Part shown: piece after piece, positions 1 to 64,000 of the stretch
How the letters are laid out: the number at the start of each line of letters is the position of its first letter
Position numbering within the stretch: the first letter of the stretch is position 1
NCBI RefSeq assembly: GCF_016894245.1
Contig: NZ_CP069792.1
Location: 2,356,001-2,420,000, forward strand
Direction: 5' to 3'
Length of the DNA: 64,000 nucleotides
Source: Corynebacterium kroppenstedtii
GTDB taxonomy: Bacteria > Actinomycetota > Actinomycetes > Mycobacteriales > Mycobacteriaceae
Made by a program: the position numbers and the translations under genes
Notes under the pieces: generated by a model
Database searches by the model: none
What the model was told of the DNA's origin: nothing
The model's input: the letters and a program-made list of their open reading frames with translations, nothing else

Positions 1-9
1 AGTGGTCAT
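1..9 (-). CDS. qcrB: Start of cytochrome bc1 complex cytochrome b (QcrB), partial
   Basis: Only the first three codons (Met-Thr-Thr) are inside the window. The ATG at 9-7 overlaps the TGA stop of qcrA (8-6) in an ATGA arrangement, the same junction seen between qcrC and qcrA. The identity is inferred from the conserved actinobacterial order qcrC-qcrA-qcrB, not from protein sequence. Confidence 0.6.
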
Positions 10-1241
10 GAACGACGCTCCCAGAAGGCCGGGCCGACGGATTCAACGAAGTTACCCTTTGCGTAAAGGAATCCCTCGTCATCCACAGCAATGGGCAGTT
101 GCGGAAGAGGACGTGCAGCTGGGCCGAATACTGGTTTGCCGTAATGCAACGCGTCAAACTGTGACTGGTGGCACGGGCAAAGAATTCGGTTGGTTTGCTG
201 CTCGTACAACGATGTCGGGCAGCCAATGTGCGTGCAGATCTTCGAGTAGGCGTAGTAGTCGCCGAAGTGGAAATCTTCCTGACCTTTACGCTGAATGGCG
301 CGCTTAGCGTCACTGTGGCGGAGGCGGATCAGCATAACCGAGTTACGCGATCCATGGATGGACTCCATGTGCGCCTCATACACATCGGCGTCCTTATCGT
401 ATTTGTCGTGATCGTTGACGACATCCTCAAGGAGGGGGAAGACCGTTTCCATGGCCCCAGCATTCAGATCCTCAGGGCGAAGCCGCACCAAACGGGTAAC
501 TCCGCGAGTCTCGTACGTCTCGCCAGAAGCCTCGTAACCGCCTTCATGCTTTTCAGCTGTGACGCCGGTGTCGCGGCCTAGGTAAACTTTCTTACCTTTC
601 TCCGTCAGGGTCCATCCCGTCGTCCACAGGGTGCCATCTCCCTGGATATCCATGCCTTTAGCCTTGGGCTTCCAGGGGTTTTTAATCATTCCACCGATGG
701 GGAAGATTAAAGCGAGTCCTGCGGCAACGGCGCCGGTTCCCATAATGCCTTTAAGTACCTTGCGGCGGCCAAGGGTGGACGTTTCCCAGGAATCGTTGAG
801 CAGAGCCACGAGGGTCTTCTGATCAACTTCATCCGATGGGCCGTCGTGACGACGCTGAACGGAAATTTCCTCGGGGATAAATCTCTTGGTGAACTTGACC
901 GCCCCAATGCCTAAGCAGAGGATCGCCAAGCCCATACACGCTCCGAACAGCGGAGTATAGAGCGAGTAAAGCCAGAGGCCATCCTCCCCTAGCCCCTTGT
1001 ACTTCCAGGGCCAGAACAGGTAAACAGCGATAAAAGCAATGGCGAAAATTGCGCCTAGGACGAACCACAAGCCGACGCTGCGCGCGGCGCGTTTCTCCTC
1101 AGGGTCGTTGTCCATCGGGAAACGCTGTTTACGGTAAGCAACGGTAACGTCGTCAAGCTCGGTGCCGAGGCGAGCAAGCTCGTCATTGCTCATGGCGGCA
1201 AGCTCTTCGGACGTATATTTCTTCGTTATCTTGTCACTCAT
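6..1241 (-). CDS. qcrA: Rieske iron-sulfur subunit of cytochrome bc1 complex
   Basis: This is the [2Fe-2S] subunit of menaquinol:cytochrome c reductase and passes electrons from quinol to the di-haem QcrC. The C-terminal Rieske domain has both cluster motifs, CTHIGC and CPCHQSQF, giving two Cys and two His ligands. Three N-terminal hydrophobic stretches (about residues 53-75, 90-115 and 165-190) match the three-helix anchor of actinobacterial QcrA. I chose the start at 1241 (MSDKITKK, 411 aa) because its ATG overlaps the qcrC stop as ATGA and the length fits corynebacterial QcrA. Reading frames open up to 1298 but would run into qcrC. Middle gene of the qcrC-qcrA-qcrB operon. Confidence 0.95.
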
Positions 1242-2149
1242 GACCGCGTTCCAATCCATAGTGCCGCACAGACCATAACGGTGACGCCGCCGATCCACAT
1301 CAACAAACCTTCAGTAACTGGACCAATACCGCCCAGACCGTATCCGCCCTGTGTCGGGGTGTCCTGCTGAGACTTAATGAAGGCAATGATGTCCTTCTTC
1401 TGGTCTGAGGTCAGTTGGCGATCGGAGAACTTCGGCATGTTCTGAGGGCCGGTCAACATCGCCTGGTAGATCTCTTGTTCGTTGGCAGGATCAAGATCAG
1501 GTGCGTATTTACCACCCGAGAGCGCGCCACCCTTACCGGTGAAGTTGTGGCACGATGCACAGTTCAAACGGAACAAATCAGAACCGCGAGCGACATCCTC
1601 AGCCTTGATGTCTCCGTCATAATGCTCGCCACGGAGAGATTCCATAGCGATATTCCCGTCCTGGTCGTGGACAATGTCTGGTCCACCACCGCGGGACTGT
1701 ACGTAAGCCGCCAAGGCTAAAGTTTCACCTTCAGAGTAGCGGGGAGTCTTCCGCTCAACCTGGGCTTCGTTGCGCGTCATCGGCATGCGGCCAGAGTGCA
1801 CCTGGAAGTACACAGCGCCTGCGCCAACACCCGTAAGTGCTGGACCACGGTCTTTTACCCCCTGGAGATTGGCGCCGTGGCAGGTGATACACGCAACGTC
1901 GTAAATATCTTTGCCCTGCGAGACGAGGGCTGCCTGGTCTTTATCAGCATTGGCAGTCTGAGCGTCAGGGGTTAGGGCATCAGCGAGAAAACCTGCGCCA
2001 GTAAGGCCGAGGGCCAAAGCTGCCGTACTAGCAAAAGTACGACGTAACTTTCGGCGGCCACGAACCTTCTTAGCGTGGCGCACGGTGTCGGTTCCGGTCT
2101 CCGCCGCGGAACCCGACAACGTGCCGGAATTGTTGGATTTAACCATCAT
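1238..2149 (-). CDS. qcrC: Di-haem cytochrome c subunit of bc1 complex
   Basis: QcrC replaces the soluble cytochrome c of other bacteria and hands electrons directly to the aa3 oxidase. Two CXXCH haem-attachment motifs are visible, CITCH and CASCH. A basic N-terminus is followed by a hydrophobic helix (about residues 37-55), and a C-terminal helix (about 280-300) anchors it in the membrane. About 303 aa. Two ATGs lie in tandem at 2149 and 2146; the AGGG upstream sits 4 nt from the first and 7 nt from the second, so the second may be used. It follows ctaE on the same strand with a gap of about 60 nt, so ctaE-qcrC-qcrA-qcrB probably form one transcript. Confidence 0.95.
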
Positions 2150-2211
2150 TTTCCCTTTAAGTCGTCATGGAAAGTGAGGGCGGTGTGGTGGCCAATGAGG
2201 CCAGGCCCGGC

Positions 2212-2823
2212 CTACTGAATGAAGTAGATAGTGATAAACAGCCCAATCCACACAACGTCAACGAAGTGCCAGTAATAAGACACCACGATGGACGCTGTCG
2301 CCTGGGCGGGAGTGAACTTGGCTTTGTAGGTACGCAAGAGCACGATCCCGAAGGCCAGGATCCCGGCAAAGACGTGGACAGCGTGGAAACCGGTCGTGAT
2401 GTAGAAACACGAACCGTACACACTGTGTTGGATCGTTGTTCCGTCAAGGACCAGGTGCGCATATTCATTGACCTGACCGGCCAAGAACACGAGTCCCATA
2501 ACGGCAGAAAGGGCGTACCAGCGGCGAAGGGCGAAAACATCACCTCGCTCGGCCGCGAACACGCCCCATTGCGCCGTAAACGACGACGCAACCAGGATGA
2601 TCGTAAAGAACAGAGCCAAGGGCACGTTCAAATCGACACCCTCTGGGGGCCAATCTCCACCAGCGTTTGCGCGCGACACAAAGTACATCGCGAACAGACC
2701 AGCGAAGAACATCAATTCCTGAGACAGGAACACAACAGTTCCGACACTGACCATGTTGGGTCGGTTCAGTGTCGCAACACGCCGTGGTGCTGCCATACCT
2801 GAGTTTCCTACTGCGCTCGTCAC
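2212..2823 (-). CDS. ctaE: Cytochrome c oxidase subunit III
   Basis: Membrane subunit III of the aa3-type cytochrome c oxidase, 203 aa with five or more hydrophobic helices, consistent with the short actinobacterial form. It begins with GTG at 2823. No Shine-Dalgarno is seen; instead CATAAT (2831-2836 on this strand) ends 7 nt before the start, which suggests a leaderless mRNA. It heads the ctaE-qcrCAB block and is divergent from trpD. Confidence 0.93.
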
Positions 2824-3137
2824 GAATGTAATTATGGCTTACAGCCCCCTCCAAGGTCACTTTTATACTTCAGCAAGTATCGGAAACTCTTAAAATCCCA
2901 GCTCAAAACCGTGATGAAATTAGGAGGGAACCCTTATTGGGGGTAACGGGAACTTTAACCGACTTCTTACCGACGGCCCCTTTTGCGGACACCTGTCTCA
3001 TGGTGCAGATCGAGCAAAACATGGGCAGATAACCTTCGCAAATAGCCCCATCGGAGACGACATCTTCAGAGAAACGGCGCTCCGGTATCGTCATAGAAAA
3101 CGTATAAAACATATCAGTACACGAGCATGGAGCACAC
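2824..3137. promoter_or_regulatory. Divergent promoter region, ctaE / trpD
   Basis: This 314-nt gap separates the divergent ctaE and trpD genes and has no credible ORF. The ctaE side carries the -10 candidate CATAAT at 2831-2836. The trpD side ends in a GGAG ribosome site just before its ATG. No clear operator was recognised. Confidence 0.5.
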
Positions 3138-4235
3138 ATGACGACGAACTGGGTTGACCTTCTCAACCACATAGCCGATGGGCGCGATCTAACCGCCGAT
3201 GAAGTCTCAGCTGCGATGCACTCCATCATGAGCGGAGAGGCATCCCCCGCAAAGATCGCTAGCTTTATCTACGGAATTCGGGTGAAAGGAATCACCCCGA
3301 CAGAGTTAGAGGCGGCAGCGTCGACAATGCTGGACTTTGCCGAGCCGATTACGCTACCGCCCTCCCTCAACGAAGCTCATTGCCCTGCCGTCGATATTGT
3401 CGGCACCGGTGGGGATGGAGCTCACACGGTCAACGTATCGACGATGGCGGCGCTTCTCATTGCCTCGATGGGTATCGACGTGATTAAGCACGGTAATCGA
3501 GCGGCGTCATCGCGATCCGGAGGAGCAGATATGCTAGAAGCGCTCGGGGTGCCCATTGACCTCTCCCCCGCCAACGTGACGTCCATGGTAAGCCAACACC
3601 ACTTTGCCTTCATTTTTGCACGCACCTACCACCCAGCAATGAAGTACGCGGCGCCGGTGCGCTCCGATATCAAGGTGCCTACGCTATTTAATCTTCTCGG
3701 CCCCATGACGAACCCAGCCCAACCAACCGCGGGGCTTATCGGATGTGCATTCCCTGACATGACCTCAGTCATGGCGAACGCGTTCGCGCGACGCGGTGAC
3801 ACTGTGCTCGTCGTTCACGGGCACGACGGGTTAGATGAGTTTTCCGTGTCTGGCCCTACCGACGTGTACGTCACACACGATGGCGGCGTCGAACGTAGTG
3901 AGTTTGATCCTCGCGATTACGGATTTGCCTACCACCCGGTAAGTGCAATCCGGGGTGGCGACGCGGACACCAACGCTCGTGTAGCTCGTCAACTCTTTTC
4001 TCTTGACCCCACTACTGCCGATAGACCTACAACCCCGCTCCCCTGCGATATGGATGCAGTGGAAAACGCGGTGCTTTTCAGCGCTGCTGGGGCACTTGTT
4101 TCCGTGCATGGGCACGGTAAAGAATCATTCCATGATGCCATGGGCAATGCACTCAACCGTGCCAAGGTGGCATTGCATGATGAGGGAACTACGGAACGCA
4201 TCCGGCGGCTCATTTCAGGGGAACACCTATCGTAG
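3138..4235 (+). CDS. trpD: Anthranilate phosphoribosyltransferase
   Basis: Transfers phosphoribosyl from PRPP to anthranilate in tryptophan biosynthesis. The glycine-rich GTGGDGAHTVNVST and KHGNRAASSRSG motifs, which bind PRPP and anthranilate, are intact, and 365 aa is normal for the family. GGAG lies just upstream of the ATG. It stands alone, away from any trp operon, next to the cytochrome oxidase genes; the same placement is known in mycobacteria. A second trpD may exist in a trp operon elsewhere, so this could be a paralogue. Confidence 0.93.
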   Translation: MTTNWVDLLNHIADGRDLTADEVSAAMHSIMSGEASPAKIASFIYGIRVKGITPTELEAAASTMLDFAEPITLPPSLNEAHCPAVDIVGTGGDGAHTVNVSTMAALLIASMGIDVIKHGNRAASSRSGGADMLEALGVPIDLSPANVTSMVSQHHFAFIFARTYHPAMKYAAPVRSDIKVPTLFNLLGPMTNPAQPTAGLIGCAFPDMTSVMANAFARRGDTVLVVHGHDGLDEFSVSGPTDVYVTHDGGVERSEFDPRDYGFAYHPVSAIRGGDADTNARVARQLFSLDPTTADRPTTPLPCDMDAVENAVLFSAAGALVSVHGHGKESFHDAMGNALNRAKVALHDEGTTERIRRLISGEHLS

Positions 4236-4295
4236 AGCACCCCACAATCGACGGCCACGAGGTTGCCAGTTCGCGCGCCTATTCGGAATAGCAAA

Positions 4296-4329
4296 GAGCA
4301 CCCGTGCCAGGAAGGATGCACAGGTGCTC
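4296..4329. terminator. Hairpin between convergent trpD and ctaF
   Basis: Inverted repeat GAGCACC-C-GTGC / GCAC-A-GGTGCTC with one C/A mismatch and a 10-nt loop. It lies between convergent genes, so it could end transcription from both. The T-run is weak on either side. Confidence 0.5.
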
Positions 4330-4350
4330 ATTGTGGATGGAAATTAGCTA

Positions 4351-4366
4351 CGGGGCATTTGCCCCG
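4351..4366 (-). terminator. Short GC hairpin downstream of ctaF
   Basis: Perfect CGGGGC-ATTT-GCCCCG hairpin 12 nt beyond the ctaF stop. It has a strong stem but lacks a good T-run, so its role as a terminator is only plausible. Confidence 0.4.
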
Positions 4367-4377
4367 CTGGCTGCCAA

Positions 4378-4809
4378 CTAGTGCTTTTCCGGTGGTGTTC
4401 CGTACTGCAGGTTCAATTTAACTGTTGCCCATACGGTGATCACGGCGCCAATGGCGATCATCCAGTAGGCCAGGAAAACGACGCCATAGCCAAGAACCGC
4501 AATCCCACACGTCATAGCGAAGGGCCAAATTGAGTTGGGACTGAAGAAACCATATTCTCCGGACCCATCGACCTGTTCTGCTTCCTCCCAGTCCATCGGG
4601 AGCACATCTGAGTGGCGCTCCGTGATGTGGAGGTAAACGCCGAGCATCAGCGTCATCAGGGCCCCGAGCAATAGGCCGGCCGATCCTGCCCATTCGACTC
4701 CACTGATGTAGCCGTTATCGTTAATGAACTTTGTGGCCAAGACATAGATCACAGTCATGATCACAAGAAAGACTGTTATCGCGTAAAACAGTCGCGATGA
4801 GGATTTCAT
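4378..4809 (-). CDS. ctaF: Cytochrome c oxidase subunit IV (actinobacterial type)
   Basis: Small membrane subunit specific to the actinobacterial aa3 oxidase, 143 aa. Four hydrophobic segments are visible (about residues 7-28, 38-60, 88-110 and 112-132). AGGAG lies 9 nt before the ATG. It follows ctaC on the same strand with an 18-nt gap, so the two are cotranscribed. Confidence 0.92.
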   Translation of the reverse strand: MKSSSRLFYAITVFLVIMTVIYVLATKFINDNGYISGVEWAGSAGLLLGALMTLMLGVYLHITERHSDVLPMDWEEAEQVDGSGEYGFFSPNSIWPFAMTCGIAVLGYGVVFLAYWMIAIGAVITVWATVKLNLQYGTPPEKH

Positions 4810-4827
4810 AACGGTGTACTCCTAATC

Positions 4828-5988
4828 TTAAGACTGCTCGGCTTGGTTATTATCGACGTAGTTGTCGTTGGCTTCGCGCGTATCCTCACGCCCAGGCAGG
4901 AACGGGTGGGTTGAGGTTGCGTACGGTTGCTCGCCGATCTTTTTCAGTGCATCGGAGTTCGATGCACTGGGGTTGTCTTTCCGGAAATTCATGTAATCGC
5001 GGAATTTATCCGGGCTGACCACACGGATTTCGAAGTTCATCATCGCGTGATACGTGCCGCACATCTCAGCACACCGTCCAACAAACGCGCCTTCCTTATC
5101 AATCTTCTCAATTTGGAACTTGCGGTTGGACTTGTTCGCTTCGGGGTGTGGGAAAGCGTCACGTTTGAACAAGAACTCGGGAACCCAGAAAGAGTGAACA
5201 ACGTCCGCCGATGCAAGGTCGAACTGGATGGCTGTCTGAGATGGCAGAACCAAGACAGGAACCTCGTCAGTAGTTCCCACTGTCTCGATCTTGTCAAAGT
5301 TCAGATAGGACAGATCGCTCTTCGACTTACCGTGAATAGGATTTGAGGAGGTTGATGCGTCGTCGCCCTTCGATCCGTGCGGAGGATAAGACGTACCTTC
5401 GTCGCCGCGGGAGCTATCACGGATAATCTTCGTCTTTTCCAAAGTAGACTGCGCCGCATCGTCACGACCCTTATAGCTGTCACCACCCATTAAAGAGCCA
5501 TCGACCTCGTCATAACCAAATTTCCAGTTCCACTGGAAAGCGGTGACATCGACCTTAACTTTCGGGTCTTTGTCCATCGCTGTGACCTTATCTTCGGTCT
5601 GCACAGTGAAGAAGAAGATGACCATCACGATGATGATCGGGACCGTGGTCAGAAGAAGTTCAAGTGGGATGTTGTACTGGGTCTGACGCGGGAACTCTTT
5701 TTCGCCCTTCTTCTCCTTCCTCTTCGCATGGAATGCGAAGGACGAGTAGAACATCAAGCCCCACATGATGATGCCCACGATCCAAGCTGCTACCCAGATC
5801 CACACCCAAAAGTTCCCAATTTCTTTGGCTTCCGGGGTGATACCGTCGGGTACGCCGAATCGCAAGAGCTTAAAGAAGCCGTTATCGGGCGGCGCTACGC
5901 TACATCCGGACAGCACGTAGCCACCGGCTGCCAAAACGCTAGCTAGTCCTAGCTTGCGCGACCAATTGCGCATTTTTCGCTGTTCCAC
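4828..5988 (-). CDS. ctaC: Cytochrome c oxidase subunit II, lipoprotein
   Basis: Subunit II carries the CuA centre that takes electrons from the bc1 complex. The C-terminal domain has the intact CuA motif CAEMCGTYHAMM (C-x3-C-x3-H-x2-M). The N-terminus is a lipoprotein signal with lipobox LSGC, followed by two TM helices. I start at GTG 5988 (386 aa), 9 nt after AGGAAGG; the longer frame to 6084 puts foreign sequence before the signal peptide. Between the first strands of the CuA domain is a hydrophilic insertion of about 60 residues rich in Asp, Ser, Lys and Gly. Corynebacterial CtaC proteins are known to carry a charged loop here, thought to contact QcrC. Confidence 0.95.
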   Translation of the reverse strand: MEQRKMRNWSRKLGLASVLAAGGYVLSGCSVAPPDNGFFKLLRFGVPDGITPEAKEIGNFWVWIWVAAWIVGIIMWGLMFYSSFAFHAKRKEKKGEKEFPRQTQYNIPLELLLTTVPIIIVMVIFFFTVQTEDKVTAMDKDPKVKVDVTAFQWNWKFGYDEVDGSLMGGDSYKGRDDAAQSTLEKTKIIRDSSRGDEGTSYPPHGSKGDDASTSSNPIHGKSKSDLSYLNFDKIETVGTTDEVPVLVLPSQTAIQFDLASADVVHSFWVPEFLFKRDAFPHPEANKSNRKFQIEKIDKEGAFVGRCAEMCGTYHAMMNFEIRVVSPDKFRDYMNFRKDNPSASNSDALKKIGEQPYATSTHPFLPGREDTREANDNYVDNNQAEQS

Positions 5989-6497
5989 GTGTGTTTGCCT
6001 TCCTGATCCACACCAGGTTGAAAAAACGCTGGGATTCATTCCTCTTTTAGCTAGGGTAATCCATAAAGAGGGATAAACCATCATGGATGGGCGTCAAGAG
6101 TTCCCACCAGACGAGAAAAACTACCGGTTTTACCCCCGGGACTGCTCGACGTCGGCAAGTATTCAATCGTCGGTTTGTTCTTTAACGATCGTCACTAACG
6201 ATTTACGCTGGTATTTTCCTGTCAGAATTGCCAGCATCCTCACAGCTTTTCTATCGCATATATTACGTCATCAAGAAAATGTTATTCGTGTCACAATTCC
6301 CCTACATTGGGTAAGCACTCTGTCCACCGGATAAATAAATACAGTGATGCCGCCGGAGCAGCTCGCACTTTCCCACTCCACACGACTAGAGTCGAGGAGA
6401 ATTCCGTCGCTAACACTGTCTACCCATAAGAAGTCATATATCTGGGGTCCGTGTTGGGCGGATATATAAAAGGTATAGAACAGAAAGGCCTTATTGA
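5989..6497. promoter_or_regulatory. Divergent intergenic region, ctaC / ltsA
   Basis: About 509 nt without a credible gene; the open frame at 6083-6334 has no family resemblance or ribosome site. Near the ltsA end there is TATATA followed by TATAGA (about 6460-6477), then AGAAAGG 9 nt before the ltsA ATG. A GTGTCACAATT stretch near 6288 resembles half of a cAMP-receptor (GlxR-like) site, but the second half is missing. Confidence 0.45.
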
Positions 6498-8435
6498 ATG
6501 TGCGGTTTGCTCGGACTCATCGCCGCTAGCGGAAATGCGGAGGATTTTGTTCAAGCCACTGGTTCATCCCTGACCTGCATGCGTCACCGTGGCCCGGATG
6601 AGGATGGCACCTGGAATGACGCCGACGTGGTCTACGGGTTTAATCGGTTGTCCATTATTGACCTCGCACATTCCCATCAGCCTTTACAGTGGGGCCCAGA
6701 CAACCAGCCCCACCGGTACGCACTGACCTTCAATGGCGAAATCTACAACTACAAGGAGCTACGCTCCGAACTGGAGGACGAGGGATATACCTTTACCACC
6801 GACGGAGACAGCGAAACGATCGTCGTCGGCTACCACCACTGGGGACGAGATGTCGTTCATCATCTTCGGGGAATGTTCGCGTTCGCCGTATGGGACTCGG
6901 TGGAAAAAACGATGTTTTTAGCGCGGGACCAGTTCGGCATTAAACCCCTCTACTGGGCAACTACCGGCAAGGGCACCCTTTTCGCCTCAGAGAAGAAATG
7001 CTTGCTCTCCATGGCGGACAAAGCTGATATCGATCTGTCGCTAGATAAGCGCGCGATAGAGCACTACATGGACTTACAGTATGTGCCGGAGCCTGAGTCC
7101 CTGCACAGCGGGATTCGTCGACTGGAGTCCGGTTGCTGCGCGACGGTGAAACCCGGTGAAAAACCGGAGGTACACCGGTGGTTTACTCCTCGCTTCCCCG
7201 AAAACTCGGTGAACAAGGAAAATATCGATTCCGAGATTTCGAAGATCGAGCATGCCCTCGAAGATTCCGTCGCTAAACACATGCGCGCCGACGTCACCGT
7301 CGGGTCCTTCCTGTCTGGCGGAATAGACTCGACGGCCATTGCGGCGCTCGCTAAACGCCACAATCCGAACTTACTGACCTTCACCACTGGTTTCGAGCGC
7401 GAGGGGTATTCGGAGGTCGACGTTGCCGCGGAATCCGCGGAAGCGATCGGCGTCGAGCACATCGTGAAGGTGGTCTCCCCTGAGGAATTTGCCGAGGCTG
7501 TCCCCCGCATCATCTGGTACTTGGACGATCCGGTGGCAGACCCCGCACTCGTTCCCCTGTACTTTGTCGCAGCGGAAGCCAGGAAACACGTCAAAGTTGT
7601 GCTGTCTGGCGAGGGTGCCGATGAGCTCTTCGGTGGGTACAACATTTACCATGAGCCACTTTCTCTTGCTCCATTCGAGAAGGTCCCGTCATTCGCCAAG
7701 AAGGGGCTGAGAGGTCTCGCACAACGCCTACCCGATGGCGTGCGAGGCAAGTCGTTATTGGAGCGAGGTACCACTCCGCTTGAAGAGCGTTATTACGGTA
7801 ACGCCCGGTCCTTCTCCTTCGATCAGCTCCGGCGTGTCATTCCGTGGGCAAAGAAAGAGTGGAACCATACGGATGTCACGTCTCCAATCTACGAAAAGTC
7901 GCAGGGGTGGGATCCGGTAGCCCGGATGCAGCATCTTGACTTGTTTACCTGGTTGCGCGGCGACATTCTGGTCAAGGCTGACAAAATGACTATGGCGAAT
8001 TCCCTGGAGCTCCGTGTACCTTTCCTTGACAAAGAGGTCTTCAACGTCGCGCAATCATTGCCGACGAGCATGAAGCTGACTCATGGCACATCTAAGTGGG
8101 CATTGCGTCAAGCGATGGAGCGCATCGTTCCTCCACACGTCCTTAACCGGCGGAAACTTGGATTCCCTGTCCCAATCCGACACTGGTTGGCCGGCGACGA
8201 GCTATACGGCTGGGCTGAGGACATCATCACGTCCTCGCAGGCCGGGGAGATTATCGACTTGGGAGCCACCCGCTCCATGCTCGAGGAGCACCGTTCTTCT
8301 ATGACGAGCGGATCGGGGCCTGACCATTCCCGCCGACTATGGACGGTGTTGGCATTCTTAATCTGGTACGGAATTTTCGTGGATAAATCAATCACTCCGG
8401 ACATCCCAGAGCCGACGTACCCGGTTGAGATGTAA
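6498..8435 (+). CDS. ltsA: Glutamine-hydrolysing asparagine synthase (LtsA type)
   Basis: AsnB-family amidotransferase, 645 aa. Cys2 (MCGLLGL) is the class II glutaminase nucleophile. The synthetase domain has the pyrophosphatase loop SGGIDSTA (about residues 272-279) and SGEGADELFGGY. In C. glutamicum the neighbour of ctaC is ltsA, whose product amidates cell-wall precursors and whose loss causes temperature and lysozyme sensitivity; the same context and length (640 aa there) argue for that role here rather than free asparagine synthesis. Single-gene transcription unit on the plus strand. Confidence 0.93.
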   Translation: MCGLLGLIAASGNAEDFVQATGSSLTCMRHRGPDEDGTWNDADVVYGFNRLSIIDLAHSHQPLQWGPDNQPHRYALTFNGEIYNYKELRSELEDEGYTFTTDGDSETIVVGYHHWGRDVVHHLRGMFAFAVWDSVEKTMFLARDQFGIKPLYWATTGKGTLFASEKKCLLSMADKADIDLSLDKRAIEHYMDLQYVPEPESLHSGIRRLESGCCATVKPGEKPEVHRWFTPRFPENSVNKENIDSEISKIEHALEDSVAKHMRADVTVGSFLSGGIDSTAIAALAKRHNPNLLTFTTGFEREGYSEVDVAAESAEAIGVEHIVKVVSPEEFAEAVPRIIWYLDDPVADPALVPLYFVAAEARKHVKVVLSGEGADELFGGYNIYHEPLSLAPFEKVPSFAKKGLRGLAQRLPDGVRGKSLLERGTTPLEERYYGNARSFSFDQLRRVIPWAKKEWNHTDVTSPIYEKSQGWDPVARMQHLDLFTWLRGDILVKADKMTMANSLELRVPFLDKEVFNVAQSLPTSMKLTHGTSKWALRQAMERIVPPHVLNRRKLGFPVPIRHWLAGDELYGWAEDIITSSQAGEIIDLGATRSMLEEHRSSMTSGSGPDHSRRLWTVLAFLIWYGIFVDKSITPDIPEPTYPVEM

Positions 8436-8483
8436 ATCCGCCCCTGGACTTAAGGGCGTCATGTACATAAATGGGGCCCTTAC

Positions 8484-8526
8484 ATGAAAGAAAACGCCGG
8501 CCACAGCTCAGTGTGTGGCCGGCGTT
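8484..8526 (-). terminator. Rho-independent terminator of erpA
   Basis: A 13-bp stem (8493-8505 with 8514-8526) and 8-nt loop. Read on the minus strand it is followed by TTTTCTTTC, so it terminates erpA. It could also stop ltsA transcripts from the other side, without a T-run. Confidence 0.8.
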
Positions 8527-8564
8527 GAGTACTAACTACGAGCGAACTGTATCAGTGGCTGGTA

Positions 8565-8909
8565 TCAGTTGAACGAGTCTCCGCACGCACAGGATCCTTT
8601 AGCGTTGGGATTATCAATGGTGAAGCCCTGCTGTTCGATGGTGTCCGCGAAGTCGATCGTCGCACCAGTCAAATACGGTGCGCTCATGCGATCAACGACA
8701 AGGTTTACGCCGTCATAGTCGTCAACGAGGTCACCATCTAAGGTCCGATCGTCGAAGAAGAGCTGGTAGCGCAAGCCAGCACAACCGCCTGGTTGCACTG
8801 CGATACGCAGGGCTAACTCGTCGTTCTGTTCTTGGCTCAGCAGAGACTTTGCCTTAGCTGCAGCGGCATCAGTCAAAATAACGCCAGTTGTCTTCTCCGG
8901 TGCAGTCAT
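8565..8909 (-). CDS. erpA: Iron-sulfur cluster insertion protein, HesB/IscA/ErpA family
   Basis: A-type carrier of 114 aa that delivers Fe-S clusters to target enzymes. The three conserved cysteines are present: one in PGGCAGLRY and two in the C-terminal CAC motif. AGGAG lies 6 nt before the ATG. Its own terminator and divergent promoter make it monocistronic. A role in supplying LipA or the Rieske protein encoded nearby is an inference from family function. Confidence 0.92.
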   Translation of the reverse strand: MTAPEKTTGVILTDAAAAKAKSLLSQEQNDELALRIAVQPGGCAGLRYQLFFDDRTLDGDLVDDYDGVNLVVDRMSAPYLTGATIDFADTIEQQGFTIDNPNAKGSCACGDSFN

Positions 8910-9123
8910 GCACTTCTCCTAACACGAAACAGGATGCTCTCTGAAGCTATCTCAAATAATTAGTGGACACTACCGTACTCCACATCACAGCAGAACGCAC
9001 TGTACAGCTATTTTATTTCACACGGCATAAGAGTCCTCCTCATCCCGCTCATCTGACACCGTGGTCACACCTACCCTCGCCTTATTCTCAGACTCGAACC
9101 TCTTTTCTTATATCCTTGATCGC
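8910..9123. promoter_or_regulatory. Divergent promoter region, erpA / DUF3043 gene
   Basis: About 214 nt between divergent genes. TATCCT at 9111-9116 is the plus-strand -10 candidate. No other feature was recognised. Confidence 0.4.
9111..9116 (+). promoter_or_regulatory. -10 box for leaderless DUF3043 mRNA
   Basis: TATCCT ends 7 nt before GTG 9124, and no Shine-Dalgarno is present. Confidence 0.55.
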
Positions 9124-9945
9124 GTGAAGATGCCATGGACAACGTCGAAAGAAAATCAGTCGAACGATGACTCTGCGTCAGAAACATCGACGACAAAGTC
9201 ATCACGGTGGAACCGTAAGCCTAAGGGATCAGTCAGCGTCACCGCCGGTGGTAGCGAGTCTGACTCATCCAGCAGCAATGCAGCAGAGGTGAACTCCTCC
9301 GATGAGGGTAACCAATCGCACGATCGTTCCACCCCCAAGGGGTATACACCGCCAAAAGGTCACGCCACACCTAAACGCAATGACGTCGAACGCCAAAGAG
9401 GTGTGCGCAAAACGGCCTATAAGGCGCCTGAAACTCCTGCGGAAGCGCGGAAACAGCGCAAAGAGCTGAAAAACTCAATGAGCAAGGAAGAGTACAAAGA
9501 GCTCAAGCGCAAGCAGCGCGACGAACGTGCACGGGAACGTGAGCGGAATCGCGAACGCATGATGAGTGGCGATGAACGCTACCTCATGGACAGGGACCGC
9601 GGCCCCGAGCGACGGTTGATCCGTAACTGGGTTGATTCCCGCCGTCTCTTTGCTAATACGTTCATGCCCATCGTCGTCGTGCTTCTTATTCTGATGTTCA
9701 TCACGACCGCGACCCGCAGTTATCTACTCAATAATCTGCTTTCCATGGTGGGGATGATTCTGCTCATCCTGATCGTCCTCGACGGTGTTCTGTCAGGTCG
9801 CCGGGTATCTCGTTTTGTTCGGGAACGTCACCCGGATACTTCTCTATCGACCTGGTCGATGGGCTTCTATGCCTTCTCCCGCGCGTCGATGATCCGACGG
9901 TTCCGTACTCCACGCCCCCAAGTCAACATCGGCGATAGCATTTAA
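9124..9945 (+). CDS. DUF3043 family membrane protein
   Basis: Conserved actinobacterial protein of unknown function, 273 aa. The first 100 residues are hydrophilic and Ser/Asp-rich; residues about 115-165 are a highly charged helical stretch rich in Lys, Arg and Glu (MSKEEYKELKRKQRDERARE); two TM helices follow (about 184-202 and 215-236). I chose GTG 9124 because the frame from 9061 adds a hydrophobic piece absent from the family, and 9124 sits 7 nt after a -10 box. It lies just before cobU, as is common in corynebacteria, but no link with cobalamin is shown. Confidence 0.85.
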   Translation: MKMPWTTSKENQSNDDSASETSTTKSSRWNRKPKGSVSVTAGGSESDSSSSNAAEVNSSDEGNQSHDRSTPKGYTPPKGHATPKRNDVERQRGVRKTAYKAPETPAEARKQRKELKNSMSKEEYKELKRKQRDERARERERNRERMMSGDERYLMDRDRGPERRLIRNWVDSRRLFANTFMPIVVVLLILMFITTATRSYLLNNLLSMVGMILLILIVLDGVLSGRRVSRFVRERHPDTSLSTWSMGFYAFSRASMIRRFRTPRPQVNIGDSI

Positions 9946-9996
9946 CGCCATTTCTACGAAGTACGCACTGCACAGGATCCTAAGCACTGCACAGAG

Positions 9997-10623
9997 ATGA
10001 AAACTTTAGTTCTTGGTGGAGCCCGATCAGGTAAATCTGAGTGGGCGGAGCACCTGGTGACACCCCCCGACTCCGCGGCGTCTCCCGACGATGTCCATGT
10101 CACTTATGTCGCGACCGCACGGCCATGGGGTTCCACCTTCGACGCCGACTTCGCTTGCCGGATCGAGCGTCATCGTGCACGCCGCCCATCTTGGTGGCAC
10201 ACCGAGGATTCACGGGACCTCGTCGACGTCCTCACTGAATCATCCGACCAGGCAGCCGCCCGTCAGACTACGATCCTTGTCGACGATCTTGGCACGTGGT
10301 TGACCCACGAACTTGCTGAGGTAGGCATGTGGGATGCGGAGTTCGGGACGGACGACTGGAACAAAGGATTACACGCCATCGGTGCCCGACGCGACCGACT
10401 GATAACCGCTTTACGTCGCGTTCCGGCAGATGGCCCTAATCTTGTTGTTGTTAGCCCTGAGGTTGGAATGGGCATTGTTCCCAGTTATCCATCTGGCGGC
10501 GTCTTCCGGGACGAGCTCGGACGGCTCAATGCTGATGTTGCATCGGTATGCGATCGAGTTGTTCTTGTGGTCGCTGGGTGTGCTCTCGACCTCAAAGGGC
10601 CACATGCACCACGATCGCGTTAA
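9997..10623 (+). CDS. cobU: Adenosylcobinamide kinase / guanylyltransferase
   Basis: CobU phosphorylates adenosylcobinamide and attaches GMP to give AdoCbi-GDP, the substrate of CobS. The P-loop GGARSGKS at residues 7-14 is intact, with a family-typical HRARRP region downstream. 208 aa, slightly longer than usual. Gap to cobT is 97 nt, so the three cob genes may share a transcript or cobT may have its own promoter. Confidence 0.92.
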   Translation: MKTLVLGGARSGKSEWAEHLVTPPDSAASPDDVHVTYVATARPWGSTFDADFACRIERHRARRPSWWHTEDSRDLVDVLTESSDQAAARQTTILVDDLGTWLTHELAEVGMWDAEFGTDDWNKGLHAIGARRDRLITALRRVPADGPNLVVVSPEVGMGIVPSYPSGGVFRDELGRLNADVASVCDRVVLVVAGCALDLKGPHAPRSR

Positions 10624-10720
10624 GGACGGTCATATGAGCCACCGATACAGCACCCAACCTTTTATCCTGAACCTTCCGATGGCCATGCTTAACACCGACT
10701 ATAACTAGAGAGAAGCAACA

Positions 10721-11800
10721 GTGAGCGATTCCTCTTTTCCCCTCATCTCGCCTCCTGACGAGCATGTGTATGCCCGGGCTCGTCAGCGGCAGGCAGAACT
10801 GACCAAACCGGCAGGCTCGCTGGGGCGATTAGAAGACTTGGGCTGCTGGATTTCTGCTTGCCAGGGGCAGTGTCCACCCAAACCGCTTAACGACGTCACG
10901 ACGGTGGTCTTCGCTGGCGATCACGGAATAGCCTCGCACGGGGTCAGTGCTTATCCCACGGATGTCAGCGTGCAGATGGCGTCGAATATCGAGTCCGGGG
11001 GCGCGGCGGTGTCCGTCCTCGCGGAACGCGCAGGTACCTCAGTCCGCGTCATTGACGTCAGCCTCAACAGCGGATCTGAAGCCGATACCCATGTCCGGGA
11101 CGGCAGCGGATCTATTGACCGGGAAGACGCCATGAACCGCGATGAGTACCGACGCGCACTTCAGGTGGGGATCGACGCTGCTGATCAAGAAATTGACTCC
11201 GGGGTTGATTTGCTTATTGCCGGCGATTTAGGCATTGGGAATACGACGCCCGCAGCAGCGCTGATTGGTGCCTTAACCAATACTGAGCCCGTCGTTGTGG
11301 TTGGGCGCGGCACCGGAATTGACGATGACGGCTGGAAACGTAAAACTGCGGCGATTCGGGATGCGATGTATCGCGTCCACAATATTCATGATGAACCAGC
11401 CAGCGTTCTCCAGTTCATCAGTTCGCCGGATATAACAGCGATGGTCGGCTTCCTCGCACAGTCAGCTGTGCGCCGCACGCCGGTCATTCTTGACGGGATC
11501 GTTGCGTGTGCAGCGGCTCTCGTCGCTGAAAAGCTTGCACCAGGGGCGAAGCAATGGTGGGTTGCCGGCCACCGGAGCGTTGAGCCCTCCCAGGACATTG
11601 CGCTGCGCGAGCTAGATCTGTCCCCGGTCGTCGACTTGGGGATGCGTCTAGGCGAAGGGTCGGGGGCAGTCGTTGCGCTTATGATCGTCAAAGCGGCCGT
11701 GGATATCATCCGTGACATGGCGACCTTCGACGAAGCTGGGGTGTCAACGGCCTCGCAGGTTGAAGCGTCCCGCGCTGAAGCCTCCCACGCGGAGAAATAA
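10721..11800 (+). CDS. cobT: Nicotinate-nucleotide--dimethylbenzimidazole phosphoribosyltransferase
   Basis: Activates the lower ligand base by forming alpha-ribazole phosphate. The C-terminal LGEGSGA motif contains the catalytic Glu of the family, and the N-terminal TKPAGSLGRLE motif is intact. 359 aa. Start is GTG 10721 behind an AGAGAGAAG ribosome site. It overlaps cobS by one base (TAATG), so the two are translationally coupled. Confidence 0.94.
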   Translation: MSDSSFPLISPPDEHVYARARQRQAELTKPAGSLGRLEDLGCWISACQGQCPPKPLNDVTTVVFAGDHGIASHGVSAYPTDVSVQMASNIESGGAAVSVLAERAGTSVRVIDVSLNSGSEADTHVRDGSGSIDREDAMNRDEYRRALQVGIDAADQEIDSGVDLLIAGDLGIGNTTPAAALIGALTNTEPVVVVGRGTGIDDDGWKRKTAAIRDAMYRVHNIHDEPASVLQFISSPDITAMVGFLAQSAVRRTPVILDGIVACAAALVAEKLAPGAKQWWVAGHRSVEPSQDIALRELDLSPVVDLGMRLGEGSGAVVALMIVKAAVDIIRDMATFDEAGVSTASQVEASRAEASHAEK

Positions 11801-12678
11801 TGTCTGGCAAAGCCCGTTTTTCCAATGAACAGCCCGATAACTCCACTCGTGGCCACGCTATCTCCGAAGGGATATCGACAGCATTTAGTTGGCTAACGGT
11901 GTTGCCTCTCCATGGTTCCCGCGTTTTTGACCGCACGACCGGCCGTCGGGCGATGGTAGCGATGCCATTAGTAGGTGTCTTCCACGGGCTCGTTGCGGGG
12001 TGCATGGTCACGCTGACCTGGCTGGTACAGGTGAACTTCGGTCATACCTTGGATCTCTGGGTGGTTGCATTCGGAATCGTTGCCCTGTGGGAGTTCGGCA
12101 CCCGGCTCATGCATATCGACGGCTTAAGCGATGTTGCTGACGCACTGGGCAGCTATGCCCCACCGCCGAAAGCTCGGGCTATTCTTGCCGATACCAACGC
12201 CGGCCCGATGGGCGTTGCCGCGATCGTATTTTCCTTGGCGGCACAAATCATCGGTGTCCACGCGATTATGCAGGGAGCTGGAATAACTCATCTCAGCGAT
12301 GCCGGCCACTTCCCTCTGTCGCACTTCCCTACGTCCGCCGTCGTCGGGCTTATTCTCGTGCCGACGGTCGCGCGAATCAGCGCCTTGATCCTCTGCTCAG
12401 AGGGATACCGCCCAGCAAATCCCTCGGGTTTCGGCGCGCTCGTCATCGGAACCGTGCCGAGAATCGGTACAACCACATGGGCTGTCGTTGCAGCCATCGC
12501 CGCATTCTTCGGCGGAGGAGTTCTCTGGACACTTATGGCACTGGCGGTCATCGCCTTAGCGATACCGTGGGCACGTCATTGCAGCCGGCGGTTCGACGGC
12601 CTGGCCGGAGATTGCCTCGGGGCGACGATCGAAATCGCGACCGCAGCAACCGTCGTTCTCTTCAGCCTGACTGTCTAA
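11800..12678 (+). CDS. cobS: Adenosylcobinamide-GDP ribazoletransferase (cobalamin synthase)
   Basis: Integral membrane enzyme that joins AdoCbi-GDP with alpha-ribazole, the last step of cobalamin assembly. The HIDGLSDVADAL motif with its metal-binding Asp residues is present, and about six to seven TM helices cover the rest. 292 aa. Last gene of the cobU-cobT-cobS cluster, followed by a terminator hairpin. Confidence 0.93.
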   Translation: MSGKARFSNEQPDNSTRGHAISEGISTAFSWLTVLPLHGSRVFDRTTGRRAMVAMPLVGVFHGLVAGCMVTLTWLVQVNFGHTLDLWVVAFGIVALWEFGTRLMHIDGLSDVADALGSYAPPPKARAILADTNAGPMGVAAIVFSLAAQIIGVHAIMQGAGITHLSDAGHFPLSHFPTSAVVGLILVPTVARISALILCSEGYRPANPSGFGALVIGTVPRIGTTTWAVVAAIAAFFGGGVLWTLMALAVIALAIPWARHCSRRFDGLAGDCLGATIEIATAATVVLFSLTV

Positions 12679-12708
12679 TCAGCCTGACTTCCTAATCAAT
12701 ATGCATAA

Positions 12709-12738
12709 AGCCCCGCTCACTCACACGTGGGCGGGGCT
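12709..12738. terminator. Bidirectional terminator between cobS and ilvE
   Basis: A 12-bp stem (AGCCCCGC core, one G-T pair) with a 6-nt loop between two convergent genes. Flanking T-runs are poor. Confidence 0.65.
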
Positions 12739-12761
12739 AACGCTAATTGCGCGATTCTTTT

Positions 12762-13865
12762 CTATTTCACCAGCGTGTATCGCCAACCGTGGGCGTCTTG
12801 AACAGAGCCATGCTGGATGCCCGTCAAGGTTTCGCGCAGCTCCATCGAAATCGGACCTGCTTGCCCACCGTTGATAGTGAATTCTCCTTCGTTAGACTTC
12901 ACTGTTCCCACGGGGGTGATAACGGCGGCAGTACCGCAGGCGAAAGCCTCGCTCATTTCCCCGGACTGTGCGGCTTCACGCCACTCTGTCGTCGAGATCT
13001 TCCGTTCTTCCACGGCCATTCCGCGGTCTTCAGCCAACTTCAATAACGAGTCGCGAGTCACGCCTGGTAGCAAGGAACCGGATAATGCGGGAGTAACCAG
13101 CTTCGCGTCGTCACCCGTGCCATAGATGAAGGCGAGGTTCATTCCTCCCATTTCCTCGACATAGTTGCGCTCGATGGCGTCCAACCAGACAACCTGGTCG
13201 CAGCCCTTCTCCTCTGCTTGCGACTGGGCAGCTAAAGAGGCTGCGTAGTTACCCGCAAACTTTGCGGCTCCTGTGCCACCTGGGCATGCACGGACGTAAT
13301 CCTCACACAGCCAGACTGTGACCGGTTTGATGCCGCCGCTGAAGTACGACCCCGCCGGCGATGCGATCAAGTAAAAACGGTACGTTGACGACGGATGAAC
13401 CCCCAGGCCCTTCTCCGTCGCGATCATAAACGGGCGCAAATACAGCGCTGCTTCGCTTCCCGCTTCAGGCACCCAGTCTGCGTCGATCTCCACCAACTGA
13501 TGGAGCGATTCCATAAATAATTCTTCCGGCAGTCCGGGCATCGCCAGCCGCTTGGCTGAGTTCTGCATCCGTCGGCAATTTTGGTCTGGACGGAATGTGG
13601 CTATAGAACCATCGGGCTGACGGTATGCTTTGAGCCCCTCGAAGATCTCTTGGCCGTAGTGGAACAGCGTTGTTGCCGGATCCAAAGTGATCGGGCCGTA
13701 CGGGACAACGCGGGGATCATGCCATCCTTGCTCCCCATCCCAATCAATAATCACCATGTGGTCGGTAAAGTTCGCTCCGAAGCCTGGGTTCGCGAGTACC
13801 TTAGCGATAGCCTCGGGGGATGTCGGGTGAGGATTTTTTTCTACGGTGAAAGTCTTATCAGCCAT
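12762..13865 (-). CDS. ilvE: Branched-chain amino acid aminotransferase
   Basis: PLP class IV aminotransferase that interconverts Val, Leu and Ile with their keto acids. The KFAGNY segment holds the PLP lysine and EEMGGMN is a family signature. From ATG 13865 the protein has 367 aa, the known corynebacterial length; the frame open to 13973 adds an unrelated leader. TACAGT lies 7 nt upstream, so the mRNA is probably leaderless. Confidence 0.95.
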
Positions 13866-13872
13866 GTTCCCT

Positions 13873-13878
13873 ACTGTA
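13873..13878 (-). promoter_or_regulatory. -10 box for leaderless ilvE mRNA
   Basis: TACAGT on the minus strand ends 7 nt before the ilvE ATG. Confidence 0.6.
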
Positions 13879-14068
13879 GACCCTCCCCCATATCCAGGTA
13901 ACTTTAGCCAGATTTTAACGGCCAAGACGCGTCTGACGACAAGCCACGGTATTGTGGGAGCACGTAAAGTCATGCCGTAATCAGATCCTCATGACACGTT
14001 TCAACGATCAGCGTCAAAGATCTGCGTTGACTTCTTAACTATCGCTTATTTTAGAGGAGACTTCCACC

Positions 14069-15871
14069 ATGGCGTTCTCTGTTGAGATGCCCGAACTCGG
14101 CGAATCCGTCACCGAAGGCACGGTCACCACGTGGCTCAAGCAAGTAGGTGACACCGTCGCTGTCGATGAACCACTCCTGGAGGTTTCGACCGATAAGGTT
14201 GACACCGAGATTCCTTCACCCGTTGCTGGTGTGTTGACAAAAATTATTGCCGACGAAGACGACACTGTCGAGGTCGGCGAGGTCATAGCAGAGATCGGTG
14301 AAGAAGGCGACGACACCGGTAGCGACGATAACGGTGCGTCGGAGTCGTCCGATTCTGACGCTGGTGATTCTGGTGCTGAGGCGAAGAGCTCTTCGGAGGA
14401 CGAGCAGTCGCAGAAGTCCTCTAGCTCTGGTTCGAGCGGTTCGGGTGAGGCTACCGACGTTGAGATGCCCGAGCTCGGCGAATCCGTCACCGAGGGAACC
14501 ATCACCCAGTGGCTCAAGAGCGTCGGCGACGAAGTCGACGTAGACGAACCGCTGTTAGAGGTTTCCACCGACAAGGTTGACACCGAAATCCCCTCCCCTG
14601 TTGCCGGAACTCTTGTCGAAGTTCTCGCTGAAGAAGACGACACCGTCGACGTTGGATCCGTCATCGCACGGATCGGCGACGCCAACGCAGCAGCCGGCTC
14701 CTCCGACAACAAAAAGTCAGAGGAAACCAAACCTGAGGAGAAGGCCGAGGCTGAGCCCTCGAAGAGCGAGAAGGCTGACGAGACCAAGGACACCTCGGAC
14801 TCTGCCACCAGCTCCGAGACGGCATCACCCAAGGCATCGTCCTCCAGCGCACCCGATAGGGAGGAGCCCGCTACTCGCCCGTCAACAAAGGTGAATACCG
14901 GTGGAAAGCTCCCTTACGTGACCCCACTGGTACGAAAGCTGGCGGACAAGCACGGCGTTGATCTCACCACGGTTGAAGGCTCCGGAGTAGGTGGACGGAT
15001 CCGCAAGCAGGACGTTCTTGCCGCAGCCGAGAAGGCGAATGCCACACCAGACACGTCGTCAACAGGCGCACGTGCGGACAAGGAGCCCGCGCAGGATGGC
15101 CCGCGTGCAGCGTGGTCTACTAAGCGCGTCGATCCTAAGAAGGCAGAGTTGATCGGTACGACCCAAAAGGTCAACCGTATTCGCTCGCTGACTGCATCGA
15201 AGACGCTGGAATCCCTACATTCGTCCGCGCAATTAACGCAGGTTCACGAGGTCGATATGACCGATGTCGCTGCCCTGCGCAAGGCGTCGAAGCCAGCATT
15301 CAAGGAGAAGTACGGAGTCAACCTCACCTACCTCCCCTTCTTCGCGGAGGCCGTTGTCGAAGCACTCATTTCCCACCCGAATGTTAATGCGTCCTACAAC
15401 GCTGAGACCAAGGAAATGACCTACCATGACAAGGTCAACCTGGGGATCGCCGTCGATACGGAAGCTGGCCTGCTCTCACCGGTCATTCATGACGCTCAGG
15501 ACATGACACTGCCGGAACTGGCTGCAGCAATCGCTGATATCGCCGACCGGGCACGGACTAACAAACTGAAGCCCAATGATCTCACCGGTGGCACCTTCAC
15601 CATCACCAACATTGGTTCAGAAGGTGCACTGACCGATACTCCGATCTTGGTACCACCGCAGGCAGCCATGATGGGTACCGGTGCGATTGTGAAGCGACCC
15701 TCCGTCGTTCCTACATCCGATGGTTCAGAAGCGATTGCCATCCGTCAGATGGTGTTGCTGCCTCTCACCTACGATCACCAGATTGTCGACGGGGCAGACG
15801 CAGGGCGGTTCATGACTACCGTCCGTGATCGCCTCGAAACAGCTAATTTCAAGGGTGATCTTGATCTTTAG
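14069..15871 (+). CDS. sucB: Dihydrolipoamide acyltransferase (E2) with two lipoyl domains
   Basis: E2 core of the pyruvate (and, in corynebacteria, also 2-oxoglutarate) dehydrogenase complex. Two near-identical lipoyl domains occupy about residues 1-75 and 128-203, each with the [12 protein letters not shown] attachment site. Ser/Glu-rich linkers follow each. The E1/E3-binding domain is at about 280-320 ([17 protein letters not shown]), and the C-terminal catalytic domain ends with the [13 protein letters not shown] motif (His and Asp of the active site). 600 aa; the C. glutamicum protein, as I recall, has three lipoyl domains, so one may have been lost here. An AGAGGAG site precedes the ATG. 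lipB and lipA follow directly. The symbol aceF is used equally often. Confidence 0.94.
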
Positions 15872-15979
15872 CTTCTGATTAGTGCGACACACGTTTCCGC
15901 TGAAGCTCTGCGTGACATCGTGTGACCAGTACGTCAGCGTCATCATGTGGCCGGCCTCTTTGTGGGCCGGCCACACGCG

Positions 15980-15985
15980 TACGAT
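15980..15985 (+). promoter_or_regulatory. -10 box for leaderless lipB mRNA
   Basis: TACGAT ends 7 nt before ATG 15993. This supports the internal start over the longer frame. Confidence 0.55.
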
Positions 15986-15992
15986 CGACAAC

Positions 15993-16760
15993 ATGGGTTA
16001 CCAACAAGGATCCATTCGAGCTGTTGACACCGACTATGACGTCGAATGGCTCGAACAAGTTGACTATATGGAAATGTGGCATCGACAGGCCGAATACGCT
16101 CAACAACGAGCCGATGCGGCTGGGGCCACACGTGACGAACCCGACCGTGGCGTCGACAAGTTGTTGTTCCTCGAGCACCCCGCGACGTACACAGCGGGGA
16201 AACGAACACAACCCGAAGACCTCCCTGACAATGACGACACACCGCTCATCCGCATCGACCGGGGTGGGCGCATCACCTGGCACGGGCCAGGGCAGCTGGT
16301 CGGGTACCCGATCATTCGGTTAGCCCAACCGCTCGATGTCGTCGATTATGTGCGACGCCTGGAAGAAGCACTCATCACGACGTGCCACACACTCGGTGTG
16401 ACCAACGCTGGGCGCGTTGAGGGGCGGTCAGGGGTATGGCTCCCCACCGACGTCGTGCGGGGAGAACTGCGCCCTGAGCGGAAAATAGCGGCCATCGGAC
16501 TGCGAGTTACGCGGGGTGTCACCATGCACGGCTTCGCTCTCAACTGCGATAATTCGCTAGAGCCTTTCAACCACATCGTGCCGTGCGGCATCAGCGATGC
16601 CGGGGTGACGACTCTGACAGAAGAACTCGGACATGATATCCGCCCCCATGACATCGTCGGCCTCATGCGGGACTCTCTTATCGCGGCACTGGATGGGACA
16701 CAACCGCTCACTACCAGCACAATTCCCGACGATGGACATAAGCGCATCAAAGTTCAGTAA
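15993..16760 (+). CDS. lipB: Octanoyl-[ACP]:protein octanoyltransferase
   Basis: LipB moves octanoyl from ACP to lipoyl domains, the first step of lipoate synthesis. The [18 protein letters not shown] motif, [12 protein letters not shown] and the [10 protein letters not shown] segment holding the catalytic Cys are all present. From ATG 15993 the protein has 255 aa, close to the corynebacterial length; the frame from 15882 adds 37 unrelated residues. lipA starts 39 nt downstream. Confidence 0.94.
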
Positions 16761-16799
16761 GATGTGTACGACGACACACTCAAAAATAAGGTAGAAGAC

Positions 16800-17843
16800 A
16801 TGGCAGTTGCACCGAACGGACGACGACTTCTCCGCATCGAAGCACGGAACGCCCAGACCCCCATTGAAGCAAAACCGCGGTGGATCCGGACGACCGCGAC
16901 CATGGGCCCCGAATTCCGCGACATGAAGAAACGCGTCAAAGGCGCTGGTCTTCACACCGTTTGTCAAGAGGCTGGTTGCCCCAACATTCACGAGTGCTGG
17001 GAAGATCGTGAGGCCACCTTCCTCATTGGTGGCGATACGTGTTCCCGTCGCTGTGACTTCTGCGACATCAAATCCGGCCGCCCTGAGCCACTCGATGAAG
17101 ACGAACCTCGTCGCGTCGCAGAAAATGTCCGCGAAATTGGGTTGCGTTACTCCACCATTACCGGGGTCACCAGAGACGACCTCCCCGACGAGGGTGCTTG
17201 GTTATACGCCGAGGTTGTCCGGCAAATCCACAAACTCAACCCCAACACCGGCGTCGAGAACCTTACCCCCGATTTTTCGGGCAAACCCGACCTTCTTCAA
17301 ACCGTATTTGAGGCTCAGCCGGAAGTATTTGCCCATAACTTGGAGACAGTGCCCCGCATTTTTAAGCGCATCCGCCCTGCTTTCCGCTATGAACGGAGCC
17401 TGGATGTCATCCGTCAAGCACGTGATTTCGGCTTGGTCACCAAATCGAATTTGATCCTCGGAATGGGTGAGACGGTTGACGAGGTCAAATCCGCGATGCG
17501 TGATCTTCGCGATGCTGGGTGCGACATCCTGACGGTTACCCAATACCTCCGCCCGTCCAACCTGCACCACCCCATCGACAGGTGGGTCAAACCCGAGGAA
17601 TTCGTCATGTACCGCAATTATGGGCACGATCTCGGGTTCGCTGGTGTTATGGCTGGTCCGTTGGTGCGCTCGTCCTACCGCGCGGGCCGGCTGTACGCAC
17701 AGGCGATTAAGGCGCGCGGCGAAGAGCTACCCGCTAATCTGCGGCACCTGGGCGAGGGTATCGACGATACTGCTTCTCAGGAGGCCTCCACTCTGCTGTC
17801 CAAGTACGGGGCCAGCCGCGAGACACCAGTTGGCGCACGCTAA
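16800..17843 (+). CDS. lipA: Lipoyl synthase
   Basis: Radical-SAM enzyme that inserts two sulfur atoms into octanoyl groups made by LipB. The auxiliary cluster motif [12 protein letters not shown] (C-x4-C-x5-C) and the radical-SAM motif CSRRCDFC (C-x3-C-x2-C) are complete. From ATG 16800 ([17 protein letters not shown]) it is 347 aa, in line with the family; the frame from 16764 is longer only by a non-conserved leader. Upstream TAAGGT followed by 7 nt could be read as a leaderless promoter or as an AAGG ribosome site, so the expression mode is ambiguous. Confidence 0.95.
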
Positions 17844-17878
17844 CGCTCACTGATTCCACCGACCGGACACCCATCGCC

Positions 17879-17884
17879 TATCCT
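17879..17884 (+). promoter_or_regulatory. -10 box for leaderless DUF4191 mRNA
   Basis: TATCCT ends 6 nt before ATG 17891, with no ribosome site. Confidence 0.5.
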
Positions 17885-17890
17885 GAACGT

Positions 17891-18661
17891 ATGGCGAAGA
17901 ACGACCGCGCAAAGGAAGAAAAGAAGGCCCAACGCTCCGCTAAACGCGCGCAGCGTAAACAAACACGCGGCCAGATGTGGCAGGCTTTCAACATCCAGCG
18001 CAAGCAGGACAATAAGCTCATCCCCTACATGCTGCTGGCTCTCCTGCTGCCTGCTGTTCTACTTTTCCTGCTCGGTTTCGTGTGGGGCAACAAGTGGTTG
18101 TGGTTAATTATCGGCCTTATTCTTGGCGCCACGCTTGCGATGCTTGTTTTCAGCCGACGCTTACAACGGTCGGTCTATGATCGCGCATCTGGACAGGCCG
18201 GTGCTGCGGGCTGGGCGCTGGACAACATGCGCGATGGTGTCGGCATGAAATGGGTCACTAAGCAGGGCGTCCAAGTCAACAACCACATGGACCTTGTTCA
18301 CCGTGTTGTCGGCACACCCGGTGTTGTCCTCGTCGGTGAGGGGGAAAAACAGCGGATCAAGCCAATGATGGATAAGGAGCGCCGGCGCCTTGCCCGCATT
18401 GTCGGTGATACCCCCATCTACGAAGTGGTGTCGGGCGAGGGTGAGGACGAAGTCCCCATCAAGAAACTGCAACGTTATTTGATGAGGCTGCCACGGAACA
18501 TTAAGAAACAAGAAGTGGACTCGTTGGCTAGCCGCATCGAGTCCTTGGACAATGTCCGCGGAAATATGGGGATGCCGAAGGGTCCGATTCCGAATCAAGC
18601 CAAGGTGCAAAAGGGAATGAACCGCCGGGCGCGTCGGGCTGCGCAGCGTAACAAGCACTAA
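17891..18661 (+). CDS. DUF4191 family membrane protein
   Basis: Actinobacterial protein of unknown function that commonly follows lipA. 256 aa: a strongly basic N-terminus (Lys/Arg/Ala, residues 1-40), two adjacent TM helices (about 53-72 and 77-95), a soluble domain and a basic C-terminus. It converges on the RDD gene with only 3 nt between stop codons. Confidence 0.85.
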   Translation: MAKNDRAKEEKKAQRSAKRAQRKQTRGQMWQAFNIQRKQDNKLIPYMLLALLLPAVLLFLLGFVWGNKWLWLIIGLILGATLAMLVFSRRLQRSVYDRASGQAGAAGWALDNMRDGVGMKWVTKQGVQVNNHMDLVHRVVGTPGVVLVGEGEKQRIKPMMDKERRRLARIVGDTPIYEVVSGEGEDEVPIKKLQRYLMRLPRNIKKQEVDSLASRIESLDNVRGNMGMPKGPIPNQAKVQKGMNRRARRAAQRNKH

Positions 18662-18664
18662 GCG

Positions 18665-19210
18665 CTAAGCCCTAATCACCACAGTTCCCGTCGCACGGTC
18701 ATGCATACCCCGTAGGTCTGAGTCACAGATTGCTGCCGGGAGGATGAAGATTGTCAGGAGGGTGCGAACGACCGCACGCCACAAGCCGACTCGGGCATTC
18801 TGCTGATCTACTCGGGCAACTCCCATCCCTAGCATCAGCTGGCCTGGAGTTCGCGCGAAAAGCCATACGGAGACGATCCCTACAACGACATAGACTATGA
18901 GGTTCGTCGTCGCAGCAAAATTGCCCCAAACCAATTCGGTTTGGTTTCCGTCGCTCGCGGCGGGTCCGACGATGTAAAACAGGATTCCGGTAATGGCCAT
19001 GGAAACGAGCCAATCCAGAAGCACTCCCCCGCACCGTCGCATAATCGACGCTTGAGACCCCGAGCCTGACTTGGTCAGCCCCAGCTTCTCACCGGGCCAC
19101 CGCGACTGAACAAGCCCATCGTTCTCACCGGGGATTTGCGGTCCCTCAAGCCAACTAGTGCGTTCTGATCTCTGACTATTCTTCCGCTCGCGTGCCCGAT
19201 CCTTTGCCAT
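18665..19210 (-). CDS. RDD family membrane protein
   Basis: Small membrane protein with an RDD-type domain: RRCGGVLLDWLVSMAITGILF, a central helix pair and a C-terminal catalytic-looking RxLL helix, 181 aa. Function of the family is unsettled; some members act in ion transport. Start at ATG 19210, 7 nt after TAAAGT; the longer frame to 19231 has no such signal. Located directly before glnA1, as in other corynebacteria and mycobacteria. Confidence 0.85.
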   Translation of the reverse strand: MAKDRARERKNSQRSERTSWLEGPQIPGENDGLVQSRWPGEKLGLTKSGSGSQASIMRRCGGVLLDWLVSMAITGILFYIVGPAASDGNQTELVWGNFAATTNLIVYVVVGIVSVWLFARTPGQLMLGMGVARVDQQNARVGLWRAVVRTLLTIFILPAAICDSDLRGMHDRATGTVVIRA

Positions 19211-19217
19211 AGGACGC

Positions 19218-19223
19218 ACTTTA
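19218..19223 (-). promoter_or_regulatory. -10 box for leaderless RDD-gene mRNA
   Basis: TAAAGT on the minus strand ends 7 nt before ATG 19210. Confidence 0.5.
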
Positions 19224-19333
19224 CCTGCCATGTATTCTCAGCGGCATCTAGCTCGTCGTAAGTTCGCAGTTGCCAACGCCGCCTCTGTGTCACCACCCCC
19301 ACTTTTGTGGAGGAGATCGCGTCTACCCAGGAC

Positions 19334-19371
19334 GTAACATTAACGAAACATATCTTTATCCCCGGAGCAAC
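19334..19371 (+). promoter_or_regulatory. GlnR-like double box upstream of glnA1
   Basis: GTAAC-ATTAAC-GAAAC at 19334-19349 fits the GlnR consensus GTNAC-N6-GAAAC exactly. Six bases later a weaker copy follows with the same geometry (TTATC-N6-GCAAC, 19356-19371). In C. glutamicum nitrogen control is by AmtR, not GlnR, so this is unexpected. Confidence 0.4.
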
Positions 19372-19453
19372 ACCTTTACTTTAAAGTGGAAAGTAATGCT
19401 CGGTCACTTACAGATATTCCCGACCGACCGAGAGAAATCTGCGAGGAGTCACA

Positions 19454-20890
19454 GTGGCTTTCACTAATGCTGAAGATGTCACCACATACATCAAAGATAA
19501 CGACGTCGAGTTCGTCGACATTCGGTTTACGGATGTCCCCGGCGTCGAACAGCACTTCACCATTCCAGCCGATGCTTTCGATGAGGACGTCATTAACGAG
19601 GGACTCGCTTTCGATGGTTCATCCGTCCGAGGATTCACCACTATTGACGAATCCGACATGGCCCTCATGCCAGACTTAGCAACGGCCCAGCTGGATCCGT
19701 TCCGCAAAGCTAAGACGCTGAACATGAAGTTCTTCGTCCACGATCCGCTGACTGGCGAAGCCTTCTCGCGTGACCCACGTAACGTTGCCCGCAAGGCGGA
19801 AGAGTACCTAGCCTCCACCGGCATCGCTGACACCTGCTTCTTTGGTGCTGAAGCTGAATTCTATATCTTCGATTCCGTCCGGTACAGTACAGACACCAAC
19901 AACGCTTTCTACGAAGTCGATTCCGTCGAGGGCTGGTGGAACCGAGGTGCAGAAGAGGAACGTGACGGATCTGAGAACCTTGGCTACAAGACCCGCATCA
20001 AGGGAGGCTACTTCCCCGTCGCTCCGTACGATCACTTCCAGGATCTCCGCGACGACATGTCCCGCAACCTGATCAACGCGGGCTTCGAGCTTGAGCGCGC
20101 TCACCACGAGGTCGGTACCGGTGGACAGCAGGAAATCAACTACAAGTTCAACACGCTGCTCCACGCTGCTGATGACCTGCAGACATTTAAGTACATCATC
20201 AAGAACACCGCATGGCAGGAAGGCAAGTCCGCCACCTTCATGGCGAAGCCTCTCGCTGGCGACAACGGTTCGGGCATGCACGCTCACCAGTCGCTCTGGA
20301 AGGACAACTCGCCGCTGTTCTACGACGAGGCTGGCTACGGCGGACTGTCTGACACCGCCCGCTACTACATCGGCGGCATCCTGAAGCACGCTGGTTCAGT
20401 GTTGGCGTTCACCAACCCGACGCTGAACTCCTACCACCGCCTGGTTCCTGGCTTCGAGGCCCCCATCAACCTGGTGTACTCGCAGCGTAACCGTTCGGCA
20501 GCGATCCGTATTCCGATCTCCGGATCCAACCCGAAAGCCAAGCGCGTCGAATTCCGTGCACCAGACCCGACGGGTAACCCCTACTTCGGTTTCGCGGCGA
20601 TGATGATGGCCGGCTTGGACGGCATCAAGAACCGCATCGAGCCACATGCTCCGGTGGACAAAGACCTCTACGAGCTTCCGCCCGAGGAGGCCGCTGACAT
20701 CCCGCAGGCTCCAACCAGCCTCGAGGCAGCTCTGGCCTCCCTGGAGAAGGATCACGACTTCCTCACCGAGGGCGACGTCTTCACCGAGGATCTACTGGAT
20801 ACGTACCTCAAGTACAAGTTCGACAACGAAATCTCGCCAGTCCGCTTGCGTCCAACCCCGCAAGAGTTCGAAATGTACTACGACTGCTAA
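19454..20890 (+). CDS. glnA1: Glutamine synthetase type I (main enzyme)
   Basis: ATP-dependent ligation of ammonia to glutamate. 478 aa, typical of adenylylated GSI-beta enzymes. The adenylylation site is present as a Tyr in [11 protein letters not shown] near residue 403, together with [16 protein letters not shown] near the active site. Start is GTG 19454 behind GAGGAG. A strong terminator lies 120 nt downstream. GlnE, encoded about 5 kb away, is the expected modifier. Confidence 0.96.
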
Positions 20891-20929
20891 ACGGCCACGC
20901 GTTCAGGCGCATGTGCGCTGTTGCTTGTC

Positions 20930-20976
20930 ACACTGCCGGCGTACAAGCCCCCGCTGGTTTGACGACACTGCCGGCG
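20930..20976 (+). repeat. 12-bp direct repeat downstream of glnA1
   Basis: ACACTGCCGGCG occurs at 20930-20941 and 20965-20976 between the glnA1 stop and its terminator. Purpose unknown. Confidence 0.5.
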
Positions 20977-21011
20977 GCGTGACGGCAAGGACAAAGCCAG
21001 CTAGCACGTGA

Positions 21012-21053
21012 AAAACCCGTTGCCCTCGTTGATACCCGAGGGCAACGGGTTTT
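21012..21053. terminator. Strong bidirectional terminator, glnA1 / thrC
   Basis: A 17-bp perfect stem (AAAACCCGTTGCCCTCG and its complement) with an 8-nt loop. T-runs occur on both strands, so it serves both converging genes. Confidence 0.9.
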
Positions 21054-21126
21054 CTATGTCCTCCCGGGGATCGTGAGGTTCCTCATGACGCCAACCGTGT
21101 AACCCCAGCCGGGCCAGCCAGTGCCA

Positions 21127-22575
21127 CTAACTCGTCACATCTGACTGAGCTATGGACTTGCGAATGAAATCCTTCACCGCCGTCGCGTCATTCGGCAAAT
21201 CAGCCACATGGCGGCCACCCTGCATGATGTCGGCAAAACGCTCTGGCGTTTCCGGTTCCTCGCCTAAAGCCTCCCGCATTGTGTCGGCAAACTTCACCGG
21301 CAGCGCTGTCTCCAGGCAGACGATCGACGTATGCACCTCCTCTCGCTGCTGCCACGCTACGGTCACACCATCAGCGGTGTGCGGATCAATATCGACGCCA
21401 TACTCATCGTGCACGCGTTTGATCGTCGCTAAGCGATCAGCATGGGTCGACTTCCCGGAGCGGAAACCAAATTTTTCTGCGACCGACGGGAAAGCCGGAT
21501 CGTCTGAAAGGTCAAACCCGCCCTCGCGCACTCTCTTGCCGAACAGGTCTGCGGTACGGGCAACGTCGCGTCCCAGGAGGTCGAAAATAAAGCGCTCGAA
21601 GTTGGACGCACGAGAGATATCCATCGATGGGCTCGACGTCGCTAAGGTCTCGCGCGCGGACCTCACGCGGTAACTACCAATGCGGAAGAACTCATCTAAA
21701 ACATCGTTCTCATTTGTTGCGACAATGAGTTGGTCGATGGGCAGACCCATGCTCCGCGCAATATGTCCGGCGCAGATGTCGCCGAAATTACCCGTGGGCA
21801 CACAGAAGCTGACTTGGCTCTCATTCGTCTCTGTGGTGCGAATCCAACACGCCACATAGTAGACGACTTGCGCCATTAACCTAGCCCAGTTAATTGAATT
21901 GACGGCTCCGATATGGAATTCGGCTTTGAAATCAGCATCTGATGAAATTTCTTTCACCACATCCTGGCAATCGTCGAATACACCATCTAAAGCAATATTA
22001 AAGATGTTGGGATCATCCAAGCTAAACATTTGCGCTTGCTGGAATGGTGTCATCCTCCCGCGCGGGGTCAACATAAACACACGAATTCCGCGACGGCCAC
22101 GCATCGCATATTCCGCCGACGAACCTGTATCCCCCGAGGTTGCACCCACAATATTTAAGGTGCTGGAGCGTCGAGACAATTCATATTCAAAGAGCTCACC
22201 CAGAAGCTGCATCGCCATGTCTTTAAACGCAGCGGTCGGGCCTTCAGACAAATGTCCGATGAAAAGGCCATCCTCCAACTCACTGACCGGCACAATATCC
22301 GGGTCCGCGAAGCGGGGGGCACGGTAAGCCCGCTGAGCCATCTGCTCAATATCATCGCGCGGAATATCATCGACAAAATAGGAAATAATCTCCGCAGCTA
22401 ACGCTGGATATCCCTGGTCATGAAGAAGTGACCGGAATCGAGATAAGTCAGATGAACTCCACTGCGGGTAAGACTCGGGGACATAAAGACCCCCATCGGG
22501 TGCAAGACCGCGGAGCAGAATATCGGAAAACGCCACAGGCGACTGATGTGGATCACGGGTGGAGATGTACTTCAC
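21127..22575 (-). CDS. thrC: Threonine synthase
   Basis: PLP enzyme that converts O-phosphohomoserine to threonine. The N-terminal YISTRDPHQSP and the PLP-lysine motif AAFKDMAMQL are present. 482 aa matches the corynebacterial long form. It follows pqo on the same strand with an 88-nt gap and converges on glnA1. Confidence 0.95.
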   Translation of the reverse strand: MKYISTRDPHQSPVAFSDILLRGLAPDGGLYVPESYPQWSSSDLSRFRSLLHDQGYPALAAEIISYFVDDIPRDDIEQMAQRAYRAPRFADPDIVPVSELEDGLFIGHLSEGPTAAFKDMAMQLLGELFEYELSRRSSTLNIVGATSGDTGSSAEYAMRGRRGIRVFMLTPRGRMTPFQQAQMFSLDDPNIFNIALDGVFDDCQDVVKEISSDADFKAEFHIGAVNSINWARLMAQVVYYVACWIRTTETNESQVSFCVPTGNFGDICAGHIARSMGLPIDQLIVATNENDVLDEFFRIGSYRVRSARETLATSSPSMDISRASNFERFIFDLLGRDVARTADLFGKRVREGGFDLSDDPAFPSVAEKFGFRSGKSTHADRLATIKRVHDEYGVDIDPHTADGVTVAWQQREEVHTSIVCLETALPVKFADTMREALGEEPETPERFADIMQGGRHVADLPNDATAVKDFIRKSIAQSDVTS

Positions 22576-22662
22576 CCGATCCAGCCTAGCCGACTGTGGC
22601 GTTAAACAATGCCCCGATGTAGATTCATCAGGAAGTTACACGAAAATTAGCCAATTCCGTTA

Positions 22663-24420
22663 CTAACCAATTCCCTTAAATCCGGAGGGACGAGGAATAT
22701 TACGCAGGTTCGAGTTCGCGATGTTAATCATCTTGCCGACACCGCCGTCAAGTACAGTGCGGACAGCAGCCTTGGTAAAGCCGCTCACCTGCTCCAGGGA
22801 GATGTCCGGCGGAATCGACAGCGCGTTCGGATCGGTCTGGACATCAATCAACACCGGACCGGGGTGGGCCAGCGCCTCTTGAAGCGTCGAGCGGACGTCC
22901 TTCGGGTCTTCCACACGGTACGCCTTGATTCCTACCGCGCGAGCAATATCAGCGTAATTGAACTTCGCGTGATCAGTTCCGAAATCGGGGATACCCTGAA
23001 CCATCATCTCGAGCTTGACCATGCCCAGCGTGGAGTTGTTGAAGACCACCATCTTGATGGGCAGTTGGTGAAGCTGCACCGTCAGCAGCTCACCCATCAG
23101 CATGGAGAGACCACCATCGCCGGACATCGAAATGACCTGGCGTTTACGATCGGCAGCCTGTGCGCCGATCGCCTGCGGCAAGGCATTCGCCATCGTTCCG
23201 TGGCGGTAAGACGCTAACAGCCGACGGTTGGGGCCGGCCATGATGTAGCGCGCATGCCACACATTGCACATACCGGTGTCGGCTGTGAAGATGGCGTCGT
23301 CGTCGGCCAGATCGTCTAGGTTGTACGCCAAGAATTCGGGGTGGATCGGCGTGTGCTTGGACACGTTCTTGGTGTATGCGGAGATAACGTGCTTCAGGTT
23401 CCGCTGCTGCTTCTTCAACATCGAATCGAGGAAGCTGCGGTCGGTCTTTTCTTCCAACAACGGGAGTAGCTCCGCCATGGTGGACTTCACATCACCAACG
23501 ACTGGGTACTCGACGTGGGTACGTCGGCCAATATGAGCACCGTTGATGTCGATCTGCGCGGTGGGCGTCGTCGGCAAGAAGTCTGTATAAGGGAAGTCGG
23601 TACCGACCAAGATCAAAAGATCAGCGTTGTCGAATGCTGCAGTACATGCACCGTAACCGAGGAGGCCGGACATACCGACGTCGTATGGGTTGTCATAGTG
23701 CAAGACTTCCTTGCCGGCATAGGAGTGGCCGAGAGGGGACTTAATTTTCTCCGCAACGGCGAAGAGCTCATCCCGAGCACCGGCACAACCGATACCACCG
23801 AACATCGTCACCTTGTCAGCCTTATTAATTGCATCGGCAAGGTCACGGAGCTGCTTCCGGCTGGGGTGCACTTCCCCATTCTGAACCGAGAAGTTGCCTT
23901 CCAGCGACGGAGTCTCAACGGCCTCCTGCATGGAGATGTCACCGGGGAAAGACACCACGGACACACCGTGACCAGCCAACGTCGACTGGATAGCGGCGTG
24001 GATACAGCGGCCCGCCTGAGCAGCTGAGTTCACCAGTTCGCAGTACCCGGAGCATTCTTCAAAAAGCTTCTCGGGGTGCGTTTCTTGGAAGAAGCCGGAA
24101 CCGATTTCTTTCGACGGAATCTGGCTAGCGAGGGCCAATACCTTCCCACCGTTGCGGTGAGCGTCATACAGCCCCTGAATCATGTGTGTATTACCCGGAC
24201 CACACGATCCAGCACAAACGGAGAGTTCGCCGGTAACGACAGAGTGTGCTCCCGCAGCGAAAGCAGCAGACTCCTCGTTATAGCAGTGAACCCACTCAAT
24301 TGAACTTTGCCGGATAGCGTCAACAATCGGGTTAAGACTGTCGCCCACCAAGCCGAACACTCTGCTAACACCCTGCTTTTCCAGAGCATCTACTAGCTGT
24401 TCTGCGACATTACGTGCCAT
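22663..24420 (-). CDS. pqo: Pyruvate:quinone oxidoreductase
   Basis: Peripheral membrane flavoenzyme that oxidises pyruvate to acetate and CO2 and reduces menaquinone. The TPP motif GDGGLSMLMGE...NN and the catalytic Glu in NEESAAFAAGAHS are present, and a C-terminal amphipathic segment (residues 545-580) fits lipid activation as in E. coli PoxB. 585 aa. AGGAAGG lies 6 nt before the ATG. A MarR-family gene diverges from its promoter region and may control it. Confidence 0.93.
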   Translation of the reverse strand: MARNVAEQLVDALEKQGVSRVFGLVGDSLNPIVDAIRQSSIEWVHCYNEESAAFAAGAHSVVTGELSVCAGSCGPGNTHMIQGLYDAHRNGGKVLALASQIPSKEIGSGFFQETHPEKLFEECSGYCELVNSAAQAGRCIHAAIQSTLAGHGVSVVSFPGDISMQEAVETPSLEGNFSVQNGEVHPSRKQLRDLADAINKADKVTMFGGIGCAGARDELFAVAEKIKSPLGHSYAGKEVLHYDNPYDVGMSGLLGYGACTAAFDNADLLILVGTDFPYTDFLPTTPTAQIDINGAHIGRRTHVEYPVVGDVKSTMAELLPLLEEKTDRSFLDSMLKKQQRNLKHVISAYTKNVSKHTPIHPEFLAYNLDDLADDDAIFTADTGMCNVWHARYIMAGPNRRLLASYRHGTMANALPQAIGAQAADRKRQVISMSGDGGLSMLMGELLTVQLHQLPIKMVVFNNSTLGMVKLEMMVQGIPDFGTDHAKFNYADIARAVGIKAYRVEDPKDVRSTLQEALAHPGPVLIDVQTDPNALSIPPDISLEQVSGFTKAAVRTVLDGGVGKMINIANSNLRNIPRPSGFKGIG

Positions 24421-24769
24421 TAATTACCTTCCTAAGGTTCTTAACACTTTTGAGGTACCACAAGCTTGAGGTCTCCACAGGTCACTATGGAGGATGTATC
24501 GAAAGATCAGCCCGGGTAAACCGTTCGCGATACCGTGTCTACTCCCCTTGCCACACAGAGAGCAACGCGCTTCATCGCGCATACACACTGCCGTTTATGA
24601 TACATCAACTAACAAAGGTGCATTTTACCTATCTACCTGCGTTAATAACATTCAATTGAGACCTACCTAACATGGCCATCTTCAATGTGACTTTCACCGA
24701 GAGACATCACGCAGACCCTAGCCCAGACTTACACAGCGGGCGCCACCTACTACACCGTATGATGACACC
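24421..24769. promoter_or_regulatory. Divergent intergenic region, pqo / marR
   Basis: 349 nt with no credible gene. It holds the pqo promoter on one side and TATGAT (24758-24763) for the MarR gene on the other. I did not find a clear palindromic MarR operator by eye. Confidence 0.45.
24758..24763 (+). promoter_or_regulatory. -10 box for leaderless marR mRNA
   Basis: TATGAT ends 6 nt before ATG 24770, with no ribosome site. Confidence 0.55.
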
Positions 24770-25285
24770 ATGTCCGATTCTTCCGCGATCTGGCTGAGCC
24801 CGCAGCAACAACACGTCTGGCGATCATTCTTACGGTTTCATGATGAACTCAACACGGTGATCGCCCGGCAATTACATAACGAGGGTGATCTGTCCCTGGC
24901 AGACTTTGAGGTCCTCGTCAATTTAAGCGAAGCCCCCGACGGAGAACTCCGTGTCACCCTCCTGGCCGACCGTATGCTGTGGGAGCGCAGCCGACTGTCA
25001 CATCAAGTCAGCAGAATGCAGAAACGTGGTCTCGTTATCCGTAACGACGACCCCCATGACGGGCGTGCCTCTGTCGTTTCCGTCACCGATAAGGGCCGAA
25101 AGGCTATTGAGCACGTCGCGCCCGGTCACGTCGACACTGTGCGCAGAAACCTTTTCACACAATTAGAGGATGGCGACGTCGACTATCTCTCGACCGTTTT
25201 CGATCGGCTTCTTAACGCTATCCACACCAACAATCCCGACATACCGACGTGCGCATGCCCGCCAGCGGAGACCACACGAACTTAA
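24770..25285 (+). CDS. MarR-family transcriptional regulator
   Basis: Dimeric winged-helix regulator, 171 aa. The recognition-helix region LADRMLWERSRLSHQVSRMQ and the wing DPHDGRASVVSVTDKG are typical of the family. The C-terminal tail has a CAC pair that could sense oxidants, which is speculative. Divergent from pqo; its stop codon overlaps that of the convergent GtrA gene by a few bases. Confidence 0.88.
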   Translation: MSDSSAIWLSPQQQHVWRSFLRFHDELNTVIARQLHNEGDLSLADFEVLVNLSEAPDGELRVTLLADRMLWERSRLSHQVSRMQKRGLVIRNDDPHDGRASVVSVTDKGRKAIEHVAPGHVDTVRRNLFTQLEDGDVDYLSTVFDRLLNAIHTNNPDIPTCACPPAETTRT

Positions 25286-25893
25286 CCCTTGCGGGATAGC
25301 TCCCGGTCACGCAGTTGCTGTTCTGTCAACAATTCATACTTGTCGGGCACGCGGGATACGCGGACAGCCTTGAATGTCCACAGTTTGTTGACAACAAAGT
25401 TCACGGGCATGGCCACAACGATGCCAATCAAGTTGGCCCAATACAGTTGGTTTCGTAGCCCGGTGGAGCTGTCGAAAATTCGGGGTGAAAGTTCTAGCGG
25501 GGATGTCGGGTTCATCAGTAGGGTCATCACGATTTGCGATACGCCCCAGCTCAGCAGACCGACAGCGAAGAAGGCCAGGAATTCACGCAACCATCGGCCG
25601 TGGCCATGAGACTTGAACGTCCACCAGCGGTTAATTTGGAAATTCCAGGTATTCGCCACGACGAACGCGATGGTTGCGAAAATGTGATACCACCGCAGGT
25701 GGAAACGAGTTCCTAGGAGGTTGAGCACGGTGTCATGTGGTGTGACATCAAACCCCCAGCCGAAGAGCTTGTTTGCGATTACCAGAGCCACCATGTTCAC
25801 GATGACTCCCGAGCCGCCGACCAGCCCAAATTTAATGAACTGGATAAGTGTGTTCCCGTATCGGGAAATCACGATCGATGATCGCTCGCCCAC
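25282..25893 (-). CDS. GtrA-family membrane protein
   Basis: 203 aa with four TM helices and the GtrA signature QFIKFGLVGGSGVIVNM near the start and NFVVNKLWTF near the end. Family members are thought to flip lipid-linked sugars, for example in arabinogalactan or exopolysaccharide decoration. Start is GTG 25893 with GGAG 5 nt upstream. No glycosyltransferase partner is next to it. Confidence 0.85.
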   Translation of the reverse strand: MGERSSIVISRYGNTLIQFIKFGLVGGSGVIVNMVALVIANKLFGWGFDVTPHDTVLNLLGTRFHLRWYHIFATIAFVVANTWNFQINRWWTFKSHGHGRWLREFLAFFAVGLLSWGVSQIVMTLLMNPTSPLELSPRIFDSSTGLRNQLYWANLIGIVVAMPVNFVVNKLWTFKAVRVSRVPDKYELLTEQQLRDRELSRKG

Positions 25894-26039
25894 ATTAACT
25901 CCGTACTATTTGTCACTCATGTCCTGCGTACACCGGCCACGCCCGGCCAGACATGGATACTCTAACGAATTCGCGACATCTGTCGACAACTCCACGCCGT
26001 GACATATGTCGCTCTTACGGCGATTCCCCTGACGGGGAC

Positions 26040-29000
26040 TCAGCGATGCATAAACTCATCCTCCCCCCAAAAGACCCGATCAATTACTTTCCTAGCTTGG
26101 CGCGTAACTTTCAAGTAGTTGTCTAAAAACTCCTGGTAGTGCTCTGGTTCCCACCCTGCGGCACCAGCTGTATGCGCCAGCGCGGCGCCCGGCTCGGGTA
26201 GTTGATCCGTCCGCTTTCCACGCACCAAAACAAGGGCGTTGCGGGCTTTCGTCGCTGTTTGCCACGCGGTACGCAGAGTTTCACAATCCTCGGGCTCAAG
26301 AAGCCCTACGTTTTGGATAGCACGAAGGGTCGCCATTGTGGACGTGTTGTGAAGTTCTGGATACTCATGCGCGTGTTGGAGGGTCAGCAACTGCACTGTC
26401 CATTCAATGTCGGTTAATGCGCCACGCCCCAGTTTCGTGTGGGTGTTTCTGTTAGCTCCACGGGGGAGCCGCTCTTCGTCAACACGTGCTTTCATGCGAC
26501 GGACTTCCCTGACCGTCGCTTCACTTACGCCGCCTTCCGGATAGCGGAACTTATCAATCATATGGAGGAAACGACGGCCTAAGTCCTCATCGCCAGCGAT
26601 CCACGTTGCACGCAAAAGCGCCTGCACTTCCCAGGTTTCACCCCATCGCTCGTAATACGCGCGATACGAATTCAGCGTCCGCACGGTCGGGCCATTACGC
26701 CCCTCGGGGCGGAGATCGAGATCGACATCCAAACGGGGATCCTGGGAAGGCTTCGCTAGCCGACGCCGCACAGCGTCGCCGATGCCAATTGCCCATTTCA
26801 CTGCGTCTGCCTCGCTAACCTCATCGTGGGCGGGCTCGCAGACGAACAGCACGTCGGCATCCGATCCGTAGCCCAGCTCGCCCCCACCGAGGCGCCCCAT
26901 GCCAATGACCGTCATCGTCGCCGGGATTGGTTCGTCGGGATGAGTGGCCGTCCACCCGTGGATCTCCGCGTAGAGGGCTGCTTCCAGCACCGCGTCCCAC
27001 ACTAGGGACAAGCTGTGGCAGACATCGGCCAGGGACATCATTCCTAGCAAATCGGCGCATGCGATGCGGGCTAGTTCTTTACGACGTAGCGACCGGGCCG
27101 CGGCTATCGCTTTATCCGGGTCTTTGTGCCTGCTCGCTGTGGTAACGAGGGACCGCGTCACGGTGGACGCACTGACGTCCGTGAGCTTTGGGCCGTTGGC
27201 GCCGTCGCCAAGAAGTTTGATGACGTTCGGGGCGGCCAGGATTAAGTCAGTGGCATAGGGTGACGTTCCCAAAATGTGCATGAGGCGACGGCCGACGATC
27301 CCCTCGTCCCGGAGCATCCTGAGGAACCACGGATCGTGATACAGCACGTCGGAGAGTTTGCGGTATGCCAAGAGTCCCGCATCGGGGTCAGAGGTGTCGC
27401 CCAACCACTCCATGAGCGTCGGGAGCAGCATCGCTTGGATGCGATCTTTACGGGTTGTCCCCGACGCTAGCGCTTTGAGGTGCTCATACGCGCGATCCGG
27501 GAATTGATATCCCAGTACAGCCAGCTGCCGGCGGGCGGCGTCGGGAGACAGTCGCGCGGTTTCGTCGTCGATAAGAGCGACGGCATTGAGCAGTGGCCGG
27601 AAGAAGAGTTTGTTGTGCAGACTGTGGATTTGGCGCGATGCCCGCCCGAGGAGCTTCTTCAGCGATTCGATGCTCGTCATGGAGGAAGTTGGGCCGATGC
27701 CACACGAACGCGCTAGCCATCGGAGCGCGTCTTCGTCATCGGGCTCGGGCAGCATATGTGTGCGTTTTATCCTCTGCAGCTGAAGCCGGTGTTCCAGTAA
27801 ACGCACAAATTCATAGCAGGCGATGAGCTGTGAGCCATCCTCCCGACCGACGTATCCTCCGCGAATAAGGGCCCGAAGAGCACTGATTGTGGATCGGACT
27901 CGTAAATCGGGGTCGATCCGCCCGTGGACCATCTGCAGCATCTGTACTGCGAATTCAACATCCCTCAGGCCACCTACGCCGAGTTTGAGCTCGCGCTCTT
28001 GTTGCTCCTTGGGGATGTTGTCGATGACCCTGCGCCGCATATGTTGGGTGTCGTCAACAAATGAGTCGCGCTGGGAGGCCTGCCACACGTGTGGCTGTAT
28101 GGCTTGGACATAGGCTTTGCCTAAATCCATGGCACCGGTCATGGGGCGGGCCTTGAGCTGGGCCTGGAACTCCCAGGTATCAGCCCATCGTTCGTAATAG
28201 CTCAGGTGACTATCGAGCGTGCGCACGAGTGCACCACTTTTGCCTTCGGGGCGAAGAGCCGCATCCACCTCAAAAAAACAGCGGGAGCCGACTTTGATGA
28301 ACTCGCTGGCCACACGGGTCGTTTTCGCATCCGCGGCCTCACCTACGAAGATGACGTCGACGTCGGAGATGTAGTTCAGTTCACGTGCACCACATTTACC
28401 CATCGCGATGACTGCCAACCGCGCATCCACGGCGTTGTCGTCGGGGTACACCGTGGCGACGGCTACCGCGAGTGCCGCTGTCAGCGCCGCGTCGGCAAGA
28501 TCGGATAATGCCGCTGAGACCTCCACGAACCCTATGGGGTGAGCCATAGCACGTTTTTCATTCGGCGAAGCCGAGGACGTCCACTCACTGCCATCCTTCT
28601 CTCCAAGTGACGGTGAACTGTTTCCTCGCGCTGAGCTACGCCGGTTACCAACGTTTGGCTGCGATTGCTGGAAAACCCCGGACGGTATGGTGCTCGCCAA
28701 ATCTGAGGCGGCAATGCGCATGAGCAGCGTTCGGTACGTCATCTTGAGCTGGGTATACGCCGCCGTACCGGTTATTCCTGCGCGATACATCCCAGCTTGA
28801 GAAATCCGCGAATCAACCGATCCTTCTCGGACAGATCCTCCTTGAGCAGATCCCTCACGTGGTTGCGACGGTGCCGTGCTACTTGAGACCCCCGCTTCTT
28901 TCCTCTCCACCGAATCCGAGGCCTCGGTTCCCGGCTCCGCAATGGGTTCCGCTTCGACCGACGACAGCATCGCTGCCATCATTTCCTCCCTGTGTGGGAT

Positions 29001-29390
29001 GGGGTCAGCGAACGATGTCCACAGGTGAGGGTTCGCAACAAGGTGATCTCCGAGCGCTGCGGACCCCCCCACCAGTGCAAGCACACGGGACCGCACGACC
29101 TCGTTACCCCGCATTGCGTCAAGAAATGCATTGGCCTCGTCGGAGCCCGGCTTGAGGCTTTCATTAAGCCGATAAAGGGTGTTGAGGGCCAATTCCGGGT
29201 CGCCAACATTAGCCAGGAGGTACAAGAGACCGAGCGAATCCTGATTATCCCACCCCAGTTTTTCGAGGTCAGAAGCAGCGTGAGGGCTGGTCAAACCCAA
29301 TGTGGACGGTGATGGCACGGCAGATCGTGTTCCGCGTGCCGTCCGGAGTCGTGGTTCGGGGGGTCGGTGGGGCGCAGGGAAGAAAGTCAT
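26040..29390 (-). CDS. glnE: Glutamine synthetase adenylyltransferase / deadenylylase
   Basis: Two-headed enzyme that adds and removes AMP on GlnA1. Both nucleotidyltransferase heads are visible: MGKCGARELNYISDVD in the N-terminal half and MGRLGGGELGYGSDAD in the C-terminal half. 1116 aa is longer than usual (about 1000-1050); the excess comes from Ser/Gly/Glu-rich inserts at about residues 150-200 and 240-290 that look disordered. It lies 36 nt downstream of glnA2 on the same strand, so both may be cotranscribed. Confidence 0.95.
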   Translation of the reverse strand: MTFFPAPHRPPEPRLRTARGTRSAVPSPSTLGLTSPHAASDLEKLGWDNQDSLGLLYLLANVGDPELALNTLYRLNESLKPGSDEANAFLDAMRGNEVVRSRVLALVGGSAALGDHLVANPHLWTSFADPIPHREEMMAAMLSSVEAEPIAEPGTEASDSVERKEAGVSSSTAPSQPREGSAQGGSVREGSVDSRISQAGMYRAGITGTAAYTQLKMTYRTLLMRIAASDLASTIPSGVFQQSQPNVGNRRSSARGNSSPSLGEKDGSEWTSSASPNEKRAMAHPIGFVEVSAALSDLADAALTAALAVAVATVYPDDNAVDARLAVIAMGKCGARELNYISDVDVIFVGEAADAKTTRVASEFIKVGSRCFFEVDAALRPEGKSGALVRTLDSHLSYYERWADTWEFQAQLKARPMTGAMDLGKAYVQAIQPHVWQASQRDSFVDDTQHMRRRVIDNIPKEQQERELKLGVGGLRDVEFAVQMLQMVHGRIDPDLRVRSTISALRALIRGGYVGREDGSQLIACYEFVRLLEHRLQLQRIKRTHMLPEPDDEDALRWLARSCGIGPTSSMTSIESLKKLLGRASRQIHSLHNKLFFRPLLNAVALIDDETARLSPDAARRQLAVLGYQFPDRAYEHLKALASGTTRKDRIQAMLLPTLMEWLGDTSDPDAGLLAYRKLSDVLYHDPWFLRMLRDEGIVGRRLMHILGTSPYATDLILAAPNVIKLLGDGANGPKLTDVSASTVTRSLVTTASRHKDPDKAIAAARSLRRKELARIACADLLGMMSLADVCHSLSLVWDAVLEAALYAEIHGWTATHPDEPIPATMTVIGMGRLGGGELGYGSDADVLFVCEPAHDEVSEADAVKWAIGIGDAVRRRLAKPSQDPRLDVDLDLRPEGRNGPTVRTLNSYRAYYERWGETWEVQALLRATWIAGDEDLGRRFLHMIDKFRYPEGGVSEATVREVRRMKARVDEERLPRGANRNTHTKLGRGALTDIEWTVQLLTLQHAHEYPELHNTSTMATLRAIQNVGLLEPEDCETLRTAWQTATKARNALVLVRGKRTDQLPEPGAALAHTAGAAGWEPEHYQEFLDNYLKVTRQARKVIDRVFWGEDEFMHR

Positions 29391-29426
29391 GGGATTACGT
29401 GCTTTCGTGTCGGATCAGACCTTGCT

Positions 29427-30764
29427 TTAGTAGTCCAGCGTGGTGTCCAACTCCCATGGTGTGACCTGGCTTTGATAATCATGCCATTCTTGCCATTTGT
29501 TGCGGAGGAAATACTCGAAGACGTGCTCCCCGAGCGTATCCGCAACAAGTTCTGAGCGCTCCATCTCGCGGAGGGCTTCTTCTAATGATGTCGGAAGGTC
29601 GCGGTAGCCTAGCGCGCGGCGTTCTCTGCGTGTCAAGGACGATATATCGTCTTCAGCCTGGGGCGGGAGATCATAGCCCTCCCGCACGCCTTTCAACCCG
29701 GCTGCAAGGAGCACAGAAAATGCCAGGTAGGGGTTACATGCGCAGTCTGGGCTTCTGACTTCGACGCGACGTGACGAGGCTTTTGTGGAGGTGTATCGGG
29801 GTACACGAACCAACGCTGATCGGTTAGACAGGCCCCATGTTGCAGAGGTCGGCGCCTCATCCCCGAACACCACGCGCTTGTACGAGTTGACCCACTGGTT
29901 GGTCACGGCTGAAATCTCGTTGGCGTGCTCTAAGATTCCGGCGACAAAAGACCGTGCTGTGGCAGACAGATTGAATTCGTCATCGGGATCATGGAACGCA
30001 TTCGTGTCACCCTCAAAGAGGGACATGTGAGTGTGCATTGCGGAGCCCGCCCTATTAGCAAACGGTTTCGGCATGAACGTCGCCCGCACCCCGCTTTGTA
30101 AAGCAACCTGCTTAATGAGGAAACGGAAGGTCATGATGTTATCTGCCATGGACAACACATCGTCATAGCGGAGGTCGATTTCTTGCTGGCCCGGCGCGTT
30201 TTCATGATGCGAAAACTCGACGGAAATGCCCATGGACTCGAGGGCCGTGATGGCATCGCGGCGGAACCCTGGGGCTTCATCATGAACAGCCTGGTCGAAG
30301 TACCCGCCATTATCGGTCGGGATAGGCTCTTTGCCTTCCGTCATGAGGCTTCTCACGAGGAAAAACTCAATTTCGGGATGAACATAGGAGGTAAATCCGT
30401 CGTCGGCTGCTCTGTTTAATTGCCGACGCAGGACTTGGCGGGGGTCAGCGTACGAGGGCTGGCCGTCCGGCAAGGTGATGTCGCAAAACATCCGTGCGGA
30501 CGTGAGTTGCCCGTCATGCGGGAAGGGCAGCATTTGAAATGTGGATGGGTCTGGTCGGGCTATGGTGTCGGATTCCGAGACACGGGAGAAGCCCTCGATG
30601 GCTGACCCGTCGAATCCGATGCCTTCGGCGAATGCGCCTTCGAGTTCGGCGGGGGCGATGGCCACGGATTTTAAGTATCCCTGCACATCGGTGAACCAGA
30701 GGCGTACAAAGCGGATATCGCGTTCGTCAAGGGTTCGGAGGACAAATTCTTGTTGCCGATTCAT
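29427..30764 (-). CDS. glnA2: Glutamine synthetase-like protein GlnA2
   Basis: Second GS-family protein, 445 aa from ATG 30764 (MNRQQEFVLRTLDERD), the expected corynebacterial length. It keeps the active-site segments EFSHHENAPGQQE and NRSALVRVP but lacks the Tyr adenylylation site of GlnA1, so it should not be a GlnE substrate. In C. glutamicum GlnA2 contributes little or no glutamine synthesis; some actinobacterial relatives act on polyamines. TACCCT ends 6 nt before the start. Confidence 0.93.
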   Translation of the reverse strand: MNRQQEFVLRTLDERDIRFVRLWFTDVQGYLKSVAIAPAELEGAFAEGIGFDGSAIEGFSRVSESDTIARPDPSTFQMLPFPHDGQLTSARMFCDITLPDGQPSYADPRQVLRRQLNRAADDGFTSYVHPEIEFFLVRSLMTEGKEPIPTDNGGYFDQAVHDEAPGFRRDAITALESMGISVEFSHHENAPGQQEIDLRYDDVLSMADNIMTFRFLIKQVALQSGVRATFMPKPFANRAGSAMHTHMSLFEGDTNAFHDPDDEFNLSATARSFVAGILEHANEISAVTNQWVNSYKRVVFGDEAPTSATWGLSNRSALVRVPRYTSTKASSRRVEVRSPDCACNPYLAFSVLLAAGLKGVREGYDLPPQAEDDISSLTRRERRALGYRDLPTSLEEALREMERSELVADTLGEHVFEYFLRNKWQEWHDYQSQVTPWELDTTLDY

Positions 30765-30770
30765 ACCTAC

Positions 30771-30776
30771 AGGGTA
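30771..30776 (-). promoter_or_regulatory. -10 box for leaderless glnA2 mRNA
   Basis: TACCCT on the minus strand ends 6 nt before ATG 30764. Confidence 0.5.
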
Positions 30777-31054
30777 GTCGGTGGGTGTGACATGAGCGGG
30801 TGTTAGCCATAGAGCGCGTGTAAATAAATTGCGTTCGGAATGCGGTGGGCAGCGATTTAGAGTACGAACAGCCACGCGTCAGAGTTCCCGGATCAGCGCC
30901 TGAAGGTGGCACATCGGCTCGTCGATTATTGGTGTCGATTATGTTTGATGCGTGGGGGTTAGCCCCACACCTCGGTGCATACGGTAGTCACGCCGATAGA
31001 TATACCCAGAGAAAACCCGAGAAAACCCAGTTTGTTCGAGAGAGGAACTAGCCC

Positions 31055-31912
31055 ATGTCTGTCCACCCTGATGCTCCACGACAGTCAGAAAAGCCCAGGC
31101 GGAAGACTCGAATTCATCACCTCGATCAATTCAAACGGGAGGGCACACGTTGGGCAATGCTGACTGCCTATGATTTCACAACGGCTCGAATTTTTGATGA
31201 TGCCGAAATCCCCGTGCTTCTCGTCGGTGATTCCGCGGCCAACGTCGTTTATGGGTATTCATCGACGACGGCGATCACGATGGAAGAACTCATCCCTCTG
31301 GCTGGCGCTGTGGTCAGGGGCGCTCCCCACGCACTCGTTGTTGCAGATCTACCTTTCGGCGCCTACGAGCAATCGGATGAGTATGCCGTCGCTAATGCTG
31401 TACGAATGATCCATGGCTCGGGTGCCGACATGGTGAAAATCGAGGGCGGAGAGAGAATCGCACCACGGATTCGGGCGATTACTCAAGCCGGGATTGCTGT
31501 GATGGCACACATTGGTTTTACGCCCCAATCAGTGTCATCGCTGGGGGGTTTCCGTGTGCAAGGGCGTGGCGGTGGGGCTAAACAACTTAGCCGCGATGCG
31601 AGGGCCGTGTGTGAGGCCGGCGCGTCTGCCGTCGTTCTTGAAATGGTGCCAGAAGGGATTGCTCGGGAGATCACGGAGGAACTTCCCATCCCCACTGTCG
31701 GCATTGGTGCTGGCGCTGGAACAGACGCCCAAGTACTCGTGTGGCAAGACATGGCGGCAATGCCAGCAGGTCGGCGCACACCCTCGTTTGTCGAGGAATT
31801 CGGGCAGATCGGCCAGGAACTGCACGACGCTGCTCGACGGTACCGCGACCGGGTTGCCGACGCTACTTTCCCCGATGCTCACCACGCCTTCTCGGATAAC
31901 CCGAAGGCTTAA
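31055..31912 (+). CDS. panB: 3-methyl-2-oxobutanoate hydroxymethyltransferase
   Basis: First committed step of pantothenate synthesis, using the valine keto acid. [12 protein letters not shown] binds the metal, [13 protein letters not shown] and EMVPEGIA motifs are present, and the C-terminal FVEEFG block is normal. 285 aa. GAGAGGA lies upstream of the ATG. panC is not adjacent. A CYTH gene follows 28 nt downstream with its own -10 box. Confidence 0.94.
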
Positions 31913-31927
31913 ACCGTGGCACGCACC

Positions 31928-31933
31928 TACACT
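31928..31933 (+). promoter_or_regulatory. -10 box for leaderless CYTH-gene mRNA
   Basis: TACACT ends 7 nt before ATG 31941. It sits 15 nt beyond the panB stop. Confidence 0.55.
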
Positions 31934-31940
31934 TAACGTC

Positions 31941-32705
31941 ATGGGTTCTACTGATCAGCTGGAAGTCGAAGTCAAATTTTCTGTAGACGATGCCACCCCG
32001 GTACCTGATTTTTCCTCAGTCGAGGGGGTTACTGAGGTTGGGTCCGAACAACGCTTTACACTCTCGGCGACGTACTATGACACGCCTGACCTCAGCTTGA
32101 CCAGAAATAAGATCACGTTGCGACGTCGCAGCGGAGGCCCCGACGAAGGATGGCATCTCAAGCTTCTGGGAACACGCGGACGTCGTGAAGTCCATGCACC
32201 ATTGGACGCGGGGGACGCGACGGATCCCCACCATGTCCATCCGCCTCGCACCCTTCTTGAGGCACTCCGTGTAGCATTGCCTGCTCTTGCTCCCTCGGAC
32301 GATCGCCCAATGGGCTTTATTGCCATCGCACAAGTTGACAATGAGCGTCACGTGACCGATCTGATGGTGGACTCCCCCGGCTCACACCAACCGACCATCG
32401 AGAGTAAAAGATCCAGCCCACGTGGAGGCGCTGAATCATGCAAGGGGGCTGAATTCTGTGATGACCATGTGTCATCGCGAGGGCTCCTCGAAGGCGGACA
32501 AGCCCAGCACTGGCGAGAATGGGAAATCGAACTAAGCCCAGATATTCTCGACGATCACCACGGTGGTGCCGACCAGGGCGATATTCATGGCTTTGCTGAT
32601 GACTTTTTGGACCGACTCTCTGAGCGTGCTTTAGCAGCTGGAGCGAAGAAATCGTCCAGCCCGTCCAAACTCGTCATGGCTATGGGCGACACCATGCCCA
32701 ACTAG
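31941..32705 (+). CDS. CYTH domain protein (triphosphate tunnel family)
   Basis: 254 aa with the N-terminal EVEVKF signature that gives CYTH proteins their metal and triphosphate site, a YYDTPDLSL strand and LRRRSGG. Related proteins hydrolyse inorganic triphosphate or ThTP, or make cAMP. The alpha-helical CHAD domain found in many actinobacterial relatives is absent. A hydrophilic insert (about residues 145-190) separates the domain halves. An open frame extends back to 31512 but only reads panB in another frame. Confidence 0.87.
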   Translation: MGSTDQLEVEVKFSVDDATPVPDFSSVEGVTEVGSEQRFTLSATYYDTPDLSLTRNKITLRRRSGGPDEGWHLKLLGTRGRREVHAPLDAGDATDPHHVHPPRTLLEALRVALPALAPSDDRPMGFIAIAQVDNERHVTDLMVDSPGSHQPTIESKRSSPRGGAESCKGAEFCDDHVSSRGLLEGGQAQHWREWEIELSPDILDDHHGGADQGDIHGFADDFLDRLSERALAAGAKKSSSPSKLVMAMGDTMPN

Positions 32706-32896
32706 TCCGTGTCGTCTCCCCACTCTTCATCGGCTTCGTCGGCCTCTTCATTGCGCTCGTGAGCTCGTTCAAGCGCGTGTTCGGCCTCTTCTTTGGAGTC
32801 ATAGGGGCCCATGCGGTTGAGCCAACTCGACTTTTTCCCCTGCGAGACTTCCTTAGTCTCCGAATTGAAGTACCACTTTTGATCATCGGTGGCCAT
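32702..32896 (-). CDS. Small conserved SPOR-like protein
   Basis: 64 aa. The core KWYFNSETKEVSQGKKSSWL, then MGPYDSKEEAEHALERA, is a compact motif conserved in corynebacteria and mycobacteria beside the CYTH/panB genes. The GPY-S-EEAE-AL pattern resembles a SPOR fold. The C-terminal 15 residues are nearly all acidic. Function unknown. Its stop codon overlaps the end of the convergent CYTH gene. Confidence 0.8.
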   Translation of the reverse strand: MATDDQKWYFNSETKEVSQGKKSSWLNRMGPYDSKEEAEHALERAHERNEEADEADEEWGDDTD

Positions 32897-33182
32897 GATG
32901 AGTGCCCTTTCTGCAGTATGTGGAAACCGGGAACGCTAAGCGTCGAATACTATGAACAATGCTATACATCTGAGCGCCAGCGAAGCCCCACGCACCGGAG
33001 CCACATTCTGTGATTTCCCAGCGGAATAACGGCCTTCACCGCGCAAAAATCGCATTTTTTTCACAGGCGCATAACAAGTTTATTTCACTCTCACGTACGT
33101 CGCCCGCGGTAGATCATTATCTACCTACCATTGTTCGTAGGCCTGAGTCTTTCAGTAAAAGCCTCTCAGCAGAAAGGATTTC

Positions 33183-34500
33183 ATGTCCGGTTCACCCTCC
33201 ACTGCCTTGCTTACCGATGCGCATACTCAGGCGTGGGGTGTCAATCCGACATGGATTGTTTCTGCACCCGGAACATTCGCGTGGTTGGGCGAATATGTCG
33301 CGCCCATTGGGGGAACCACCATCGCGCAAACAATCGAACCGTCGGTCTACGTCGCGCTCAGTGTCACGGCGAATACACCTCAAGGCCCCCGCGGCCAGTT
33401 AAATAAATCTGAAGCTGGTATGTACTTCGGTGTTCATTCGGCCGGCCCTCATCGCATTGCCGATGCCGACGACGTGGTACGCGCTGTAGTCGATACTGTG
33501 GCACACCAGCAAAGTGGGCTTAGACGGCCACCACTCCTTTGTGTAACGATCATGTCTTCTGTTCCACCCGAGGAAGGTTTCGGTGAACACGCTGCAGCCA
33601 CCGCCGCGATAACCATGGCACTAGCAACGGCACTCTCCGGCAAGGACGATCCACCGTATCCGCCCGCACTGGCCGCGCTCACGGCGAAGGCACTCCGGCA
33701 GTCTGCGCACTCCCCCACATCGTGGTGGCGACCATCTGTCATTTTCCGCAGTAAGCCCGGAATGCTCACTCACCTCACACAGTTCGACGACGCCGTCACC
33801 GCGCTGCCCTTCACCGACGAACGGGAATCTCTCCATCCGGTAATGCTCTCCGCTACGCCGACCGGCGAGGATCGTGACCACACGCAGGCCTGGGCCTCGA
33901 AAGCTCAGCGCAATGATGCTTTCCTGTGGCGCGCATGTTCCACCTTCGGCGTCGAAACACTACGGGACTTGCCCTCTGCTCCGCAGCGAATCCTGGAGTG
34001 GCTTGATATTTCCCGGCGCAACAGTACTGCCGATCAGCAGTCGGCGGACTACCCATCCGTGTTAGAGGCTCGTCGGTGGCTGCAGCTATGCGGGCGGGAC
34101 AGTTTGCGTGCACGCCACGCGGGGATGGATGTGAAATCGCGTCGCACTACACGGGTGGCCTCGGCGCTCACGACGTCTACTCGCGAGCTCATCGAGCTGG
34201 TTTCTGCCGCAACACCTACCCAGCGACGAATACTGAGTGGCATCACAACGCCGGCTGCCTCAGGCTTTCTCAGGGAGGTCCCCGGTCGGAGGATTGTTTC
34301 CGCACGGCCTATTCCCGGCGCGTCCACGTCGGTACTCGCGTTGGTCACGTCGGAGCGGAAGGGGGCTCGGTCACCGGCTGGCGGCGGAGATCAGAGTAGC
34401 GAACCACGAAGTGACAAGTCGCGAACCGCCGGGATAACAGCCACAGAACTGTCTTTCGCCAAGCCAGCACACATGCAGTCCGCACAGAAAGGAAACGAAT

Positions 34501-34502
<2 letters not shown>
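33183..34502 (+). CDS. Degenerate galactokinase-like (GHMP) protein
   Basis: 439 aa. The N-terminus (SAPGTFAWLGEYVAPIGGTTIAQ-type, residues 27-50) lines up with the galactokinase signature, and SSVPPEEGFGEHAAATAA (about 121-138) lines up with the GHMP phosphate loop, but the usual GLSSSA is replaced by GFGEHA. The rest is weakly conserved and the last 50 residues look disordered. Catalysis is therefore doubtful. No other Leloir-pathway genes are near. AGAAAGGA lies just before the ATG. Its stop codon overlaps the 3' end of rnpB. Confidence 0.65.
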
Positions 34503-34954
<452 letters not shown>

Positions 34955-35082
34955 AATCGCGAGGCTTCACTCTACTCCATCATCACAGGCAGGACTAACC
35001 TGTTCGCCCGGGCTATCTCACAAGTGGCTATGCGGTGTGAGCGACTGCACCATGCGATCAGCTCTTTCATGCGCGCACTGAT
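34955..35082 (-). promoter_or_regulatory. Promoter region of rnpB
   Basis: TAGAGT (34969-34974, minus strand) is a -10 candidate 14 nt upstream of the predicted mature 5' end. The RNA may start slightly upstream and be trimmed. No gene fits here. Confidence 0.4.
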
Positions 35083-35760
35083 TTACACCGATCCGTCAAC
35101 AAGGTGCGCGGTGGAGTTGATGGCCTGCACGCAAATGGGGCCGTCGCTATAAAAATCAACAATGCTGATTGACGACGTATCAAGGTGAAGTCGAACAAAG
35201 AAGTCAGAGTCAGCACACAAGGCGCGACGCAAAACCGACTTGATGGGGGTCACGTGGCTGACAAGTAGCAGATTGTCTCCCCAGTGCTGGTCCACAAGTT
35301 CTATCACCGCCCTGTGAACCCGCTGATCTACTGCCTGCACACTTTCTCCCCCCGGTACAGGCATGGTCCAGTCCGTGAACCACTTCTCTTGCGTTTCGGC
35401 AGATTCATCGTGGACGTCTTTGAACGTCCGCCCATCCCATTTACCAAAATCGAGTTCGATGAGGTTATCGACGACGTCGACAGGCAAGTCCGTGGGCTGG
35501 CCCGCTCCCGGGGCTAACTCTTCTGTGAGGTCATCGAGGGTTTGACGGCAACGCAAAGCGGGTGACGTCACCGCGGCGGTTAAGTTGGCGTCTCGTAGCC
35601 ATCGGCCTGCTCGACGAGCTTGGCGGTGTCCTTCATCGGTAAGGGGTATGTCGGCGCGACCTGCGTACCGGCCTTCCGTGGAGTAGGGCGTTTGTCCATG
35701 CCGGAGCAACACTAAACGGCAGCGCTGTGTCTCGGATGATCCCGGTAGCCAAGCAGCCAT
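35083..35760 (-). CDS. Histidine phosphatase superfamily protein (CobC/GpmB-like)
   Basis: 225 aa with the RHG catalytic motif (LVLLRHGQTPYS), a second-half HVTPIK motif and Glu/His residues as in phosphoglycerate-mutase-like phosphatases. In mycobacteria the homologous domain is the C-terminal half of an RNase H fusion and has alpha-ribazole-phosphatase activity; here it stands alone. Start ATG 35760 overlaps the stop of the zinc-ribbon gene (TAATG), so the two are coupled. Alpha-ribazole phosphatase is a good guess given the cob genes in the window. Confidence 0.85.
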   Translation of the reverse strand: MAAWLPGSSETQRCRLVLLRHGQTPYSTEGRYAGRADIPLTDEGHRQARRAGRWLRDANLTAAVTSPALRCRQTLDDLTEELAPGAGQPTDLPVDVVDNLIELDFGKWDGRTFKDVHDESAETQEKWFTDWTMPVPGGESVQAVDQRVHRAVIELVDQHWGDNLLLVSHVTPIKSVLRRALCADSDFFVRLHLDTSSISIVDFYSDGPICVQAINSTAHLVDGSV

Positions 35761-36509
35761 TAGGCAACTCCTTCCAATTCCGGGTTGTACCGAATGAGGT
35801 ACGTATTGCACTCCGGGCATTGGAGTAGTTCATCGGCGGGGGCCTGGCGAAAAGCCGTTAACGTGGCATTATCCAGTGACATGTGGCACCCCTGGCATAC
35901 GCGATCTATCAGCTGGGCGGCTCCGATTCCGTGGTCCTCCCGCTGTATGTCGTAGGCCTCAACGATCTCGTCGGGCAACTCATTTTTAATAACCTGAATT
36001 TTCCGATGTTTTTCTTCTATCCGTCGGCGCACCGCCATGATTGAATCATCCAGCGCGCGACGAGCGGCTGCAACGGAATCACCTGAATCAATTGTTTCCG
36101 CGGGCTGGTCCGGGTCATCCGACCTTTTGAGGTGCTGGTCGCGCTGAGCTTCGACATCATCGCGCCGAGATTCTAACCGTGCTCGAATCCGCTGGGCAGC
36201 GTTAATGTCATGGTTAAGGTCCCGGCGCCGTTCCCGATCCATGGACACGGTGAGCCGTTGGCGATCGTCGGCCTCGCGTCGCCGAAGCTTGGCAATATCA
36301 CTATTGAGCTTGAATAATTCAGCATCCATTTCTGAGAGCGTGACCGATGCCGTGACAGTGCGAGACCGCGCCAAAGCTTTTTGTCTTAGAACCTTATCAA
36401 GCCGTTGTTTTTCTGGCAGATTGACTGCCCGCGCTTCCAACACCTCAATGTCGTTGTGGAGCCGGGACATATCAAGAAGCCTCTTTTGATCCCGCACTGA
36501 GCATTTCAT
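35760..36509 (-). CDS. Zinc-ribbon, coiled-coil hairpin protein (DUF164/C4-type)
   Basis: 249 aa. Residues about 10-185 are heptad-rich coiled coil; the C-terminus carries a C4 zinc ribbon, CQGC and CPEC. Members are conserved beside NIF3 and RNase H/CobC genes in actinobacteria and relate to the CT398 family, whose role is not settled. I chose ATG 36509, 5 nt after AGGAGG; an open frame to 36605 adds a non-conserved leader. Confidence 0.88.
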   Translation of the reverse strand: MKCSVRDQKRLLDMSRLHNDIEVLEARAVNLPEKQRLDKVLRQKALARSRTVTASVTLSEMDAELFKLNSDIAKLRRREADDRQRLTVSMDRERRRDLNHDINAAQRIRARLESRRDDVEAQRDQHLKRSDDPDQPAETIDSGDSVAAARRALDDSIMAVRRRIEEKHRKIQVIKNELPDEIVEAYDIQREDHGIGAAQLIDRVCQGCHMSLDNATLTAFRQAPADELLQCPECNTYLIRYNPELEGVA

Positions 36510-36695
36510 GCTGTCCTCCTCCATCTCAACGGCTGAAGCGCTAGGTGCGCCAGCACTAGCAGTTATATCTCTAAAACTAGTTCTATACCCACTGATCTGG
36601 AACACTGATGTCTAGTAAACCAGCAAACGGCCCTTTCGTGTGGTGCTCGACGCCACCCCACTGCGTTGTACGGACTCGTTCTACTGCTTTTTGTT

Positions 36696-37814
36696 CTACG
36701 ACTTTTTTGAGGCGTGGACTGTCCAAGGATCCGTCCTCACCTCGATCACCTCGGCGGGCACACCCAACTGCTCACGCATCATGGTGGCAACAGAACCACA
36801 CCACGGAAACTCGCTGGCCCAATGCGCTGTGTCCACCAGAACAGGTTTTCCGCGACGGAGATGCTCATCGGCAGGATGGTGGCGGAGATCCGAGGTCACA
36901 TACGCATCAGCACCCGCTGCCCGCGCTTGGTCCAAGAAACTGTCACCCGCTCCCGAACACAACGCCACTGTTTCGATGCGCGTATCAGGATCGCCAGCTG
37001 CTCGGACGCCCTCCACGGTTTCTGGAAGCGCATCCGCCACTCGTTGAGTGAACTCCTTCAGGGTTGTTGGGCTGGTGAGTTTCCCGACGCGTCCGATCCC
37101 GCCAAGCACACCACCAGTCATGGTTACGCAATCAAAAGCGGGCTCTTCGTACGGATGGGCGCGAACAATAGCGTCGATAATGTCGTCGTCAATGTTCGGG
37201 CGGGCAACAAATTCCACTCTCACCTCGGTGACATGCTCCACCGTTCCGACGCTGCCCAATGCCGGGTGGGAACCGTCCTCCGGCAAGAATTGGCCCTTGC
37301 CCTCACTCTCGAAACTGCAGTGGGAGTACTGGCCTATCTTCCCCGCACCCGCGGCGAATACCGCGTCTTTCACCTTCTCAACATCGTCGGCGGGGACCAT
37401 CACGCCCCACTTGTGCAATGTCGTCTTAATGGGGTTGAGCGGTGTCGTCTCTGTCACGCCCACAAGATCTGCCAAAATATCATTGACACCACCCCGAGCG
37501 GCGTCGGCATTGGTGTGAGCGGCAAATAACGCACAATCATGTTTAATCAGCCGGTGGAGTAACCGACCCTTCGGATCGTCTGTCGCGACGGAATGTGTGC
37601 CCCTCAACAACAGAGGGTGATGGACAATGAGCATATCCGCGCCTTGTCCGATGGCTTGATCGACGACGGTATCCGTGGCCTCCAGCGCGACCGCGACGCG
37701 AGATACATTCGCGGACGGATCCCCGCAAATGAGGCCCACACGATCCCACTCTTCTGCCAGGGCCGGGGGAAATGCAGCGTCCATAGTCTGACGAAAAACA
37801 GCGACTGTAGTCAT
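36696..37814 (-). CDS. NIF3/YbgI-family dinuclear metal-centre protein
   Basis: 372 aa, the long form with a CutA-like insert between the two halves of the metal domain. Metal ligands are visible in HHPLL, AHTNADAA and the C-terminal DTAHWASE. Often annotated as GTP cyclohydrolase I type 2, but the physiological function is uncertain. It is upstream of the zinc-ribbon and phosphatase genes on the same strand and likely forms an operon with them. Confidence 0.9.
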   Translation of the reverse strand: MTTVAVFRQTMDAAFPPALAEEWDRVGLICGDPSANVSRVAVALEATDTVVDQAIGQGADMLIVHHPLLLRGTHSVATDDPKGRLLHRLIKHDCALFAAHTNADAARGGVNDILADLVGVTETTPLNPIKTTLHKWGVMVPADDVEKVKDAVFAAGAGKIGQYSHCSFESEGKGQFLPEDGSHPALGSVGTVEHVTEVRVEFVARPNIDDDIIDAIVRAHPYEEPAFDCVTMTGGVLGGIGRVGKLTSPTTLKEFTQRVADALPETVEGVRAAGDPDTRIETVALCSGAGDSFLDQARAAGADAYVTSDLRHHPADEHLRRGKPVLVDTAHWASEFPWCGSVATMMREQLGVPAEVIEVRTDPWTVHASKKS

Positions 37815-37920
37815 ATTCCTATTGTGACATGAGGCTAGGACATGTCTGAGTCGTTAACACGTCGTGGATGTGCTCGATTGGTTTTTGACGGCGAGGTACT
37901 TATTCCCGACGGTGACACAC

Positions 37921-39072
37921 CTACACCCGATGACTCCTTTGAATGTACTGCACAGCGTCAATCAGTTGCGCCACCTCACCCGGAGGCCGAACAGCTAGCC
38001 GAAGCGCGGTGCCGTCGAGTCCGGGGAAGGTGTCCGTCCGCCGGACCGCGATCCCCCGTGCCGCAAGCTCCTGGGTGAGATGACGCGTCGATTCCAGCGA
38101 TGCCGGGCCATACCGCTCCGGGGGAATGGCCAGCATGAACGGCGCTGCGGAGGGATAGACGCTCCAGCCCGCGACGGTTAAGGCTTCCACCATCGCCACC
38201 CGATTGTGCACCATCACTTCTTTATCGTGACGAGACCACTCAATGCCACGGGGGCTGACCGCTTGACACATCGCTTCCAATGCCAACGTTCCCACCGCCC
38301 AGGGCGGCCGCCCATGGCTAAGATTCTCTATCACGTCCACGTCACCGACGACATACCCGCACCGAAGCCCCGCCACCGAGAAAGTCTTCGTCAACGACCT
38401 GGCCACCACTACCCCGGCCGGCCGGTTCGGAACAAGCGACTCGGGACACTCATCCAGGCTCTCAGAACGCGCACTGTCGAGGTCATCACTAGGCCCTAGC
38501 GTGGCCATATCCATGAACGCCTCATCCACCAGAACGATCCGTCCGGGGCTCACAACCCGCTCAATATCCTCCCGACGATGAAGAACACCCGTTGGATTCG
38601 TCGGATTACCAATCACCACGAGATTCGCATCGGTAGGAATCACACCGGGCCAGTCACCGTCGGCAAGAGACCACCGAATAACACGCGTGACCGGAATATT
38701 GGCGCTGGTCAGTGCGATATCGGGCTCGGTAAACGAAGGATGCACAACAGCCGCGCGAATGCTCCCTACCCGTCGGCTAGCGGCACCTTCTGCTGCGATA
38801 GCTCGACCTCCGTCAAGGATCTGGGGGAGCAAAGAAAAGCCCTCAGCCACACCGTTAAGAAGCATGATTTCTGACGGATCGCACCCATGAAAATCAGCGA
38901 TGACCTCGCGCGTTTCCTGCTCTTCCCACGGGTACGCACCGAGATCACTCAAGCGATGCGCCAGAGCCTCCTGCAGCCAGGGCGGTGGCGCAGGGTGCCG
39001 AACATTCACCGCGAAATCAAGGTCCGCACCCCGCGCGGCTTGATCCCCATGAATCTTCATCACGTCATTCAC
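37921..39072 (-). CDS. cobC: Aminotransferase class I/II, CobC-type threonine-phosphate decarboxylase
   Basis: PLP fold-type I protein, 383 aa, with the lysine motif SLTKTFSVAGLRCGY and substrate-binding DFAVNVRHPAPP. Actinobacterial genes at this position are named cobC; the family makes (R)-1-amino-2-propanol phosphate for the cobalamin aminopropanol arm. Histidinol-phosphate aminotransferase is the closest alternative. I chose GTG 39072 because TACTGT ends 7 nt upstream and the predicted protein then begins near conserved KIHGDQAA; the frame opens at 39117. Confidence 0.83.
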   Translation of the reverse strand: MNDVMKIHGDQAARGADLDFAVNVRHPAPPPWLQEALAHRLSDLGAYPWEEQETREVIADFHGCDPSEIMLLNGVAEGFSLLPQILDGGRAIAAEGAASRRVGSIRAAVVHPSFTEPDIALTSANIPVTRVIRWSLADGDWPGVIPTDANLVVIGNPTNPTGVLHRREDIERVVSPGRIVLVDEAFMDMATLGPSDDLDSARSESLDECPESLVPNRPAGVVVARSLTKTFSVAGLRCGYVVGDVDVIENLSHGRPPWAVGTLALEAMCQAVSPRGIEWSRHDKEVMVHNRVAMVEALTVAGWSVYPSAAPFMLAIPPERYGPASLESTRHLTQELAARGIAVRRTDTFPGLDGTALRLAVRPPGEVAQLIDAVQYIQRSHRV

Positions 39073-39079
39073 AGTGACC

Positions 39080-39085
39080 ACAGTA
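39080..39085 (-). promoter_or_regulatory. -10 box for leaderless cobC mRNA
   Basis: TACTGT on the minus strand ends 7 nt before GTG 39072. This decides the start codon. Confidence 0.5.
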
Positions 39086-39231
39086 CCCAGGCCGCTACCC
39101 GGCTCATGCCATGCCACACTTCAGCGAGCCCCACACCACCACTACGATAGATAGTCGCGTCGGCAATAGGCTCTGCCTGTACCTTGGATATTCCCATTGT
39201 TGGCGTCAACACCACCACGAAAGGATCACCT

Positions 39232-39729
39232 GTGACAGGTACCGAAACCTTAAAAATTGTCTTCGTATGCACGGGTAACATTTGCCGTTCGGCAATGGCT
39301 GACGTGATGGCGCGTGATGCCCTCGAGCGCGAAGGACTCCTCAACCAAGTGCGCGTGGAATCGTGCGGCCTGGGTGGCTGGCACGTGGGACAAGGCGCTG
39401 ACCATCGTGCTGTCGAAACCCTCCGTGAACATGGGCTCGATGGGACTGAGCATCGCGCAAAACAATATGGCCCGCAATTCGCCGACGCCAACCTGTTCAT
39501 CGTCATGGACGACGGGCATCGCCGTGCGCTCAGAAATGATGGTGCCCCATCACACAAGATTCGTTTCCTTCGCTCCTTCGATCCCGCCGGTGGACGCCAT
39601 GAACCGTTGCAGGATCCCTATTACGGGACGAAAGAGGATTTCACTGACGTTTATCACTCCATCGAGTCTGCTCTGCCGGGGCTATTGTCGTGGGTGACAC
39701 GTGAATTAGAGGATCGATCGGACCGATAA
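39232..39729 (+). CDS. ptpA: Low-molecular-weight protein-tyrosine phosphatase
   Basis: 165 aa. The P-loop CTGNICRS (C-x5-R-S) is near the N-terminus and the general-acid DP lies in DPYYG. The start is GTG 39232 behind AAAGGA; the frame from 39184 has no ribosome site. The SURF1 gene begins 2 nt after the stop, so the pair is an operon. Related phosphatases reverse tyrosine phosphorylation of cell-surface polysaccharide proteins or act on host targets in mycobacteria. Confidence 0.92.
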   Translation: MTGTETLKIVFVCTGNICRSAMADVMARDALEREGLLNQVRVESCGLGGWHVGQGADHRAVETLREHGLDGTEHRAKQYGPQFADANLFIVMDDGHRRALRNDGAPSHKIRFLRSFDPAGGRHEPLQDPYYGTKEDFTDVYHSIESALPGLLSWVTRELEDRSDR

Positions 39730-39731
39730 GA

Positions 39732-40922
39732 ATGGCTCAACGGGGTTGGCGAACATTCCTCAAACCAGGATGGGTAATTACCGCAATCCTGGTGATCGCG
39801 TTCGCCTATGTGGCGTTCACAGTTCTAGCGCCGTGGCAACTCGGGAAGAATTCGCGAACGCAGGCAACCAATCACAGGTTGGAAAAAGCGTTCCACGCGG
39901 ACCCCGTGCCTCTGTCGAAGGTTATTACGAAGACAGCATCGGCTCCGACCGGTACCATCGACGAATCTAACGAATGGAAACGCGTCAGATTCCAAGGTTC
40001 TTTTCTGGCCGACGAGGAGCTGGTGCTGCGCAATCGCCCAGTCAATTCTGATGCTGCATACCAGATTTTGACGCCGTTCCGTACCGATGATGGCACGGTC
40101 ATCATGGTGAACCGGGGCTATGTTAGGCCCGAATCCGGTAGCAGGATTCCGTCGTTTTCTCCTCCACCCAGCGGTAGGGTGGCGATCCAAGGCTATGTTC
40201 GTTTGGACGAACCTGCTCCTGAGCAGCTGAAAACAACTCATGACGATGGCTACACAGAGATCACGAACTTATCGTCATCCTGGTACGAGAAAGAAATACC
40301 CCAAGAAAAGTTTGTTCACGGATATGTCCAGCTCGAAGACAATCAGCCTGGGACGCTCAATGCTATCCCACTTCCCCAACTGGATTCTGGTCCCTACCTG
40401 TCGTATGGCATCCAGTGGATTACGTTCGGAATTTTAGCTCCCCTCGGGCTGGGCTACTTTGCGTGGGCTGAGATTCGGGAACGCCGCAAAGCCCGCGAAG
40501 AAGAGCAAGAATACGGTGCACTGGGTGACGAAGACATCACCTCAAATGACACGCCGACAACCGACGAGGCAGCTGACGACGACCGCAATGCCGGGGAGAG
40601 CGCGGCGATATCCAACGACGATGCTGAACCAGATGAGGGTGCGTATTCTCAGAAGGATGCCGGCTCCCTTAAGCGCGTGGACCCAGAGGAAAGCCGAGAA
40701 ACACCGTCGAAGGACGCGCCTCCCGATCGGCGACGTCAGAACAAACCATCCAGCTCCGACGATGACACCGCCGACGAGGACAGCGCCCACGAGGACAGGG
40801 CTGGTCGCGACTCACAACCAGAGCCGACCTATCAGCAGGATTTGTACGATACCCGTTACGGAGGAACTAAACGCCGTAACGCCTTCGCTCAACGTCTTAA
40901 GAAGGACCAAGAGCGCTTCTGA
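39732..40922 (+). CDS. SURF1-family cytochrome oxidase assembly protein
   Basis: Membrane protein with one TM helix at each end of the SURF1 domain (about residues 14-35 and 216-240) and conserved PWQLGKN and VNRGYVRPES motifs. It is expected to help haem insertion into the aa3 oxidase whose subunits lie at the window start. The family is usually about 240-300 aa; this protein has 396 because of a 150-residue acidic, Asp/Glu/Ser-rich cytoplasmic tail that looks disordered. Confidence 0.9.
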   Translation: MAQRGWRTFLKPGWVITAILVIAFAYVAFTVLAPWQLGKNSRTQATNHRLEKAFHADPVPLSKVITKTASAPTGTIDESNEWKRVRFQGSFLADEELVLRNRPVNSDAAYQILTPFRTDDGTVIMVNRGYVRPESGSRIPSFSPPPSGRVAIQGYVRLDEPAPEQLKTTHDDGYTEITNLSSSWYEKEIPQEKFVHGYVQLEDNQPGTLNAIPLPQLDSGPYLSYGIQWITFGILAPLGLGYFAWAEIRERRKAREEEQEYGALGDEDITSNDTPTTDEAADDDRNAGESAAISNDDAEPDEGAYSQKDAGSLKRVDPEESRETPSKDAPPDRRRQNKPSSSDDDTADEDSAHEDRAGRDSQPEPTYQQDLYDTRYGGTKRRNAFAQRLKKDQERF

Positions 40923-40961
40923 TTAAAAGGCGCTACTTGTCATCGCCTATTCAAGACTGGT

Positions 40962-41990
40962 TTACCGCCGGTCCGTGCACCGCACAAGGAGAAGCGCGAT
41001 ACCCAAAGCTGCGTATTGAACACCGCGTGACAGCGTGACCGCGCGTCTGACGTCGGCAATAGTTGGTGCAGGCCCCTCCCCCATGACTGGGCGCATTTCA
41101 ACTCCATAGGAATACTGCGTGGCGCCGCCCAGTTGCACACCCAAAGCACCGGCGGCGGTGGATTCCACAACTCCCGCGTTAGGGCTGGGATGGTTTTGTT
41201 TCCGCCACGCCTTGATCGACCGCCGCCCGCCAACGGCGGAGTGGATGAGCGCTGTCACTCGCGCGATCGGCCAATTTGCCAGGTCATCCAGCTTGGCAGC
41301 GGCCCAACCGAAGTTCATGTATCGGTCGCTCTTGTAGCCCACCATCGCATCGAGGGTGTTAATGCACCGGTGCGCCACCACTCCAGGAGCTCCCGCCAGC
41401 GCTCCCCAGATCAGGGTTCCGACGCTGGCATCAGACGTATTTTCAGCTAGAGACTCTACCGCAGCGCGGGCAATGCCATCGGCCTCGAGCGAGTTCGGGT
41501 CGCGGGAACACAACCAAGGAACCCACTGGCGGGGCTCGTCGATAGTAGTCATGCCGGATTGGTACTGCTCTAATGCCGTGGCAACTCGGCCACCCGTCCG
41601 GGCAAGACTTGTCCCGCCGAGGCTAAAGAATGTGACGACGCCAAGCACGATCGCGTGCCGTGTGGTGCGACGAGGGCCGGCGAGCGCCGTGGTGGCAAGT
41701 ACGGGGATGCCAATTGACACCGCTTCGAACGCAACGCCACGGGGACGGGAATCGGCATAAATTCTCTCCTCCAGGGCTTGCGCTGCGCGTCCAAATAATG
41801 CGACGGGGTGATAGGAGGCTGGGTCGCCGACGATAGCGTCGGCAAGAAAACCTCCTACTAGCCCATACTGTTCCGGGGTGAGATGGAGGAACTGAGGATG
41901 AAAGAACTTCGATCCGCTGCTGCAGCTACTGTCACTACGTCGCGCGTGGCTCATCTTCGTGCGGTACCATTGTGCACCACGGCTTAGCAT
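40962..41990 (-). CDS. cobD: Adenosylcobinamide-phosphate synthase (CobD/CbiB)
   Basis: Integral membrane enzyme that attaches the aminopropanol arm to cobyric acid. Family landmarks are GDPASYHPVALFGR, SENTSDASV and the DDLANWPIAR loop. 342 aa from ATG 41990, which lies inside the last codons of the upstream eight-cysteine gene (CCATGCTAA), implying coupling. An internal ATG at 41954 is an alternative; neither has a clear ribosome site. Confidence 0.9.
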   Translation of the reverse strand: MLSRGAQWYRTKMSHARRSDSSCSSGSKFFHPQFLHLTPEQYGLVGGFLADAIVGDPASYHPVALFGRAAQALEERIYADSRPRGVAFEAVSIGIPVLATTALAGPRRTTRHAIVLGVVTFFSLGGTSLARTGGRVATALEQYQSGMTTIDEPRQWVPWLCSRDPNSLEADGIARAAVESLAENTSDASVGTLIWGALAGAPGVVAHRCINTLDAMVGYKSDRYMNFGWAAAKLDDLANWPIARVTALIHSAVGGRRSIKAWRKQNHPSPNAGVVESTAAGALGVQLGGATQYSYGVEMRPVMGEGPAPTIADVRRAVTLSRGVQYAALGIALLLVRCTDRR

Positions 41991-42973
41991 GGCGATGAAT
42001 AACTATCGTCATTGTTGAGCCGGCGGGGAAAAGCACCACTCGTCTTGGAAGCGGCATCACATACAGCATCGAGATCGTTCCCATAGTCGACTAACACGGG
42101 ATAGACCAGATTGCCGTTCGAATCCTTTTTCCGCAATGATGGGCAGGCACCGGGGTAGGTGTAATAAGCGTCAGAGTTGCTAGCCAACGCTGACCGCAAT
42201 TTACCTTTGGTGTCCCCGCCCGGTTGATCAGTGACGGATTGCACGATCAAGACATAATTACCGTTGCAGGTGACATTGCGAATGGAGCGAGTGCTTCCGT
42301 TAACCGACACCGAGGTGATGGTTCCGTCGCTATTATTATTGTTCGGGTGCTTTTTCGCTTCTGACGCAGGCGTACACCGGCCAAACAGGCGTTGCGTATT
42401 TTCGGGAACACCATCGCGCTGCATTTTTTCATCGCTGTAGCACGGGCCACCTATTGGTGAATAGATATTTTCTTCATCCGGGTAGTATTCCTCCCATTTA
42501 GACCCCGTCCAATGCAGAGGGATAAGCCAATCCGAACCGTGCTGAATTGCTCCCGCCCACGTGCCGTCACACTTTTCAACATCGTCAAGCTCAGCGGGGA
42601 CGACACCAGTTTCATGCATGTACTCAATGGTGCACCGCTCGCTCACAGAGGGGCCGCTCTCGTTGTCGCTATCGTCAGCCTCTTCTGTAGAGCTAGTTTC
42701 TTGGCTATCTTCAGCCGGCGCGGTCGTAGACTCTGTCGACGCCCCACCACCGTCGGCAGAAGTGTTGTTATTGGCACGGTTGTTAATGAATTGCACCGTA
42801 ATAACAACGACCGCGGCGATCACAACCAGAGCCAGAAGAGTCCACAAAATGGGGATGGCACGTGAGCGTTTTTTCGGCTGGTCGGGAACCTGTTGAGATG
42901 CCTGCTGATTCGAGGCACCACCGTCAACACCCCACTGATCGTTTCCGGCATTCCATTGATTGTTTCCACTCAT
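41984..42973 (-). CDS. Membrane-anchored eight-cysteine protein, paralogue A
   Basis: 329 aa, not recognised. A Gln/Asn-rich cytoplasmic head (1-35) precedes one TM helix (39-63), a Ser/Thr/Glu-rich linker (65-112) and an extracellular domain with eight Cys at residues 114, 135, 178, 200, 236, 277, 305 and 329, ending in SSPC. The same eight Cys occur in the upstream neighbour at almost the same spacing, so four disulfides are likely. It is a tandem duplicate, probably an exported structural or binding protein; no enzymatic motif is visible. Confidence 0.8.
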   Translation of the reverse strand: MSGNNQWNAGNDQWGVDGGASNQQASQQVPDQPKKRSRAIPILWTLLALVVIAAVVVITVQFINNRANNNTSADGGGASTESTTAPAEDSQETSSTEEADDSDNESGPSVSERCTIEYMHETGVVPAELDDVEKCDGTWAGAIQHGSDWLIPLHWTGSKWEEYYPDEENIYSPIGGPCYSDEKMQRDGVPENTQRLFGRCTPASEAKKHPNNNNSDGTITSVSVNGSTRSIRNVTCNGNYVLIVQSVTDQPGGDTKGKLRSALASNSDAYYTYPGACPSLRKKDSNGNLVYPVLVDYGNDLDAVCDAASKTSGAFPRRLNNDDSYSSPC

Positions 42974-43005
42974 CGTTTCATCCTTGGTGGGCTGTCACAA
43001 TGTGA

Positions 43006-44004
43006 CTAGCACGGGGAGCTAAAGTCACCACGATCGTTGAGGGTTCGTGGATACCAGTTACTTCTCGACTTCGCTTCTTCGCACATGGCGCTTCTATCGG
43101 AGCCGAAATCTTCATATACAGGATAAATATCATCGCCATTGAGCTGTCCACGTAATGACGAACAATGTCCTGGAGTCATAAATTCAGAACCAGGGTTGGC
43201 CGCGAGTGCTCGTGAAATATCTCCGGCTGTTGCGTCTTTGTTTATATCAACGATTGAATCCTTGATAACGATATTTCTTCCGTCACAGGACGGCGACGAG
43301 GCACGCACAGTCCGGCCAGAAACATTTACCGACGAAATATAACCACTGGAATCAGCATTGTCGGACGACGATGACTTATTGCTCTTCGTGGTCTCATCCG
43401 GGGTACATTCTAAGAATCGAGATCGTATCTCCGATGGAACATGATCAGCGTCTAACCTTGAACTAGAAAAACAGTCATATCCACTAATTCCGGCAACTCC
43501 GTCTCGTTCATACTTGGACCAGTGACCATTAGCCCAGTGATAGTAACGCACATCGTCAGTTCGAGGTACGCCGAACAGTAACCAGTCACCCGAGCAATAA
43601 ATTATTTCATGCTCATCCGCCAGGTGCGGTATGTCTTTGAGCAAGTTGGATTCATCACAACGGTCGGGCGAAGCTTTTTTGTCGCCATCAGACGCGGACG
43701 GTGTTGAGGGGTTCGCGGTGCTCACCTTCGGCGGTGACTCTGACTGACTTTCCAGTGTTCCACTGCTAGCTGCTGCGACAGATTCGTCTTGGCCGCTGTT
43801 CTTATGGGCATTATTCAACGCAATCCATATGATTGAAGCCCCAATGACGAGGGCAACAGTTATGACGACTGTTATGCCAATAGGCATAAGGTTCCGCTTT
43901 TTTGGCGGCTTAGGGTCATTGTTTTGAGGGGGATAGAGGGATCCCCATTCGCCATTAGTTCCTGAAGTCGAATTCTCCAAACGTCGACCGGGCTCGTGAT
44001 TCAT
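43006..44004 (-). CDS. Membrane-anchored eight-cysteine protein, paralogue B
   Basis: 332 aa from ATG 44004; not recognised. Head 1-38 with PPKKRN, TM helix 40-62, Ser-rich linker, then Cys at 116, 137, 178, 200, 240, 281, 308 and 332, with terminal SSPC as in paralogue A. Shared blocks include YPV(Y/L)xDxGxD, AxC(D/E)xA and PR(T/R)LN. It lies 32 nt upstream of paralogue A on the same strand. An AAAGG stretch precedes the start by about 11 nt. The frame open to 44091 adds a poor leader. Confidence 0.78.
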   Translation of the reverse strand: MNHEPGRRLENSTSGTNGEWGSLYPPQNNDPKPPKKRNLMPIGITVVITVALVIGASIIWIALNNAHKNSGQDESVAAASSGTLESQSESPPKVSTANPSTPSASDGDKKASPDRCDESNLLKDIPHLADEHEIIYCSGDWLLFGVPRTDDVRYYHWANGHWSKYERDGVAGISGYDCFSSSRLDADHVPSEIRSRFLECTPDETTKSNKSSSSDNADSSGYISSVNVSGRTVRASSPSCDGRNIVIKDSIVDINKDATAGDISRALAANPGSEFMTPGHCSSLRGQLNGDDIYPVYEDFGSDRSAMCEEAKSRSNWYPRTLNDRGDFSSPC

Positions 44005-44158
44005 GGAGAATACCCCTTTATAAACAGTCAGCGCGTGAGCAATGGGAGGCAGTTGGCCACAAGCAGTGTACCCAGATGACCACAGCGACATAGAGTCCGG
44101 TACATGTGTCAGCCAGCTTTCCTACCCCAGCCTGAGGGTAAAACAGGAGCCATACGAC

Positions 44159-44188
44159 AAAAACCTCTATCCGCTGTGCGAATAGAGG
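44159..44188 (-). terminator. Terminator of tRNA-Val
   Basis: CCTCTAT / ATAGAGG stem with an 11-nt loop, followed on the minus strand by TTTTT. Confidence 0.75.
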
Positions 44189-44202
44189 TCGTTATTGTAG
44201 TG

Positions 44203-44275
44203 TGCGCCCTGACGGGTTCGAACCGCCGACCTGCTGGGTGTAAACCAGCTGCTCTTCCAGCTGAGCTAAAGGCGC
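44203..44275 (-). tRNA. tRNA-Val (anticodon TAC)
   Basis: 73 nt. Acceptor GCGCCTT pairs with AGGGCGC, D-arm GCTC...GAGC, anticodon stem GCTGG/CCAGC around loop TTTACAC, and T-loop GGTTCGAACC. The CCA end is not encoded. Confidence 0.95.
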
Positions 44276-44476
44276 TTATTCATTTCTGGCTCACGGCATT
44301 GCTGCTCTTAGGCCGTAGACAAAGCTAGCATATGCCGCAGTAGAAAGAGAAAACCGCTGAAAATCGGACTTTCTACGCCTATAAAAGGGGGACGCAAACT
44401 CAGAAAGTCGACACGTGAATAGGGGTTTAAGCAGCAGGAAACTCGATGGCCTTACTGCTTGAGACCAGTGCCTACT

Positions 44477-44899
44477 TTAGTTCCGACGCGCCCCACGTTG
44501 AACCAAGCAGGACCCTTGCCAGTCCCCCAACCGCAAGGCGGAGGTCTGCACCAGCCCGGCCAATTGGGCATTTTCAGCGATATCCCCCGGTGGAACGGTG
44601 CCTTCTTGTCCTGCCCCTGGGGTCACCAACCAGATTTGGCCGTCTTCCGCTAGTGCCCGTGTGGCATCCACGAGTCCATCAACGAGGTCTCCGTCGTCGT
44701 CTCGCCACCATAACAAGACAACGTCGACAATTTCGTCGGTATCGGGGTCATCCAAGAGAGGTTCGCCTATGACATCTTCAAGCGATTCGCTTACTGCTGA
44801 ATCGCAGTCGTCATCCCACCCGAGTTCCAGGATGATATTTCCTTTTGTCACGCCCATGCGATCAGCAAAGTCTTTGTCGCGCGTGGCCGCCTCGCCCAC
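44477..44899 (-). CDS. DUF3052 family protein
   Basis: 140 aa acidic protein of unknown function, conserved in actinobacteria beside aceE (the Mycobacterium gene also lies next to aceE). The central DVVLLWWRDDDGDLVD segment is characteristic. Start GTG 44899 is 9 nt after AAGGAGG; the frame open to 44920 begins with TTG inside that ribosome site. Divergent from aceE. Confidence 0.85.
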   Translation of the reverse strand: MGEAATRDKDFADRMGVTKGNIILELGWDDDCDSAVSESLEDVIGEPLLDDPDTDEIVDVVLLWWRDDDGDLVDGLVDATRALAEDGQIWLVTPGAGQEGTVPPGDIAENAQLAGLVQTSALRLGDWQGSCLVQRGARRN

Positions 44900-45160
44900 G
44901 GTTTGGTGCCTCCTTGACAATATGGATTGAATTATTAGCGAGGTTACCGTTTTTATGTGAAATTATCTCATCGACTCTCCCATGGAGTCCCCCATAATCC
45001 CCCAGAATGACACTCCCGGCGTACATAAAGGGGCCACCCCCACCCAAATTGATTGATTTCTGCTGGAAAGAGTGCCGCTGCGTAGAATCGATTCAGATAA
45101 AGATTTTGGCCATTGTCCAAGAGTTTTGGCCACATTCCACAAGTTCAGGAGTACACGTCG
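44900..45160. promoter_or_regulatory. Divergent promoter region, DUF3052 gene / aceE
   Basis: Contains a small GACTC/GAGTC hairpin at 44973-44989, a C-rich stretch, TAGAAT (45083-45088) as aceE -10 candidate, and a tandem 20-bp repeat just before the aceE ribosome site. Confidence 0.5.
45104..45143 (+). repeat. Two tandem imperfect 20-bp repeats in the aceE leader
   Basis: Units at 45104-45123 and 45124-45143 both begin TTTTGGCCA and agree at 15 of 20 positions. They lie between the -10 candidate and the AGGAG ribosome site, so they would be in the mRNA leader. Confidence 0.65.
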
Positions 45161-47881
45161 ATGACTGATACCTCGCCCGATTCATCGCGAGACAGCAATT
45201 TCGCCCTCATTCGTGATGGTGTCGCGTCCTACCTCAATGACAGCGACCCCGAAGAAACTCGTGAATGGCTTGAGTCCCTAGACGGGATGCTGGAGAACGC
45301 AGATAGTGATCGCGCTCGCTACATCATGTTGCGCATGATTGAGCGTGCGACGGCGAAACGCGTTTCCCTCCCTTCCCTCACATCGACCGACTATGTCAAC
45401 ACTATTCCGACGACGATGGAGCCCGAGTTCCCCGGCGACGAGGAGATAGAGAAGCGCTATCGTCGGTGGATTCGGTGGAATGCGGCGATCATGGTTCACC
45501 GTGCCCAGCGCCCCGGCATTGGAGTCGGAGGACACATTTCCACGTATGCGGGCGCTGCTCCTCTCTACGAAGTTGGGTTTAACCACTTCTTCAAGGGCAA
45601 GGACCATCCAGGCGGCGGGGACCAAGTATTTTTCCAAGGACATGCGTCGCCCGGGATGTATGCCCGAGCATTCCTAGAGGGCCGACTAAGCGAAGAGGAC
45701 ATGGATGGCTTCCGCCAGGAAGTCTCCCGCGAACACCGTGGCCTCCCCTCCTATCCTCACCCGCACGGAATGCCCAACTTCTGGGAATTCCCCACAGTCT
45801 CGATGGGCCTCGGCCCCATGGAGGCGATCTTCCAGGCGCGGTTCAACCGCTATCTCCTCAACCGTGGCATTAAGGACACCTCGCAGCAACACGTATGGGC
45901 GTTCCTCGGCGATGGCGAGATGGATGAGCCAGAATCACGCGGCCTCCTGCAGATCGCATCGCTCAACAACCTGGATAACCTCACATTCGTCGTGAACTGT
46001 AACTTGCAGCGTCTCGACGGCCCTGTCCGCGGCAACACGAAGATTATCCAGGAATTGGAATCCTTCTTCCGCGGTGCCGGCTGGTCCGTCATCAAGGTCG
46101 TGTGGGGGCGTGAGTGGGACAAGCTCTTCGCCGCCGACAAAGAGGGCGCCCTGGTTGACCTCATGAACAACACGCATGACGGGGATTTCCAGACGTTCAA
46201 GGCCAACGACGGGGCATACATCCGCGAGCACTTCTTCGGTCGCGATCCTCGCACCGCGAAACTCGTCGAAAATATGTCTGATGAGGACATTTGGCATCTT
46301 CGCCGCGGCGGTCACGACTACCGCAAGATTTTTGCCGCCTACCAGCGTGCTCTGGCGACGAAGGACCGGCCGACCGTCATTCTGGCCCACACGATTAAAG
46401 GCTATGGTCTGGGCCACAACTTCGAGGGGCGCAACGCGACCCACCAGATGAAGAAGCTGACCCTCGACGACCTCAAGCTCTTCCGGACGAAGCAGGATAT
46501 TCCGATCTCTGATGAGGAATTAGAGAAGGATCCCAAGCTGCCTCCGTATTACAACCCCGGTCCCGATGCTCCTGAGATCAAGTACATGCTGGAGCGTAGG
46601 AAAGAGCTGGGTGGTTTCTTGCCGGAGCGACGCAACACGTTCACGCCGCTCTCCGTTCCTGGTGTGGACAAGCTCAAGCAGATGCGTAAGGATTCCGGCA
46701 AGCAGGAAGTGGCTACCACGATGGCCATTGTCCGCATCATGAAAGCGCTGATGCGTGACAAGGAAATTAAGCGCCGCGTGGTGCCGATTGTTCCGGATGA
46801 GGCTCGTACATTCGGTTTGGATTCATGGTTCCCGACGAACAAGATTTACAACCCGCATGGTCAGCGGTACACGGCTGTGGATCACGACTTGATGCTGTCG
46901 TACACCGAGTCTACCGACGGACAGATGATGCATGAGGGCATCGATGAGGCCGGATCGGTTGCAGAGTTCCAGGCGGCGGGTACGTCGTACGCCACTCATG
47001 GCGAACCCATGATTCCGCTGTACATCTTCTACTCCATGTTCGGTTTCCAACGTACTGGTGATTCCATCTGGGCAGCCGGAGACCAAATGGCACGTGGATT
47101 CCTCATTGGAGCCACAGCTGGACGAACAACCTTGACAGGCGAGGGTCTCCAGCACATGGACGGCAACAGCTTGACGCTCGCAACAACGAACCCGTCTGTT
47201 GTCTCCTATGACTGCGCATTCTCCTACGAGTTGGCGCATATTATTCCTCGCGGAATTGATCGCATGTACGGGGATTGCCCTGGTGAAAACGTCATCTACT
47301 ACCTCACGTGCTACAACGAGCCCATCCACCAGCCCACTGAGCCGGAGAACCTCGACGTCGAGGGCGTTCACAAGGGCATTTACCAATACAAGGATGGTAA
47401 AGATGCGACCATCATGGCGTCGGGTATCGGTATGCAGGCTGCTCTGAAAGCTCGCGATATCCTTGCCGACAAGTTCGACGTCGATGCGGCTATCTACTCG
47501 GTGACGTCATGGACGGAATTAGCTCGCGACGGTGTTCGCCATGATCGCGAGCAACTGCGCCACCCATCGAAGGACGTGGGCAAGGCATTCTTGGAAAAGC
47601 AGCTGAGCGGGGCCCGCGGGCCATTTGTTGCTGCGTCCGATTTCGATACGACAATTGGTGAAACGATCCGCAAGTGGGTGCCGGGCGATTACACCGTGCT
47701 CGGCTGTGACGGGTTCGGGTTCTCTGACACTCGTGCAGCTGCGCGCCGGTACTTCAATACCGATGCGGAATCGATTGTCGTCGCTGTCTTAGCTGGGTTG
47801 GCCCGGGAAGGGAAGATTGAGGTCTCGGTGGCTGATCAAGCCGCGAAGGATCTACACATCGACGACCCCACTAAGGCATAA
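45161..47881 (+). CDS. aceE: Pyruvate dehydrogenase E1 component (homodimeric)
   Basis: TPP-dependent E1 that decarboxylates pyruvate and loads acetyl onto the lipoyl domains of the E2 at 14-16 kb. The TPP motif [10 protein letters not shown]...NN is at about residue 246, and the homodimeric AceE length (906 aa) is normal. ATG 45161 (MTDTSPDSS) is 9 nt after AGGAG; an upstream in-frame ATG at 45113 lies inside the 20-bp repeat. AceE is not clustered with its E2, as in other corynebacteria. Confidence 0.96.
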
Positions 47882-47969
47882 CACCTCGGGTCGGCTCTAA
47901 CCACCGGGTCGATCCCACGACACGCGCTTTTAACAGTCCACGAGACACAGCGTCAGGCTCCTTGCCTGG

Positions 47970-47975
47970 TAGCCT
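47970..47975 (+). promoter_or_regulatory. -10 box for leaderless ACP mRNA
   Basis: TAGCCT ends 6 nt before GTG 47982, with no ribosome site. Confidence 0.5.
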
Positions 47976-47981
47976 GGCCTC

Positions 47982-48209
47982 GTGGACGTTTTTCATGAGG
48001 TCAAAAGCATTGTGGCGAAATATGGACACGTTGACCCTGACGACATCACTCTCGACTCCACCGTGGATAGTCTCAGCCTTGATTCCCTGTCTCTGATCGA
48101 CATTGGCGTGGGCATTGAGGAACATTCGGGGCGGCGGGTCGACCAAAAGCAGATCGATTCGTTCACGTCGATTAGGGATATGGTCGACTTTATGGAGCAC
48201 GATTCCTAA
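47982..48209 (+). CDS. Acyl carrier protein
   Basis: 75 aa with a DSL-type phosphopantetheine site (SLDSLSLIDIGVGIEE, Ser near residue 35-37) and a four-helix length. It sits 100 nt after aceE, the position of acpM in mycobacteria, but fabD and kas genes do not follow here, and the sequence is short and divergent. GTG start 47982. It may serve a specialised acyl pathway or be the general fatty-acid ACP. Confidence 0.82.
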   Translation: MDVFHEVKSIVAKYGHVDPDDITLDSTVDSLSLDSLSLIDIGVGIEEHSGRRVDQKQIDSFTSIRDMVDFMEHDS

Positions 48210-48254
48210 CCATCACCATCACGGAATCATAACCGCAACGACGTCACGAGGTTG

Positions 48255-48629
48255 TCATGTTTGACGCACTAGCTTTGCGTCGTGGCCACGGTCTGAACCC
48301 ACGTTAACCGGGTTTGCGTTATTGGCGCTATCGTCTACACCGTCATCGTTGACAGCGGGCACTAGTTCTGGAGCGTAATCCCAGGCTTCACCTAAAGCGC
48401 TACGGATGGCAGCGTCGATGCCCTGACGAGTTGTTGCCTCGGCGAGAATGGCGCGAAGGCGATGCTCTGTCAGAACAATGTTCCCTAATTCATCAATATC
48501 TGCAACATGCAGCCCTAGGCTCGGCGTAAACCTCCACATGCTTTTTCCGTATTCAATAACGCAAAAGGGCTCTCCGGTCCGCAAAAGTTGACGCACCAAT
48601 TCGGCCCCACCGTTGTTGACGTAGATCAT
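48255..48629 (-). CDS. Hypothetical protein
   Basis: 124 aa, not recognised. The first 95 residues (IYVNNGGAELVRQLLRTGEP, then FCVIEYGKSMWRF and ALGEAWDYAPELVP) look like a compact alpha/beta domain; the tail is Asn/Asp-rich. ATG 48629 lies 7 nt after AAGGAG, and GTG 48632 is one codon earlier. The frame open to 48776 is not supported by a ribosome site. No membrane segment. Confidence 0.6.
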   Translation of the reverse strand: MIYVNNGGAELVRQLLRTGEPFCVIEYGKSMWRFTPSLGLHVADIDELGNIVLTEHRLRAILAEATTRQGIDAAIRSALGEAWDYAPELVPAVNDDGVDDSANNANPVNVGSDRGHDAKLVRQT

Positions 48630-48893
48630 CACCGTTCTCCTTAGGTTGTCACCAAGAAGCGCGGTGAGCTGGCTTCCCCTCCAGCTCCGACGGCTTGCTT
48701 TCCCCCATATTCCGGAACACATTCCCGACGCCGCAACCTCAAGTAGCGCTTTATCCCCCGTGTGGGTTTGCAACATAAGTGCAGGTCATAACGCATGTTG
48801 CGCATGTTAACTAGTGTGAATGTTGGTGCCAGGCGGTGAAGTCCTCGTTTGTGCCCCTCTCCCCCCACTAAAGACCCGCTCATGGCCCATGAG

Positions 48894-49688
48894 TTACGTG
48901 CCGTATCCGAATTCCCGAGCTTTTTCATCATTCCATGTGCTCCACAATGGCTTAGCCCAATCGCCAAAGTCTCGGTCCGTAAGGACTACTGCATAATGCT
49001 CACCTGGGACGGTCCACAGGAATGTTCCGCTTTGCCCAAAATGCCCGACGGTGTGCGGAGGCAATACTGTGCCGGTCCAGTGTTCGCGGCCCGATCCTCC
49101 GCGTTCGCGTGGGAGCCCCTTCTTACCCTTCACTTCAGGCCCCAGAGCCCACGGGCACGGTTTGAACATCCCGTAGCCGGGGACGACGCCGGCTAGGTCT
49201 GGATACCACACTTCATAGTGGGGTTCCGCCACCAATTGTGGTTTCATCATTTCCTGGGCGAATAAGTCCATGTCGCGCAGTGTGGATCGCGCACCGTGGC
49301 CAGCTGATCCATAGAGTTCGGTCTGCGACATTCCCAGCGGCTGGCATACCGCTTCTTGTAAATACTCTGGGAAGGGGATCTCGGTTTCTTTTTCGATGTA
49401 GTCCGCGAGGATCTCGTAGCCAGCCGAGGAGTAGATGCGCCGAGTTTCTGGGGCTTTTTCAGGTTCGACCGTGGCGAACCCTACGCCGCTAGCGTGGGCG
49501 AGCAGGTGCGCCACCGTCGCTGGGCCTACCGGTGTTGTCAGGTCGCAAACTCCCTCTTCCACGGCGACCAGCACAGCGCGGGAAGTCAGGAGTTTGGTGA
49601 CGCTAGCGAGCTCAAACACTCGGGTGGGGTCCCCCGTCATCTTTCCGTCGACGGAGCTTGCGGCGTTGTTTACGGGCCAATCGTTCAT
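48894..49688 (-). CDS. Serine hydrolase, beta-lactamase/penicillin-binding family
   Basis: 264 aa with the SxxK nucleophile motif (ASVTKLL, about residues 28-34), the Y-S-x motif in YSSAGYEIL and HFGQSG near the end in the KTG position, typical of class C/esterase-like serine hydrolases. No signal peptide, so it is probably cytoplasmic or released without export. ATG 49688 lies 77 nt inside the TRIC-like gene, so the two are coupled. Upstream TTG 49697 is a less likely start. Confidence 0.85.
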   Translation of the reverse strand: MNDWPVNNAASSVDGKMTGDPTRVFELASVTKLLTSRAVLVAVEEGVCDLTTPVGPATVAHLLAHASGVGFATVEPEKAPETRRIYSSAGYEILADYIEKETEIPFPEYLQEAVCQPLGMSQTELYGSAGHGARSTLRDMDLFAQEMMKPQLVAEPHYEVWYPDLAGVVPGYGMFKPCPWALGPEVKGKKGLPRERGGSGREHWTGTVLPPHTVGHFGQSGTFLWTVPGEHYAVVLTDRDFGDWAKPLWSTWNDEKAREFGYGT

Positions 49689-50370
49689 CAGGTTCAACCA
49701 TAGCGCGCGTGAGCATGAGCCGTCGGAGTTGACCTGCTGTCATGGTGACTGGTGCCCAATCGGGGTTATTGGGCAGCCCCCACCCTTTGAAATAGGCGAC
49801 GATGGACAAGATGGAAGCAAACGACGCCGAGACCACCATGCCCACGGTTTGGAGTTGGAAGCTATTGAAGAGCACCATCATTCCGCTACCGAGAAGTGCC
49901 GACGTGGCATAGAGGGTGTTACCGCCAAAAATGGCGGGAACAACGCCGATGGTGATATCGCGGATCATCCCGCCGCCGACTGCTGTGATCATGCCAAGGA
50001 GCATTGCAGAGGGCCACAATAACCCGGCATTGAGGGCTTTTATTGTTCCGGTTACTGCCCAAACGCCAAGAACGATGCCATCACCAACTTTGAGAAGTCT
50101 GTTCCATTGTTCTCGCTCTAGCGACACTGTCATGGCGACGAGTCCGCCTGATAATGCGACGCCGAGGTAGATGGGCTCCTTTAATGCAGCAGGGAGGCCA
50201 TTTTGCAGGAGCGTATCTCGGAGTAAACCGCCACCGAGGCCCGATAAGATCGCGAGGAGGCCGAATCCGATAGCGTCGAATTTTCGACGACGCGCAATGG
50301 CGCCTCCCAGGATGCCGTTGATGAAGACACCGGTTAAGTCGATAATGCGGTAGACGGAGACAATGTCCAT
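49612..50370 (-). CDS. TRIC-type cation channel family (UPF0126)
   Basis: 252 aa with about seven TM helices and two glycine-rich inverted repeats, GGLLRDTLL and GGMIRDI, the hallmark of TRIC-related prokaryotic channels. A long basic C-terminus (RLARKQRRKLRRRK) runs on after the last helix and overlaps the serine hydrolase gene. GAAAG lies upstream of ATG 50370. Ion specificity cannot be told. Confidence 0.85.
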   Translation of the reverse strand: MDIVSVYRIIDLTGVFINGILGGAIARRRKFDAIGFGLLAILSGLGGGLLRDTLLQNGLPAALKEPIYLGVALSGGLVAMTVSLEREQWNRLLKVGDGIVLGVWAVTGTIKALNAGLLWPSAMLLGMITAVGGGMIRDITIGVVPAIFGGNTLYATSALLGSGMMVLFNSFQLQTVGMVVSASFASILSIVAYFKGWGLPNNPDWAPVTMTAGQLRRLMLTRAMVEPDERLARKQRRKLRRRKDDGGPHPSV

Positions 50371-50402
50371 GGTCTTTCACCAATCTGAACCATGTGAATG
50401 CG

Positions 50403-50436
50403 AAAAATCCCTTGCCTACGAGAATAGACAAGGGAT
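50403..50436 (-). terminator. Terminator of the CAU tRNA
   Basis: ATCCCTTG / CAAGGGAT stem with a 14-nt loop, followed on the minus strand by TTTTT. Confidence 0.8.
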
Positions 50437-50440
50437 GATG

Positions 50441-50514
50441 TGGGGCCAGCGGGGCTCGAACCCGCGACCAACGGATTATGAGTCCGTGGCTCTAACCTAC
50501 TGAGCTATAGCCCC
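50441..50514 (-). tRNA. tRNA with anticodon CAT (Met or Ile2)
   Basis: 74 nt with acceptor GGGGCTA/TGGCCCC, anticodon stem ACGGA/TCCGT around CTCATAA and T-loop GGTTCGAGCC. It is not initiator tRNA. The acceptor resembles tRNA-Ile, so elongator Met and lysidine-modified Ile2 both remain possible. Confidence 0.92.
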
Positions 50515-50610
50515 GTGAGGATGATAGCAAACGATCTGGAGAATACCGCTATCGCTTCACCCGTTTTCCTGCCCTACATTAGCGACACAATGAACTAACC
50601 AGGTCACGGG

Positions 50611-50650
50611 TAAAAATAAAAACACGGGTCATGACAAGCACAGACCCGTG
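50611..50650 (-). terminator. Terminator of tRNA-Asn
   Basis: CACGGGTC / GACCCGTG stem with a 12-nt loop, followed on the minus strand by TTTTTATTTTTA. Confidence 0.8.
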
Positions 50651-50662
50651 GATGTGAAAAAG

Positions 50663-50735
50663 CTCCCCCAACTGGACTCGAACCAGTAACCCTTCGATTA
50701 ACAGTCGAATGCTCTGCCAATTGAGCTATGGGGGA
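50663..50735 (-). tRNA. tRNA-Asn (anticodon GTT)
   Basis: 73 nt. Acceptor TCCCCCA pairs with TGGGGGA, discriminator G; anticodon stem TTCGA/TCGAA around CTGTTAA; T-loop GGTTCGAGTCC. CCA not encoded. Confidence 0.95.
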
Positions 50736-50945
50736 ATCTGCGGATGACGTCCGCAACGAGATAGAACTGTACAGAGAGACCACAGCAGAGGCAAATCACT
50801 GGATTGAGCTGCGCTTATTCACGCAAACCGCTAAGCACGGTTCCATAAAGTTGCCGCCTCATCCATCCATACGACGCCCACCATAATGCGGGTACCGTAC
50901 CCTAAAGCCATAGAACGAAGTTAGCAAAAGTGATAAGAATAGAGT

Positions 50946-51653
50946 ATGTCTGATCTCAACGTTTCTTTGCGCCCCAACGAAAATGGCGTCCACCTTACTA
51001 AGGTTCCATCGAGGCTGATTACCTTCTGGCAGAAAACCACGTTAGCGGTTACCGATCAGCGCATTGCTATTAACCGGCCCCGTTTACTGTTCGGTTTAAT
51101 CCCCACCGGTAATCGACTCAATAACATCGAGTTGAAATCGGTATCTCATACCGAGACGAAGAAAACGTTTGATCTCACCTACTTAATTACGTCGGCGTTC
51201 CTTTTTGCCCTTAGCTTGATCTGGTTTATCAGCTCTTTTCATGCGAAGAAGCCAGGAATCGACGAATACTACAGTGATTACCCGGAGGGAAAAGTCAGTC
51301 CGCTGATTATGACTCTCTCGGTGATCTGCATGCTTATATCACTCGCTCTGGTCGCTAATTCGTATCGGTCGCGGCTTGTAGTCATCGATAACTTTGACGG
51401 TCAGGATGAAGTCGATGTCTCCGCTCTGGCGCATACAGAAGTGACTAACTTCTCCAATGGTTTCAACGAGTACGTCGGTTACAACCCACAAAACCAAGCC
51501 CCGCAGTCACAGTTCAGCGTGCCGGGACAGGGAAGGAACCAGCAACAGAACCCATCCAATTATCAGAATCCTGGAGTTGCTAACGGATACAACCAGCCGC
51601 AACAGACGCAGGGAAATTACTCAAACAACCCGGAAAATAACCAACCACGTTAG
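50946..51653 (+). CDS. PH-like two-TM protein with Q/N-rich tail, paralogue 1
   Basis: 235 aa, not recognised as a named family. Residues 1-70 form a PH-like head with FWQKTTLAVTDQRI and LFGLIPTG at residues 27-55, which aligns residue for residue with the protein at 52738-53862. Two TM helices follow (about 76-98 and 118-138), then a short soluble part, and from about residue 178 to the end a tail made mostly of Gln, Asn, Pro, Ser and Gly. The head should be cytoplasmic. AT-rich codon use. No upstream SD sequence was clear. Confidence 0.7.
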   Translation: MSDLNVSLRPNENGVHLTKVPSRLITFWQKTTLAVTDQRIAINRPRLLFGLIPTGNRLNNIELKSVSHTETKKTFDLTYLITSAFLFALSLIWFISSFHAKKPGIDEYYSDYPEGKVSPLIMTLSVICMLISLALVANSYRSRLVVIDNFDGQDEVDVSALAHTEVTNFSNGFNEYVGYNPQNQAPQSQFSVPGQGRNQQQNPSNYQNPGVANGYNQPQQTQGNYSNNPENNQPR

Positions 51654-51809
51654 ACCTAAAACTCACGTAGCATAGGTTCGGTTAGGTGCCGCTAGCTTTG
51701 TCGCAAATCTGTTAAGAAAGATTAATAAGATTTTTTAACGGCAAGTGGTCGAAGTCCAAAATCGCGAACACTACGCTATCAGGCTTCTACTGAAGGACAT
51801 GTAGTTCAA

Positions 51810-52217
51810 ATGCGGAAAAGGATTCTCCCCCTCGTCAGTGTTTCCCTGGCAGGCATAATAGCTCTCTCCGGGTGTTCATCAAACGACAAGCTCTCAAATG
51901 GGAAGTGGGAGTTTGAAACCCCTGACGACCTCGAGGACACAATAGATGCTAGTTCGATGATCCTCGACGTCAGCGACCAAAACTTCACTCTTCGAAGTGT
52001 TGATAGGTACGGCGATGTCAACGAAGACGATACAGCAACGGGTAGGGTAAATCGCCCTAAGCGAGCACTAGAAGCACATAACTATAACGGCTCCGAAGCT
52101 TTCACCGAAGCAGAAAAAGACAATGCTGGTAGCGAGAATGTTGTCGAGTATAAGTTTAAAGGAGGTACGCTCATTATCCGGTTTCTCGGGGAAGATTGGA
52201 AGGGAAAGAAAAAGTGA
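51810..52217 (+). CDS. Hypothetical lipoprotein
   Basis: 135 aa with a lipoprotein signal (basic N-terminus, hydrophobic stretch, lipobox ALSGC at residues 18-22). The mature part is acidic to neutral with no family I recognise and ends in a basic KGKKK tail. Located between the two PH-like proteins, so it might act with them. AAGGA lies about 12 nt upstream. Confidence 0.75.
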   Translation: MRKRILPLVSVSLAGIIALSGCSSNDKLSNGKWEFETPDDLEDTIDASSMILDVSDQNFTLRSVDRYGDVNEDDTATGRVNRPKRALEAHNYNGSEAFTEAEKDNAGSENVVEYKFKGGTLIIRFLGEDWKGKKK

Positions 52218-52737
52218 TCTCTATTCACGCTTTGACTCGGAACACTGAGAATACTCTTCAGGCTCGTCAACATGCATGTTTTCTGTTTACGAGAAGTGTA
52301 ATGCCTCACTAAGATGCGGAATTAAAGAAAACAGGTATAAAGAGTTCTCGTTAATGAAATTACACTGAGCCTGGCTACGTTTTCACCTCATAAAATTGGT
52401 GTGAGATTTTCACCTCGCAGCTGAGGGTGGAAACAATATAGGCGCTCTAGCGCCTAGTTCTTAGAATTGAAGGTGGCCACATCTTGGTCTAAACCGACAA
52501 TTCGCGGAAAGGCTAGCTTTTTCGCGAAATACTAACCAACTCGAACCGTGGCGTATCAACTAGGCAATGCAACTGCACGTTTAGTTTTTCAGTTCAACCC
52601 ACGGCCGCTGCGACCATATTAAATAGATCATGAGCGGCGCCAAAATCTGGCGTCGCTCATTAGACACTCTTCACCGAATTACACCGATTAGCCAAGAACA
52701 CCGCACAATGTACCGATAGTCCCCCTTAAATAATCAA
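52218..52737. other. AT-rich intergenic region with palindromes
   Basis: 520 nt without a gene that I can support. It contains a perfect AGGCGCT-CT-AGCGCCT palindrome (52440-52455) and a longer hairpin (52630-52660). The rest shows no repeats, RNA gene or mobile-element ends. Confidence 0.6.
52630..52660. terminator. Hairpin between convergent genes
   Basis: A 13-bp stem (ATGAGCGGCGCCA with one G-T pair) and 5-nt loop. It has no strong T-run, but the position between the lipoprotein gene and the convergent PH-like gene suits a terminator. Confidence 0.5.
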
Positions 52738-53862
52738 CTAGTCGTGGGATGAATCCTTCTTTTCAGATTCGTTGGTATACCTCGAACTGAGATTCGAGTC
52801 ACCATCTTCGGGGTGTTCATTCGTAAGAGTCGATTCAGATTCCTCTGAAACGGAATGGCTAGAACTCGTGCTCGAACTACTTTGTGGTGAAGATTGTCCC
52901 CATTGGTTAGGGTTACTGAATTGACCAGATCCGGCCTGCTGGTTGGCACTCTGTTCACCTCGGTTTCCACCGAAAGACTGCCCAGCATTGAACGACTGAG
53001 AACCATTCGAGTTCTGCGCACTCTGGTTGCTTGTCGAGAAACCTTGTTGCGAGCCGCCGAAGCCCTGTTGCTGACCACCGAAACCCTGCGAGGAATTAAA
53101 TCCCCGCTGCTGGTTGCCGAACTGCTGAGGCTGACCACCAAAGCCCTGTTGCTGACCACCGAAACCCTGCGAGGAATTAAATCCCCGCTGCTGGTTGCCA
53201 AACTGCTGAGGCTGACCACCGAAACCCTGCGAGGAATTAAATCCCCGCTGCTGGTTGCCAAACTGCTGAGGCTGACCATCAAACCCCTGAGGAGCGTTAA
53301 ATCCCTGCGGCTGCCCTCCGTCGAATTGCGACTGCCCGAAGCCTGTTCCATCGGGATGAGGATGAATGTAATCGGTAAGTCGATCACTAAATTCTTTTAG
53401 TAAAGACTTCTGTATTGGAGTGATAGTAAAACAAGTCTTTTCTCCGTAATTTTCAATAAAATATATTCCTGATCGTAAGGAATTAATAATTAGTACAATA
53501 GATACCCAATAAACAAGGGCCCAAACCCCAGCACCTGCTCCGGTTAAAACAAAAGACTCAGTCGGATCAACGGACAAATAATATAGACCCGTCTCGATGA
53601 ACCATATAAACCCAAAGAGTAAAAACTGTGGGAAATAAATTTTCCACGAAGCGGTAACTTCAGAAATAGAACTCAATGGAATTGATTCTTCCCGACCACC
53701 GAGAGGAATAAATCCTAAAAATGTTTTATGGTCCCTAACCACTACACGATGATTTGTCACAATCATCGTTGTGGGAAGCCAAAACAAAAGCAGGCTTGAT
53801 CGGAATTTACGAGAAAAGACACGTTGCTCACCGGGGGTCAGGATTATATCACTATCAACCAT
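52738..53862 (-). CDS. PH-like two-TM protein with Q/G-rich repeat tail, paralogue 2
   Basis: 374 aa. Residues 1-75 are the PH-like head (FWLPTTMIVTNHRV, then TFLGFIPLGG at 47-56), followed by TM helices at about 77-96 and 104-128 and a short soluble part to 165. Residues 172-275 are Gln/Gly/Phe/Asn-rich and contain three copies of a 20-residue unit (GQPQQFGNQQRGFNSSQGFG), beginning near 196, 216 and 243. Residues 275-374 are Ser/Glu/Asn-rich. The composition is prion-like. Same family as the protein at 50946. No enzymatic residues seen. Confidence 0.72.
   Translation of the reverse strand: MVDSDIILTPGEQRVFSRKFRSSLLLFWLPTTMIVTNHRVVVRDHKTFLGFIPLGGREESIPLSSISEVTASWKIYFPQFLLFGFIWFIETGLYYLSVDPTESFVLTGAGAGVWALVYWVSIVLIINSLRSGIYFIENYGEKTCFTITPIQKSLLKEFSDRLTDYIHPHPDGTGFGQSQFDGGQPQGFNAPQGFDGQPQQFGNQQRGFNSSQGFGGQPQQFGNQQRGFNSSQGFGGQQQGFGGQPQQFGNQQRGFNSSQGFGGQQQGFGGSQQGFSTSNQSAQNSNGSQSFNAGQSFGGNRGEQSANQQAGSGQFSNPNQWGQSSPQSSSSTSSSHSVSEESESTLTNEHPEDGDSNLSSRYTNESEKKDSSHD
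53080..53285 (-). repeat. 60-bp coding tandem repeats in the Q/G-rich tail
   Basis: Three near-identical 60-bp copies plus shorter GQQQGFG units encode the repeat tail. The DNA copies differ at very few positions, which suggests recent expansion. Confidence 0.85.
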
Positions 53863-54018
53863 ATGACTAGGTATACCAACATCAGATCACGGCCACAATC
53901 ATAAAAAGATAATTTCCAGATTCGTTATTGAAATGTAACGAAAATTACCCTAAAAAGGAGGTTCGTGTCTGATAAAGCTTGCTAAATCCCTACGTCTGGC
54001 AGAATGTGACGTGGTTCT

Positions 54019-56475
54019 TCAGAACTCCTTTTGGATTCGAATTTCATAACGATCTTTATCGCGAATAAAGATCAGTGCGACAAGAGCACCGACAGCAGCC
54101 AGAACCGCGGCAATAATCAGCACGTTATGTAACCCGTTGATGTAGGATTCCAGAGCTTTGTCGACAAACATTGGGGCATGCTGGCGAATAATCGAGAATT
54201 GCCCACTCGACGCTAAATCTACAATCTTTTGCGGAGCATCCATCGTGATAGTCGATTTATCCGGCGACAATACCGCTCCCGGTGGCAACTGAGGCACGGG
54301 CGCTGAGGCTCCCGGTGGCATCTGCTGTGCTGCACCCGCTTGCGTGTTCATCACCGATGCCGTCGGAAAGGACACCGCTTTCAACCCTGAGGACGTTGCC
54401 GCTGTAATAATCGCACCATAAATAGCCACGCCGAAACTAGTCCCCAAGGGAAAAGCTGTGTTGGCAATACCGGTAGCGGTACCTGTTTTACGCGGAGCAA
54501 CAACAGAGACCGCAACGTCCATCAAGTGCGGAAGCATCAATCCGGTACCAATGCCGACCACGATGTACATCGGAATGATGTCAACCCAGCCGGAGTTAGA
54601 GTTCAACTTCAAGCCAAGGAGCAGGCCAGCTGCAATGATGATCATTCCCAAGGCCTGAATGGCAGAAACTTTGATCCTCTTACCCAGCTGTATCGCCACA
54701 GGTGAGAACAGAATAATCGGGATAGCTAGTGCCGTCGTCACGTAACCAACCTCTAAAGAGGTTAAACCGACTGCTCCCGACAGCCAGAGAATGATGTACG
54801 GCATCATCCCGAAACTAAACAATCGGGCCGCGAACGCAACGATGGTCACCGCAGAAAAGGAGGGGATAGTAAACATGCGGACATCGATCATGGCCTTGTC
54901 CCCCTTGGCCAATTGCATCCACACCAAAATAACTAACCCCGCCAGGCTTACACCAAAGCCTATAAAGACTTTGCCATCGGTCCACCCATCATCAGGGCCG
55001 GTAAGGAGAGCGTAATTCAAAGCAAAGAGGAACACAGACGCGACAATCAGGGTTAACCATGAGATCGGCGGAACCGACTCCTCAACCTCCCGGTTTTCGA
55101 GCTTCTCTACCTCCTCGGCATACCCCTCAGCCAACAGATGCGCTTTTCTCTCTTCCAAAGCCTGCTGACGCCACTGCTGTGCATCCTTCGGCACGCCGAA
55201 CAACGTTCCACCAATGATCAGTAATCCAATTGGAATGTTGATCGCGAAGATCCACCGCCAGTCAAAGAATTCAATAATGGCACCACCGACAAGTGGTCCC
55301 AATGCCACTGCAGCGGCACCAGCCGCCATGAAAACAGCCACCGCACTCGTTCGCTGTTTCTCCTCACCAGGGCCGAAAACATCGGAAAGAAGGGGCAAAC
55401 TGGATCCGAAGACCATGGCACCCCCAGCCCCCTGGATGGCGCGAGCCACAATCATCCAATTTTCAGCATCGGCCGTCATACATCCGACCGACGCCGCGAC
55501 AAATATCAGCTGCCCCACGATGAAGATGCCTCGGCGTCCTACGAGGTCAGACAGGCTACCAACGCCCAACAACAACGCCGCGAAAGCCAGAGTGTACGCG
55601 TTGACGATCCACTGCGAGCCCGACAACGACAACTTGAGGCTTTCGCCAATGTCCGGCAATGCCACCAGGACGATCGTCATATCAAGCGTCATCATGAGCG
55701 AGGCAACAGACCCCGCTACCGTGGACCAAAACTTCGCATGAGGGTAACGACGACCAGTCGGTTTCTTCCCCGATTCGGCCTGCTTCGTTTTCGCTGCGGA
55801 GGATTTAGCCTTCGCCGTGGAGGGGTTTATTGTCTTTGCTGCGGCAGGCTTTGTCTTCACTGCAGAGGACTGTGGCCCTGTTACGTCGGCGACAGACACG
55901 TCATCACTATCGACGCCTCCGCTCACAAGGTCATCGGGGCGGGCGTCCGCGCCCCCAACTCCAGGACGTTCGAACGTATCTTCCGAGGGATGGGTATATA
56001 GGTCCTGGCCATCTGGAGTGTTATCCTCTCGGCCCGGCGCGTCGCCTGCCGCCTCGTCGCTGCCGACAACTTCGCCTTCAAGGATTTCGCCGCCATAGCC
56101 CGACGCATCCGCCGGCGATGAGGGAAACCCTGGGTACCCCGCGCCCGAGGGCACCGACTCATCCTGCCACGGGCGTTGTCCGCCACCAGTCAGCGGATGC
56201 CCCATGAAAGAAACCTCGTCTTCGGGGCGGAGAACATCGACTTCACGGCGCCGATGGCGACCACCCGACGAGGTCAATTCCTTTAAACTTGGATCGAACG
56301 TGAGAAACGGAAACGCCGGCGCGTTACGTTCTTCCGACGCGTTACGTTCTTCCGGCGTCGACACGTCATCCACGCCTGACGGATCACCCTTCAGCGGGTC
56401 ATACGCACTGTCCGCACTACCAGCTCGGCCAGCAAAGCGGCTGTCCGACGCAGACGATGGCTCCTTAGAGTCCAC
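54019..56475 (-). CDS. MFS multidrug exporter (DHA2/EmrB-QacA) with long N-terminal extension
   Basis: 818 aa. From about residue 248 it is a 14-helix DHA2 drug:proton antiporter with motif A (GSLSDLVGRRG) and motif C-like GPLVGG. The first 245 residues are hydrophilic, rich in Asp, Glu, Ser and Gly, then an Ala/Lys/Thr-rich stretch (about 205-238) directly before TM1. Typical family members are near 500 aa, so the extension is unusual. Start GTG 56475 with GGAGG 5 nt upstream. Substrate unknown. Confidence 0.9.
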   Translation of the reverse strand: MDSKEPSSASDSRFAGRAGSADSAYDPLKGDPSGVDDVSTPEERNASEERNAPAFPFLTFDPSLKELTSSGGRHRRREVDVLRPEDEVSFMGHPLTGGGQRPWQDESVPSGAGYPGFPSSPADASGYGGEILEGEVVGSDEAAGDAPGREDNTPDGQDLYTHPSEDTFERPGVGGADARPDDLVSGGVDSDDVSVADVTGPQSSAVKTKPAAAKTINPSTAKAKSSAAKTKQAESGKKPTGRRYPHAKFWSTVAGSVASLMMTLDMTIVLVALPDIGESLKLSLSGSQWIVNAYTLAFAALLLGVGSLSDLVGRRGIFIVGQLIFVAASVGCMTADAENWMIVARAIQGAGGAMVFGSSLPLLSDVFGPGEEKQRTSAVAVFMAAGAAAVALGPLVGGAIIEFFDWRWIFAINIPIGLLIIGGTLFGVPKDAQQWRQQALEERKAHLLAEGYAEEVEKLENREVEESVPPISWLTLIVASVFLFALNYALLTGPDDGWTDGKVFIGFGVSLAGLVILVWMQLAKGDKAMIDVRMFTIPSFSAVTIVAFAARLFSFGMMPYIILWLSGAVGLTSLEVGYVTTALAIPIILFSPVAIQLGKRIKVSAIQALGMIIIAAGLLLGLKLNSNSGWVDIIPMYIVVGIGTGLMLPHLMDVAVSVVAPRKTGTATGIANTAFPLGTSFGVAIYGAIITAATSSGLKAVSFPTASVMNTQAGAAQQMPPGASAPVPQLPPGAVLSPDKSTITMDAPQKIVDLASSGQFSIIRQHAPMFVDKALESYINGLHNVLIIAAVLAAVGALVALIFIRDKDRYEIRIQKEF

Positions 56476-56832
56476 GAAGTCCTCCCAGCGGGTAAAGCCG
56501 TCCCAGCTCTACGCAAACACAGCGCGACCACAACACACTGCTACCCCGCCACCCTCATGGCCACGAGGCAAGCGTCGCCACTAAAGAAGAGCAACCACCG
56601 CGGGTTCGCACGTGGCGACACGGAAAACGTAGAACAGAAACGCATTTAAGTTCGCTATCAACACTAGCTGCTCCTTGTTCCCCATAAATAACCGGACAAC
56701 GTGTTAAACAAACATCGTGCCGACTATGGCAAGGCTTCCGAGCGGACGGTAGCCCGAGAGAGACTCGGCTGTGGCACGGAATCCCCCGCTATCCCATGGC
56801 CGGTCATCAGCGAGCGTGGTTACACTAGCCCT
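56476..56832. promoter_or_regulatory. Divergent region, MFS gene / aldo-keto reductase
   Basis: About 357 nt with no supported gene. TACACT at 56821-56826 is the plus-strand -10 candidate. No operator recognised. Confidence 0.4.
56821..56826 (+). promoter_or_regulatory. -10 box for leaderless aldo/keto reductase mRNA
   Basis: TACACT ends 6 nt before ATG 56833. Confidence 0.5.
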
Positions 56833-57705
56833 ATGACCGATTCCTCCGCGACAAATAACCAACAATCAATTCCAACTCTGTCCACCGAGCGGTACACCCT
56901 TCCTGCGCTGGGATTTGGTACGTACCGGCTCTGGGGAAAAAGCGGTGCGCAGTCCACTGAGACTGCGCTCACGATGGGCTATCGGCTCATCGACTCTGCC
57001 TACAACTACGAAAATGAAGGCACCATCGGCGCGGGGATTCGCGCGGCCATTGATAAAGGAATTGTCTCGCGCGGCGACGTCACCGTGACCAGTAAACTTC
57101 CCGGCCGATACCACGAACATGACCAGGCACTGAGCGCCATTGAGGAATCCCTATATCGCACTGGGCTGGATTACATCGACCTGTACCTCATCCACTGGCC
57201 AAATCCGAAGCAGGGCAAATACGTTGAGGCGTGGAAAGCATTAATGGAAGCCCGGGACCGCGGACTTATCCGCAACATCGGTGTATGCAACTTCACACCG
57301 GAGCACCTGGACACCCTCGAACGGGAAACCGGCGAACTTCCCGTCATTAACCAAGTCGAGCTACACCCGTACTTCAACCAGGCTGAAACCCGCGCCTATG
57401 ACGCGGAACACGGAATCATCACAGAGGCGTGGAGCCCCCTCGCCCGAGGCGCCGTCTTTGAAGAAGACACCATTGTTTCCATCGCGAAGAACCATGACGC
57501 TTCCGTCGGCCAGGTTGTTCTTGCATGGCATCGGGCAATCGGGAGCCTCGCCATTCCGAAATCCGCGTCGGAAAAACGTCAAAAAGAAAACCTCGATTCC
57601 CTACATGTCACGCTGACGAGCGATGAGATCGAGGCGATCAATGCTCTCACGAAGCCCGACGGCCGTGAGAAGGACCAAGACCCCGACGAGTACGAAGAGT
57701 TCTAA
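56833..57705 (+). CDS. Aldo/keto reductase
   Basis: NADPH-dependent reductase, 290 aa from ATG 56833, the usual length. Catalytic Asp-Tyr in DSAYNYENE, Lys in VTSKLPGRYH and His in YLIHWPNP are all present, and IPKSASEKRQKENL binds the cofactor phosphate. The frame open to 56701 adds a non-family leader. Similar to 2,5-diketo-gluconate reductases; substrate unknown. Confidence 0.92.
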   Translation: MTDSSATNNQQSIPTLSTERYTLPALGFGTYRLWGKSGAQSTETALTMGYRLIDSAYNYENEGTIGAGIRAAIDKGIVSRGDVTVTSKLPGRYHEHDQALSAIEESLYRTGLDYIDLYLIHWPNPKQGKYVEAWKALMEARDRGLIRNIGVCNFTPEHLDTLERETGELPVINQVELHPYFNQAETRAYDAEHGIITEAWSPLARGAVFEEDTIVSIAKNHDASVGQVVLAWHRAIGSLAIPKSASEKRQKENLDSLHVTLTSDEIEAINALTKPDGREKDQDPDEYEEF

Positions 57706-57738
57706 TTCCAACCGAAGACACCACACGAAAGAAAACAC

Positions 57739-58002
57739 ATGCGTTTGACTACGTTCATCGCCGGTGCCACAGCGGGCTACGTCATGGGCACGAAGGCAGG
57801 TCGGAAGCGTTACGACCAGATTCGACGAGGCTATGAGGCAGCGATCAACTCCCCCGTCGCCAAATCGGCCGTCCACGCGGGGAGGAAAGCATTAGCCAAC
57901 GCTCTTGACCCAGAACCGCGGATGCGTGAACTCCGGGCGCGGAACATCAGAACCCGGCACCACGACGAGGACACCACCATCTACGTCCCCGACGAGGACT
58001 GA
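57739..58002 (+). CDS. Small conserved YtxH-like protein
   Basis: 87 aa. The N-terminus TTFIAGATAGYVMGTKAGRKRYDQI has a short hydrophobic part followed by the Gly/Lys/Arg/Tyr pattern found in YtxH-like proteins; a basic helix and an acidic C-terminus follow. Conserved near dnaG in corynebacteria; function unknown. AAGAAA precedes ATG 57739. Confidence 0.78.
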   Translation: MRLTTFIAGATAGYVMGTKAGRKRYDQIRRGYEAAINSPVAKSAVHAGRKALANALDPEPRMRELRARNIRTRHHDEDTTIYVPDED

Positions 58003-58084
58003 CACGACGGCGGGACACACCGCGCAGGTAACACAGGGTGGGGCGTGTACGAAATACGGTCGCAACAGATGCGTCCAGCTGGCC

Positions 58085-60022
58085 TCATAGAGGCCGCTGC
58101 GTCGCCTGCTTAATTAAACCGGTCCTATATTGCTCTAGTGCCACCAAATCGCCAAACAAGTTGTTGTACTCATCGTCGCTAGGCCGCAGCCGTTCCAGCG
58201 TCGACTTGAGTTCGGCAATCTGGTTGCCCACCCACACTGCCTGAAGACGGACCATCGTGCTCCGCACGAACCACTCCATGTTTTCACCCTCATAGTGGAT
58301 AGGCTCCACCATGAGCTCAGTCACCATCGACTCCCCCATCGGCTGCGGAAGATTCTCAATAACCTTCGTCACCCACGAGTTCCCGCCGGACTCGACATCC
58401 GCGGCTGCGGCACACCCCCCGGCGCGACGGATCCCTTCGGATACTTCCCGATAGGTCGGGTGCCGGAAGCTCTCGGCGGGAAGAACATCAAACAGTTCAG
58501 CGGCGACAGCTGGTTCTTGCAGGGCGATCTTGAGGGCTTCGCGTTCGCCAGCGAGTTCACCATTGCGTGGATTCGGTCTGGTAAAGCGCGGCTGGTGAGA
58601 ATCCTGTGGGCCCTTCGCGGCCGCGGATTTCACACTCCAGGTATTCCGCTGCTGTCGTGCCCGTCCACGCTTCATTCCCGACGCCTGTGGCTTGCGGGCA
58701 GCTCGTCGCACAGCCGCTTCGACGTCGCTCACGTCATCCCAACCAAGCCACCCAGACAGCTTCCGGGCGTACGCCTTCTGCAACGTGGTGTCTTTGACGC
58801 TCGCGACCGCGGGCGCAACAGCTTCCATGGCCTGTAAACGCCCTTCCGGTGTGTGAAGGTCAAACGAGGCAAGCGTCGTACGCACGACAAACTCCACCAT
58901 CGGAATCCGGGACATCACCAAATCCCGAACTGCGGCATCACCGCCGGACAAGCGCAAGTCGCATGGGTCCTGACCATTCGGCGCGACCGAGACGAAACTT
59001 TTACCCAGAAACTCTTGATTTCCCTCGAAGGCGCGCATAGCGGCTTTCTGCCCGGCTTCATCACCGTCAAAGGTATAAATCATCTCGCCGCGAAAATGGG
59101 AATCATCCAACATGAGACGCCGCACCATCTGCAAGTGTTCCGCCCCAAATGCTGTTCCACACGCGGCGACGGCTGTGGTCACCCCAGCGGCATGCATAGC
59201 CATCACATCGGTGTAGCCCTCAACAATGACCGCCTGGTGGCGCTCGGCAATGTTCTTCTTCGCCTGGTCAATCCCGAACAGTACCTTCGACTTCTTGTAC
59301 AACAAGGTCTCTGGGGTGTTCATATATTTCCCCAGCTTGTCGTCGTCGAAGAGTTTGCGAGCGCCGAAACCAATCACATCATTCGCAGTGTTACGAATCG
59401 GCCACGTTAGGCGTCGATGAAAACGGTCGATCGGCCCACGACGTCCCTGAGAAGTTACCCCAGCGGCCTCCAACTCTTTGACATCGAAGCCCTTGCGAAG
59501 CAGGAACTTTGTCAACGTATCCCATCCGCCTGGCGCGTAGCCGCACCCGAATTGCTCCGCATGTTCCTGAGAGAACCCACGATCAAGTAAGAATTGCCGT
59601 GCCGGCGCGGCTTCATCAGTGTCCAGGTGTTCACGGTAAAACTCCTGGGTGGCTTTGTTAATCGCGACGAGCCGCTGACGAGTCCCAGGCTCCTCCCGAC
59701 GCCCCGGTCCGCCACCCTGATAGTTAATGGTGTAGCCAATACGCTCCGCACACTGCTCCACAGCCTCGGGAAACGACACCTGCTCCATTTCCATGAGGAA
59801 GCTGAAAACGTCGCCACCCTTCCCCGTCGAAAAGCAGTGGTAATAGCCCTTGTTCGGGCGGACATGAAAACTGGGGGTCTTTTCGTCCTTAAAGGGCGAT
59901 AGCCCCTTGAGCGAATCTGAGCCGGCGGGCTTCAGCTGCACATATTCGCCCACGACCTCCTCAATGGGCGTGCGCTCACGGATCGCATCAATGTCACTCT
60001 CCGGGATTCGTCCTCTGGCCAT
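58085..60022 (-). CDS. dnaG: DNA primase with degenerate zinc-binding site
   Basis: Makes RNA primers at the replication fork. The TOPRIM core is intact (EGYTDVMAMHAAG and FDGDEAG) and a C-terminal helicase-binding domain follows; 645 aa is normal. The N-terminal CHC2 zinc site is altered: Ser42, Lys45, Cys63 and Thr66 stand where Cys, His, Cys and Cys bind zinc in most DnaG, so three of four ligands are gone. The surrounding sequence (SPFKDEKTPSFHVRP) is otherwise well conserved. TAGCAT ends 7 nt before ATG 60022, so the mRNA may be leaderless. Confidence 0.95.
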   Translation of the reverse strand: MARGRIPESDIDAIRERTPIEEVVGEYVQLKPAGSDSLKGLSPFKDEKTPSFHVRPNKGYYHCFSTGKGGDVFSFLMEMEQVSFPEAVEQCAERIGYTINYQGGGPGRREEPGTRQRLVAINKATQEFYREHLDTDEAAPARQFLLDRGFSQEHAEQFGCGYAPGGWDTLTKFLLRKGFDVKELEAAGVTSQGRRGPIDRFHRRLTWPIRNTANDVIGFGARKLFDDDKLGKYMNTPETLLYKKSKVLFGIDQAKKNIAERHQAVIVEGYTDVMAMHAAGVTTAVAACGTAFGAEHLQMVRRLMLDDSHFRGEMIYTFDGDEAGQKAAMRAFEGNQEFLGKSFVSVAPNGQDPCDLRLSGGDAAVRDLVMSRIPMVEFVVRTTLASFDLHTPEGRLQAMEAVAPAVASVKDTTLQKAYARKLSGWLGWDDVSDVEAAVRRAARKPQASGMKRGRARQQRNTWSVKSAAAKGPQDSHQPRFTRPNPRNGELAGEREALKIALQEPAVAAELFDVLPAESFRHPTYREVSEGIRRAGGCAAAADVESGGNSWVTKVIENLPQPMGESMVTELMVEPIHYEGENMEWFVRSTMVRLQAVWVGNQIAELKSTLERLRPSDDEYNNLFGDLVALEQYRTGLIKQATQRPL

Positions 60023-60029
60023 GGCAACT

Positions 60030-60035
60030 ATGCTA
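60030..60035 (-). promoter_or_regulatory. -10 box for leaderless dnaG mRNA
   Basis: TAGCAT on the minus strand ends 7 nt before ATG 60022. Confidence 0.5.
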
Positions 60036-60097
60036 CGTCGTCATGTCAAGCCCGAGGAGTGCCGTGACCTTCGCCAGATTATGACACAATATCGACC

Positions 60098-60658
60098 ATG
60101 CCGGATGCACCTCAGAAGAACACACAAGGCGGATCACAGAACGCTCGACGAGGGCGTCACGTGTTGTCCCTTCGTACGTTGACGTCGATTCTTGGTGCTG
60201 TAGTGGCAGGTGCAGTCGGCCTATGGGGATGGGACTCTGTCAACAACCCCAGCCACAATGGAACACAAAGCAGTGAGTCATCGAGCGGGTCGTCGAGTAG
60301 TGGCTCGTCGCATAGTCGAGGATCAAACGACTCGTCGCAAAAGGGTTCCTCACACGGTATCCCAGCGTGCAACGCGAAACAGTTGCCTGATCAGGCGCGC
60401 GTGGTCGTCGACGATATTAAGTCCGGTGGTCCATTTGATTACCCGCAGAAGGATGGATCCCACTTCGGAAATTACGAGAACACACTCCCCCATAAGAAGA
60501 GTAACTACTACCGCGAATACACCGTCGACGAGGATAAAACGGATCACAGTCGTGGGCCTGCCAGGATCATTACGGGTGGTTCGACCGCCACGCACCCCGA
60601 TGTGTGGTACTACACCAGCGACCACTACTCATCATTCTGTGAGATGCAAGAAAACTGA
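60098..60658 (+). CDS. Exported guanyl-type ribonuclease (RNase N1/T1/Sa family)
   Basis: 186 aa: basic N-terminus, TM or uncleaved signal helix (about 24-44), Ser/Gly-rich linker (50-88) and a compact RNase domain (90-186). Catalytic residues of the family are recognisable: Glu140 (REYTV), Arg152 and Arg156 (SRGPARI) and His176 (TSDHYSSF). Cys91 and Cys181 match the domain-closing disulfide of RNase Sa. No barstar-like inhibitor is next to it. Substrate outside the cell is probably RNA for nutrient scavenging or competition. Confidence 0.88.
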   Translation: MPDAPQKNTQGGSQNARRGRHVLSLRTLTSILGAVVAGAVGLWGWDSVNNPSHNGTQSSESSSGSSSSGSSHSRGSNDSSQKGSSHGIPACNAKQLPDQARVVVDDIKSGGPFDYPQKDGSHFGNYENTLPHKKSNYYREYTVDEDKTDHSRGPARIITGGSTATHPDVWYYTSDHYSSFCEMQEN

Positions 60659-60665
60659 CTCCGCG

Positions 60666-61991
60666 TTAACTCCACCCTGCTGACCAATCCCGAGCCGATC
60701 TATCCAATCGCTCAAGCCGCGATTCCGTCATCGAAGCCAACTGGTCAACAACGACGCGCAACCGCTCAGCATCCGTCGAGGCGTCACGCCACCAGCCCTG
60801 ATACAGAGGATCCAAGCTTGTCGGCGCACCGGCATACAGGTAATCCTTCACACGGAATAGCCGATCACGCTGACGCTCCTGATTCTTCTGATGCAAAGAC
60901 TGATCCATCACATAGAGCACCGCCACCGACTTCAACAACGTGATTTCTGCCACAATATCGGGTGGCACAACCAAATCGTTGGAAAACCTCCCCGCCGCCA
61001 TCTCCTCTGTCCACGCCGACTCGTTCCCGTTCGTTATCTCACGTCGAGTAGCAGCGACCGTCGCAGAAATATAGCGGCCCACCAGCTGCGATGTCATCGC
61101 CTTCAAAGACACCGACGCGGCCAATGTTCCGTCATAATCGGCAGCTTCGGCAATCACCGGCAGCTGGCGCAACCGATCAGCAGCATCGACGAGCTCATCG
61201 GGATCGCCACCAAAAACCCCCGCACCCTCATCCGCCAACTCCGCAATCTCAACCAAATCCCACAACACGTTGAGGCTGACGCGGCCGGACAACACGGCGT
61301 CCTCCACGTCATGTACCGAGTACGCGATGTCGTCGCTGACATCCATAATCTGGGCTTCCAGGCACTTCCTGCCCTCGGGAGCACCACGACGGATCCACTC
61401 CAACAATGGAGCATCCTCGTCATAGGCCGAATACTTCTTCCTCGCCACCCCTTGAGGGCTCGATGCCGTCCACGGATACTTACACGTCGCATCCAACGAC
61501 GCACGCGTCAAATTCAACCCAACACTCACCGGATGACCGTCGCGAACATCGCATACTTTCGCTTCCAGACGGCTCAAAATACGCAATGTCTGAGCATTCC
61601 CCTCAAACCCTCCACAATCCTGCGCTAGCTCATCCAAAGCCCGCTCCCCGTTGTGACCATAGGGCGGATGGCCAATGTCATGACTAAGCCCCGCTAACTC
61701 GGCTAAATCAGTATCCACCCCCAGCCCGGCCGCAATACCCCGACTGATCTGAGCCACCTCAAGACTGTGGGTCAAACGGGTCCGCGGCGTATCCCCCGTC
61801 TGCGGAGTGACCACCTGCGTCTTATCCGCTAACCGACGCAACGCAGCGGAATGCAGCACCCGGGCACGATCCCGATCGAAATCGTCCCGCATTTCCGGCG
61901 TCGAACCCGCCAGTTGGGCCCCCTTCGGCCCCTCCACCACACGACGCTCATGATCCTGCTCTGAATACGGGTACACCATCCGCAATCTCAT
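60666..61991 (-). CDS. dgt: dGTP triphosphohydrolase
   Basis: HD-domain enzyme that splits dNTPs to nucleoside and triphosphate, 441 aa. HD motif residues are in THSLEVAQ and LSHDIGHPPYGHNGE. It follows the RNase gene convergently by a few bases. Start ATG 61991 is 7 nt after a weak GACAAT; ATG 61979 (MVYPYSEQ) matches the family N-terminus better, so the start is uncertain by four codons. Confidence 0.92.
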   Translation of the reverse strand: MRLRMVYPYSEQDHERRVVEGPKGAQLAGSTPEMRDDFDRDRARVLHSAALRRLADKTQVVTPQTGDTPRTRLTHSLEVAQISRGIAAGLGVDTDLAELAGLSHDIGHPPYGHNGERALDELAQDCGGFEGNAQTLRILSRLEAKVCDVRDGHPVSVGLNLTRASLDATCKYPWTASSPQGVARKKYSAYDEDAPLLEWIRRGAPEGRKCLEAQIMDVSDDIAYSVHDVEDAVLSGRVSLNVLWDLVEIAELADEGAGVFGGDPDELVDAADRLRQLPVIAEAADYDGTLAASVSLKAMTSQLVGRYISATVAATRREITNGNESAWTEEMAAGRFSNDLVVPPDIVAEITLLKSVAVLYVMDQSLHQKNQERQRDRLFRVKDYLYAGAPTSLDPLYQGWWRDASTDAERLRVVVDQLASMTESRLERLDRSARDWSAGWS

Positions 61992-62036
61992 ACCCGCTAT
62001 TGTCGCACTACACGCCGCAAAAAATTAGAGGCGCGC

Positions 62037-62702
62037 CTACCTCAACAAATCCTCAACATTCTGCTCCGAGATCACATTGGACCGATGCGTCGCCTGATAA
62101 AAAATCAAACCACCGGTCTCATGCAGAATCCCCGAAAACTGCGCGTCGCGCGACCACACCGACGGCCCGTGACGAGTCGACACAGAATGCGTCGTAAACC
62201 CTTGATCCCGAACCATCGTGCGCGCACGCAACGCGTGCCACGGATCGGTCACCACCACGGCCGAAGACCAATGACGATTCTCATTGTGCGAATAGGCCGC
62301 AAGTGCCCGCGCCGATGTCAACGTATCCGAGCCATCGCTAATGGGAACAATTGCCGACGACGGCACACCCAGCCCCTCTAGGTACTTCTTGCCAGCCTCA
62401 GCCTCGGTGTATTGGTCCCCCTCCTGCTTACCACCCAAGGTCGCGATCACGGGAGCAGTGCCCTCCTGATACATGGTGGCAGCTTTGTCTAGGCGCGCAG
62501 CAAACCATTCACTCGGCGTCCCGTTATACTGTGCCGCCCCCATCACCACGATCACATCAGAGGGAGTGTCGTCATCATGACGGGCAAACTGCCAAATCCT
62601 CAACGCTGTGCCACAGACCAACACAGCGGTGATCAATACGGCACCAACCACCACACGCCAGAGAGTCCGGCCCAACCAACGCCCCACACGTCCTCCATCC
62701 AC
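62037..62702 (-). CDS. YdcF/DUF218 family membrane protein
   Basis: 221 aa with one N-terminal TM helix (about 14-36) and an extracytoplasmic DUF218 domain (VIVVMGAAQYNG...DTLTSARALAAY...VVTDPWHALRA). Family members such as SanA and YdcF link to envelope integrity; function here is unknown. Start GTG 62702. It lies upstream of dgt on the same strand. Confidence 0.87.
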   Translation of the reverse strand: MDGGRVGRWLGRTLWRVVVGAVLITAVLVCGTALRIWQFARHDDDTPSDVIVVMGAAQYNGTPSEWFAARLDKAATMYQEGTAPVIATLGGKQEGDQYTEAEAGKKYLEGLGVPSSAIVPISDGSDTLTSARALAAYSHNENRHWSSAVVVTDPWHALRARTMVRDQGFTTHSVSTRHGPSVWSRDAQFSGILHETGGLIFYQATHRSNVISEQNVEDLLR

Positions 62703-62772
62703 GACCGTCAGGTACAGCCCGCTAACCTACACCCATACACACGCGTGTAGGCAAACACTCCACAGTTTTCTC

Positions 62773-62778
62773 TATTCT
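62773..62778 (+). promoter_or_regulatory. -10 box for leaderless TPM-protein mRNA
   Basis: TATTCT ends 7 nt before ATG 62786, with no ribosome site. Confidence 0.6.
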
Positions 62779-62785
62779 TTAGATC

Positions 62786-64000
62786 ATGGCAGTCATCCGG
62801 AACGACCACGACACCACTGAGCACACCACACCAGGCGCCCATTCGGCGAAGGCCACGCACAGACGTGGTGTGCGGCTCACTGCAACTGCAGCTGCGCTCA
62901 CACTCACGGGAGGGGTACTCCTGAGCAGCGCACCCCTGCCCGCAGCCTCAGCTCAGGCGGCACATACCGCGCAGACCAGCGTCGTCGCCCAAAGTGGCTC
63001 CACAGGGTCAAACACTGACACTAGCGGTTCCAGTGTGGCCACACGCGAACGCATCAATGACAGCGTCGGAGCTCTCACCGACAGCCAGAAGAAAGACCTG
63101 ACCGACAAAATCAAGAAGCTACAAGTCGACGATGACATCGCCATGACTGTCTACATCGTCAACAGCTTCGGCACTATGTCTGGGAAAGAATGGGCGCACG
63201 ACCGCTACCAAGAAAACCCGCAGTCCAATGTGCTTATCGTGGCTTTTGACGTCACTAAGCGCACGCAAGGGGTGTACGGGGGGCGCAACGTCGGTAATTC
63301 TGTGACAAAGAAAACGTATGAGGCCGCCAAGGAACCCCTCGCTGAGGATAATCCGGACTGGAATACCGTCATCACCGACAAGATCGACGCCGCGAAGGAC
63401 GCGAATGATAATTCGGCGGCGCTCTTTTGGCTGGGTGGTGGTGCTATCGCCATCATCGCAGCAGGGGGTGGTGTGTGGTACATGAACCGGCGGCGCACCA
63501 AGAAGCAGCAGGAAACGATGGTCAAAGATGCTCAAACCATTAATCCGGATGACACGACGTCGCTCAACGAATTGCCGTATTCCGTGCTCGAAGAACGCGC
63601 ACAGGAAGAACTCACGAGTACGGACGCGTCGATTCGAACAGCCGATGATGAACTCCGGCTGGCCATTGCGGAATTCGGAGAAGACCGGGCACGGCCCTTC
63701 ATGCGAGCCATGGATCACTCAAAGCGGACCCTGGAAAGGGCGTTCCAGCTGCGCAGCAAAATTGATTCAGGAACGGTGCGTTCCGAAGAAGAGCGCAAGG
63801 CCATGCTTGTAGATATCGTGAGCTCATGTGGGCAAGCTGACCGTGGCCTTGATAAGCAATCGGACGAGTTCGCTCGCCTTCGCGGACTGCTCATCGATTC
63901 AGACCGACGGCTCGACGAACTTACCCAACGCATTGTGTCTCTTCGTGCCCGGCTTCCCCAAGCGTCATCAACGCTGAGCGAGCTGCGCACAAAGTACGCG
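62786..64000 (+). CDS. TPM-domain membrane protein, partial
   Basis: The frame is open from ATG 62786 to the window end (405 codons). An N-terminal signal peptide (about residues 30-55), a TPM domain (about 85-190, RINDSVGALTDSQKKDLTDKI start), one TM helix (about 212-230) and a long helical, charged cytoplasmic part follow. TPM-domain proteins include thylakoid Psb32 and bacterial envelope proteins; the corynebacterial role is unknown. Confidence 0.88.
   Translation, partial: MAVIRNDHDTTEHTTPGAHSAKATHRRGVRLTATAAALTLTGGVLLSSAPLPAASAQAAHTAQTSVVAQSGSTGSNTDTSGSSVATRERINDSVGALTDSQKKDLTDKIKKLQVDDDIAMTVYIVNSFGTMSGKEWAHDRYQENPQSNVLIVAFDVTKRTQGVYGGRNVGNSVTKKTYEAAKEPLAEDNPDWNTVITDKIDAAKDANDNSAALFWLGGGAIAIIAAGGGVWYMNRRRTKKQQETMVKDAQTINPDDTTSLNELPYSVLEERAQEELTSTDASIRTADDELRLAIAEFGEDRARPFMRAMDHSKRTLERAFQLRSKIDSGTVRSEEERKAMLVDIVSSCGQADRGLDKQSDEFARLRGLLIDSDRRLDELTQRIVSLRARLPQASSTLSELRTKYA

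Follow-up and report, generated by a model that had tools for sequence, protein, structure and literature searches.

The 64,000-nucleotide stretch of Corynebacterium kroppenstedtii DNA analysed here (the window) carries two genes, called A and B, for small membrane proteins of 235 and 374 residues in the ORF list, and between them a 135-residue ORF whose start (LSGC) is lipoprotein-like by eye (Table 1). Gene B lies on the strand opposite to A and the lipoprotein gene, a point absent from the preliminary description of this DNA. With A as query, A and B were the only members of their family in the host genome (2,483,614 bases in a single contig), and the best named match of A was a C. kroppenstedtii protein, at 82%. 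At positions 54019-56475 of the window lies a gene for an 818-residue MFS transporter with a long polar N-terminal extension (about 240 residues) ahead of the transporter domain.

Table 1. Features of the A/B locus, with positions in the window.
Feature	Position	Strand	Basis
tRNA-Met, before gene A	50440-50514	-	
tRNA-Asn, before gene A	50662-50735	-	
Gene A: PH-like/TM-hairpin head (residues 1-178) and N/Q/P-rich tail (179-235)	50946-51653	+	ORF, B paralogue, sister orthologues
Putative membrane hairpin of A, residues 77-137 (peaks 77-95, 119-137)	51174-51356	+	Hydropathy
Low-complexity tail of A, residues 179-235	51480-51650	+	Q/N composition
Variable slot; alternative of about 1.76 kb in two of three sister genomes (other lipoprotein version and J-like membrane protein)	51631-54023		
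Small putative lipoprotein, 135 residues	51810-52217	+	ORF
Gene B: PH-like/TM-hairpin head (residues 1-172) and Q/N/G/S-rich tail (173-374)	52738-53862	-	ORF, model
Low-complexity tail of B, residues 173-374	52741-53346	-	Allele alignment
Tandem repeat in B tail, 60- and 81-bp steps	53039-53289	-	DNA repeat search
Deviant core of B, codons 41-172	53347-53742	-	GC3, allele comparison
Predicted membrane hairpin of B (residues 77-127), separating beta strands 5 and 6	53482-53634	-	Structure model

The predicted anatomy of A and B is well supported. Hydropathy analysis places helices at residues 77-95 and 119-137 of A and at 80-98 and 108-126 of B; the first helix of B scores 1.59, and a stricter threshold of 1.6 counts one helix only in B. 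Both helices of B are present in its structure model (77-97 and 108-127), where they form a hairpin between strands 5 and 6 of a PH-like fold, the predicted head consisting of strands 1-5, two transmembrane helices, strands 6-7 and a closing helix. The model has the seven-stranded sandwich with C-terminal closing helix of the bacterial PH domains named PHb (Pfam PF08000/DUF1696; PDB 3hsa and 3dcx; PMC2817789). Unlike PHb, A and B have no Pfam match, carry the modelled hairpin inside the PH fold and end in a low-complexity tail; ring-like oligomers are a feature of the known domains. In Foldseek, neither the PH-like head model nor the model of the J-like protein described below had a PDB match at E <= 0.001, and a sequence search of the PDB with the heads gave 0 matches at E <= 1.

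Judging from their sequences, the heads of A and B are homologous beyond doubt. The stretch 31-55 is gapless, with 9 of 25 residues identical; the whole-head alignment scores 145, whereas 1000 shuffles average -51.8 (sd 14.5) and do not exceed 16; and BLASTP of the full proteins gives 27% over 238 columns (E 3e-18). The preliminary description had proposed a PH-like head, a residue-for-residue match of the two proteins over its core, two transmembrane helices common to both and tails that differ; the first was borne out by a model of high confidence and its structural similarity to bacterial PH domains, the second by the gapless alignment and the third by hydropathy in each head together with the B model. 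The tails do differ; that of B holds tandem repeats. In the tree, B, A and the database relative P0012 fall in one clade (support 98/97), which points to duplication within the lineage rather than to arrival of B as a foreign gene. This has to be taken with caution, since long branches can attract and those of A (2.32) and B (1.04) are long; the sister relation of A and B may be such an artefact.

In the libraries searched, no curated family name exists so far for A and B. Neither these proteins nor the lipoprotein had a match above cut-off in Pfam, NCBIfam, PADLOC or PHROGs, and the Pfam bPH families neither matched A or B at E <= 1 nor occurred among the families matched by 27 heads at E <= 0.01. 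In NCBIfam, A scored 16 bits for AmaP, where 55 are required, and 12.4 for an F1-like-associated membrane protein, where 70 are required; both resemblances were taken as hydrophobic noise. No description of the family was found in the open-access literature, in agreement with the earlier view that it is undescribed, and no paper on DUF6232 (PF19744) was found there. By eye, DUF6232 proteins of other Actinomycetes (L166-L169, L171, L172) have the same order of parts, strands, two helices, strands and helix, and may be a shorter version of the A/B architecture. However, full proteins of our family reach 20.8, 19.9 and 18.2 bits at best, below the curated cut-off of 27.4, while among the heads of 27 family rows 4 give a match at E <= 0.01 and the hhalign profile comparison gives a probability of 3.7%.

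With B as query, matches were found in 21 of 201 genomes of the genus, and with alignment A1 in 23 of 242. In other actinobacteria, A1 found members in 14 of 151 genomes and 7 of 31 genera of the wider taxonomic family, and named matches include Skermania and Dietzia proteins; scanning named genomes in full yielded no more than three loci. No operon partner conserved across the genus was found and neighbourhoods vary, so the family appears to have no fixed partner; TerD-like and FHA-like neighbours suspected by eye were not confirmed by Pfam. Moreover, tblastn detected relatives on three Bacillota plasmids (Niallia, Peribacillus) and on one phage-labelled contig, which by eye also encodes a large helicase-like protein; in viral contigs, 16 pattern matches yielded 0 confirmed. 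On both Niallia plasmids a tail-less PH-like gene is followed by a small gene and then by a lytic transglycosylase/C40 or NlpC/P60 gene (L173:4992-7559, L175:4986-7488), suggesting a cell-wall or conjugation context. Many database relatives of B, P0010, P0034, P0048 and P0050 among them, have internal starts (303, 295, 273 or 260 residues); these are either start-site calls or disrupted N-termini, possibly with switching.

The tails make A and B the two most Q/N-rich of the 58 ORFs of the window, A topping the ranking (28 and 26 Q+N in the best 60 residues for A and B; 14 in third place), and by this composition count both can be called prion-like. The number of repeat units in the B tail varies among database relatives, and its end is an S/E/D/K-rich stretch. 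Q/N-rich tails are frequent among the homologues, 17 of the 23 Corynebacterium rows having a tail of at least 40 residues with Q+N of at least 0.2 (16 by script and G146 by inspection). Three rows have tails of 7-9 residues and were counted as tail-less; the others are one short tail (33 residues), G039a with Q+N below 0.2 and G198 with a J-like domain instead. Not included in this count are G344, G152 (interrupted frame), one of the two copies in G094 (the second), the A gene of G123 and P0012-type alleles, and there is no scripted value for G225. The three Bacillota plasmid homologues end after the head (151, 142 and 153 residues), the 216-residue ORF of the phage-labelled contig has a Q-rich end, and in two genomes of another genus a leucine-rich-variant domain follows the head (LRV_2, E 2.2e-27 in one; the same tail in the other). 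Proteins adjoining these last two (L074:7796-8875, L075:7634-8605) include one with PQQ/BamB-like repeats. As the tail is absent from three rows and from the plasmid homologues, it is probably not needed for the basic role of the family and, from its distribution, is a common but dispensable addition. Bacterial prion-like domains are described as often sporadically conserved (PMC6400439); the tails match the pattern given there, which is no proof of function. Elsewhere in the window, two tandem genes on the minus strand (41984-42973 and 43006-44091) encode proteins of one sequence cluster, each with a single membrane helix and a polar start that contains N/Q.

The DNA is collinear with three sister genomes (G123, G077 and G013), which have gene A and both tRNAs in the same order. 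G123 is 96% identical throughout, with the same gene order. G077 and G013 align at 87-92% identity as far as base 51630, at the end of gene A, and resume at this level with base 54024, at the end of the MFS gene; inside the slot only a 100-bp lipoprotein start aligns. There the lipoprotein is 39-40% identical to ours, as against 82-85% for A and 88-89% for the MFS protein, and in place of B stands a protein of 297 to 308 residues, made up of a J-like head, a linker rich in S/N/G and a pair of hydrophobic helices. Strong matches to the lipoprotein occur in 4 of 242 genomes, those of the window and its three sisters, with three weak matches besides (E 4.7e-4 to 8.8e-4).

The preliminary description had noted a region richer in A and T than its surroundings, lying after two tRNA genes, and had concluded that it was acquired. 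Indeed, the flanks have a G+C of 0.56-0.57, the slot one of 0.455 and gene A one of 0.482, and tRNA-Met and tRNA-Asn stand before A. The conclusion held in part. For gene A and the tRNA flank, an island acquired by tRNA integration was rejected, as this flank is continuous with the three sister genomes and no boundary repeat was found in 50380-54300, where the tail repeat was the only one. The integrase, flanking repeat and disrupted flank of a genomic island at a tRNA gene are all absent here, as seen in the slot ORFs and the three sisters, and there is no transposase among the main ORFs of the slot. Both slot types are poor in G+C, at 0.455 and 0.451 with B and at 0.465 and 0.473 with the J-like gene (G077/G013), so that this feature does not date an arrival in this genome. 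What speaks for acquisition is the lipoprotein and B slot itself, which is exchanged between genomes, and the core of B, whose codon composition deviates more than any other in the window.

A second allele type of B exists among database relatives (P0012 and others, some named C. kroppenstedtii). Between B and P0012, 33 of 40 residues of the start (83%) and 44 of 124 of the core (35%) are identical, and 153 of 190 of the tail (81%), a value helped by repeat alignment; the part after the repeats has 74 of 95. The B core has a GC3 of 0.27, the lowest of 1093 windows of the same length from 50 ORFs (the others: mean 0.637, sd 0.063, minimum 0.371); elsewhere in B it is 0.40 (codons 1-40), 0.60 (repeats) and 0.43 (last 74 codons). 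Gene B looks mosaic, and these data fit a core that was replaced from a different DNA source, the alternative being that it has strongly diverged in place; searches of plasmids, phage contigs and viral contigs found no donor. After gene B, the next lowest GC3 in the window is that of the ORF at 43006-44091.

The alternative occupant of the slot is predicted to have a J fold. A profile of 29 J-like heads (alignment A6, with 29 of the 30 loci fetched, L142 left out) matched J domains among solved structures (best E 3.8e-5), and the model shows the helices of a J domain, the first Foldseek rows being J domains (best E 0.13, probability 0.97). J domains stimulate Hsp70 in the usual way via an HPD motif. 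As this motif occurs in none of the 29 rows, it is unlikely that the J-like occupant stimulates Hsp70 in that way. A degenerate J domain on a membrane protein is known from Pam16; the likeness is a descriptive one and concerns the J-like protein, not A or B. At E <= 0.001 the J-like profile matches 183 of 242 genomes, ordinary DnaJ included. The window genome has two matches, one an ordinary DnaJ and the other a J-like membrane protein that is encoded at another chromosomal site and is kept in all four sister genomes.

In 5 of the 23 PH-carrying genomes a PH-like gene and a J-like gene are no more than 10 kb apart, with 0.215 expected among the J-like matches listed (to E ~6e-14). Among these matches, counting G077 and G013 as one lineage leaves 4 genomes (P 3.7e-5) and removing the fusion as well leaves 3 (P 7e-4), in a test that is biased, as PH-carrying loci supplied five of the six seeds from which the J profile (A5) was built; 7 of the 23 have no strong J-like match among those listed. 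The fusion is that of G198, where both heads stand in one frame, and in G094 the PH-like gene comes after a J-like gene, a protein kinase gene (Pkinase, E 1.3e-34) and one for a low-complexity membrane protein. The full G094 array (L059:2279-8393) occurs twice, with lipoprotein-like, unknown, J-like, protein kinase, low-complexity membrane protein and PH-like genes. G048 has 11 J-like profile matches, several clustered about 5 kb from the PH-like gene (L056:13577-15980 and elsewhere), and Q/G/Y repeats in one J-like linker closely resemble the tail of the PH-like protein in that genome.

According to these data, A and B are diverged paralogues of one family of small membrane proteins, and we propose, with confidence evenly balanced, that they act as adaptors or scaffolds that are anchored in the membrane and face the cytosol, their heads being exchangeable and their tails flexible. 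A membrane hairpin would cut the PH-like domain in two, as in the model, and leave both halves on one side, most likely that of the cytosol, which would place the tail in the cytosol too. The head could bind to a partner or self-associate, ring assembly being known for bacterial PH domains, and the tail would be a flexible, repeat-expanding arm that reaches or gathers partners. Since a J-like protein holds the place of B in sister species, both heads can be fused and B looks mosaic, the family seems to be modular, the slot swapping cytosolic heads on membrane anchors rather than keeping one fixed function. We infer the adaptor role from the PH-like fold, the oligomerisation of known PH domains, the exchange and fusion with J-like proteins and the probably cytosolic tail.

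Other explanations must be taken into account. The slot could be a small, horizontally moved cargo of a family that spreads on plasmids or similar elements and may serve conjugation or the cell wall. The plasmid and phage-contig relatives, the Niallia neighbours and the low G+C and deviant core of B would fit such an origin; however, the slot ORFs include no integrase or transposase, boundary repeats are missing, gene A and the tRNAs keep their place in three sister genomes and G+C is low in both slot types, which makes this explanation unlikely, though worth keeping in mind. A and B also have the same ingredients, a PH-like domain and two transmembrane helices, as the YdbS/YdbT-type proteins (bPH2, DUF304), a type also present in Corynebacterium glutamicum and proposed to act in transport or self-protection. 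These are needed for leaderless bacteriocin export, and loss of DdE or DdF stopped that of enterocin DD14 (PMC8657885). In the proteins described there, however, the helices are separate from the PH domain, whereas here they would split it; A and B, moreover, have no Pfam bPH match and carry a tail, and neither a ydbST-like gene pair nor a bacteriocin or ABC transporter gene was seen beside the slot among the window ORFs. A role of this kind is very improbable.

It is also conceivable that the tails themselves drive assembly, with A and B forming membrane-attached condensates or prion-like assemblies whose place the PH-like head sets. The strong Q/N bias of both proteins, its recurrence in most Corynebacterium rows and the closer agreement of B with P0012 in the tail than in the core could be explained in this way, but composition alone is no predictor of assembly, the tail is missing from several relatives and in B ends S/E/D/K-rich, tandem DNA repeats can make such tails without selection, and repeat alignment aids the agreement with P0012. 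Condensate formation is thus possible, on grounds of composition, and we regard assembly by the tails as rather improbable. Repeat slippage and recombination could likewise have diversified fast-decaying, lineage-specific duplicates that have no strong role and are kept by chance. The long branches of A and B and the internal-start forms of 303, 273 and 260 residues, which may be start-site calls or broken genes, would agree with decay; against it, A remains an open frame at 82-85% identity in two sister genomes, both heads keep the marked residues of the family and the B model is confident, so that decay has little likelihood.

Returning to the adaptor reading, it may be extended, in a form that we consider quite speculative and improbable, to a recombining scaffold set of corynebacteria, in which exchangeable PH-like or HPD-less J-like heads and low-complexity arms would gather client or signalling proteins into membrane-attached assemblies, and swapping the head, or only its core as in B, would retarget the assembly between strains. 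Bacteria of human skin and breast belong to the same group as the host. Carrying a membrane hairpin within the PH-like domain itself would be an unusual way of fixing a PH domain to the membrane, and the exchange and fusion with J-like membrane proteins provide a concrete clue to function, which is not to be had from either family by itself. Should the tails gather partners, A and B would be membrane-bound relatives of eukaryotic low-complexity scaffolds.
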